A DNA stretch of 38,077 bases, from positions 1 through 38,077 of IMG/VR virus record IMGVR_UViG_3300021185_001442; one strand, given 5' to 3'. The stretch is from a virus. The stretch's first letter is position 1. The number at the start of each line of letters is the position of its first letter. A program made the position numbers and the translations under genes. Below the pieces are notes generated by a model. The model had not been told where the DNA came from. It made no database searches and was given only the letters and a program-made list of their open reading frames with translations. Below, piece after piece: positions 1-38,077 of this stretch.

Positions 1-1
1 T

Positions 2-136
2 AATCCTGATTCCAAATATTGGAGTGATAGTACTATTAATACATTAAGTTTTACCATAGGTCTTGCTGTCGTTAATAATACTAAAATTATAAATGAAGTA
101 AAAAACAATCCTAATACCTGTCCTAAACGCGGTTAA
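2..136 (+). CDS. C-terminal fragment of an unknown protein (5' end outside window)
   Basis: An open frame enters from the left edge and runs 44 codons to a TAA at 134-136. The visible tail is rich in Asn, Thr, Ile and Val and ends Cys-Pro-Lys-Arg-Gly. No domain can be recognised from this fragment. Nothing upstream is visible, so start, length and function are unknown. It is followed by about 55 bp without a gene and then an early promoter, so it is probably the last gene of the preceding transcription unit. Confidence 0.5.
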   Translation, partial: NPDSKYWSDSTINTLSFTIGLAVVNNTKIINEVKNNPNTCPKRG

Positions 137-191
137 AACTGCTGACATAGTGATTGTTGTGTAATTATTTTCATTATTTTCCCAAAAGTCC

Positions 192-220
192 TTTACATTT
201 GCTCCGAACTATGGTATAAT
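192..220 (+). promoter_or_regulatory. Early sigma70-type promoter, copy 1
   Basis: TTTACA at 192-197, a 17-nt spacer, and TATAAT at 215-220 preceded by TGG, giving an extended -10. The surrounding text (TTTACATTTGCTC, then ACTATGGTATAATATA) recurs four more times in the window. A strong AAGGAG ribosome site follows before the ATG at 254. Expected to be read by unmodified host RNA polymerase early in infection. Confidence 0.85.
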
Positions 221-253
221 ATACCCATACAGTTTAAAAGATAAGGAGTTTAA

Positions 254-553
254 ATGAATATAACAACAATAAAAGAAATCGTTCAAGAATTTGATGGCAT
301 CAAATTTACAACAAGTGGTAAAACTTTCGAAGGCTATGTCAAAGAAGTTAACGACACTGATATACACGTAAGAGCATATAATAAAGATGAAGTTGAACCT
401 AATGGGTTAGCTAACCATTCTACATATATCTTACCTTACGTAACATTTAAAGGTATTAATTTAGAATGGTTTTATGAAGGACAAGGCGCTGATAATTCAG
501 CAATTGGAATGTCTGGATATTGGGTTAATGATTTACAAGAGGTAGTAGCATAA
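254..553 (+). CDS. Hypothetical early protein, 99 aa
   Basis: First gene behind early promoter copy 1, with a good AAGGAG site 7-8 nt before the ATG. The 99-aa product is soluble and mixed alpha/beta in appearance, with a Gly/Ser/Asn-rich segment near the C-terminus (residues 76-90) and no signal peptide or membrane segment. I do not recognise a family. Its stop overlaps the start of the HAD phosphatase gene (TAATG), so the two are likely translationally coupled and made together early in infection. Confidence 0.75.
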   Translation: MNITTIKEIVQEFDGIKFTTSGKTFEGYVKEVNDTDIHVRAYNKDEVEPNGLANHSTYILPYVTFKGINLEWFYEGQGADNSAIGMSGYWVNDLQEVVA

Positions 554-990
554 TGAAAATAATATTTGATGTAGACGGAACATTAATGGATGTTGAACAC
601 AGAAGACATTTTGTCGAAGGAGTATCAACAGATTGGAAAGCGTTTGAAGAAGCAACAAAAGATGACACTCGTATGGAGCATGTCTTTGAAGTTGCTGAAT
701 CAATGTATGATGCTGGCCATGAAATAGTTATTGTTTCAGCTCGTAAAGAAAGACAAAGAGAGTTGACTGAACATCAACTTAAACAGACAATGGGCGTATT
801 TTGGTCACATCTTTTTATGAGACCAGATGATAGCTTTGAGCCTGACCATCAGTTCAAACAAAGAGTTCTTGACGAGCTTATTAAAGCTGACTGGAAACCA
901 GACATGGTATTTGATGACAGAGACCAGGTAGTTGAAATGTGGAGAGCGAATGGTATTCCATGTTTTCAAGTTGCACCAGGGAACTTTTAA
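553..990 (+). CDS. HAD-superfamily phosphatase, like the 3'-phosphatase domain of T4 polynucleotide kinase
   Basis: 145 aa. Visible HAD motifs are DVDGT at residues 6-10 (nucleophile Asp6, acid/base Asp8), Ser62 in the VSAR segment (motif II), a candidate Lys103 (motif III) and the metal-binding DDRD at 121-124 (motif IV). The DDRDQVVEMWR...GIPCFQVAPG ending is characteristic of the phosphatase half of T4 PseT/Pnkp and related phage phosphatases. The kinase half (P-loop) is absent, so this is a stand-alone phosphatase. Inferred role: removal of 3'-phosphates or nucleotide phosphates during nucleic-acid repair or salvage; the substrate cannot be read from sequence. Translationally coupled to the 99-aa gene upstream. 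Confidence 0.85.
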   Translation: MKIIFDVDGTLMDVEHRRHFVEGVSTDWKAFEEATKDDTRMEHVFEVAESMYDAGHEIVIVSARKERQRELTEHQLKQTMGVFWSHLFMRPDDSFEPDHQFKQRVLDELIKADWKPDMVFDDRDQVVEMWRANGIPCFQVAPGNF

Positions 991-991
991 G

Positions 992-1117
992 ATGGGTAAG
1001 TTAAGACAATGGTTTAGAAATTGGTTTGATGCTCAAATAGAGAAATCATGGCAAAGAAAAGCAGATAAAATGTTTGAAAAGCATAGTGTAGAATATAGAG
1101 ATGGCGATAACACGTAA
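992..1117 (+). CDS. Small basic hypothetical protein, 41 aa
   Basis: The frame is open from 932, but the ATG at 992 is preferred. It lies directly after the phosphatase stop (990) and has CAGGGA about 10 nt upstream, whereas the ATG at 932 lies inside the phosphatase gene. The 41-aa product is basic and Trp-rich (three Trp in the first 21 residues), suggesting an amphipathic helix. Function unknown. Confidence 0.5.
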   Translation: MGKLRQWFRNWFDAQIEKSWQRKADKMFEKHSVEYRDGDNT

Positions 1118-1168
1118 AATGGAACAACACTTTCTCACAATTATTTCACCTAAAAGTGAAAATAATCC

Positions 1169-1197
1169 TTTACATTTGCTCAAAACTATGGTATAAT
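1169..1197 (+). promoter_or_regulatory. Early sigma70-type promoter, copy 2
   Basis: TTTACA at 1169-1174, 17-nt spacer, extended -10 TGGTATAAT ending at 1197. Nearly identical to copy 1 from AATCCTTTACATTTGCTC onward. It is followed by GATAAGGAGTTAATATG-type leader sequence serving the gene at 1233. A short inverted repeat (1141-1165) lies immediately upstream of the -35. Confidence 0.85.
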
Positions 1198-1232
1198 ATA
1201 CATATATTCGGACAAATTGATAAGGAGTTAAT

Positions 1233-1742
1233 ATGAATAAATTAGTAATACACACACAATATCTCGAGAACTACGGAGATTCAAAAGACCCGTACATGAA
1301 GTTCAAGGGTGGCACTACTTACGTAATGTCTAACTGTGGCGAACTCAATGAAAATGAGATTGCTACTTTAGTGGCTAGAGTCAAGCCATATATAACCACT
1401 GACTTAGTCAAGTCAAACGGTGGTTCAGAAGAATACATCAATGACGTAAAAGTTGTTCCTCACATGGAGCAAGTTTGCGCTGATTGGGATTCAGTCACTG
1501 AGTTTTCTTTTGACCTTTTTGGTCATGTTAATTTCATCAAAATTACTGACAACCGTGAAGATGGTTGGATGAGAAAAGAAATTCTCGAAACAACTGAAAC
1601 ATGGACTAACAACCGTAAAAACTATAAGAAAGAATTCTTAATGGATAACGGCGATTTCTGTATCGGCGATAAAGAAGCTGGAACATGGCTTAAAGAGCAT
1701 GCAGTAGTAGAATCAAAAATTGAAAGAAACATAACATTTTAA
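1233..1742 (+). CDS. Hypothetical early protein, 169 aa
   Basis: First gene behind promoter copy 2, with AAGGAG 7 nt before the ATG. The protein is soluble, with a short beta-like N-terminus (MNKLVIHTQYLENYGD), a conserved-looking GGTTYVMSN segment around residues 26-34 and a charged C-terminal half. It resembles small conserved early proteins of marine T4-like phages in style, but I cannot assign a family or function. The next gene starts 10 nt after its stop with its own AAGGAG, which overlaps the TAA of this gene. Confidence 0.75.
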   Translation: MNKLVIHTQYLENYGDSKDPYMKFKGGTTYVMSNCGELNENEIATLVARVKPYITTDLVKSNGGSEEYINDVKVVPHMEQVCADWDSVTEFSFDLFGHVNFIKITDNREDGWMRKEILETTETWTNNRKNYKKEFLMDNGDFCIGDKEAGTWLKEHAVVESKIERNITF

Positions 1743-1752
1743 GGAGTATATT

Positions 1753-1947
1753 ATGGAAAGATATTTAATAACAACAGAGTCATATATCTATGCAGAGGAC
1801 GAGAAAAAAGCAAAGTCACTCGCAGGATATATCCAAGGCAAACAAAGAAAGCAATACGATAATCAGCATTGCGTAACAAATTTACAGTACGCCCCATTTG
1901 GCGGCGGCTTTTCAGAAAAGAATTTAATTGAAGGAGAAATACTATGA
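1753..1947 (+). CDS. Hypothetical early protein, 64 aa
   Basis: ATG at 1753 with AAGGAG at 1741-1746, adjoining the previous stop. 64 aa, beginning with a beta-strand-like YLITTESYIYAEDEKKAKS that resembles small phage proteins in which a strand precedes a helix. No known family recognised. The stop TGA overlaps the next ATG (ATGA at 1944-1947), so the downstream coiled-coil protein is probably coupled to it. Confidence 0.7.
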   Translation: MERYLITTESYIYAEDEKKAKSLAGYIQGKQRKQYDNQHCVTNLQYAPFGGGFSEKNLIEGEIL

Positions 1948-2111
1948 ACGAAGATATCATGAGTCTATTAGAAGACATACAATGTAAGCTAGACAATATG
2001 GAAAATCAAATCAACAATATGGCTGGTGAAGTCAGCTCTTTAGGAGATATTGAATCAAGAATCGATTCAGTCCAAAGTACTGTTGATTCTATTGAAGGGA
2101 GGATTGAATAA
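1944..2111 (+). CDS. Short coiled-coil protein, 55 aa
   Basis: An ATG overlapping the previous stop, preceded by GAAGGAGAA. The 55-aa product shows heptad spacing of Leu/Ile/Met throughout (SLLEDIQCKLDNM...IESRIDSV...VDSIEGRIE), so it is very likely one amphipathic helix forming a coiled coil. Its TAA overlaps the next ATG (TAATG). Function unknown; it may be an oligomerisation or anti-host peptide, but nothing shows this directly. Confidence 0.65.
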   Translation: MNEDIMSLLEDIQCKLDNMENQINNMAGEVSSLGDIESRIDSVQSTVDSIEGRIE

Positions 2112-2407
2112 TGGCTAAAACATTTAATGCGCTGAAAGCAGAATTACTGCAAATAAAAGAAGAGATTGAAATGAAAGACATCATTACAAAACTCGATAAT
2201 CGTAAAGCTAAACTAAAAGAAGAAGCTAAATTACATAAAAAGCTTACACGTTCAGTAAAGAAAGCAGGCGAACATATGCCAGGCTCTCTTGATTTTAATT
2301 CACCAGATAATATGTACTATAGCGAAAAGTCTACAGAAAGATTTCTAGAAAACAGTTCTTATATGGATGCTTATAACGCGTCTAAACTAGACCAGGAGTG
2401 GAACTAA
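2111..2407 (+). CDS. Hypothetical charged protein, 98 aa
   Basis: Coupled by TAATG to the coiled-coil gene before it and by TAATG to the gene after it. The first 55 residues are Lys/Glu-rich and predicted helical (AELLQIKEEIEMKDI...NRKAKLKEEAKLHKK). The second half is polar, with Tyr/Ser/Asp (PDNMYYSEKSTERF). No domain recognised. The composition suggests a nucleic-acid- or protein-binding early accessory protein, but that is only inference. Confidence 0.65.
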   Translation: MAKTFNALKAELLQIKEEIEMKDIITKLDNRKAKLKEEAKLHKKLTRSVKKAGEHMPGSLDFNSPDNMYYSEKSTERFLENSSYMDAYNASKLDQEWN

Positions 2408-2583
2408 TGAGTGTATTACATAAAATAATCTCTTTGCAAGATGCAAGAGATAGAGCACAGGACCCAGACTTTAAACTGTTATGGGAACAAAAAAGATTAG
2501 AGTTGATAAGACTCGCAGAAAGAGGAGAAAGAGGACAATGGGCCAATACGACGAAAGAGTTGAAAAGCAACGAAATAAACTAG
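2407..2583 (+). CDS. Hypothetical charged small protein, 58 aa
   Basis: The start at the ATG 2407 is chosen over an in-frame GTG at 2398 because the CAGGAG at 2393-2398 is correctly spaced for 2407 and the ATG overlaps the upstream stop (TAATG). The product is almost entirely a charged amphipathic helix (DARDRAQDPDFKLLWEQKR). No family recognised. The following gene begins inside its 3' end in another frame. Confidence 0.6.
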   Translation: MSVLHKIISLQDARDRAQDPDFKLLWEQKRLELIRLAERGERGQWANTTKELKSNEIN

Positions 2584-2807
2584 CAGCTGAAGAGTGGGCA
2601 AAAGGAGTTAAATGTCTACATGCGCATTCAGTAAGCTCAATGCATTATGATGATAGACCGCAAGATACAGCTGATGGCAAATGCGTAACTGATGTGGAAT
2701 ATAACGATGGTAGTGTTAATAGAACATTATCAAACGGAGAAACTGTAATACTTGGTAAAGCTTTAAGAGGCCAAGACTTAATAGATGCATATACAAAATA
2801 TATGTAA
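2538..2807 (+). CDS. Hypothetical protein, 89 aa
   Basis: The frame is open from an ATG at 2481, but 2538 is preferred because AGAGGA lies 4-9 nt upstream and the extra 19 residues would be an odd poly-basic stretch inside the previous gene. The 89-aa product has one short Cys/His segment (KCLHAHSVSSMHY, near residues 22-34) and a beta-rich C-terminal half (VTDVEYNDGSVNRTLSNGE). No recognised family. It overlaps the previous gene by 46 nt. It is the last gene before promoter copy 3. Confidence 0.6.
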   Translation: MGQYDERVEKQRNKLAAEEWAKGVKCLHAHSVSSMHYDDRPQDTADGKCVTDVEYNDGSVNRTLSNGETVILGKALRGQDLIDAYTKYM

Positions 2808-2813
2808 TAATCC

Positions 2814-2842
2814 TTTACATTTACAAAGAACTATGGTATAAT
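2814..2842 (+). promoter_or_regulatory. Early sigma70-type promoter, copy 3 (abuts its gene)
   Basis: TTTACA at 2814-2819, 17-nt spacer, extended -10 TGGTATAAT ending at 2842. Unlike copies 1, 2 and 4, it has no AAGGAG leader behind it. The ATG of the next gene lies 8 nt after the -10, about where transcription should begin. Confidence 0.85.
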
Positions 2843-2849
2843 ATACATT

Positions 2850-3110
2850 ATGAATCCAAAACAAAAATACTTAAAAGAAACTCGTAACTTTAATGGTGGT
2901 ATACAAAAGATATATGAATTTCCTAATGGCTATGGCGCTAGCGTCATAAAGCATAAAGGTTCTTATGGCTATCTTAATGGCTTATGGGAACTTGCTGTAT
3001 TAGATGTTGATGGTTCATTATGTTATACCACTGAAATAACAGACGATGTTATAGGGCATCTCAATGACCCTGAAGTTGATGCGATATTAAGGAGAATCAA
3101 ACAATTATGA
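2850..3110 (+). CDS. Hypothetical early protein, 86 aa, probably leaderless mRNA
   Basis: The ATG lies 8 nt after the -10 box of early promoter copy 3 and there is no Shine-Dalgarno sequence, so the message probably starts at or within a base or two of the ATG. The protein has Gly/Tyr-rich beta-strand-like segments (YEFPNGYGASVIKHKGSYGYLNGLWELAV is one continuous region, residues 22-50) and looks like a small beta-barrel or sheet protein. No family recognised. Its TGA overlaps the next ATG. Confidence 0.7.
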   Translation: MNPKQKYLKETRNFNGGIQKIYEFPNGYGASVIKHKGSYGYLNGLWELAVLDVDGSLCYTTEITDDVIGHLNDPEVDAILRRIKQL

Positions 3111-3238
3111 AAAATAAAACAAAACGTCCAGTGAGTACGCTAACTCACACAACAAGAGAAGTTGCAATTCATTTCCTAGCATGGAGAGAAAAGCAAAAAC
3201 AAAAGACCATGATAGGTCATAATGGAGGACCTAAGTAA
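3107..3238 (+). CDS. Small basic hypothetical protein, 43 aa
   Basis: ATG overlapping the previous stop (ATGA), with AAGGAG at 3089-3094 upstream. The 43-aa product is strongly basic with a helical middle (REVAIHFLAWREKQKQK) and a Gly-rich tail. The stop overlaps the following ATG (TAATG). Too small to assign; the tight coupling on both sides supports it being a real gene. Confidence 0.6.
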   Translation: MKNKTKRPVSTLTHTTREVAIHFLAWREKQKQKTMIGHNGGPK

Positions 3239-3594
3239 TGGCAGTAACAAGTTTTTATATGGGTTCACTTAGATATTCACCTTGTGGCAGAAAGAGAAAA
3301 AATCATGCTGCTAACAGAGTTAAAAAGAAACCAGTAGCTTTTCAATCAGTAGCTTTAAAGCAATCTCAATTAGAGAAGATAAGAGAAAGACAAGCAGTAC
3401 AATACAATTCTATAATGGAAGAATATATGAAGTCTGGTGAGTATCATAAAATTAAAAGCGATTGTACTAAACAGGAGCCAATGAAATACACTGGCACATT
3501 AGTAAAAGGTATTGCCACTATGCATAAGTCAAATGCTGTACCAGTTATATCTCAGCAAGAAGCAGAAGATATCGCTAAAATGAGGAGAAACTAA
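3238..3594 (+). CDS. Hypothetical basic protein, 118 aa
   Basis: Coupled by TAATG on both sides, with GGAGG at 3224-3228. The N-terminal 40 residues are basic (SPCGRKRKNHAANRVKKK), which suggests nucleic-acid contact. The middle is a charged helix (SQLEKIRERQAVQYNSIMEE) and the C-terminal part is polar. No known domain. Possibly a DNA- or RNA-associated early protein; this is inference from charge only. Confidence 0.65.
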   Translation: MAVTSFYMGSLRYSPCGRKRKNHAANRVKKKPVAFQSVALKQSQLEKIRERQAVQYNSIMEEYMKSGEYHKIKSDCTKQEPMKYTGTLVKGIATMHKSNAVPVISQQEAEDIAKMRRN

Positions 3595-3716
3595 TGAATA
3601 CAATATTTAGTGTATTAATAATGATATGTGCAGCATGGTTCGCATATATGTCATCACATGTTGCTGAAGAACAAAGGAAAGGTAAACATATACCTTTACC
3701 TTGGGAGAAAGATTAA
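3594..3716 (+). CDS. Single-pass membrane peptide, 40 aa
   Basis: ATG overlapping the upstream stop, with GAGGAGAA just before it. Residues 4-19 (IFSVLIMICAAWFAYM) form one hydrophobic helix, followed by a charged cytoplasmic-type tail ending PLPWEKD. Small single-helix proteins of this kind are common in the early regions of T4-like phages, with unknown function. It is the last gene before the terminator-like element at 3724. Confidence 0.6.
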   Translation: MNTIFSVLIMICAAWFAYMSSHVAEEQRKGKHIPLPWEKD

Positions 3717-3723
3717 TTGTTTT

Positions 3724-3781
3724 TGGCTGGGTCTCATCAACGCGACTCCTTATCACCCGCAGAGGCCTGGCCATTTTTTTT
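3724..3781 (+). terminator. GC-rich structured element with T8 tract, probable terminator of the small-gene block
   Basis: About 50 bp much richer in G+C than the surroundings, ending in TGGCCA and eight T (3774-3781). Pairings that can be drawn are TGGC (3724-3727) with GCCA (3770-3773) and GGGT (3729-3732) with ACCC (3755-3758). The long internal loop is unusual for a plain terminator, so a small structured RNA ending in a terminator is an alternative. It lies 8 nt after the membrane peptide gene and just before promoter copy 4. Confidence 0.5.
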
Positions 3782-3792
3782 AAAAATAATCG

Positions 3793-3821
3793 TTTACATT
3801 TGCTTAAAAGTATGGTATAAT
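3793..3821 (+). promoter_or_regulatory. Early sigma70-type promoter, copy 4
   Basis: TTTACA at 3793-3798, 17-nt spacer, extended -10 TGGTATAAT ending at 3821, then AATAAGGAGTTAATATG leading into the gene at 3849. The leader is nearly the same as behind copy 2. It restarts transcription immediately after the GC-rich terminator-like element. Confidence 0.85.
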
Positions 3822-3848
3822 ATAAGTATTAAATAATAAGGAGTTAAT

Positions 3849-5000
3849 ATGGCTAAAAGAAGATTAAAAAACGCTGATGAAGCAATGATGGGACCAAAAC
3901 CATCTTATGGGGTACACAATCCTGTACCAACTAATAAAAAAGATAAAGATAGAGAATATCGCAGAGCAAGATATTGGTTCTACTATTTTGAGAATAAGAA
4001 AAAAGCCACTGAAACAGTTCTTACTTATTGTACAAGAGTTCTTAATTTTGATAAGACTAAAATAGCAAATCTTAAGAAACTTCCTGATTGGAAGTATAGG
4101 ATGAAAACTTATCAAACTATTGAGTTAATTAATAATGGTTGGACTGGTTATCCTTTAACAGACGAAGCTATTGAAGAGATGCATACTTTTCTTAAAGGGC
4201 GAGAAAAAGAAGGAAGAGCTATTCAAAAGGTAGAAGATAAAAAACCTAAGCCAATAGTTATCTCTCCAGCTGAAAGAATACGTAGAAAAGTTATGCAAAC
4301 AATGTATCATTCATGGGATACGATGGTAATTGATAAATGGATGGATGGAATCTTTGATAAGAAAGAAGTCATATTCCCTACTTACAGTTTATTACAAATG
4401 CATTCTATAAAAGGAGCTGGTATTAATATATTCAGAGAACTAGTTCAAAATGAATATGACGTTATATCAGATGCTTATCATAAAAAATGTGACCAAGCTG
4501 TTGAAGCATATTCACATATCAAAAAAGGTGACTTACGCAAAATGATGAATACAATGGATGGAATATTTGAAGACATCGATCGTATGAAACAGAATTCTAA
4601 AGTAACGCGAATCCCAAGAGCTAAAAAACCTAAAGCTTCAGATAAACAAATCGAAAAGCTTAAGTTTATGCCTGAAAATGTAGATGCTAAATTAGTATCG
4701 ATTAATCCTATATTGATACCTGGTAAGCAGAAGCTTTACATATATAATTGCAAGAATAAAAAGTTAATTGAGTATGTTACGACTGCGACAAGTGGCTTTG
4801 AGATATCAGGCACATCAATAAAGAACTTTGATAAGGTAGATTCTAAACAAGCTACTTTAAGAAAGCCTGATGAAATCTTACCAATGATTTTAGGTAAGAC
4901 TGAAAAACAAATCGAAAAGATTTGGAATACATTAACAACAAAAATTGATAACCCTACAGGAAGAGTTAATGCTGACTGTATTTTAATGAGAGTATTTTAG
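3849..5000 (+). CDS. Conserved-type marine phage protein of unknown function, 383 aa
   Basis: First gene behind promoter copy 4, with AAGGAG 7 nt before the ATG. The protein is basic and soluble. A helical N-terminal part includes YRRARYWFYYFENKKKA near residues 37-53. A middle part has a PAERIRRKVMQTMYHSWD helix near 140-157. The C-terminal part has a beta segment (KQKLYIYNCKNKKLIEY) followed by a GTSIKNFD...TLRKPDE motif. I recall similar hypothetical proteins with the same C-terminal motif in marine T4-like phages, but no function is known to me. Ten nt separate it from the peroxiredoxin gene, so they share an early transcript. Confidence 0.75.
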   Translation: MAKRRLKNADEAMMGPKPSYGVHNPVPTNKKDKDREYRRARYWFYYFENKKKATETVLTYCTRVLNFDKTKIANLKKLPDWKYRMKTYQTIELINNGWTGYPLTDEAIEEMHTFLKGREKEGRAIQKVEDKKPKPIVISPAERIRRKVMQTMYHSWDTMVIDKWMDGIFDKKEVIFPTYSLLQMHSIKGAGINIFRELVQNEYDVISDAYHKKCDQAVEAYSHIKKGDLRKMMNTMDGIFEDIDRMKQNSKVTRIPRAKKPKASDKQIEKLKFMPENVDAKLVSINPILIPGKQKLYIYNCKNKKLIEYVTTATSGFEISGTSIKNFDKVDSKQATLRKPDEILPMILGKTEKQIEKIWNTLTTKIDNPTGRVNADCILMRVF

Positions 5001-5009
5001 GAGGATAAT

Positions 5010-5531
5010 ATGCTATCAGTCGGAGAAAAGTTCCCTGCGTTCTCACTGCAAGGAATCAATGAAAAAAATGAATTTGTGAGAGTTGAAGTAAACGAAAGCT
5101 ATATGCCACAGAAAAAACAGTGGAGTGTAGTTTATTTTTATCCTAAGGACTTTACCTTTATATGTCCAACAGAAATAGCAGGGTTTGACTGTTTAGTCGA
5201 TGATGCTAATGTTATTGGAATAAGTGGAGATAATGAGTTCTGTAAATTAGCTTGGAAGCAAGATAATAATATGATTGGTAATATTAATCATACTCTTGCT
5301 GCTGATTGTGGATTAGGATTATCAAATACTTTAGGTATTGTTAACGAAGAAGAAGGTGTTCCATATAGAGCAACGTTTATCTTTGATAAGAATAGAATTA
5401 TACAACATGTATCTATTAACGCTTTAGATACAGGAAGAAACGCACAAGAGGTATTAAGAACATTGAAAGCTTTACAAGCAGGTGGTCTTACAGGTTGTGC
5501 ATGGAACGAAGGTGAAGAGTTTGTCGGATAA
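5010..5531 (+). CDS. 2-Cys peroxiredoxin (AhpC/TSA family), auxiliary metabolic gene
   Basis: 173 aa with a perfect AGGAGG 6-7 nt before the ATG. The thioredoxin-fold peroxidase signature FYPKDFTFICPTEI holds the peroxidatic Cys52 with Pro and Thr of the PxxxTxxC type site arranged as in typical AhpC/Prx proteins (Thr49, Cys52). A second Cys at 163, 11 residues from the C-terminus, is a candidate resolving cysteine, as in 2-Cys enzymes. Expected activity: reduction of H2O2, organic peroxides or peroxynitrite in the host cytoplasm using a thioredoxin-like donor. No reductase partner is visible here, so it would rely on the host. The gene sits in the early region directly before gp33, so it is probably made early, protecting the infected cell from oxidative damage (inference). 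Confidence 0.92.
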   Translation: MLSVGEKFPAFSLQGINEKNEFVRVEVNESYMPQKKQWSVVYFYPKDFTFICPTEIAGFDCLVDDANVIGISGDNEFCKLAWKQDNNMIGNINHTLAADCGLGLSNTLGIVNEEEGVPYRATFIFDKNRIIQHVSINALDTGRNAQEVLRTLKALQAGGLTGCAWNEGEEFVG

Positions 5532-5772
5532 AGATAATCCAGTAGAGCAAAAGATTATGACAAAGAAGAGATTCTCTGCAGCAGTAGAGCATCTTGTAGC
5601 AAATAACAATATGTCATATATCGATGCAGCATCTTACGTAGTAGAACAAAGAGGTATGGATTATAAAAATCTTAAAAAACTCTTAACAGATTCTTTAAAG
5701 CAAAAGATTGAAGAAGAAGCTTCAGGCTTACATTTAATCAAAGCTAAGAGAGGTAATAAACTACCTTTATGA
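5521..5772 (+). CDS. 33: gp33, late transcription co-activator
   Basis: Small acidic/basic helical protein directly before gp59 and gp32, the same order as 33-59-32 in T4. The sequence (SYIDAASYVVEQRGMDY...LTDSLKQKIEEEA) matches the short gp33 proteins of marine T4-like phages. In T4, gp33 bridges RNA polymerase, the gp55 sigma factor and the sliding clamp to activate late promoters. The start is uncertain. A TTG at 5521 has GAAGGTGAAGAG upstream and gives 83 aa. An ATG at 5557 gives 71 aa. An ATG at 5482 would overlap the peroxiredoxin by 50 nt. The frame overlaps the peroxiredoxin 3' end, suggesting coupling. The stop overlaps the gp59 ATG (ATGA). Confidence 0.75.
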   Translation: MSDKDNPVEQKIMTKKRFSAAVEHLVANNNMSYIDAASYVVEQRGMDYKNLKKLLTDSLKQKIEEEASGLHLIKAKRGNKLPL

Positions 5773-6365
5773 ATGACCCGTTTGAATCTTATAAATTATA
5801 TAACGCTCTTAAACTCCATTTCGAAACAGATGGATATGATGCGATTAAGTATCATTTTAAGACTTCAGTAAAACCTACTTCATTCTTTAAAAGAAAAGAC
5901 AAATTCTTCTTTGCAAAGCTAGCAAAAACATACGGACCAGAATTAAAAGAGTTCTATATTGCTAACTTTAAAAACGATGTTAAGTATGTCGGTGATATGC
6001 TTAACGAAGGTGGAGAAAGATATTATAGAGACCATAAAAAAATTATGGAATCTTTAAGCTATCAGTTTCAAACTGATATAAATAAACTTAATGATATGGA
6101 TATATCGTTTGATTCTCTTTTAGAAGCAGAAGAAAACAATCATCCATTAATCATAAAGCTTTGGATGCAAGAAGAAATACAATTGGAAACAATCGTAATC
6201 TTGGATTCAATACTTGGGTTCGTAGAACGTGAAAATAGAAAGATAACAGATACTATTATTTGGCCTGACATCTATAGAAAGATTATGAAATACAAACCAT
6301 TCGTAAAGTTTGATAGAGATAAATGTTTACATTTATTAAAAGAAACCTTTACAAATGCCACGTAA
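5769..6365 (+). CDS. 59: gp59, loader of gp41 replicative helicase
   Basis: 198 aa (T4 gp59 is 217). It shares the gp59 layout: N-terminal SYKLYNALKLHF...YDAIKYHFK, then FKRKDKFFFAKLAKTY, then a C-terminal half with the LETIVILDSILGFVE segment. In T4, gp59 binds forked DNA and gp32, displaces gp32 locally and loads the gp41 helicase. Position between gp33 and gp32 is the T4 order and supports the call. The start overlaps the gp33 stop. The -35 of the gp32 promoter lies inside its last codons, so its 3' end is doubly used. Confidence 0.85.
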   Translation: MNDPFESYKLYNALKLHFETDGYDAIKYHFKTSVKPTSFFKRKDKFFFAKLAKTYGPELKEFYIANFKNDVKYVGDMLNEGGERYYRDHKKIMESLSYQFQTDINKLNDMDISFDSLLEAEENNHPLIIKLWMQEEIQLETIVILDSILGFVERENRKITDTIIWPDIYRKIMKYKPFVKFDRDKCLHLLKETFTNAT

Positions 6366-6376
6366 TGTGGTATAAT
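6348..6376 (+). promoter_or_regulatory. Early sigma70-type promoter, copy 5 (for gp32)
   Basis: TTTACA at 6348-6353 inside the end of gp59, 17-nt spacer, extended -10 TGGTATAAT ending at 6376. The spacer differs from copies 1-4, but the two boxes, the 17-nt distance and CCTTTACA are the same. It gives gp32 its own transcript besides read-through from gp33-gp59. Confidence 0.8.
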
Positions 6377-6387
6377 ATAACTATATT

Positions 6388-6438
6388 ATGAATAAAGTGG
6401 ATAATTCAGTAATACATTGTAAATATGGAGAAATATAA
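6388..6438 (+). CDS. Possible 16-codon leader ORF upstream of gp32
   Basis: ATG at 6388, close to the expected transcription start from promoter copy 5. It encodes 16 residues and ends in a TAA at 6436-6438, one base before the gp32 ATG. It has no Shine-Dalgarno site. Its last codons contain the GGAG that serves gp32. If translated it would place a terminating ribosome on the gp32 start. It may equally be chance, given the AT-rich leader. Confidence 0.3.
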   Translation: MNKVDNSVIHCKYGEI

Positions 6439-6439
6439 A

Positions 6440-7357
6440 ATGTCATTAGAAAATCTAAAGAGCATGCGAGGCTCGTCAATCGACAAACTCGTAAAAGCAG
6501 CAGAAGCTGTATCTTCAGCTAAACCAGAAACTAATTCCTATGCGGATGATAGATTTTGGAAGCCTACAAGAGATAAAGCAGGAAACGGCTATGCTGTAGT
6601 CAGATTCTTACCAGCGAAAGATGGTGAGGACTTACCTTGGGTAAGATATTGGGACCATGGATTCAAGGGACCAACTGGCTTATGGTATATCGAAAACTCT
6701 TTAACGTCCATTGGACAGCAGGACCCAGTATCGGAGCATAACTCTGTACTTTGGAACTCAGGTAGAGACGAAGATAAAGCAACTGCTAGGGATAGAAAAA
6801 GAAGGCTGCACTACGTAAGTAATGTGCTAGTCGTTTCTGACCCATCAAATCCAGAGAATGAAGGGAAGGTATTCCTTTACAAATTTGGTAAGAAAATCTT
6901 TGATAAGATTATGGATGTTATGCAACCTCAATTCGCTGATGAAAATCCAGTAAATCCTTATGATTTCTGGGAAGGCGCTGATTTTAAAATTAAAATCAGA
7001 AAAGTAGAAGGTTGGGTAAACTATGATAAATCAGAATTCAGTTCACCAAGTGCTTTGCATGAAGGCGATGAATCTAGATTAACAGAAGTTTACGACAAAC
7101 TGTATTCTTTACAGGATTTCTTAACACCTGAAAACTATAAAACTTATGATGAGCTATCAATGAAGTTGAATAAAGTACTTGGAGTCGATGCGGGTCATTC
7201 TGCAATGCCGGCACCAGTAATGAATGAAACTGCAGCTCCAGTAGCGGGTATGAGTACAGCCAATGCGGAAGCAATGGGTACTGCGCCTTCAGCTGAAGAA
7301 TCATCTGATGAAGATGATACATTAAGTTATTTTGCTAAACTAGCGAAAGAAAGTTAA
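6440..7357 (+). CDS. 32: gp32, single-stranded DNA-binding protein
   Basis: 305 aa from the ATG at 6440, chosen over the in-frame ATG at 6425 because ATGGAG at 6425-6430 supplies the GGAG site for 6440 and marine gp32 proteins begin like this (MSLENLKSM...DKLVKA). The core shows the gp32 OB-fold blocks: FWKPTRDKAGNGYAVVRFLP, GLWYIENSL, LWNSG, then ENEGKVFLYKFGKKIFDKI. The acidic C-terminal tail (EESSDEDDTLSYF) is where partner proteins bind in T4. No Cys occurs anywhere in the protein, so the zinc site of T4 gp32 is absent. It coats ssDNA in replication, recombination and repair, and in T4 controls its own translation. It is followed directly by a strong terminator. Confidence 0.95.
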   Translation: MSLENLKSMRGSSIDKLVKAAEAVSSAKPETNSYADDRFWKPTRDKAGNGYAVVRFLPAKDGEDLPWVRYWDHGFKGPTGLWYIENSLTSIGQQDPVSEHNSVLWNSGRDEDKATARDRKRRLHYVSNVLVVSDPSNPENEGKVFLYKFGKKIFDKIMDVMQPQFADENPVNPYDFWEGADFKIKIRKVEGWVNYDKSEFSSPSALHEGDESRLTEVYDKLYSLQDFLTPENYKTYDELSMKLNKVLGVDAGHSAMPAPVMNETAAPVAGMSTANAEAMGTAPSAEESSDEDDTLSYFAKLAKES

Positions 7358-7375
7358 AATCTTATAAGATTTGAG

Positions 7376-7400
7376 AGGAGGCGAAAGCCTCCTTTTTTTT
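7376..7400 (+). terminator. Intrinsic terminator of the gp32 unit
   Basis: A perfect 7-bp stem AGGAGGC/GCCTCCT closed by a GAAA tetraloop (7383-7386), followed by eight T ending at 7400. It lies 18 bp after the gp32 stop. The T tract also encodes the last codons and stop of the convergent - strand gene, whose TAA is at 7401-7399. Confidence 0.95.
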
Positions 7401-9204
7401 AGTCTGAATACTGATTGATTAATGCTGCATTCTTAAAATTAAAGTCAGAAGGAGGAGGCCCATTAACTATAAAAGTTGCTCCGCCTTGAGCATTTTGATA
7501 TGAAATATTTTGAGTAGGTGGACCAGCTGGATATTTTTCTTGTAATGCTTGTGATTGTAAAACTTTACCTTCTTTAGAAAGAGCATCTATTATTTGTCCA
7601 TCTTCGTCTTTACCATCTCTTTTAGCCATCATTGCATCAATAGTAGCTTGCCCTCTTGACATAACTTCATTAAATTTACGAGAAAAAGCTTCTTTCGGAC
7701 TTTCTCCGCCTGGCATCGCTGCCCCAATTGCCGATAAAGCTGCAGCTGCGATTGCTTTTGGAAATGCTGCTATCTTCATGAATATACTTAATAGGCTTAA
7801 ACCGATATTTTTAATTATACCACCAAATCCAATATCTGCTATTCCATCTCTTAAACGATTAAAGAATCCAAGAACTGCATTTTTAACAGCGTCAAACATA
7901 CTATCAAATAAATCAGCAAAAGAAAAGCTTTTCATTTTTTCTGCAATACCATCAAACCCAAAAAGACCTAAGAAAAATGCTGGTATAGTTATAACGAAAA
8001 AGTCGAGTAATGAGCCAACTAGCATTCTAAATGCGCCTTTTAAACCATCAAATACACCCGCAATAAATTTATTTAAATTATCTTCTTGGGATTTCATTCC
8101 ATCTATAAATCCTCTAACAAATCCTATAATTCCTAATACTGGTCTTAATATCTGACCAAATACCATACCTAATCTTTGAAATGCTCCTTTAAATTTATCT
8201 AATACACCGAATACAGTTTTTAATACAGGTAGTTTATTAAAGAACATAAATATTTTAGTACCTATGTTTGTAAAATTCTTTCCTACATTTTTTGCAGATG
8301 CAGTTGCAGCGTCTAAACCTCTTGCAAATACAATACCAATTCTTTTAGGTAGATTCATTAACATTCTAAAAGGTTTTAATATCATCTTTACTAATTTATT
8401 GGCACCTTGTCCTACTAATCCAGAGGCTTTAATTTTAGTATCAATTCTACCAAATGCGGTAAATGCTGATTTTCTTCCAGTTAAAAATCCTGTCATACCT
8501 TTTAAAAAGTTACCTACATTAGCTAATGATAACTGCATTAACTTACCAAGGTCTTTTCCAGCATTTAAAATAAATCTTGCCCCTTTTGCAAATACTCCTC
8601 CGCCTTTACCTTCAGGTGAAAATTTAAATGTTTTTGCTACTCTATCTCCAAAGCCTTTAAATACATTTTTTATATTATCAAAGAGTACTGGAAGACCAAG
8701 CGTCTTACCCATGTTTGTAGCGCCTTTAATAATACCTTTACCTATGTTAGCATAGGGAGTCATAAATCCTTTAAAAGCTCCAATAAGAAAACTAAATATT
8801 GCTGTTCTTACAAGGAATCCAAATATTCTACTGCCCTTTTCATCTTTAAACTGCATTTGTAAGAGTCTAAACTGAAGTTTTAATTGTTTGAAGATATCAA
8901 ATAAACTATCATTACGTTCTTCGTCTCTTTTCTTCTCCATACGTCCGCGTAAGAGTTGTTCTTTGTCAGCTTCTAAATCATCTAATCGACCTTCTTTTAA
9001 AGTCATTATTAATTGTTGCATCGCATCTATTTGCGATTGACTCATATTCATAGCATCTTTTTCTAAATGGTCTTGCAGTTCTTTTGAGTATACTGCAGCT
9101 TCTTTAGCCATATCATTTTGGTCACTATTCAAAGTTTTGATACTATCTACCAAATCGTCAAATGGGTTATTTGCGCCGTCTGATACTCCTGATATTGATG
9201 CCAT
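7399..9204 (-). CDS. 29: Probable tail tape measure protein, gp29-like
   Basis: 601 aa, close to the 590 aa of T4 gp29. A long helical, charged N-terminal region (residues about 35-120, DHLEKDAMN...KEQLLRGRMEKKRDEE) is followed by alternating basic-amphipathic and strongly hydrophobic stretches (127-148 and 392-418), as usual for tape measures. It is the last gene of the leftward operon, after tube-fold protein, gp26, gp51 and a membrane protein, matching the usual tube - chaperone - tape-measure order. Role inferred: sets tail length inside the tube and leaves at DNA ejection. Sequence identity with T4 gp29 is not obvious by eye, so the call rests on size, composition and position. The start has AGGAA upstream. 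Confidence 0.7.
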   Translation of the reverse strand: MASISGVSDGANNPFDDLVDSIKTLNSDQNDMAKEAAVYSKELQDHLEKDAMNMSQSQIDAMQQLIMTLKEGRLDDLEADKEQLLRGRMEKKRDEERNDSLFDIFKQLKLQFRLLQMQFKDEKGSRIFGFLVRTAIFSFLIGAFKGFMTPYANIGKGIIKGATNMGKTLGLPVLFDNIKNVFKGFGDRVAKTFKFSPEGKGGGVFAKGARFILNAGKDLGKLMQLSLANVGNFLKGMTGFLTGRKSAFTAFGRIDTKIKASGLVGQGANKLVKMILKPFRMLMNLPKRIGIVFARGLDAATASAKNVGKNFTNIGTKIFMFFNKLPVLKTVFGVLDKFKGAFQRLGMVFGQILRPVLGIIGFVRGFIDGMKSQEDNLNKFIAGVFDGLKGAFRMLVGSLLDFFVITIPAFFLGLFGFDGIAEKMKSFSFADLFDSMFDAVKNAVLGFFNRLRDGIADIGFGGIIKNIGLSLLSIFMKIAAFPKAIAAAALSAIGAAMPGGESPKEAFSRKFNEVMSRGQATIDAMMAKRDGKDEDGQIIDALSKEGKVLQSQALQEKYPAGPPTQNISYQNAQGGATFIVNGPPPSDFNFKNAALINQYSD

Positions 9205-9214
9205 ATTTTATTCC

Positions 9215-9592
9215 TTATTTACCGAATGCTTTACCAGCTTCAGATATACCAAACGACCCTAGTGTTACTACCACAAAGGATGTGTAAATTGTTTCAGAAA
9301 CCTTTAAGTCTAAATCCCATACTAATGCTGTGACTAAATCGGTGATACCGAAACACATCATTAAAAAGAATGATATAAATCCTATGATTGCTTTTTCGTT
9401 TAAGTCATTGTCGTCTAAGAATAAATCCATGAATTTTCTTTTACGAGGTCCTAGTTGCTCCGCAGCACGCCTAGCTTCCTCTTTCATTTCCTTAATTTGG
9501 TCTTCTTGTTCGTCAAGCTTGTCAATCATAGCCATATACTTATCTAAGTCTATTTCTACTTCATTTCTGCTGTTATCTTGATTCTCAGCCAT
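9215..9592 (-). CDS. Two-helix membrane protein between chaperone and tape measure genes (gp28 position)
   Basis: 125 aa. The N-terminal half is acidic and coiled-coil-like (residues 18-47), followed by a basic GPRKRKF. Then come two hydrophobic helices at about 68-91 (IIGFISFFLMMCFGITDLVTAL) and 101-116 (TIYTSFVVVTLGSFGI). The start overlaps the gp51 stop (TAATG) and the tape measure starts 10 nt after it. In T4 the genes run 51-27-28-29, and gp28 is a membrane-associated hub-tip protein. This gene occupies the same relative place, so it may be the functional counterpart, though no sequence match is visible. A holin-like role is an alternative but less likely given the operon. Confidence 0.65.
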   Translation of the reverse strand: MAENQDNSRNEVEIDLDKYMAMIDKLDEQEDQIKEMKEEARRAAEQLGPRKRKFMDLFLDDNDLNEKAIIGFISFFLMMCFGITDLVTALVWDLDLKVSETIYTSFVVVTLGSFGISEAGKAFGK

Positions 9593-9732
9593 TATCCATT
9601 TCTCCTATTTTCCGCTTTTATGCGTTCGTTTTCTTCTGCAATGTGTTCCTGCAAAAGAGCTATGTATATCTCCCTTTCCCACGGTACCATATCATTTAGT
9701 TCTGTTAAACTATACTTATGATGTTGCATCAT
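9592..9732 (-). CDS. 51: gp51-like baseplate hub assembly factor; likely expressed as -1 frameshift extension of gp26
   Basis: A frame of 46 codons from the ATG at 9732 (MMQHHKYSLTELNDMVPWER...) to a TAA at 9594-9592. The YSLTELNDMVPWEREIY core matches the short gp51 proteins of marine T4-like phages. In T4, gp51 is needed catalytically for hub assembly and is not in the virion. No ribosome site precedes 9732. The frame stays open upstream without a stop to the slippery T7 at the end of gp26 and lies in the -1 frame. The expected main product is therefore a gp26-gp51 fusion of about 298 aa, with 18 extra residues (YIGLSHDSL...) between the slip and this ATG. The stop overlaps the next gene's ATG. 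Confidence 0.8.
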   Translation of the reverse strand: MMQHHKYSLTELNDMVPWEREIYIALLQEHIAEENERIKAENRRNG

Positions 9733-9741
9733 TGCAAAATT

Positions 9742-9806
9742 AGTCTTATAATGGTTTACAAGACTATCGTGCGAAAGGCCTATGTAAAAAAACTTTGCAG
9801 ACCTCT
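9742..9806 (-). promoter_or_regulatory. Programmed -1 ribosomal frameshift signal at the gp26/gp51 junction
   Basis: On the - strand the gp26 codons read AGT TTT TTT ACA TAG, so the seven T at 9792-9786 form T TTT TTT in the exact X XXY YYZ register. The SD-like AGAGGT at 9806-9801 lies 8 nt upstream, as in bacterial frameshift sites such as dnaX. A 9-bp stem (AGTCTTGTA with TATAAGACT, one G-U pair, 6-nt loop) spans 9765-9742, 20 nt downstream. That spacing is longer than the usual 5-9 nt. Slipping back one base leads straight into the gp51 frame. Confidence 0.8.
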
Positions 9807-10487
9807 TAGTTCCTGCTCGTTATCTTTGCCACAACTACATTTATAAGTCAAGTTGTGGTTAACTGCCGGCATAGTATTAAAAAAGTCTGTCATTTTCATA
9901 AATTGTACAGAACTTAATGAATCAACAAACTTTGTAAGTGATGCTTTAGATTCATTCTTAGAATCATATACATCATCTTTATCAAAGATTGTATCTATGC
10001 ATGCCATAATCATTCCCATAGCGCTATCAACGCCTTCTTCAGCTTCGGCAAAACGATTTACGTCTTTTACTGAAGGGTATTTCATTACAACACCTACATC
10101 ATCAGTTATCATTATAGTAGTTTCATCTTTTGAAACCACCGGTAAATTTATTTCATCAAAATCGACTGTTACATCGGTTCTCATGTCACATTCTTCATCA
10201 TTACATTTCATAGATAAATCAATCTTTTCACCAACTGATTTAGCTCGTAATGCTAAAAATAAAGTTTCAATGTCAAACATTGCTAAATTTTCAACATCAT
10301 CAATATCATCTACACAAGATTTAATAACATCTATTGTTGACTGCATAATAACCTTTTGGTCATTTGTCTCCATAGCCATCATTAATATCTTTTCTTCCTT
10401 CACTAGGTATGGTCTATACGTCACTGTTTGACCAGTTGACGGTATTTCAATACTATACCTAGCTGTATTTAGCTCTGGTAAAGCCAT
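9780..10487 (-). CDS. 26: gp26, baseplate hub assembly protein (T4_baseplate family)
   Basis: 235 aa (T4 gp26 is 208). The MALPELNTARYSIEIPSTGQ beginning with TYRPYLVKEEKILM is typical of the gp26 family. Four Cys form an apparent zinc knuckle: Cys95 and Cys100 (CNDEEC) in the middle, Cys217 and Cys219 (CSC) near the end. AGGAG lies 8 nt before the ATG. The last codons (SFFT, stop) hold the slippery T7 that would direct a fraction of ribosomes into gp51. By position, after a tube-fold protein and before the tape measure, this gene corresponds to the G part of the lambda G/GT tail chaperones; that parallel is inference. Confidence 0.88.
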   Translation of the reverse strand: MALPELNTARYSIEIPSTGQTVTYRPYLVKEEKILMMAMETNDQKVIMQSTIDVIKSCVDDIDDVENLAMFDIETLFLALRAKSVGEKIDLSMKCNDEECDMRTDVTVDFDEINLPVVSKDETTIMITDDVGVVMKYPSVKDVNRFAEAEEGVDSAMGMIMACIDTIFDKDDVYDSKNESKASLTKFVDSLSSVQFMKMTDFFNTMPAVNHNLTYKCSCGKDNEQELRGLQSFFT

Positions 10488-10505
10488 AATAATTCTCCTA
10501 TTATA

Positions 10506-11141
10506 TTATCCAAATATAGATAACGCACTTCTTATTGCGCTACCTGTACTACTTAACGCACCTTGTGGTACGTATTTATCATAAGCAAAACTCACATTCA
10601 ATTTTTGAATCTGGCTAGTACTTTCGTTAGAAAGCGCTACTTCACTCATCGTCACAGGGAATGCTCCCTCCAATTTCACGCCATATATTGGCACGTCTTG
10701 TTCATCTAACTGTTGTATTATTACATCAGTAACTATATCTTCTTTATAAGCGATACAGTATTTATCTGTATCTACTATACTATTTATCCACTTATCAAAG
10801 ATAGTTTTCATATAATAATCATTTGTAAGTAAAAAACTTATTGCAACATCATCATGTATTGTACCGTACGGTATTTTTTTAGACTGTCTTACAGTTTGAT
10901 GTTCAAAAGTACTTATTTGTTTTCCAGGTATTACTACTGAATCACAAAGTAATGATATATCTCTTGGGTCGTTAATTAAATTCTTTGAATTAAAATTACC
11001 TGCGATAGCTGATGAGATAGCTCCTTGCAAATCAAAATTAAATAATGAACCACTTGGTGGTGTAAACATTACATTGAATCTATTAGCTTTTGCTAATCCA
11101 CCTTTTTTACCTATTGTTGATTTTAATCTATCTATGCTCAT
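10506..11141 (-). CDS. Tail-tube-fold protein, probable gp54-like tube initiator
   Basis: 211 aa. The C-terminal part shows the tube-protein signature of the T4 gp19/gp54 group: a GAFPVTMSEVALSNESTSQIQKLNV-type region (residues about 159-184) followed by the SFAYDKYVP strand. The N-terminal part (KANRFNVMFTPPSG...LLCDSVVIPGKQISTFE) is the usual tube beta-sandwich opening. Longer than gp19 (163 aa) and shorter than T4 gp54 (320 aa). Because gp48 is encoded just across the divergent promoter, the best guess is the tube initiator gp54; a second tube protein is the alternative. Its start overlaps the preceding gene's stop (ATGA). Confidence 0.65.
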   Translation of the reverse strand: MSIDRLKSTIGKKGGLAKANRFNVMFTPPSGSLFNFDLQGAISSAIAGNFNSKNLINDPRDISLLCDSVVIPGKQISTFEHQTVRQSKKIPYGTIHDDVAISFLLTNDYYMKTIFDKWINSIVDTDKYCIAYKEDIVTDVIIQQLDEQDVPIYGVKLEGAFPVTMSEVALSNESTSQIQKLNVSFAYDKYVPQGALSSTGSAIRSALSIFG

Positions 11142-11728
11142 GGTTGTCTCGCTATTTTAAGGCTCTCATTCCAAACACTTCCTTTACTTTTCTTCTTAAA
11201 TTGTTCTACTGGTAAGAATATAGCAATCTCCCAATCAGTCATTGGGACTCTTGCAAACTGTGATTTAACATGTGCTCCTAAATAATGTTTAAAGCACGGT
11301 TTAAATTCTTTAAATTTTTGTACACCTGATAATAAATTGTATCTTATTTTAGTAAGACGAGTACTTTCAGTTGATTTTTCTGGTCCTAATGCCATTAGCT
11401 CATCTAAAAATTTAGCTCTTGTATTATAATTTAAATAATGTAGATTCAATCCATAGAATCCACCAGGCGCAGCATCTACCATTATTGTTAATGGAAACCT
11501 ATCGTAATATGGTAATGTTTCTTTATGCTTAGGGTCATAAAAATACATATACATACTTCCACGAAGGTTAGTAGTTGTTCTATCTAAAGCTGAATCTCCT
11601 AAAACTTTTTGTCTTGATATAGATAACCCTTGCACTTCTTTTTTAAACCAATCACGTGATTGTTTTGTACGAGCTTGTACTCCAGCTCTAAATGCGTTTG
11701 CTTGTAGGGTATCGAATAAACTTGCCAT
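11138..11728 (-). CDS. Virion protein next to gp4, possibly gp2 (DNA end protector/head completion)
   Basis: 196 aa and basic. Recognisable blocks: RTKQSRDWFKKEV near residues 20-32, then GSMYMYFYDPKHKETLPYYD and GGFYGLNLHYLNYNTRAKFLD in the middle, and FKPCFKHYLGAHVKSQFARVP with WEIAIFLP towards the end. These blocks are familiar from marine T4-like phages. I recall the family being labelled gp2, and in T4 genes 2 and 4 are close together, but I cannot verify the match; gp3 (tail completion) is an alternative. There is no ribosome site, and a TATAAATA box lies 5 nt before the ATG. In T4, gp2 protects packaged DNA ends from RecBCD. Confidence 0.5.
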   Translation of the reverse strand: MASLFDTLQANAFRAGVQARTKQSRDWFKKEVQGLSISRQKVLGDSALDRTTTNLRGSMYMYFYDPKHKETLPYYDRFPLTIMVDAAPGGFYGLNLHYLNYNTRAKFLDELMALGPEKSTESTRLTKIRYNLLSGVQKFKEFKPCFKHYLGAHVKSQFARVPMTDWEIAIFLPVEQFKKKSKGSVWNESLKIARQP

Positions 11729-11733
11729 ATATC

Positions 11734-11741
11734 TATTTATA
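11734..11741 (-). promoter_or_regulatory. T4-type late promoter abutting the gp2-like gene
   Basis: TATAAATA on the - strand inside the 18-bp gap between gp4 and the gp2-like gene, followed by 5 nt (GATAT) and the ATG. With the -10 of a T4 late promoter at -13 to -6, transcription would start on the ATG itself. Confidence 0.6.
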
Positions 11742-11746
11742 CAGAC

Positions 11747-12187
11747 TTATAGTATCTTTATGCCTAAATTCTTTAAAGTTTCTTCTGTCCATACTTGGAA
11801 CTTCCAACCTTTATATTCAGCAAACTGAGTAGCTGCTTCCCATTTATCTTGATTCTTACTATATGTAATCATCTCATTAATATATTTTTTAGTCTTACGA
11901 CTACGTTTTTTAGGTGGAGTTGTTTGATTTTTTGGTTTAATTTCTATTAAATAAGTTTTTTTATCTTCCATTTGTATTAAAAGGTCAACAAAATAACGAT
12001 GTAATTTTTTATCTACTGTACATTTATAGGGTACAACTACCTCTTCTGAATTCCACATCTTTACTTTTGGATTATTTTCGCACCATTTAAATGCTTGTCT
12101 TTCCCACAAAGAACGGTATACAACTTTACTTGCATCTCCCGCATATTTTTCTGGTCGTTTTATTGTGTATCTGCCTCTATAACTCAT
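11747..12187 (-). CDS. 4: gp4, head completion protein with PD-(D/E)XK nuclease-like core
   Basis: 146 aa (T4 gp4 is about 150). The sequence matches the marine gp4 type: SLWERQAFKWCENN, then SEEVVVPY, RYFVDLLI and LIEIKPK. Glu29, Asp68 and Glu82-Ile-Lys84 fit a TnsA-like PD-(D/E)XK nuclease arrangement. A Lys/Arg-rich segment (PPKKRSRKTKK, residues 91-101) follows, likely for DNA contact. In T4, gp4 is required to finish the packaged head so that tails can join; a nuclease step has been suggested but is not proven by this sequence. It is the first gene of the leftward late operon, 33 nt behind its TATAAATA. Confidence 0.88.
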   Translation of the reverse strand: MSYRGRYTIKRPEKYAGDASKVVYRSLWERQAFKWCENNPKVKMWNSEEVVVPYKCTVDKKLHRYFVDLLIQMEDKKTYLIEIKPKNQTTPPKKRSRKTKKYINEMITYSKNQDKWEAATQFAEYKGWKFQVWTEETLKNLGIKIL

Positions 12188-12194
12188 ATAAATA
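12187..12194 (+). promoter_or_regulatory. T4-type late promoter, rightward (gp48 operon)
   Basis: TATAAATA on the + strand, 46 nt before the gp48 ATG; its first base is the last base of the gp4 start codon complement. It predicts a leader of about 40 nt carrying AGGAA. It forms a divergent pair with the leftward box at 12221-12228. Confidence 0.7.
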
Positions 12195-12220
12195 ACTCTA
12201 TAGTATAATTAATATACAAG

Positions 12221-12228
12221 TATTTATA
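12221..12228 (-). promoter_or_regulatory. T4-type late promoter, leftward (gp4 operon)
   Basis: TATTTATA on the + strand, that is TATAAATA on the - strand, 33 nt before the gp4 ATG. The two late promoters in this gap point away from each other and their transcripts overlap, so each transcript begins inside the other promoter's upstream region. Confidence 0.7.
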
Positions 12229-12240
12229 TAGGAAAAAGAT

Positions 12241-13272
12241 ATGCCTACACAAAATTTCGGTCAATCGGGTCAAATTGGTTTTGTTGGACCTTCAAGGCCA
12301 GGCGGAAAAGACCAAAATAAAGTAATAACAACAGAGACAGCTGTCGAACCTGAAGCTACTTTTTTTGATAGATATACAAAAAAGTTTAAAAATAGAGTTT
12401 CACAACAATTAGAAAAGTATACTCAAGAAAGAGTTGACATAAGTAAACTTCATCATTATTCTTATCCACTTGATATAAACGAAGGAGCAAAATCAGGATT
12501 ACCATTTATACGATTTGGTATTAAACCTGCTACATCTACTGAAAGAGTAGCAATATTTTTATATCAGCCTCCTGGATTTTCAGTATCAGATGGCGCTAAT
12601 TATGCCAATTTTGATGTTGGTAGTATAAAAGGTGGTTTAAATTTATTAAACAGCGCAATGAGTGGTAAAGGACCTAATATAACAAATGCTGATATTGGAG
12701 CATTTGCTATGATGGGTAAAGATAAATTAATGGGTGGGTCAAGTACTATCGATAAAATAACAAGCTCCGGTGCTATTTCAATGGGTGTTGCAACTAATCC
12801 ATATACAAGAACAGCATACGAAAGTACAAATGTAAGAGCTTTTAGTTTTAGTTTTAAATTAATTGCTGAAAATGAAAAAGAAAGTGAAATGGCAAAGTTG
12901 ATTGAAAGAACTTTTCGAAAATTTTTATATCCAAAGAGAGCAGGTTCTGTTGCTTTAGTATATCCGCCATTAGTTGATATACAATTTTATTCTGAAGGTA
13001 GAATTAATGACTATATGCCGAAAATAAAACCATGTTATATAACATCTTTAGAATCAACGTTTAATGAAGGAAGCACTGCGTTCCATAAAGATACCGGTGC
13101 GCCATTAGAAGTTAATTTAACTCTTGGATTCCAAGAAGAAAGAGTATTAGTACGTCAAGATTTATATGAAACTGATGATTCTGTTAAAGAAAAAGAATTT
13201 GGATATTATACTCCAGAGCAAAGTGCATTTGTATCTACGACAGAAAACGTAGACGAAGGAGGAAAGTCTTAA
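12241..13272 (+). CDS. 48: gp48, baseplate tail tube cap
   Basis: 343 aa (T4 gp48 is 364). A Gly/Pro-rich N-terminus is followed by the conserved HHYSYPLDI...LPFIRFGIKP and VAIFLYQPPGFSVSDGANY segments. The C-terminal third has the tube-like elements AFSFSFKLIAENEKES and YPPLVDIQFYSEG and ends with LEVNLTLGFQEERVLVRQDLY, typical of gp48 in marine T4-like phages. It joins the central hub to the first ring of the tail tube. AGGAA lies 8 nt before the ATG. It is the first gene of the rightward late operon, and gp53 starts directly on the base after its stop. Confidence 0.88.
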   Translation: MPTQNFGQSGQIGFVGPSRPGGKDQNKVITTETAVEPEATFFDRYTKKFKNRVSQQLEKYTQERVDISKLHHYSYPLDINEGAKSGLPFIRFGIKPATSTERVAIFLYQPPGFSVSDGANYANFDVGSIKGGLNLLNSAMSGKGPNITNADIGAFAMMGKDKLMGGSSTIDKITSSGAISMGVATNPYTRTAYESTNVRAFSFSFKLIAENEKESEMAKLIERTFRKFLYPKRAGSVALVYPPLVDIQFYSEGRINDYMPKIKPCYITSLESTFNEGSTAFHKDTGAPLEVNLTLGFQEERVLVRQDLYETDDSVKEKEFGYYTPEQSAFVSTTENVDEGGKS

Positions 13273-14052
13273 ATGTTTTTTAAACAATTTCCAAAAGTAG
13301 AATACGATTTTAATCGTACTGGTATTAAACAAAATATGGTCGACTTATTTAGAAGTGTAAGACCGTTACCATCTTTTTTAGATAATTTTTCAGGCTATAG
13401 TTTATATAATATAAAAAATGGTGAAAGGCCTGACCTAGTATCTGGTAGATTATACGGTACATCGATGTATTATTGGACATTCTTTTTAGTTAATGACCAT
13501 TTACATGATGGATACAGAGCGTGGCCAATGAGTCAAGAAGCTTTACAAGAGTATATGGCAACATCATATAACGGATTTGCAATAGAAACTAATCCTCAAG
13601 TACTTAATAACCATGAAAATAGTTTATCTGGTAGATTTAAAATGGGCGAAACAGTTACTGGTTCTGTCAGTAGCGCATCAGGAAAAGTTACTAAAAAAAT
13701 AGTCGATTTAAGTCAGTTAATTGTACAAGATACAACAGGTACATTTATAGGTTCATCAAACGGAGCTAAAGAATTAATTGTAGGAGCAACATCAGAAGAT
13801 TCAGTTTCTACTTATAATGTATATAATTACATTGACGCTCCATACTATTATCACAGAACAGACGATGCTCTTAAAAAACCAGTTACTAATAGTGACCATA
13901 TTGTTGGGGGTGTATCACCAGCTAACTTATCTTTTGTTACAAACAGAGCGCATCTTGAAGAAACAAATGATAAGAATGCTCAAATAAGAGTTATCGATCC
14001 TTCTAGCATGACTGCTTTTATAAAATCATTTAAAGAATTACTTAACAGATGA
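13273..14052 (+). CDS. 53: gp53, baseplate wedge protein with an inserted domain
   Basis: 259 aa against 196 in T4. The N-terminal half carries gp53 features: FFKQFPKVEYDF, then RPDLVSGRLYGTSMYYWTFFLVNDH and YRAWPMSQEALQEYM, matching the LYWVLLMCND and GWITSQEA segments of T4. Residues about 120-185 hold a beta-rich insert (GETVTGSVSSASGKVTKK...TTGTFIGSSNG), after which the fold resumes with YNYIDAPYYYHRTD and a C-terminal helix (MTAFIKSFKELLNR). gp53 links neighbouring wedges through gp25 and gp6. AGGAGG-like GGAGGAAAG precedes the ATG. It overlaps the next gene by ATGA. Confidence 0.88.
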   Translation: MFFKQFPKVEYDFNRTGIKQNMVDLFRSVRPLPSFLDNFSGYSLYNIKNGERPDLVSGRLYGTSMYYWTFFLVNDHLHDGYRAWPMSQEALQEYMATSYNGFAIETNPQVLNNHENSLSGRFKMGETVTGSVSSASGKVTKKIVDLSQLIVQDTTGTFIGSSNGAKELIVGATSEDSVSTYNVYNYIDAPYYYHRTDDALKKPVTNSDHIVGGVSPANLSFVTNRAHLEETNDKNAQIRVIDPSSMTAFIKSFKELLNR

Positions 14053-15383
14053 GTAACAACTATAATTCAGTCGGTAAAGATAACTTATCGGTATCTCCGA
14101 AGAGTTATAGTATTGACCAAGCTATTATTACAGCAAACAATGGACATGAAGTTGAATTAAAAAATATTGTTCATGATATAAAAATTCATGAAGGTTTACA
14201 TCGTTCAGGTATAGTAGTAGAAATATTCTTAGTAGATACAGCTAACCTTACAAATGAACTAAAATTATCTGGTAATGAAAAAATTCATTTAATAATTGCA
14301 AGAAATGAACCAAAACTTGGAGAACAAGGATTTGATTTAGAACTTTATATTGCTGATATAACAAATTTTTCTGAACCAACACCAGCATCTAAATCTTATA
14401 CTCTTGTATGTGTTTCTAAACATATGTATTTAAATAATAAAAAACTTTTAGATGGAGCGTTTCAAGGAACACCTCGAGCTTTGGTATCTCAAATAGTAAA
14501 AACTAATCTTGACTCAAAATTACAAGTAAGTGCTTCAACAAAAGGTATTATAAAAGGTATATACCCTAATATACAGCCACTTCAAGCTATTAGTTGGCTC
14601 TTAAGAAATTCTTTTGATGATAATACTCAAATATATTTTTATGAATCAGCAAAATTTGGATTAGTTTTAACATCATATGCATCGATACTTAATCAAAATG
14701 AAGTATATGGAAACTATAACAGAAATCCTAATCCAACTGAGACAATGTATAATAGTAAAGAAGAAAAAATGTTTGAAGAAGAAAGACTTAAAATACAAAA
14801 AATGGCATCTTCATTAAATGTTTCTAAATTAAATGCATCTTCAAAAGGAACTTTTGGAGGAGTTTTAAATAAATTAGATATATCAACTAAAACAAGAAGT
14901 GATAAAACCGTTCAATATGATACTCCTAAGATAAGATTAAATACCTTTGCGCCAATAAATGATAAGATGACTATCGATGGTCAAAAGATTACTGATTTTA
15001 AAAAATTTAAACAGCATTGGATAACATATAACGCTAATGCATTTGATAATCATCAGAATTATCATAATCCGACTCAAGATGAAGCATTATTAAGAAGTAG
15101 AATGAGTATTAATAATTTAGATACTACAGTAGTTGACCTTAATTTAACTGGCGATTTTAACTTAGCTCCTGGTTTAATTATTAGTCTTGCTATATTAAAA
15201 CAAGCTGATGTATCAGAAGAACTTTCAAATAAAGAAGGAGCTGATGGAGAAATATTTGATAATTATGTAAGTGGTGCTTATCTTGTATCAAGTATTACAC
15301 ATCATTTTGGTAAAGAAGGTTATAATATAAATGCTAAAGTTAAAAAAGATTCATTTATTGAAGAACAAATAAGAGGTAAATAA
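14049..15383 (+). CDS. 27: gp27-like baseplate hub protein
   Basis: 444 aa (T4 gp27 is 391). Successive domains as in hub proteins of contractile tails: an N-terminal barrel with VELKNIVHDIKIHEGLHRSGI and LELYIADITNFSEPTPASKSYTL, the GAFQGTPRALVSQIVK segment, then IQPLQAISWLLRNSFDDNTQIYFYES, where hub domains link. A polar linker is around residues 235-290. The C-terminal part ends with GAYLVSSITHHFGKEGYNINAKV. It forms the trimeric ring that carries the gp5 spike, and gp5 starts on the last base of its stop (TAATG), so hub and spike are made in step. Confidence 0.8.
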   Translation: MSNNYNSVGKDNLSVSPKSYSIDQAIITANNGHEVELKNIVHDIKIHEGLHRSGIVVEIFLVDTANLTNELKLSGNEKIHLIIARNEPKLGEQGFDLELYIADITNFSEPTPASKSYTLVCVSKHMYLNNKKLLDGAFQGTPRALVSQIVKTNLDSKLQVSASTKGIIKGIYPNIQPLQAISWLLRNSFDDNTQIYFYESAKFGLVLTSYASILNQNEVYGNYNRNPNPTETMYNSKEEKMFEEERLKIQKMASSLNVSKLNASSKGTFGGVLNKLDISTKTRSDKTVQYDTPKIRLNTFAPINDKMTIDGQKITDFKKFKQHWITYNANAFDNHQNYHNPTQDEALLRSRMSINNLDTTVVDLNLTGDFNLAPGLIISLAILKQADVSEELSNKEGADGEIFDNYVSGAYLVSSITHHFGKEGYNINAKVKKDSFIEEQIRGK

Positions 15384-15889
15384 TGTTTGATAGGAAGGTA
15401 GACCAATTTAAAAACGGAGTCTTTACATGGTTTATTGGCGAAGTAAAAGATATTAATGATACTAAAAATTTAAATAGAGTAAGAGTACATGCTTATGGAT
15501 ATTATGACGGAGTAGTAAATAATGGAGATTATCCCTGGGCAACTGTTATGATGCCAACAACATCAGCATCTATTAAAGGTAATGGTGGTAATCATCACTT
15601 AGAAGTTGGTTCATGGGTAGTAGGATTCTTTGCAGATGGTCCATCAGCTCAAGACCCTATAGTTATGGGTTCAATCGCTACACAAACAAATGGAACACAA
15701 GATATACCAAGTGACGCATCAGTAGATAATAAAGTATATGAATCAAAAGCTGGTCATTTAATTGAAATTGATAATAAAGATGGTTCAGAGGAAATAAGAA
15801 TTACACACGGTAAAAAAGATTCACATATTAAAATGAAAAGTGATGGCTCTATTGAAATAAAATCAGTTGTTAAAACAACAATATTATAA
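15383..15889 (+). CDS. 5: gp5-type baseplate spike protein without lysozyme domain
   Basis: 168 aa against 575 in T4. Residues 15-100 form the OB-fold of gp5/VgrG proteins (TWFIGEVKDINDTKNLNRVRVHAYGYYDG...YPWATVMMP...VGSWVVGFFADGPSAQDPIVMGS). Residues about 120-168 are the start of a beta-helix (GHLIEIDNKDGSEEIRI, HIKMKSDGSIEIKS). The lysozyme domain and the long beta-helix of T4 gp5 are missing, so this is a blunt spike with no visible cell-wall enzyme. It is coupled to gp27 upstream and to the unknown 333-aa gene downstream. Confidence 0.85.
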   Translation: MFDRKVDQFKNGVFTWFIGEVKDINDTKNLNRVRVHAYGYYDGVVNNGDYPWATVMMPTTSASIKGNGGNHHLEVGSWVVGFFADGPSAQDPIVMGSIATQTNGTQDIPSDASVDNKVYESKAGHLIEIDNKDGSEEIRITHGKKDSHIKMKSDGSIEIKSVVKTTIL

Positions 15890-16890
15890 TGTCGACGCCA
15901 AATATTACATTGCCACAAATAGAATGTCCTGATGTTTTATTACCTACTCCAGCTAATTTAAGAAACTTATTTAGTGGATTAGCTACACATGCTTATCGTT
16001 ATGAGATTGATGAATTAAAAAAAACTCTTGAAGATATAAGAAAGTTAATAAGTTCTGTCGACCCTAAGTTTGAAAAGATAGAAATACCAGAAATAGAATG
16101 GGAATTAATGATAACTAAGTTATCAGCTGATTTTCCAATGTATGTACAAAAACAAATACTTGAATTAATAAATGCTTTGTTTCCTATTGACTTTAATGTG
16201 ACTATATTAGGCATACAAATTAATATAATTGATTTTTTAACTGACCCAAGTAGTGTTTTAGATAATATAAAATTAGAAGAGATTGATAGTATATATGATT
16301 TAATACCAGATGAATATAAAATATGGGATAAATTTGAAACAGCTGATTTTAAAAAAGAAACTGTAACAAATTATATACGTTCTGAAGTTGCAAAGAAAAT
16401 GAATCTCTTATTAACTGGTGGATTCTCTGGTCTTATAGATTTATTTGATGAAATATGGGACGCATTAGAATTACCATCATTTCCTGGATTACAAGAAATA
16501 GATTTAGAAGCTTTAATACGAGATAAAACAATAGAAGAATTAGAACAGGTACAAATATTTGGATTTAGTTTATTAGATTTATTAGGTGGAGAGTTTGATG
16601 ATAAGGTAGAAATACCAGAGTTTCAAAAAGAAAGATTATTAAAAAGAGCAAGAGAGTTTACAGAGGAATGGCAAACATATCTTATAAAACTATGGATTCA
16701 AAAGGTTGAGGATTTTTTTAATGCTATAGGATTAGGTGCAATAATTGATTTAATTACATTTAGTTTCTGTGATTACTTAAAGGTAATAGGCTTTCCATCA
16801 ACAATAGATTTACCAGAATCAGTACAAACATTAATTAATAACACACAAAGTCAACTTCCTAACACAACAGTTGAGCAAGGAAGCAATTAA
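15889..16890 (+). CDS. Unknown acidic baseplate-operon protein, 333 aa
   Basis: Overlaps the gp5 stop (TAATG) and precedes gp25, so it is almost certainly a baseplate or hub component. It is acidic and strongly helical, with many Leu/Ile/Phe heptads (YEIDELKKTLEDIRKLI near 39-56, FPMYVQKQILELINALFPIDF near 80-102) and a C-terminal part with QKVEDFFNAIGLGAIIDLI. No signal peptide. The hydrophobic stretches look like packed helices rather than membrane spans. I recognise it only as a recurrent virion-structural type in marine T4-like phages. No T4 counterpart is evident. Confidence 0.75.
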   Translation: MSTPNITLPQIECPDVLLPTPANLRNLFSGLATHAYRYEIDELKKTLEDIRKLISSVDPKFEKIEIPEIEWELMITKLSADFPMYVQKQILELINALFPIDFNVTILGIQINIIDFLTDPSSVLDNIKLEEIDSIYDLIPDEYKIWDKFETADFKKETVTNYIRSEVAKKMNLLLTGGFSGLIDLFDEIWDALELPSFPGLQEIDLEALIRDKTIEELEQVQIFGFSLLDLLGGEFDDKVEIPEFQKERLLKRAREFTEEWQTYLIKLWIQKVEDFFNAIGLGAIIDLITFSFCDYLKVIGFPSTIDLPESVQTLINNTQSQLPNTTVEQGSN

Positions 16891-16894
16891 AGAG

Positions 16895-16902
16895 TATAAA
16901 TA
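16895..16902 (+). promoter_or_regulatory. T4-type late promoter abutting gp25
   Basis: TATAAATA in the 17-bp gap before gp25, followed by GTATT and the ATG. The same 5-nt distance to the ATG occurs at 11734. A late transcript from here would start at or next to the ATG of gp25. Confidence 0.6.
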
Positions 16903-16907
16903 GTATT

Positions 16908-17357
16908 ATGGCAGGATTATATACAGGCGACAAGCAAATATCGGGCGATTTAGAGCAGGCAAGAAATGTTTCTAGAAAAAAAGCTCATCGCGATTTAGAT
17001 TTATCTTTAAAGATTCATCCTATACGTAAAGATATTATACCTTTAAAAGACGATGCTGCTATTAAGAATGCAATAAAAAATTTACTTATAACTAATTTTT
17101 ATGAAAGACCGTTTGCAGATGATTTAGGAGCTAATCTGAGAGGATTACTTTTTGAACCTGCTGGGATAATAACAAACATAGAATTAAGAAGTAATATAAG
17201 AGATGTTATAGAAAAGTATGAACCAAGAGTATCAGTCACAAGTATCGATATAACTGATAATATACCTAGGAATGAATATCTTATAGAAGTTTTTTTTAAT
17301 ATAAAAGGAATCAACGTAGAACAAGTCGTTGAAATACCACTTAGAAGGTTAAGATAA
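16908..17357 (+). CDS. 25: gp25, baseplate wedge protein
   Basis: 149 aa (T4 gp25 is 132), with the gp25-like/IraD fold blocks: RDLDLSLKIHPIRKDIIPLKDDAAIKNAIKNLL, the FYERPFADDLGANLRGLLFE motif, then IRDVIEKYEPRVSV and EVFFNIKG. It is the most conserved protein of contractile-tail baseplates and clamps the gp6-gp7 helical core bundle. It lies one base before gp6 in the usual 25-6 order. No good Shine-Dalgarno site, apart from AAAGAG located upstream of the TATAAATA. Confidence 0.93.
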   Translation: MAGLYTGDKQISGDLEQARNVSRKKAHRDLDLSLKIHPIRKDIIPLKDDAAIKNAIKNLLITNFYERPFADDLGANLRGLLFEPAGIITNIELRSNIRDVIEKYEPRVSVTSIDITDNIPRNEYLIEVFFNIKGINVEQVVEIPLRRLR

Positions 17358-17358
17358 A

Positions 17359-19200
17359 ATGGCAACAAATTTAAATGTAACGGAACTAGATTTTGCAGAT
17401 ATAAAAAATAATCTCAAAAACTTTTTAAAACAACAAACAGAATTTAATGATTATGACTTTGAAGGTTCAGGCCTTAATGTCTTATTAGATGTATTAGCTT
17501 ATAATACTCATTATAATGCTTTAAATGCTCATTACTCATTAAATGAATCGTTTTTAGATTCAGCTCAGATAAGAGGTAATGTCGTAACAAGAGCTAAGTT
17601 ATTAGGATATACACCTAGGTCTGTTTTATCTCCAAGAGCTACAGTTAATATTGTTGTTACTAAACCAAATTCAGGTACTATACCAACAGTATTAGAACTT
17701 ACAAAAGGGACTAAATTAAATACAGTTGTAAGTGGAGAAGAATTTCAGTTTGTTGTTTTAAATACTCAACAAGCTACGTTAAGTGGTTCAACATGGACAT
17801 TTAATAATGTCACTCTTGTTGAAGGAACTTCAAGAGAATTAAAATATAGAGTTGATAATGATATAGAAAATCAGAAATTTCAACTCTCTGACTTTGATGC
17901 TGATACAAGCACGTTACGCGTACGTGTACAGGCGAATGAGGAATCAACAGCATTTGACGTATATACAAAATTTGAAACATTAAAAGGTGTAGATTCTACA
18001 TCAAAGGTTTATTACTTACAAGAAAATCCAAGCGGTTATTATGAAGTATACTTTGGTGATGGCGTAACTGGATTTAAACCAACTAATAATAATATCGTAA
18101 CAGTTGATTATGTAACCACTAAAGGTACTGAAAGTAATGGTGCAAATTTATTTACAATGGTTGATGATATTGGTACATTTGATAATATTGCAGTATCATT
18201 AGTTGCAGCAGCTGCTGGTGGAGCTGAAGAAGAAACAATGGAGTCAATAAGATTTAACGCTCCTCTTACTTTTATATCACAAAACAGAGCAGTAACAGCT
18301 GATGACTATGCAGCAATTATTAAAAAGGAATTTAGTAATATAGATTCTATCTCAACATGGGGTGGTGAAGATAATGACCCACCTGACTATGGAAGAGTAT
18401 ATGTTTGTATTAAACCTTTATTAGCAGAAACACTTACAACAGCAGAAAAAACAAATATTACCGGAGCTATTTTAAAAGGTAAGAATGTTGTATCAATTAC
18501 TCCACAAATAGTAGACCCTAACTTTACTTATTTAGAATTAGATGTATCATTTAAATATAATCCTAATTTAACAGATAGAAGTTCTGTAGATTTACAATCA
18601 GTAGTAAGAGATACTATAACAGATTATAACTTTAATAATTTAAATAAATTTGATGGTGTATTTAGACACTCACAGTTAACAAGAAATATAGATAACAGTG
18701 ACCCAGCTATATTAAATACAACAGTAAGACCGAGAATGTTTCAAAATATTACACCGGCAAATAATGCATTAAATAACTTTAGTTTAAGTTTTTCATCTCC
18801 TTTTTTCCAGTCAGGTAATTCAAGTGCATTTTTAATATCATCTTCAGCTTTTAAAATAAATAACGTCGACCATTTCTTTGGTGATGAGCCTATTACTGAT
18901 TCTACTAAAAGAAATGTAATTGTTTATAAAGTAGTGAATGAAGTTAATACAACTGTGATTAAAAGCGCTGGTGAAATAGATGTAAATAAAGGTACTATTC
19001 TTTTAAATAACTTTACGCCTGATACCACTGATAATATTAAAATTACTGTATTACCTAACTCACTAGATTTAGGACCAAAGAGAGACCAATTAATATCAAT
19101 TGACAATAGTTTTGTAGTTATAACTCCAGAAATAGATACAATTGCAGTTGCTGGTTCAGCCGGTTCTATAGACTATACAACAACATCAAGATTTAAGTAA
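17359..19200 (+). CDS. 6: gp6, baseplate wedge protein (J-like)
   Basis: 613 aa (T4 gp6 is 660). The N-terminus (LNVTELDFADIKNNLKNFLKQQTEFNDYDFEGSGLNVLLDVLAYNTHYNALNAHY is a continuous stretch at residues 4-58) is the classical gp6/baseplate-J opening. FGDGVTGFKP near residue 232 and ESIRFNAPLTFISQNRAVTADDY near 293 follow the same family. The last third is a beta-rich domain. gp6 dimers form the inner ring of the wedge and drive the hexagon-to-star change on contraction. It overlaps gp7 by a base (TAATG). Confidence 0.92.
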   Translation: MATNLNVTELDFADIKNNLKNFLKQQTEFNDYDFEGSGLNVLLDVLAYNTHYNALNAHYSLNESFLDSAQIRGNVVTRAKLLGYTPRSVLSPRATVNIVVTKPNSGTIPTVLELTKGTKLNTVVSGEEFQFVVLNTQQATLSGSTWTFNNVTLVEGTSRELKYRVDNDIENQKFQLSDFDADTSTLRVRVQANEESTAFDVYTKFETLKGVDSTSKVYYLQENPSGYYEVYFGDGVTGFKPTNNNIVTVDYVTTKGTESNGANLFTMVDDIGTFDNIAVSLVAAAAGGAEEETMESIRFNAPLTFISQNRAVTADDYAAIIKKEFSNIDSISTWGGEDNDPPDYGRVYVCIKPLLAETLTTAEKTNITGAILKGKNVVSITPQIVDPNFTYLELDVSFKYNPNLTDRSSVDLQSVVRDTITDYNFNNLNKFDGVFRHSQLTRNIDNSDPAILNTTVRPRMFQNITPANNALNNFSLSFSSPFFQSGNSSAFLISSSAFKINNVDHFFGDEPITDSTKRNVIVYKVVNEVNTTVIKSAGEIDVNKGTILLNNFTPDTTDNIKITVLPNSLDLGPKRDQLISIDNSFVVITPEIDTIAVAGSAGSIDYTTTSRFK

Positions 19201-22088
19201 TGGGATATAAAAAAACATTAACTCCTGGAGCGATTGAACTCGAACAAGGAACTCTGTCTCAAACGAAAGAAGATATTCGTTTAGACCAAATAATACCATC
19301 CGAAATATTAGAAAATAAAGATAAGCTAGATAAATTCTTACAAGCTTATTATACATTTATGAATATGGATGAATTTATTTATCAAGAAAATAATGTTTTT
19401 ACAGATGTTGTATTAAATGGCCAAGCACAATTTAGAATACCTGACCCTAATAACGAAAATAATAAATTTTTTACAGATGAAACTGGTGCAGGGTCATCTC
19501 TTGTTTTAACAGCTCCTGATGGTACAACAACTAATATAACTTTAACTGATGTCAATGTAGCAATAACAAATGGTAATGAACTACCTGGGACACTCGTTAA
19601 TTCAACATCTGAAATAGGTAAAACATTTACTGTTAACGGTTTATCAGCTCATAATAACTCTTCAGCTAAATTAACAACAATACAAAAGAATTGGGTAGGT
19701 CCAGGTCCATCATATGTAATGAATACTATTGAACAGGCAATGGATATTGATACAAATAGCGAAGGTTATTTAGAATTAATGCAAAAAGAAATTGCTGCTA
19801 CAATTCCAAGAGGAGTTACGGTAGATAAAAGAACTCTTTATAAACAAATTATAGATTTTTATAGATTAAGAGGTACATCAGATTCTATTGAGATATTTTT
19901 TAAAATATTATTTAATGATATTGCTGAAGTAGAGTTTCCTTATGATAAAGTATTAATACCATCATCTGGTAATTGGGATGTTAACGCAGCTCTTCCAAAA
20001 GGTGGACAATATTTAGATAATAAAGGATTCTTATCTGATAGTATTGTAGTACAAGATAGTAAAAAATATCAAAAGTTTTCTTATTTAATTAAGACTGGTA
20101 AAAATTTAGCCGATTGGGACTTATCATATAATAGATTAGTTCACCCAGCTGGATTTATTTACTTTGCAGAGATATTAGTATTCTTACAATTAACAAAAGC
20201 TGTATTAGGAGAAGATGTTTTTAATCCTAATGGTTATGTAGACCTAGCTCCAAACGGAGAACCTTCTGGTAGAAAAAGAACAGATGATTTAGGATTAGCA
20301 ATAAGGAAAGTTTTATCAGCGATACCAGATAGACAGCCAGGTATTATAGGACCAGAAGATGTTCCAATACTTGTTGAGATGTTTGTTTCAGCTTTCTTAC
20401 CTACTATTACAGCAAAGGTTCATAAATCAGGTACTGTTTCAGTTGATTTAAAAAATGGTATAATAAATGGAACATCAATAACATCTGGCGGTACAGGTTA
20501 TACAGCAGTTCCTGTTATAACTTCATCAGATAGTGGAACTCCATCAGGATTTACAACAGCAACATTAACAGCTGTTCTTACAAATGGTTCAGTATCTTCA
20601 ATAACAATAGGTAATGGTGGTAAAGATTATAATACAGCAGTTTTAAGTATTGCTGCTCCAACAGCTCAAACATTTAATGGTTCAAGTAGTTCAATTGTAA
20701 GTACTTCAAATAATAATATTACACTTACTGCAACTCAAAAAAATTCATGGGTAGCAAATGATAGTATTACATATAATAGTGGTGGAGGAACATCAATTGG
20801 TGGATTAGTTTCTGGTACAACATACTTTGTTAAAACAATATCAGGCAATGCTATTTCTTTATCAGCAACAGCAGGCGGAGCAGAACTTAATATATCAGGA
20901 GTTGGTTCCGGAACATCACACACATTTACAGGAGCAACTGCAACTGCAACTGCCACAACTTTAAACGGAGCTTTGGAAGCACTTACAATAGGAGAGCCAG
21001 GATTTGGTTATACTGGTTCGTCACTGACAATCACTTTTAATGGTATATCCCTCCCAGGACTTTCTGGCGTTGCACCGTCGGTGACGGTAGGTTTAGACGC
21101 TTTAGGAAGACTAAACAAAGATGTTATAACTGTTAACTCAGAAGGTAGCAATTGGCAAAATTTAGTTGGAACAGCTCCAGCAAATCCAAATGCAACTAAA
21201 ATAGCATCTGTTGATGTTGTAGGATTGGCAGATAAAAACTTTTTAGTAGCTCCAACAATTTCTTTTCCAATACCACAATCAAAAGATGCGACAGGAGCTT
21301 TCTTATCTACAAACGTAACGGCAACAGCAGTATTTACTATAGATAGCGACGGAGAGATAACCGGTACAACAATAACAAATGCAGGAAGTGGATATATTAA
21401 TGACCCTATTCTTACAATTGGAAGTCAAGCAAATAATGAAGTAAGAATAGCAGACCAACAAGAGATAATAGAAGTTAATTGTAATCATAATCATGTAGAT
21501 ACATTAATAACAGAAGTTAAAACAAATCCAGTACAAGCAACTGGTTCTCAAGATGGAGCAACATTATTTGACAGTGGCAGAATTAGAGATGGTGTAATAG
21601 GAATAGTAAACGGTGTTTCGATAGGAGCTGGAGGTAGTGGATATACTTCAGCAACGGTACAATTTAATGGAGGAGGAGCATCTGTTCCAGCCACTGGTAC
21701 CGTTACTCTTTCAGGTGGTGCAGTTTCTGGTATTTCCATAACTAGTGGAGGATATGGTTATACATCAGTTCCAACAGTAGTAATTAGTGGAGATGGAAGT
21801 AGCGCTGCTGCAACAGCAACTGTTAATTTAAATTGGACTATATCTCAGTCATCAAGTTCAGCTAATAAAAAATTACCAGAGTCTAAAGTTAAAGTAGTAA
21901 ATGCAAGTTTTAGAACTGTTATAAATAATAATTACATACAAAGAAAAGGCACAGATAATTTTTATAATACAGCTAGGCTTTATAATAGTAACCAAACAAT
22001 TGAGTTTTTAGGTAGTAAAACATTGCAAACTATCGACTCAAGTGATATAAATAATAATAACACAAGTACTTTTGTACATATAGAATAA
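19200..22088 (+). CDS. 7: gp7-like baseplate wedge protein with Gly-Tyr repeat extension
   Basis: 962 aa. Residues about 190-340 resemble the C-terminal part of T4 gp7: DFYRLRGTSDSIEIFFKILFND (from residue 219; T4 has FYSTKGIEASYKFLFKVLYNE) and RLVHPAGFIYFAE (HPAGF at 315-319; T4 has FVHPVGFGF). The large N-terminal domains of T4 gp7 are missing. After residue about 400 there is instead a Gly/Ser/Thr-rich region with five GxGY-type repeats (for example GGTGYTAVP at about 430 and GGYGYTSVP near 850), a module common in marine phage virion proteins. It follows gp6 and precedes gp8, the 6-7-8 order of T4. Confidence 0.75.
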   Translation: MGYKKTLTPGAIELEQGTLSQTKEDIRLDQIIPSEILENKDKLDKFLQAYYTFMNMDEFIYQENNVFTDVVLNGQAQFRIPDPNNENNKFFTDETGAGSSLVLTAPDGTTTNITLTDVNVAITNGNELPGTLVNSTSEIGKTFTVNGLSAHNNSSAKLTTIQKNWVGPGPSYVMNTIEQAMDIDTNSEGYLELMQKEIAATIPRGVTVDKRTLYKQIIDFYRLRGTSDSIEIFFKILFNDIAEVEFPYDKVLIPSSGNWDVNAALPKGGQYLDNKGFLSDSIVVQDSKKYQKFSYLIKTGKNLADWDLSYNRLVHPAGFIYFAEILVFLQLTKAVLGEDVFNPNGYVDLAPNGEPSGRKRTDDLGLAIRKVLSAIPDRQPGIIGPEDVPILVEMFVSAFLPTITAKVHKSGTVSVDLKNGIINGTSITSGGTGYTAVPVITSSDSGTPSGFTTATLTAVLTNGSVSSITIGNGGKDYNTAVLSIAAPTAQTFNGSSSSIVSTSNNNITLTATQKNSWVANDSITYNSGGGTSIGGLVSGTTYFVKTISGNAISLSATAGGAELNISGVGSGTSHTFTGATATATATTLNGALEALTIGEPGFGYTGSSLTITFNGISLPGLSGVAPSVTVGLDALGRLNKDVITVNSEGSNWQNLVGTAPANPNATKIASVDVVGLADKNFLVAPTISFPIPQSKDATGAFLSTNVTATAVFTIDSDGEITGTTITNAGSGYINDPILTIGSQANNEVRIADQQEIIEVNCNHNHVDTLITEVKTNPVQATGSQDGATLFDSGRIRDGVIGIVNGVSIGAGGSGYTSATVQFNGGGASVPATGTVTLSGGAVSGISITSGGYGYTSVPTVVISGDGSSAAATATVNLNWTISQSSSSANKKLPESKVKVVNASFRTVINNNYIQRKGTDNFYNTARLYNSNQTIEFLGSKTLQTIDSSDINNNNTSTFVHIE
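22046..22053 (+). promoter_or_regulatory. Candidate late promoter for gp8 inside the end of gp7
   Basis: TATAAATA 48 nt before the gp8 ATG, within the coding sequence of the gp7-like gene. It would give a leader of about 42 nt containing AGGAT. A second TATAAATA lies at 21920-21927. Both could be chance in AT-rich DNA; this one is the better placed. Confidence 0.4.
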
Positions 22089-22101
22089 CCAGGATAGAAG
22101 A

Positions 22102-23700
22102 ATGGCAGCAATCATAACATCAAATTTTAGAACAGTAAATGCATCGCATTTTAAAGAGCAAATAGAAGGCTCTAGTGTCTATGTAGCAATAGGTAAATCA
22201 GACGTATGGTCTTTAACCACATCTGATACTACAGATACAACACCTTTTGTTCCAGGAGATAACTTAGACCAGTTAGGAGAAGCAAGAGCTAACCTTATAG
22301 CTATGAAAAAAATCGTATCTGCTGATATTGCTCACGTAGTACCAAGACATACTTGGACATCAGGTAATTCATACTATGCCTGGGATTCAGACGACGCAAG
22401 TATATTTGATAAAGCGTTTTATATCGTAACATCAGAATTTAAAGTTTATAAATGTATTGTGGCTGGTGGAGGTGCTTCAAGCATTCAGCCAACTCAAACA
22501 TTAACTTCTCCAACTGCAGAATCAGACGGATATACATGGAAATATATGTATACAATATCAGTTGCTGACGCAGAAAAATTCTTAACTAATAGTTATATGC
22601 CAGTTAAAACTGTTTCATTAGCAGCAAGTGCTACTGTAGCAGTCGCTTCAACAACAGCTACAATTATACTAACAGAAACTGTTCCTGGTATACATGTTGG
22701 AATGACAGTAAGTGGAACGAATGTAGGTTCATCTAAAACTGTTTCAGCTATTAACGGTTCTGTATTAACATTAAGTGGAGCTCCATCAGGTTCAGTATCA
22801 GGTATATTAACCTTTGCATATGCTAATGATGCCGCGGCAGAAGCTGTTTTATCAGAAGCAGATTATGCTCAATACTTAAACCAAAAAGCTTCAAGAGATT
22901 CATCAACGGCCGCTGGTATCGAAAGAATTGAAGTCACAGCAGGTGGAACAGGTTATACAAATAATACTAATGTCGCAGTTGCAATAACAGGTGATGGTAC
23001 CGGAGCAACCGTCACAACAACCGCTGGCGTTACAGTAGCAGGTGGTGCAGTCACTGCAATCACAATCGCAAACAAAGGTACTAATTATAGAGTAGCTGAT
23101 TTAGTAATTTCAGGTGGTGCTGGTTCAGACGCTACAGCAAGAGCAGTTATTGCTCCAAAAGCAGGACATGGAGTTGACCCAGTATCAGAACTTGGTGGAT
23201 TCTTTGTAGCTCTTAATTCTAAACTAGACGGAAATGATGGTGGTGATATCACTGTAGGTAATGATTTTAGACAAATTACTTTAATTAATGAACCAAGAGA
23301 TTATAACGCTACTCCATTGGCTGGTAATATTGCCACAGCAGATACTTTAAAGGCTACAAGTTATTTAGACTTTAATTCATCTGCAACAGTAGCTAATTAT
23401 ACAGTTGATGAGTTAATTGTAGGAGCTGGCGGAGCTCAAGCTTACGTAGTAGAAAAAGATACATCAAATGGTTATTTAAGATACCATCAAAATTCAAAAA
23501 CAGGATATAAGGCTTTCGTAAATGGCGAAGTCGTTACTGGTCAGTCATCAAGTCAGGCAGATACATTAGAAACATCTAATGCAATAGGTAGTCCTGAAGT
23601 AGACCGTGCAAGTGGAGAGATTTTATTCTTAGAAAATAGAAATCCTATTAGCAGAACAACAACACAGATTGAAGATATTAAAGTAATAATTGAATTCTAA
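22102..23700 (+). CDS. 8: gp8-like baseplate wedge protein
   Basis: 532 aa (T4 gp8 is 334). The N-terminal part has the gp8 signature: ITSNFRTVNASHFKEQI, YVAIGKSDVW, AFYIVTSEFKVYKCIVAGGG, then PTAESDGYTWKYMYTISVADAEKFL. Inserts enlarge it: an Ig-like segment with VPGIHVGMTVSGTNVGSS (about residues 195-240), a GTGYT-type segment (about 283-350) like those in gp7, and a C-terminal FVNGEVVTGQSSS module of the kind inserted in gp53. gp8 dimers bind gp7 and gp10 in the T4 wedge. AGGATAGAAG lies before the ATG. Confidence 0.85.
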   Translation: MAAIITSNFRTVNASHFKEQIEGSSVYVAIGKSDVWSLTTSDTTDTTPFVPGDNLDQLGEARANLIAMKKIVSADIAHVVPRHTWTSGNSYYAWDSDDASIFDKAFYIVTSEFKVYKCIVAGGGASSIQPTQTLTSPTAESDGYTWKYMYTISVADAEKFLTNSYMPVKTVSLAASATVAVASTTATIILTETVPGIHVGMTVSGTNVGSSKTVSAINGSVLTLSGAPSGSVSGILTFAYANDAAAEAVLSEADYAQYLNQKASRDSSTAAGIERIEVTAGGTGYTNNTNVAVAITGDGTGATVTTTAGVTVAGGAVTAITIANKGTNYRVADLVISGGAGSDATARAVIAPKAGHGVDPVSELGGFFVALNSKLDGNDGGDITVGNDFRQITLINEPRDYNATPLAGNIATADTLKATSYLDFNSSATVANYTVDELIVGAGGAQAYVVEKDTSNGYLRYHQNSKTGYKAFVNGEVVTGQSSSQADTLETSNAIGSPEVDRASGEILFLENRNPISRTTTQIEDIKVIIEF

Positions 23701-23725
23701 TATCAATTAGAAAGAGAAGAGATTT

Positions 23726-26700
23726 ATGGCAACAACAATAGTAAAACACAATTTTACAGATTACACACTTGATGATTTTGATGAAACAAAGAATTATCAT
23801 AGAATTCTGTTTAGACCAGGATATGCAGTACAAGCAAGAGAGCTTACACAATTACAAACTGCATTACAAGCTCAAATAGACCGTTATGGTCAATACGCTT
23901 TTAAAGATGGTTCAAGAGTTGTTAACGGTAAAGTCACATTAAATGTAGAATACGATTTTGTTAAAATTGAATCATCATTTACTCATTCAACAGCTGGTGC
24001 ATTAAATGCAGACAACTATTTATCAGAATTTGTGGGTACTACAATTACTGGTGCTACAAATGGAGTCACCGCTGAAGTATTAGAAGTAGTTGCAAAAGGA
24101 GATGCTTCAAACCCAGCTACTTTATATGTAAAATATACTAATTCAGGCACAAATAATGCAACTTCAGTATTTGCAAACGGCGAAGAATTATCATCTAATG
24201 GTTCACCAGTAAGATATGCTAAAGCTATATCATCAGCTGCTACTGGATTAGGCTCAACAATAAATATAGAAGAAGGTGTATATTTTATATCAGGAACATT
24301 TGCTTATGTTCCAGCTGGTTCATTAATATTAGACAAATATACAAACACACCTAATTATATCATAGGTTTAAGAGTTACAGAATCTATAGTTGAATCAGGA
24401 ACAGATACTACTTTATTAGATAACGCACAAGGTGTTCCAAATACAGCTGCTCCAGGAGCAAAAAGGTATAAAATAAGTACAACACTTATAAAAGAACCTT
24501 TAGCTTTATCTTCAAGAACAGAAAATGATTATATTACATTAGTTGTAATAGAAGATGGTAAAGCTGCTATTGATAAAACAGATAAAACAGGCGATACAGA
24601 ATTAACAGAAAGATTAGCAAGAAGAACATTTGAAGAATCTGGTGATTACGTTGTAGAACCATTTCAACTTAATGTAAGAGAATATTTAAACGATGGAACT
24701 AACTTTGGTTTTAAAACCACTGATGAAATTATAGCTGATGGAGATGCTGCTAACACAGGCGCAGCTACAACATTCGGTGAAGATAGATTAGTTGTAGGTA
24801 TTGACCCATCAGTAGCTTATGTAAAAGGATTCAGAGTTCAAAATAATACAACTAAAAATTTAGTAGTAGAAAAACCAAGAGGTGCAAATTCTACAAATAC
24901 AGTCAATGTAGCTACAACAAGTGCACAAGTAGGAAACTATGTCAAATTAACAGCATCAACTGTAAAAGGTATGCCAGATGTTAATACTTTTGCAACAATG
25001 AATTTACATAACGCAACAGGACAAGGCGGTAGTGTTATAGGTACTGCAAGAGCAAGAGCTTTAGAATTTGTAAGTGGAGAATTAAGGCTACATCTTTTTG
25101 ATGTTAACATGTCTAGTAATAATGTATTTAGTGCAGTAAGAAGTGTTAACCAAACAGGAACTACTCAAAACTTTATCGGTGATTTAGCTTCAGCTGGTAA
25201 TCTATTTGAAGTCGGTAATAACACAATGGTATTTAAATTGCCACAAGCCGCTGTCAAAACTTTAAAAACAGGTAGTACAACAACAGATACTATTATAGTA
25301 GTAAAACAATTATTTGATTTAAATTCAAATTCAATCTCAGTTTCTGGCGGAGATACCTTTGTTAATACAAGTTCCATTACAGCTTCTTTAGGTACTGGTG
25401 TTATTGATACCACACCAACAAGAGATACAGCATCAGGCGCTGGTGGAGATGGTTCAACTAGTATAACTTTCACCGATATTGGTGGTGTCACACCTGGTTC
25501 TACCAGAATGAAAGTAATGGCTGATGTAAGAAAAAATATATTACAAAAACAAAAAAATAGAGTTAATGGTGCTACAAAAACAGCCGCTCTTTCAAGTAAA
25601 GCGTTAAGTTTAGGCAAATCAGATATTATAAGAATAGTATCTGTTACTGATGCTCAATCAGTAAATATTACAGATAGATTTATATTAGATAATGGACAAA
25701 GAGATAATTTTTATCAAAATGGTAAAGTCACACTTAAGCCAGGATTCCCTACACCTGCAGGTAATATAACAGTTACGTTTGACCATTATACTCATGCATC
25801 AGGAGATTATTTCTCAGTTGATTCATATCCAGAAGCAGATAGAAAGAAAAAAATATTATTTAATAGTTCTAAAGGAACCTTTAATTTATTAGATTGTTTA
25901 GACTTTAGACCAACTAAAGCTGATAATGGAGTAGATAATTTTACTCCAATAAATAACCAACCACAACCGGTTAAGCCAAATTCAGCACCTATTGCTCAAG
26001 TAGAACATTACATGGCACGAATTGATAAAGTCTTTATTAATCGTAAAGGCGAATTTAAAACAGCTGTTGGTGTACCAAATTTAAATCCTAAAGCTCCAGA
26101 AACACCTGATGACGCAATGGGTATATATGACTTAAATTTAAAACCTTTCATATATGATTTAGACGATGTTAAACCAAAAATTCTTAATAACACAAGATAT
26201 ACCATGAAAGATATTGGTGCACTTGATAAAAGAATTAAAAACTTAGAATATTATACATCCCTATCATTATTAGAACAAAGCGCTGCTGACGTAGAATTGT
26301 TTGATGGTAATGGATTTTCAAGATTAAAAAATGGATTTATAGTAGATGGATTTAGAAGTCATTCGGTTGGAGATTCATTAAATCCGGATTATACAGCAGC
26401 AATAGATAAATCAAATGGTATATTAAGACCTAAGTTTGATGAAAGAAATGTTAACTTAGTAAGATTAAGTACAGAAAGTAATTCAACTTCTGGTGCAGCA
26501 ACATTAACTAATTCATTAGCTACTATGCCAATGGCAACAGATGTTAATTATATCAATCAACCTTATGCATCAACATTCTCAAATGTAAATCCATACAACG
26601 TATTTAGTTGGGCTGGAACTATGGAGCTTTCTCCTGATTCAGACGAATGGAAAGAAACTGATGTAAGACCAAATGTTGTAATAGATGATTCCTCTTCATA

Positions 26701-28966
26701 TGACCAATTTAAACAAATGGCTGAAGAAGCTGGTATATTAGGTACAGTGTGGAATGAATGGGAAACAAATTGGACTGGAGTAGAAACTGATGTTACAACT
26801 AGAGGAGCATTTAGAACTGGTATTAGACCGTGGTGGCTTGATGAACAATTCGAGTTTGCTTTTGGTACGACTACTACAACAACAACTACTACTACACAAA
26901 ATCAATCAAGGACTGGTTTAAGTACTGAACTTGCATTTGATACTGTTTTAAGAAGTGATGGAACAAGAGTTGTTGAAGTTAACTTTGTACCATTCATAAG
27001 GTCAAGAAAAATATTTTTTAAAGCTCAATTAATGAAGCCAAGTACAAAAGTACATGCTTTCTTTGATGGAGTTAACGTTACTGATTTCTGTGAAGAAACA
27101 TCTTTTGTAGAGTTTGCAACAAGAACTGGTGTTACAACTCACGAAGGAGAATCCGCAGCAAATGTTAGTGACCATCTTATTACTAATGCTTCAGGCGTAG
27201 TGGAAGGTTCGTTTATCATACCAAGAAATGCCGCGCTTAAGTTCCAGACTGGTGTAAGAGAATTTAGACTTACAGACAGTTCTTCAAACGATAAGGATAG
27301 CGAAACTACCTACGCTGAAGCTCAGTATCATGCTCAAGGATTAATAGAATCTGTTGAGAGTAGAATAGTATCTACAAAGGTACCAAGATTAGTACAATCA
27401 GAATTAAATCAAGATAGAACTCTTGTCGATACACAAGTAAGCGAAACAACAGAATGGATAGACCCAGTAGCAGAAACAATTCTTATTGATAAAGCTGGTG
27501 GTATCTTTGCCAAGTCAGTTGACTTATTCTTTAAAACTAAATCAACAAGTATACCAGTAAGGGTAACTATAAGAACAACTCAAAATGGTACACCTACACA
27601 AAGAATAGTACCAGGTGCTGATAAAATATTATATCCAAGTTCAGTAAATGTATCAGCTACTGCTGCAACAGCAACTAACTTTGCATTTGATTATCCAGTT
27701 TATTTAGCTCAAGATACTGAATATGCAATAGTAATCACATCTCAATCAGATGATTATGAAGTATGGATAGCAGAAATGGGTGGGTTTGACGTAACAAATA
27801 CATCTGAAAGAATTACAAAACAGCCATATAATGGTGTATTCTTTAGTTCAGCAAATGCTTCAACATGGACACCAGAACAAAGTAAAGATTTAAAATTCAA
27901 ATTAAACAGAGCTTCATTTAGTGGTTCATCATCAACATTAACATTAACTAATGATATATTACCTCCTAAAAAACTAGGTGGTAATCCCCTAGCTACTACA
28001 CAGAATTCTGGTGTAATTACAGTCACACATAAAAATCATGGAATGTATGGTGGTGGAACAGTAACAATTGCTGGAGCAGTAGACACTAATGGTATTTCAG
28101 CTGGAAATATAAATGGTAATCGTACTATTTCTAATATTGCTCATGATAGTTATACAATAACAGCAGGAAGTTCAGATGTTTCAACAAATTCAGCTGCTGG
28201 TATCGGAGCAGGTGGCGGAAGCGCTGTGACAGCAACAGAAAATAGACACATGGATTTAATATATCCAGTAATATCAAATATTACATTACCAGGAACTTCT
28301 GTTAGATATTTCCTTACAACATATGCTGGTAAAAGTATTAATGGAACAGAAACGGCTTATCAACCAAAAGCTGAAAAAGAAATACTTGTAAATAAAAACT
28401 TTACATTCGACGCACCAAGTGTTATTGGTTCAGCAATTAATGAATCAACATCAATGGGTAGTGCTAAATCATTTAAATTAAGATGTGTATTAAGTACAAC
28501 TGATGAAGCTATATCTCCAGTAATAGATTTAAACAGAGCATCAGTACATACAATAGAAAACCTTATCAGTTCAAGCGGTGGTTTAGAAACTACTGCAACA
28601 GGTGGAGCAGAGTTAGCTAGGTATATAACTAAAAAAGTAGAACTGAACGAAGAAGCAGATTCAGCTACTGTATTTTTAAATGTTTTAAGACCAGGCGCTT
28701 CAAATGTAGATTTATATTACAGAACTCTTGAAGGTGGTTCATCAGCTGATATTAATGATGTTGCATTTACAGCAGCAACTCCAAGTGAATCAATACCAGT
28801 TAGCGAAAGTTCTTTTTCTGAAGTAAGATATGATTTAACAGAATCAGTATTAACTGCAGCAGATATTGGTAGTTTTGGTACTATACAATTTAAAATAGTA
28901 TTACGTTCGACATCAACATCGAATCCACCATTAATAAAAGATTTTAGAGCAATTTGCGCGACATAG
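23726..28966 (+). CDS. Very large baseplate/fibre structural protein, 1746 aa (DUF4815-like N-terminus)
   Basis: The first 65 residues contain KNYHRILFRPGYAVQARELTQ and an LQAQIDRYGQYAFKDGS segment. This start is found in large structural proteins of marine T4-like phages, and I recall it as a DUF4815-type domain. Long beta-rich tracts follow. Residues 1048-1057 are ten Thr in a row. An Ig-like TVTHKNHGMYGGGTVTIAG module lies near 1430. The C-terminus (TIQFKIVLRSTSTSNPPLIK) is a sheet. Its place after gp8 suggests it fills the role of T4 gp9-gp10-gp11, joining wedge to fibres; that is inference. GAAAGAGAAGAG precedes the ATG. Confidence 0.75.
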   Translation: MATTIVKHNFTDYTLDDFDETKNYHRILFRPGYAVQARELTQLQTALQAQIDRYGQYAFKDGSRVVNGKVTLNVEYDFVKIESSFTHSTAGALNADNYLSEFVGTTITGATNGVTAEVLEVVAKGDASNPATLYVKYTNSGTNNATSVFANGEELSSNGSPVRYAKAISSAATGLGSTINIEEGVYFISGTFAYVPAGSLILDKYTNTPNYIIGLRVTESIVESGTDTTLLDNAQGVPNTAAPGAKRYKISTTLIKEPLALSSRTENDYITLVVIEDGKAAIDKTDKTGDTELTERLARRTFEESGDYVVEPFQLNVREYLNDGTNFGFKTTDEIIADGDAANTGAATTFGEDRLVVGIDPSVAYVKGFRVQNNTTKNLVVEKPRGANSTNTVNVATTSAQVGNYVKLTASTVKGMPDVNTFATMNLHNATGQGGSVIGTARARALEFVSGELRLHLFDVNMSSNNVFSAVRSVNQTGTTQNFIGDLASAGNLFEVGNNTMVFKLPQAAVKTLKTGSTTTDTIIVVKQLFDLNSNSISVSGGDTFVNTSSITASLGTGVIDTTPTRDTASGAGGDGSTSITFTDIGGVTPGSTRMKVMADVRKNILQKQKNRVNGATKTAALSSKALSLGKSDIIRIVSVTDAQSVNITDRFILDNGQRDNFYQNGKVTLKPGFPTPAGNITVTFDHYTHASGDYFSVDSYPEADRKKKILFNSSKGTFNLLDCLDFRPTKADNGVDNFTPINNQPQPVKPNSAPIAQVEHYMARIDKVFINRKGEFKTAVGVPNLNPKAPETPDDAMGIYDLNLKPFIYDLDDVKPKILNNTRYTMKDIGALDKRIKNLEYYTSLSLLEQSAADVELFDGNGFSRLKNGFIVDGFRSHSVGDSLNPDYTAAIDKSNGILRPKFDERNVNLVRLSTESNSTSGAATLTNSLATMPMATDVNYINQPYASTFSNVNPYNVFSWAGTMELSPDSDEWKETDVRPNVVIDDSSSYDQFKQMAEEAGILGTVWNEWETNWTGVETDVTTRGAFRTGIRPWWLDEQFEFAFGTTTTTTTTTTQNQSRTGLSTELAFDTVLRSDGTRVVEVNFVPFIRSRKIFFKAQLMKPSTKVHAFFDGVNVTDFCEETSFVEFATRTGVTTHEGESAANVSDHLITNASGVVEGSFIIPRNAALKFQTGVREFRLTDSSSNDKDSETTYAEAQYHAQGLIESVESRIVSTKVPRLVQSELNQDRTLVDTQVSETTEWIDPVAETILIDKAGGIFAKSVDLFFKTKSTSIPVRVTIRTTQNGTPTQRIVPGADKILYPSSVNVSATAATATNFAFDYPVYLAQDTEYAIVITSQSDDYEVWIAEMGGFDVTNTSERITKQPYNGVFFSSANASTWTPEQSKDLKFKLNRASFSGSSSTLTLTNDILPPKKLGGNPLATTQNSGVITVTHKNHGMYGGGTVTIAGAVDTNGISAGNINGNRTISNIAHDSYTITAGSSDVSTNSAAGIGAGGGSAVTATENRHMDLIYPVISNITLPGTSVRYFLTTYAGKSINGTETAYQPKAEKEILVNKNFTFDAPSVIGSAINESTSMGSAKSFKLRCVLSTTDEAISPVIDLNRASVHTIENLISSSGGLETTATGGAELARYITKKVELNEEADSATVFLNVLRPGASNVDLYYRTLEGGSSADINDVAFTAATPSESIPVSESSFSEVRYDLTESVLTAADIGSFGTIQFKIVLRSTSTSNPPLIKDFRAICAT

Positions 28967-28974
28967 GATAACAA

Positions 28975-29175
28975 ATGGCAAAGACAAAAGTAAAAGAAAA
29001 TCCAGATTTAGTAAAAGATACAGTAACTCAAGCTGTTATAAATACTAATACATCGGCCTTTTCTGCAAGAAGAGACCAACTTGATAAACTTAAAGCAAAA
29101 GATACTGAAATTGAAACTATGAAATCAGATATAGAAGAGCTTAAAAAGATTATAAAAAAATTAGGTAGTAAATAA
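28975..29175 (+). CDS. Small coiled-coil protein, 66 aa
   Basis: Begins 8 nt after the 1746-aa gene with AGGATAAC upstream, and its stop overlaps the next ATG (TAATG). Residues 32-64 form a heptad coiled coil (RRDQLDKLKAKDTEIETMK, then DIEELKKIIKKLG). Placed between a connector-like protein and an S74 fibre, it may be a trimerisation or assembly helper for the fibre, but this is inference only. A TATAAATA lies inside it at 29037-29044. Confidence 0.65.
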   Translation: MAKTKVKENPDLVKDTVTQAVINTNTSAFSARRDQLDKLKAKDTEIETMKSDIEELKKIIKKLGSK

Positions 29176-32100
29176 TGGCAATAAGAGACGAAGTAAGAAC
29201 ATTAAAGGCAAATACTCTAGAAGAGTTTAGACAGAAAAGTAATGAGCTTTCAATAAGAAATGTTGGTGATGATAGCCTTTTAAGTAGTAACTTAGGAGAT
29301 AAAACTGAATCATTTACAGCTACATCAGGTCAGAAATTCTTTGAATTAGCTGGAAGGTTTGAAATATTACCTGAAATTACTGTTGATAAAACAACAGGAG
29401 TTGCAGAGTCATATAGGACTGGTGCTATCAGAGTAACAAAACAAGGTACAGCATTAACTCAAGGATTGGCCGCTGCAGATTTTAAAGTTCCTAACTATGC
29501 TTTAAAAGTAACACTAAATGGTTCACCTACAATACATTCATCTTTTGTAGAAAATGCAACTCTTACTCAGTCAGGTGGATTCTCTGGTGTATTATTATCA
29601 GCAGATTCTAGTATATTAAGATTTAAATCTACTAACGGTGTATCATTTAACACTGGCCAAAATTTAACTCTTGGTAGTAATAGTATTGTTGCAGCAAGAA
29701 TATCATCTCAAAATACAATCGATGCTGGTCATGGTACATTAATAGAATTAATAACAGGCGCAACATCAGGTCATGTTATTGTAGTAGATTCAACAAGTTT
29801 AGTAGATGCAGTTAACGAATTACAAGACGATGTAGGTGTCGTAGAAAATTTAACAACAAGCGCAGGTAGTTTAACTCTTGCAGTTAATGAACATGATGCA
29901 GAGCTTGGAACAATTACATCTGGAGCAATGGGAACATCAGCTTCAACTGTAAGTACAGCAATTGCAGAACACGAAGGTCAAATAGGTAATATGTCCTTAA
30001 CTGGTTTATCAGCTACAGATTTATCTGCAGGATTAAGAGAACTTAGAACTGAATTAGGTAATCATGCTTCACTTGATACAAACGTAAAAACTTCAGCTGT
30101 TGTTGCAATTAACGAATTAGAAACTGCAATCAGAGGAAGTGCTAGTAATTATACACTAAGTACAGCAGCAAGTAATTTAGTAGCAGCAATCAACGAATTA
30201 GACGCTTTACAAGGTAACGTTGATATAAGCGCTATTGCTTCTACAGTTACTGCAGCTTTAGCTCAATTACATACAGAAATAGGTGATGTTAATATTACCA
30301 CAATTGCTTCAGGTAATAATAGTATTACTGGAGCTTTATCTCAATTACATACAGAATTAGGAAGCGCTACTTTAGCAACAAGTTCAAATACTCATACAGG
30401 TGCTATTAACGAATTGCATGGAGAAATAAATTCAAACGATACTGATATAGCTACAATTAATACTAAACTTGGTACAATTACAGCAGGCGCATTTGGAACA
30501 ACAGCTTCAACAGTAAGTACTGCAATTAACGAATTACATACTGATGTCGATGCAAGATTATTCTTAACATCTGGTTCAGAACAAACCGTTAATTCAGACG
30601 TAAAAATAGGTAGTGGAAAAACTCTTGATTTATCAGATGGTACATTATTATTATCTAGTGGAGGAGCAGGTTCGGTTGCAAGTTTAGGTTCAGCTTTTGT
30701 TCAATTAGATGCTAACTTAACTTCATCTCCAATGGGATTAAGAGTAGATAGAGACCATATTACTCCATCCGGTTCTATGACTAACCATGATGTAGAATTA
30801 CAATGGGATGAAACACAAGTAAGTTCAAATGCTAAAAGAGCATGGAGATTGAAAGGAATGGCAGCAAACGGTTCTGCAAATACTGCAGATATCGTAACAT
30901 TCTATAATGCTGAAGATTTAGTTCATGCAAATACAATAGCTGGAACAAATGGAATAAAAGCTACGTGGAATGGTGGAACTGAAGATTTTGATTTTACTTT
31001 AACAGCTGACCCAGAAATTACTTTAGGCGGAGATTTAAGTGGAGCAGCAACTTTAACAAATTTAGGTGATGCCACATTAACAGCAACTATCGTAGCAGGG
31101 TCTGTAGAAAATAGTATGTTGGCTTCAAATGCAGTTACTAATGTAAAGATTGCAGATTCAACTATTGCAAATGCTAAATTAGCAAATAAAGGAATAAGTA
31201 TCGATGCTGATTCAGGCACAACTCATCTTATTAATTTAGGTGAAACACTAACAGTAACTGGCCAGTCAGGAGAAGTAGATACTACTATTTCAAATAATAC
31301 TCTTACAATTGGATTACCAAGTAATGTCACAATAGGAAATAACTTAATTGTTACTGGTGACTTAACAGTTCAAGGTACAAATACAATATTAAATACATCA
31401 ACACTAGAAGTAGAAGATACTTTAATACTTGCCGGTAGCAATTTAGGTTCAACCGAACCATCAACTGGCGGATTCGGTCTTGAAACAAAAGTTTTTGCAG
31501 GAGTTCATAGTAATGCTGCTGCTGGAGTAACAGGCGCTCACTCATTAGTATATAACTTTGCGACTGACCAATGGGAAGCTGATGGTAACCAAATATTAGA
31601 TACTGTTAATAGTTTAATTACTCCACAAATAAAAACAAATAATGGAACTTCTGGTAATTTAACACCAACTGATTTAACAGGTACAAGAGATTTAGACTTT
31701 ATTGCGGGTTCTGGTATTACAATTGCTGGTGCTTTAAATAGTACAGATATTGATATTACAATTACAAACTCAGATAAAGGTTCATCACAAACATTCTATA
31801 AAACATTTACAACAGACGCTGGTTCCAATGTAGTTGCTAGCGCCAATAATGATTCAATTGAAATAGAAGGTGGTACAGGATTAACTACTACAGGTTCTGC
31901 AGATAAGGTTTCAATAAAATTAGATAACACTGCAGTAACTCCAAATAGTTATGGTAGTGGTTCAGCTATTCCAACATTTACTGTAGATGCTCAAGGCCGT
32001 TTAACAGCCGCAGGTAGTGTTTCAGTTGATACTTACAGTGGATGGAATTTAACTGTAGGCGGAGTTGCAAGAGGTTTAATATCAGAAGATGAAATTGTTT

Positions 32101-33320
32101 CATTTACTGGTGGAAATGCTATTGATGTAGCTTACAGTGCTACAAATAATAACATAACGTTTAATCATGCTGATACATCAGGTGCAGCCAATGTAGATAA
32201 TAATGGTACTAATTTTGTACAAGATATGACTTTTGATGCGTATGGTCATGTTCAAAGCGTGACTTCAGCTGGATTTACATTAGGTAATGGAACATTAACA
32301 GTTCAGGGTACTGGAGTCCTAGGTGGAACAGGAACATTTACAGCTAACCAATCTACAGCTGGTACAATATCAATTACACATGATGCTGTAAGTAAATCAA
32401 GTACTACAAGTACAGCTACTCCTGGATATGGCTCAACATTTACAGCAATTGATTCAATTACAACAAGTGCTGAAGGTCATGTCACTGCAGTTAATACAAA
32501 AACCGTTACAATTCCTGCTTCTGATAATACAAATACTCAATTAAGTGTTGCACAAGTAAGAGCAGCAGTAGAGGCTGCAAGTGATTCAAATGTATTTACT
32601 GATGCAGACCATACTAAATTAAATGGTGTTGCAGCAGGCGCAACAGCTACTAACGCTACTGACCAAAATTTTACAACCACATTAAAGAATAAATTAGATG
32701 GTATAGCAGCAGGTGCAACAGCTACTAACGCTACTGAACAGAATTTTACAACTGTTTTAAAAAATAAATTAGATGGTATAGCAGCAAGTGCAACGAATAC
32801 AGCTGCACCTCATTATACTAGTGCAATTGGTTCTTCTGATGTTACAACTGCATTAGGATTTACACCATATAATTCAACTAACCCAAGTGGTTATACAACA
32901 TATAGTGCTAACCAAACTTTAAATAATAACTCTAATGTTCACTTTGAAGGTTTAATGGTTGGGCAAACAAGTTCTGCTACTGCAAATACCATACGTTGTG
33001 TTGGTGATGTTGTTGCTTTCTATTCATCAGATGAAAGATTAAAAGATAATATTACACCAATCGAAAATTCATTAGAAAAGGTTGGCCAACTTAAAGGTTA
33101 TGAGTTTGATTGGAACGATAATCAAGAAGTTTACGAAGGACATGATGTTGGTGTTATTGCTCAAGAAGTAGAAAAAGTAGTACCAGAGATTGTCGAAACA
33201 AGAAAACATGATGGCTATAAAGCTGTTAAATACGAAAAATTAGTTCCTTTATTAATAAATGCAATTAATGAATTAAAAGCTGAAATTGAAGAACTAAAAA
33301 GTATAAATAAGAAGGTATAG
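29175..33320 (+). CDS. Tail fibre with C-terminal S74 intramolecular chaperone, 1381 aa
   Basis: The N-terminus (RTLKANTLEEFRQKSNELS) is a marine fibre start. The shaft consists of repeats: INELHTE/INELE segments every few dozen residues (about 210-470), the GDLTVQGTNTILNTSTLEVE module (near residue 730), and three 25-residue KLDGIAAGATATNA repeats (nt 32616-32800). The last part is a peptidase S74 domain: SSDERLKDNI with catalytic Ser1285 and Lys1290, then GVIAQEVEKVVPEIV and a coiled-coil tail. In this family the domain trimerises the fibre and then cuts itself off before the Ser. Likely a receptor-binding or side fibre. Confidence 0.85.
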   Translation: MAIRDEVRTLKANTLEEFRQKSNELSIRNVGDDSLLSSNLGDKTESFTATSGQKFFELAGRFEILPEITVDKTTGVAESYRTGAIRVTKQGTALTQGLAAADFKVPNYALKVTLNGSPTIHSSFVENATLTQSGGFSGVLLSADSSILRFKSTNGVSFNTGQNLTLGSNSIVAARISSQNTIDAGHGTLIELITGATSGHVIVVDSTSLVDAVNELQDDVGVVENLTTSAGSLTLAVNEHDAELGTITSGAMGTSASTVSTAIAEHEGQIGNMSLTGLSATDLSAGLRELRTELGNHASLDTNVKTSAVVAINELETAIRGSASNYTLSTAASNLVAAINELDALQGNVDISAIASTVTAALAQLHTEIGDVNITTIASGNNSITGALSQLHTELGSATLATSSNTHTGAINELHGEINSNDTDIATINTKLGTITAGAFGTTASTVSTAINELHTDVDARLFLTSGSEQTVNSDVKIGSGKTLDLSDGTLLLSSGGAGSVASLGSAFVQLDANLTSSPMGLRVDRDHITPSGSMTNHDVELQWDETQVSSNAKRAWRLKGMAANGSANTADIVTFYNAEDLVHANTIAGTNGIKATWNGGTEDFDFTLTADPEITLGGDLSGAATLTNLGDATLTATIVAGSVENSMLASNAVTNVKIADSTIANAKLANKGISIDADSGTTHLINLGETLTVTGQSGEVDTTISNNTLTIGLPSNVTIGNNLIVTGDLTVQGTNTILNTSTLEVEDTLILAGSNLGSTEPSTGGFGLETKVFAGVHSNAAAGVTGAHSLVYNFATDQWEADGNQILDTVNSLITPQIKTNNGTSGNLTPTDLTGTRDLDFIAGSGITIAGALNSTDIDITITNSDKGSSQTFYKTFTTDAGSNVVASANNDSIEIEGGTGLTTTGSADKVSIKLDNTAVTPNSYGSGSAIPTFTVDAQGRLTAAGSVSVDTYSGWNLTVGGVARGLISEDEIVSFTGGNAIDVAYSATNNNITFNHADTSGAANVDNNGTNFVQDMTFDAYGHVQSVTSAGFTLGNGTLTVQGTGVLGGTGTFTANQSTAGTISITHDAVSKSSTTSTATPGYGSTFTAIDSITTSAEGHVTAVNTKTVTIPASDNTNTQLSVAQVRAAVEAASDSNVFTDADHTKLNGVAAGATATNATDQNFTTTLKNKLDGIAAGATATNATEQNFTTVLKNKLDGIAASATNTAAPHYTSAIGSSDVTTALGFTPYNSTNPSGYTTYSANQTLNNNSNVHFEGLMVGQTSSATANTIRCVGDVVAFYSSDERLKDNITPIENSLEKVGQLKGYEFDWNDNQEVYEGHDVGVIAQEVEKVVPEIVETRKHDGYKAVKYEKLVPLLINAINELKAEIEELKSINKKV
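32616..32800 (+). repeat. 75-bp tandem repeat in the S74 fibre gene
   Basis: Copies start at 32616, 32691 and 32766 (the last incomplete), each encoding KL(N/D)G(V/I)AA(G/S)AT plus NAT(D/E)QNFTT. The 25-residue period is a common fibre shaft repeat. Confidence 0.85.
33302..33309 (+). promoter_or_regulatory. Candidate late promoter before the 112-aa gene
   Basis: TATAAATA overlapping the last codons of the S74 fibre, 16 nt before the next ATG. Transcription would begin near 33315, leaving a short leader with GGTATAG. It would separate expression of the small fibre proteins from the large fibre. Confidence 0.45.
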
Positions 33321-33325
33321 ATTAA

Positions 33326-33664
33326 ATGGCAATATACTCTAACATAGTAATCGATCAAGGAGCTGATTACGCAGCTTCAATTGATGTAACTGATGCCGAT
33401 GGAGATGCTTTAAACTTAACAGGTCATACAGGAAAAGGCCAAATAAGAAAAACATACTCATCAACAACTGCTGTAGATTTTGCAGTATCAGTAGCAAATC
33501 CGGCTACTACGGGAGTATTAAACATTAGTTTGACAAACGTTCAAACTAATGCTATGAAAGCCGGTCGTTATGTTTATGATATAGAAATAACTGCTGGGTC
33601 AGGTACAAAAACAAGAGTTTTAGAAGGACAATTAGAAATTACACCGGGAGTTACGCAAACATAA
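33326..33664 (+). CDS. Small beta-sandwich virion protein, 112 aa
   Basis: IDQGADYAASIDVTDADGDALNLTGHTGKGQIRKTYSS is a single region at residues 9-46. It resembles the N-terminal adaptor sandwich of phage receptor-binding and BppU-like proteins (VIDQGADY, then a D-x-D-G turn), followed by VLNISLTNVQTNAMKAGRYVYDIEI. It is a compact beta protein without fibre repeats, likely an adaptor or decoration protein at the fibre base (inference). Its stop overlaps the next ATG. Confidence 0.7.
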   Translation: MAIYSNIVIDQGADYAASIDVTDADGDALNLTGHTGKGQIRKTYSSTTAVDFAVSVANPATTGVLNISLTNVQTNAMKAGRYVYDIEITAGSGTKTRVLEGQLEITPGVTQT

Positions 33665-33879
33665 TGGCGAATATAAAAGCTAAAATAAAACGAAACCCAA
33701 ATAAAATAGTAGCGCAAACCTTAAAAGTAGGTAACGTTGCTTTAACAGATTTAACAGATGTGAATGCTCAGGGATTCTCCGATGGTGGTGTTTTGATATA
33801 TAATGGTTCAACAACAAAATGGGATGCAACAACAACAATTGGAAACATCAATACTAATATAACTGGAGGCACATACTAG
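33664..33879 (+). CDS. Small fibre-cluster protein, 71 aa
   Basis: Coupled on both sides (TAATG before, TAGTG after). Basic N-terminus (KAKIKRNPNKI), then the VALTDLTDVNAQG...GGVLIYNGSTTKWDATTTI motif seen in fibre and fibre-tip proteins of marine phages. It ends in TGGTY, and the next gene ends in DGGTY. Probably a small structural or adaptor piece of the fibre system; function not known. Confidence 0.65.
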   Translation: MANIKAKIKRNPNKIVAQTLKVGNVALTDLTDVNAQGFSDGGVLIYNGSTTKWDATTTIGNINTNITGGTY

Positions 33880-35366
33880 TGGCTAATTTAACAAGAATAA
33901 AAATATTAACTACGGGCTCAACAACCACTGCTCCGGCTAATATCAAAACAGGTGAGCTGGCATACTCTTATGTAACCGGTACTCAAGCAAATAACGGTGA
34001 TAGACTTTATGTAGGTACAGGCGCAGAATCAGGTGGGGTTGCATCTTCTGTAGACCTAATAGGCGGTAAGTATTTTACATCATTATTAGACCATGTTCAT
34101 GGAACAACAACAGCCAGTAGCGCTTTAATTGTTGATGCTAATAAGCATGTATCTGATTTAAATATCGGAAGTTTAGCACTTGAAGCTTCAGGTGGTTCTG
34201 GACAAGTTGTAACAAGTATTGTTACTTCAATGCCAGGTTCTCCAACTGATGCTCAGTTAATTACAGCACAAGGTGTTAAAGAATTTGTTGATACATTAGA
34301 CTTATCAGTTTCTGGTGATAGTGGTTCAATTGCAGTAGATTTGTTTACTGGTGCTGCTTCTAACGAAGAAACATTAGGTATTATAGGTACTGCTAACGAA
34401 ATTGAAACTGCAGCATCAGGTAATAATGTCCAAATAGGTTTACCGAATAATGTAACAATTACTGGTGAATTAGATGTTGCAACTTTAGATGTCGCTACAT
34501 CAGCCGCAATCGCATCTGCTACAATCGAAGATTTAACAAACAATAGAGTTGTTATAGCAGGTACTGGTGGAGAACTTGAAGATGACGCTAACTTTACTTT
34601 TGACGGTACAAGTTTAAATGTTGGTGGAGCAAACTTCTCAGTTGCTCATGCATCTGGTAATACAGTTGTTGGTGGAACATTACAAGTAAACGGAAATGTT
34701 ACTTTAGGCAATCAATCATCTGATACAGTTCAAACACAAGGTAATTTAACAGTTGGTGGAAACTTAACTGTACAAGGAACAACAACATCAGTTAACTCAA
34801 CAGAAACAACATTAACTGACCCAATGATAGAATTGGCTAAAGATACATCATCAGCCGATGGTCTAGACAGAGGAGTAAGATTTAAATGGCATAATGGTTC
34901 AGCAGTTAAAGATGGTTTCTTTGGTTTTGATATACAAACACAAAGATTCTCATTTACTCCAGATGAAGATTTAAGTGGAGGCGACGATGCTTCATCACCT
35001 TGGGGTGACTTAAACATTGGAGACATTTATGGTACTGGTGCTACACTCGACAATGTAAGAGTCGGTGTTACTGCAGCAGGAGAAATAGATACAAGTTCAG
35101 GCAATTTAACTCTTGACTCAGCTGGTGGTACAGTTGTTGTTGATGATAATTTAAATGTCACTGGAACAGTTACGTTAACAAATGATTTGGCAGTTACCGA
35201 GGGTGGTACTGGAGTTTCAGCATTTACAGACAATGGTGTATTATATGGAGATGGGACTAACGCTTTAGACGTTACAGCAGCTTCAAGTGCAAATGGTTCT
35301 ATATTACAAGCTAACTCTGGAGCAGCTCCTGCGTTCTCTAATATCATTGATGGCGGAACATATTAA
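33879..35366 (+). CDS. Repeat-rich tail fibre-type protein, 495 aa (GTG start)
   Basis: A GTG start overlapping the upstream TAG (TAGTG); no ATG gives the conserved MANLTRIKIL beginning. The N-terminal part (TTAPANIKTGELAYSYVTG...GDRLYVGTG) is the fibre-attachment segment also present in the next gene. The middle has beta-rich repeats and the GNLTVGGNLTVQGTTTSVNS module shared with both neighbouring fibres. It ends with FSNIIDGGTY. No enzyme or chaperone domain is visible. Likely a virion fibre or fibre-tip subunit. Confidence 0.75.
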   Translation: MANLTRIKILTTGSTTTAPANIKTGELAYSYVTGTQANNGDRLYVGTGAESGGVASSVDLIGGKYFTSLLDHVHGTTTASSALIVDANKHVSDLNIGSLALEASGGSGQVVTSIVTSMPGSPTDAQLITAQGVKEFVDTLDLSVSGDSGSIAVDLFTGAASNEETLGIIGTANEIETAASGNNVQIGLPNNVTITGELDVATLDVATSAAIASATIEDLTNNRVVIAGTGGELEDDANFTFDGTSLNVGGANFSVAHASGNTVVGGTLQVNGNVTLGNQSSDTVQTQGNLTVGGNLTVQGTTTSVNSTETTLTDPMIELAKDTSSADGLDRGVRFKWHNGSAVKDGFFGFDIQTQRFSFTPDEDLSGGDDASSPWGDLNIGDIYGTGATLDNVRVGVTAAGEIDTSSGNLTLDSAGGTVVVDDNLNVTGTVTLTNDLAVTEGGTGVSAFTDNGVLYGDGTNALDVTAASSANGSILQANSGAAPAFSNIIDGGTY

Positions 35367-35374
35367 TATAAATA
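35367..35374 (+). promoter_or_regulatory. T4-type late promoter before the last fibre gene
   Basis: TATAAATA directly after the 495-aa gene's TAA and 56 nt before the TTG start. This is the largest gap in the late region (64 bp). A leader of about 50 nt with AAAGGAG would result. Position and spacing make it one of the more convincing late promoters here. Confidence 0.7.
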
Positions 35375-35430
35375 TATTATAATATAGTTTATAAACTTCC
35401 TTATATAAGGATTGAAAAAAGGAGCCAAAA

Positions 35431-38077
35431 TTGGCAAGAAATACGAACATTAAGTTAAGGCGTTCGGCAACAGCCGCTGCTATTCCAACAACAAGTAATT
35501 TAGACCTAGGTGAGTTAGCGCTTAATACTAACGACGGTAAGTTATATATGAAAACTACCGAGGGTAGTTTAGATAGCGTTATTCAGGTCGGCTCCGCAAC
35601 AGATACTTATTTTAAAATAAGAAAAACTGTCAATCAAAATTTTACTGTCACAGTTGCTTCAAAAACTACAGACCACGTTTATAATGGCTTAGGTTCAAGC
35701 AGTGGTTATATTATTAATGGTATTGAATCACCTCATTTAAATTTTGTACCAGGTAATTCATATCAATTTGACCAATCAGACGGCTCAAACTCAGGCCATC
35801 CTTTAAGATTCTATTACGATGCTGCAAAAACGACAGCATATACAGCAGGCGTAACAACAAACGGAACTGCTGGTAGTTCAGGAGCATATACAAAAATTGT
35901 TCCAACTAAAGATACTCCAATGGTTCTTTATTACCAATGTACTGCTCATGGATATATGGGTGGTTCAGTCAGTTTTGCTACAAGAAATTTAACTGGATTT
36001 GATACTGATGAACTAGGAGAAGGTTCAAGTAATTTATACTTCACGAACGCACGAGCGCGCGGAGCAATATCAGTTACAGATTCTGGTGGAGATGGTTCTC
36101 TTGCTTATAATAGTTCAACAGGTGTTATAACTTATACAGGGCCAAGTGCATCGGAAGTAAGAGCTCATTTTTCTGCAGGAACTGGTATAGGAATATCAGG
36201 TGGTACAATATCCACATCAATAACACAATATACAGATGCTCTTGCAAGGGCAGCAATATCAGTCACTGATTCCGGTGGAGATGGAAGTTTAGCATACAAT
36301 AATTCAACTGGTGTTATAACATATACCGGTCCTTCTGCTGCTGAGGTAAGAGCTCATTTATCAGCTGGAACTGGTGTAACATATTCAGGTGGTCAAATAA
36401 GTATTGGCCAGGCAGTTGCAACAACTTCAAATGTACAATTTAATAACGTACAGGTAGATGGAACATTAACATCAGACGATATCACATCAACAAATATAGC
36501 TGCTACTGGTAATTTAACTGTATCTGGTAATTTAACAGTTAATGGAACTACTACAACTTTAAATACTGCAACGCTTGATGTTGAAGATAAAAATATAACT
36601 CTGAATAAAGGTTCAGGAGATACATCAGGTTCAGCAAATGGTGCTGGTATTACAATACAAGATGCCGTTAATAGTTCAACAGATGCCACTATATTATGGA
36701 ATACAACTAGCGATGCATTTGATTTTTCACACCCATTAACAATTACAAGTACAACAACTAATGATACTTTATTATTAACAACAACTGAAGCTTCAAGTTC
36801 TGCAGCTCCAGTATTAACCTTTAAAAGAAATTCTGGTTCACCGGCTGATGCAGATTATTTAGGACAACTTAAATTCAAAGGTGAAAACGATGCTGACCAA
36901 GAAGTTGTATATGCAAAAGTCACAGCTAAAATACAAGACGCTTCTGATGGAAGTGAAGATGGTTTATTAGAATTTGCAAATAGAAAAGCTGGTTCAAATG
37001 TTATTACAGCTAGATTGCGTTCTGATTCATTACAATTATTAAATGGTACGAGCCTAGTAGTTGCAGGATTAACTTACCCGACAAGTGATGGCACAAGTGG
37101 CCAGGCTCTCGTAACTGATGGTTCAGGTAATTTATCATTTAGTACAATATCTAGCGGTGGTGGAACAGTTACTGAAGCATTTAAAAATATTGCTGTAAGT
37201 GGTCAAACAAATATTGTTGCTGACGCGGCGACAGATACACTTACATTTGCAGCAGGTTCTGGTATTCAATTAACAACTACTCCAGGAACTGATACTCTTA
37301 CAATTACATCAACAGCTACAGGTTCGGTTACTGAAGCATTTAAAACTATTGCAGTTTCAGGCCAAACAAACATAGTTGCTGACTCAGCTACAGACACACT
37401 TACATTAGCTGCTGGTAGTAATATGACTATTACTCAGGATGCTAGTACAGATACAATTACATTCGCTTCATCAGGAAGTGGCGGTAGTAGTCAAAGTGCA
37501 TTATATAAAGAATATGTATATACACCAGGAAGTAGTACAACAACATTTACTGGTAGTGATGCAAACGGAAGTACATTATCATATACAGTTGGTTATATAA
37601 GCGTATATTTAAATGGTGTATTATTAAAACCTACAACTGACTATACAGCAACAAATGGAACTTCTGTAGTATTAGTTAATACTGCGGTAAGCGGTGATGT
37701 AATACAAATTGCCACATTCGTACAAATTGTAGGCTCTGGTGATTCAGCAATAACTGCAGTAACATATAGTGGTTCAGGTACTATAACACTTAGTGCTAAT
37801 CCAAATCATGAAAACAATACACAACTTTACATCGATGGTGTTTATCAAAATAAAGATACTTATTCAGTCAGTGGTACAACATTAACATTTTCTACTACAC
37901 CACCAGCCGGGGCATTAGTTGAAGTTGTTATTGGAAGCAGAAATGTAACTGTTGATGATGTACAAGGATTAACAGTCAATGGTGATTTAACTGTTGATAC
38001 AGATGTATTGTATGTAGATTCTACAAATAATAAAGTTGGTATAGGAACGACTAATCCAGGAGAACTATTAGAAGTTA
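35431..38077 (+). CDS. Large tail fibre with cupredoxin-like module (cut by window end)
   Basis: Open from a TTG at 35431 to the window edge, at least 882 codons. AAAAAAGGAG lies 6 nt before the TTG and the protein begins (M)ARNTNIKLRRSATAAAIP, the usual marine fibre start, so the rare start codon is well supported. Order of parts: attachment segment NLDLGELALNTNDGKLYMK; a cupredoxin-like module (about residues 75-180) with His123, Cys170, His173, Met176; two 63-residue repeats; the GNLTVNGTTTTLNTATLDVE module shared with two other fibres; TEAFK..AVSGQTNIVAD repeats; then YVYTPGSSTTTFTG domains. Likely a receptor-contact fibre. The C-terminus is not visible. Confidence 0.8.
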   Translation, partial: MARNTNIKLRRSATAAAIPTTSNLDLGELALNTNDGKLYMKTTEGSLDSVIQVGSATDTYFKIRKTVNQNFTVTVASKTTDHVYNGLGSSSGYIINGIESPHLNFVPGNSYQFDQSDGSNSGHPLRFYYDAAKTTAYTAGVTTNGTAGSSGAYTKIVPTKDTPMVLYYQCTAHGYMGGSVSFATRNLTGFDTDELGEGSSNLYFTNARARGAISVTDSGGDGSLAYNSSTGVITYTGPSASEVRAHFSAGTGIGISGGTISTSITQYTDALARAAISVTDSGGDGSLAYNNSTGVITYTGPSAAEVRAHLSAGTGVTYSGGQISIGQAVATTSNVQFNNVQVDGTLTSDDITSTNIAATGNLTVSGNLTVNGTTTTLNTATLDVEDKNITLNKGSGDTSGSANGAGITIQDAVNSSTDATILWNTTSDAFDFSHPLTITSTTTNDTLLLTTTEASSSAAPVLTFKRNSGSPADADYLGQLKFKGENDADQEVVYAKVTAKIQDASDGSEDGLLEFANRKAGSNVITARLRSDSLQLLNGTSLVVAGLTYPTSDGTSGQALVTDGSGNLSFSTISSGGGTVTEAFKNIAVSGQTNIVADAATDTLTFAAGSGIQLTTTPGTDTLTITSTATGSVTEAFKTIAVSGQTNIVADSATDTLTLAAGSNMTITQDASTDTITFASSGSGGSSQSALYKEYVYTPGSSTTTFTGSDANGSTLSYTVGYISVYLNGVLLKPTTDYTATNGTSVVLVNTAVSGDVIQIATFVQIVGSGDSAITAVTYSGSGTITLSANPNHENNTQLYIDGVYQNKDTYSVSGTTLTFSTTPPAGALVEVVIGSRNVTVDDVQGLTVNGDLTVDTDVLYVDSTNNKVGIGTTNPGELLEV
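36064..36411 (+). repeat. 189-bp tandem repeat in the last fibre gene
   Basis: Copies start at 36064 and 36253 and encode AISVTDSGGDGSLAYN, STGVITYTGPSA and EVRAHxSAGTG almost unchanged, while the DNA differs at many third positions. This shows selection on protein rather than recent duplication. The second copy diverges after about 36400. Confidence 0.85.

Follow-up and report, generated by a model that had tools for sequence, protein, structure and literature searches.

The window, the whole stretch of 38,077 nucleotides that was analysed (IMG/VR record IMGVR_UViG_3300021185_001442), carries on its minus strand a tail-tube-fold gene, gp26, gp51, a small predicted membrane protein and a tape measure candidate (Table 1). 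The 3' end of gp26 reads CTA AGA GGT CTG CAA AGT TTT TTT ACA TAG. The initial annotation had read the last of these codons, AGT TTT TTT ACA TAG, as a T TTT TTT heptamer in slippery register, and this was confirmed at 9786-9792. It had also assigned gp51 to the -1 frame and described that frame as open from the slip on. This frame is indeed open from about 40 nt 5' of the gp26 stop to 188 nt beyond it, through to 9592. Its first ATG, at 9732, is codon 18 after the slip and lacks a ribosome-site-like sequence, as had been stated, and the AGAGGT reported 8 nt upstream of the heptamer was found at 9801-9806. The match to the gp51 family phrog_634 (E=2.9e-28) starts near the slip, 5' of any ATG. 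A fusion made by a slip at this heptamer is predicted to contain the junction peptide SFFYIGLSHDSL; in cyanophage S-PM2, a predicted slip-spanning peptide is, for example, QSFFRISMFYNNLENYYR.

Table 1. Features at the gp26-gp51 junction and its surroundings, with comparable junctions in other loci
Feature	Position	Strand	Remarks
Tail-tube-fold protein 5' of gp26, possibly gp54-like tube initiator	10506-11141	-	phrog_45 tail tube, E=3.9e-37
gp26, putative short tail assembly chaperone (TAC-N, G-like), 235 aa	9780-10487	-	PF12322
AGAGG, candidate Shine-Dalgarno-like stimulator	9802-9806	-	9-nt gap to heptamer
Slippery heptamer T_TTT_TTT	9786-9792	-	zero-frame X_XXY_YYZ register; T_TTT_TTN at 169/170 loci
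gp51 / T part	9592-9786	-	-1 frame; 64 residues, giving a predicted 298-aa fusion (234 + 64)
AGGCCTTT across and after gp26 stop	9774-9781	-	near-invariant in T7 lineage; can pair with 9799-9806
Downstream stem-loop, candidate stimulator	9734-9772	-	z -2.95; -12.5 kcal/mol; starts +13 from heptamer
Small predicted membrane protein between gp51 and tape measure candidate	9215-9592	-	translation
Tape measure protein candidate, 601 aa	7399-9204	-	position and length only
Ackermannviridae-type junction loci	L088 3270-3474; L183 2260-2480; L182 1900-2120; L084 3180-3405		

The gp26 product belongs to PF12322 (E=9.9e-60; 202 bits against a curated cut-off of 24.5) and matches the gp26-family profile phrog_150 (E=7e-66). 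Its AlphaFold2 model has a mean pLDDT of 91. When the model was compared with the PDB by VIA-align, the top match was 3fgx (Z 8.1, rmsd 4.1, 85 residues), followed by 2ob9, the tail assembly chaperone of HK97 (Z 7.6, rmsd 3.6, 84 residues). Both matches are confined to about 85 N-terminal residues (within residues 1-95), and unrelated folds can reach their Z of 7-8; later rows were 5ir0 (Z 5.3) and then unrelated chains from 4.5 down. The resemblance of the predicted N-terminal domain to the HK97 tail chaperone fold is supportive. The gp26 and gp51 profiles had no meaningful match among the sequences of solved structures.

Among the neighbours, the counterpart of the tube-fold gene in Pelagibacter phage Mosig is annotated as tube initiator. 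The small membrane protein matched no family above cut-off, and the tape measure candidate had no convincing family match. The same gene order is found in Rhizobium phage RHph_I1_18, where the counterpart of the candidate is annotated as tape measure. Long open frames on the plus strand (7778-8155 and 8264-8755) lie antisense to the candidate and are probably shadow frames.

Conservation of the slippery heptamer and protein-type evolution of the -1 frame

A gp26 search found 80 loci, 79 of them readable across the junction (100 to 50% identity), and T_TTT_TTT stood at an identical distance from the stop in all 79. A wider set, which adds cyanophages, KVP40-type vibriophages and Aeromonas, Citrobacter, Rhizobium and Desulfovibrio phages, brought the total to 170 loci; 169 of these have an in-frame T_TTT_TT[T/C/G/A] at the homologous place, the sole exception being T4. 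The junction alignment that the initial annotation had proposed as a check thus bore it out, with an open -1 frame conserved, and heptamer and register kept at 169/170 loci and in all of the 110 representatives (<90% identity), which are mutually related, so that averages over them overstate independence. The representatives comprise 81 T6C, 26 T7, 2 T6G and 1 T6A heptamers. The first slip codon is TTT in 110/110, compared with 72% among other Phe codons (nominal p 2e-16, which ignores relatedness). As a control, 453 other ORFs from the same loci were examined; a heptamer near the ORF end occurred in 3, and one accompanied by a -1 frame that stays open for 100 nt beyond the stop in none. The heptamer at the end of gp26 is therefore not a chance occurrence. 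In the cultured Pelagibacter phage Mosig, the heptamer is T_TTT_TTC and the -1 peptide is the same; the gp51 annotated there starts too late. In RHph_I1_18 (L087 2500-2545), gp26 extends about 10 codons beyond the homologous slip site, which reads T_TTT_TTA and is overlapped by T_TTA_AAC.

The alignment of the T part begins exactly at the slip Phe-Phe in 110/110 representatives, including the Rhizobium phage with the longer zero frame. In the window's own lineage, characterized by T7 (25 members), diversity between the slip and the ATG at -1-frame codon positions 1, 2 and 3 is 0.081, 0.029 and 0.344, and of the codon differences that involve a single base, 84% are synonymous, where chance predicts 21%. 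Judged by this codon pattern, the stretch is evolving as protein in the -1 frame, i.e. it is translated, in agreement with the earlier argument that the codons between slip and ATG would otherwise be waste. A start codon with a Shine-Dalgarno-like word within 25 codons was absent in 99/110 representatives, as predicted for most relatives, and in the window lineage no start codon of any type precedes codon 18, where 24 of the 25 members lack a ribosome site.

These observations bear on whether gp51 might be a separate small protein, with its own start coupled to gp26 termination and an incidental heptamer. Databases do annotate gp51 as its own gene, an ATG overlaps or just follows the stop in KVP40-type phages and Rhizobium I34, and many cyanophages have an ATG three codons after the slip. 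However, relatives have CTG, CTC, TTA or CTA at that cyanophage site, which is a hydrophobic codon rather than a kept start, and codons 5' of the first start in the window lineage are conserved as protein although no ribosome site was found in 24/25. Independent initiation was therefore rejected for this lineage; it would also leave the conservation of the heptamer unexplained, and as a general account of gp51 we consider it improbable. Slippage of the polymerase on the T run, rather than of the ribosome, would produce the same frame by one inserted T and suits a T7 homopolymer, but in most representatives the run stops at six Ts, and a C (81/110) or a G or A comes next. Six Ts are short for polymerase slippage. 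Conservation falls on X_XXY_YYZ in codon register, which the T6C, T6G and T6A variants keep, and on these grounds transcriptional slippage was rejected as even less probable than separate initiation. An in-frame fusion does exist in T4, as would suit a broken gene whose -1 frame reflects a sequencing error or a decaying fusion; the same junction, however, recurs in 169 contigs and genomes of cultured phages, and the sequence on either side of it is under purifying selection, so the comparative data already contradict a broken gene and its probability is negligible.

Candidate stimulators around the slip

The RNA 3' of the slip is more stably folded than versions shuffled synonymously in the -1 frame (mean z -2.0, SEM 0.14, over the 110 mutually related representatives). 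A stem of 9-12 bp, about 5-9 nt 3' of the heptamer, is frequent in cyanophages. In 103/110 representatives, a Shine-Dalgarno-like word starts 13-14 nt 5' of the heptamer. Compared with synonymous shuffles, it is stronger overall (z -1.14), with z -0.23 in the window lineage; extra selection on the word was therefore rejected for that lineage, in which protein sequence explains it, and is supported in cyanophages. The initial annotation had also described a 9-bp stem-loop 20 nt downstream. Such a structure exists, with a 10-bp core (9742-9765, one G-U) beginning 20 nt after the heptamer within a longer stem, but it is kept in only about 16 of the 25 lineage members and is far from the slip, and was rejected as a conserved stimulator there.

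The T7 lineage has a near-invariant AGGCCTYT at the gp26 stop. Gly is encoded by GGC in 25/25 members at this place, compared with 9% of gp26 Gly codons, and the Leu codon just after the stop is CTY in 25/25. Pairing of 9774-9781 with 9799-9806 would enclose the slip; 7 or 8 of the 8 pairs can form in 25/25 members, and the consensus pair probability of the helix reaches up to 0.83. A synonymous-shuffle test on the upstream side of this helix was not significant (p ~0.11). It is conceivable, though we regard it as unlikely, that frameshifting in the T7 lineage depends on this AGAGG-CCTYT helix, unlike the closely spaced stem-loops of cyanophages, and that Ackermannviridae reach the same fusion via a non-standard slip site. 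In Ackermannviridae and relatives, the gp51-type tail is kept in the -1 frame and conserved 5' of any ATG; the slip position reads ATT TTC, GTT TTC or CTT TTT, with no X_XXY_YYZ heptamer, and there is one PF12322 copy.

A probable short and long tail assembly chaperone by frameshifting or duplication

In T4 gp51 (249 aa), residues 1-201 match PF12322 (E=7.7e-55) and are followed by the gp51 tail. The protein matches phrog_150 over its full length, whereas T4 gp26 consists of the domain only. A profile of the -1 tail matches the C termini of gp51 in T4, Phi1, Moon, 60AhydR15PP and avDM5 from about the slip-homologous residue and does not match gp26. T4 genes 26 and 51 are divergently transcribed and have no slippery site. 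On its sequence, T4 gp51 is a natural single-frame gp26-gp51 fusion. Relatives with separate, non-slippery genes had been named as a result that would count against frameshifting; this arrangement does occur in T4, but T4 gp51 is itself the full-length fusion and so supports the proposal. In the model of T4 gp51, the tail is helical (196-203, 207-221, 226-230 and 234-248), and no chaperone structure was among the matches listed in a fold search with this model.

Two PF12322 copies are present in T4, Phi1, Moon, 60AhydR15PP, avDM5 and Campylobacter phage F379, and one in every examined phage with the slippery site. Because of this distribution, frameshifting and duplication look like alternative routes to a short and a long chaperone. 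In F379, the two PF12322 genes lie about 10 kb apart (L089 1856-2596 and L194 727-1404) and one has an in-frame gp51-type tail; this duplication is perhaps separate from that of T4. In the record of Citrobacter phage Moon (L179 2153-3791), a joined, GT-like chaperone is assigned to genes resembling T4 gp27/gp28, which conflicts with the gp26/gp51 assignment and looks mistaken.

Taken together, gp26 and gp51 very probably form one frameshifted tail assembly chaperone gene with a short TAC-N and, by a -1 slip, a TAC-NC fusion. The evidence for gp26 as the short, G-like chaperone and for gp26-gp51 as the long, GT-like one, made by a predicted frameshift, is very strong, and the proposal that the pair is the T4-type version of G/GT is supported by heptamer conservation, the T4 fusion, complementary copy number and the HK97-chaperone-like fold. 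Most ribosomes would terminate at the gp26 TAG, yielding the 235-aa TAC-N. In a minority, at T_TTT_TTT, both Phe tRNAs would re-pair one base back, and these ribosomes would continue in the -1 frame to give a 298-aa TAC-NC, in which 'gp51' is the C-terminal 64 residues. If lambda gpG/gpGT is a guide, the short form may coat the tape measure protein, and the tail part of the fusion may recruit tube or baseplate-hub subunits. The occurrence of slippage, its rate and these binding roles are what we infer beside the direct observations of conservation, register, protein-type evolution before the ATG, fold resemblance and an in-frame counterpart in T4.

The likeness to lambda gpG/gpGT (PMC5009743) is that one gene yields both chaperones, short and long, by a -1 slip, predicted in the window, and lies 5' of the tape measure gene, in the window a candidate. 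Unlike lambda, the window belongs to a contractile-tailed phage and its PF12322 chaperone carries an additional beta region at the C terminus. The slip site of the window is T_TTT_TTT, and the slippery sequence of lambda is different and G-rich. Frameshifting is said, in the abstract of Vladimirov and colleagues, to be seemingly conserved in several T4-like groups, with T4 using genes 26 and 51. As cited elsewhere, Vladimirov, Gautam and Davidson 2022 (Virology 566:9-15) identified genes 26 and 51 as the T4-like tail assembly chaperones (PMC10885494, PMC12846349), with a short gene plus a long, fused one in some T4-like phages (PMC10885494) and poly-T slippery sequences in TAC-N genes (PMC12846349). 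The supposition of the initial annotation that the gp26-gp51 frameshift was undescribed in T4-like phages is, on these citations, wrong; a literature search on gp26, gp51 and frameshift together returned nothing relevant. As far as these citations describe the 2022 system, the gene family and the short/long idea are the same, and the window differs as an uncultured marine lineage with T_TTT_TTT and a near-invariant AGGCCTYT at the stop. Since T4-like chaperones had, by the same citations, already been reported, the window case adds to a known arrangement and is well supported. Possibly new details are the T7-specific lineage with AGGCCTYT at the stop, the stimulatory stem-loops of cyanophages and the Ackermannviridae -1 tail without a standard heptamer. 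In Pakpunavirus Adele and Andersonviridae, a conserved poly-T motif is found at the TAC-N end and the -1 frame is open in all genomes (PMC12846349); a poly-T motif at the TAC-N end with an open -1 frame is common to these phages and the window, whereas the families and the slip motif (GTTTTT) differ. T4 has the same domain and tail in gp26 and gp51 as the window but in two divergent genes, duplication replacing frameshifting, and T4 gp51 is reported to be required yet absent from the particle (PMC3004832).

The result corrects a widespread annotation, in that the 'gp51' of marine T4-type phages would be the tail of a fusion and not a separate truncated gene with shifting starts. These phages are among the commonest viruses in the sea. 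In public annotations of relatives (L082, L093, L094, L195), gp51 is 57 aa long, is a short ORF with a late start, or is missing, seemingly for want of a true start. In 2010, cyanophage gp51 was remarked to have only about 20% of the length seen in other T4-like phages, unexplained there (PMC3037559), and a frameshift fusion would explain this short gp51. The family offers a clear evolutionary pair, with either one copy and frameshifting or two copies and no slip site.
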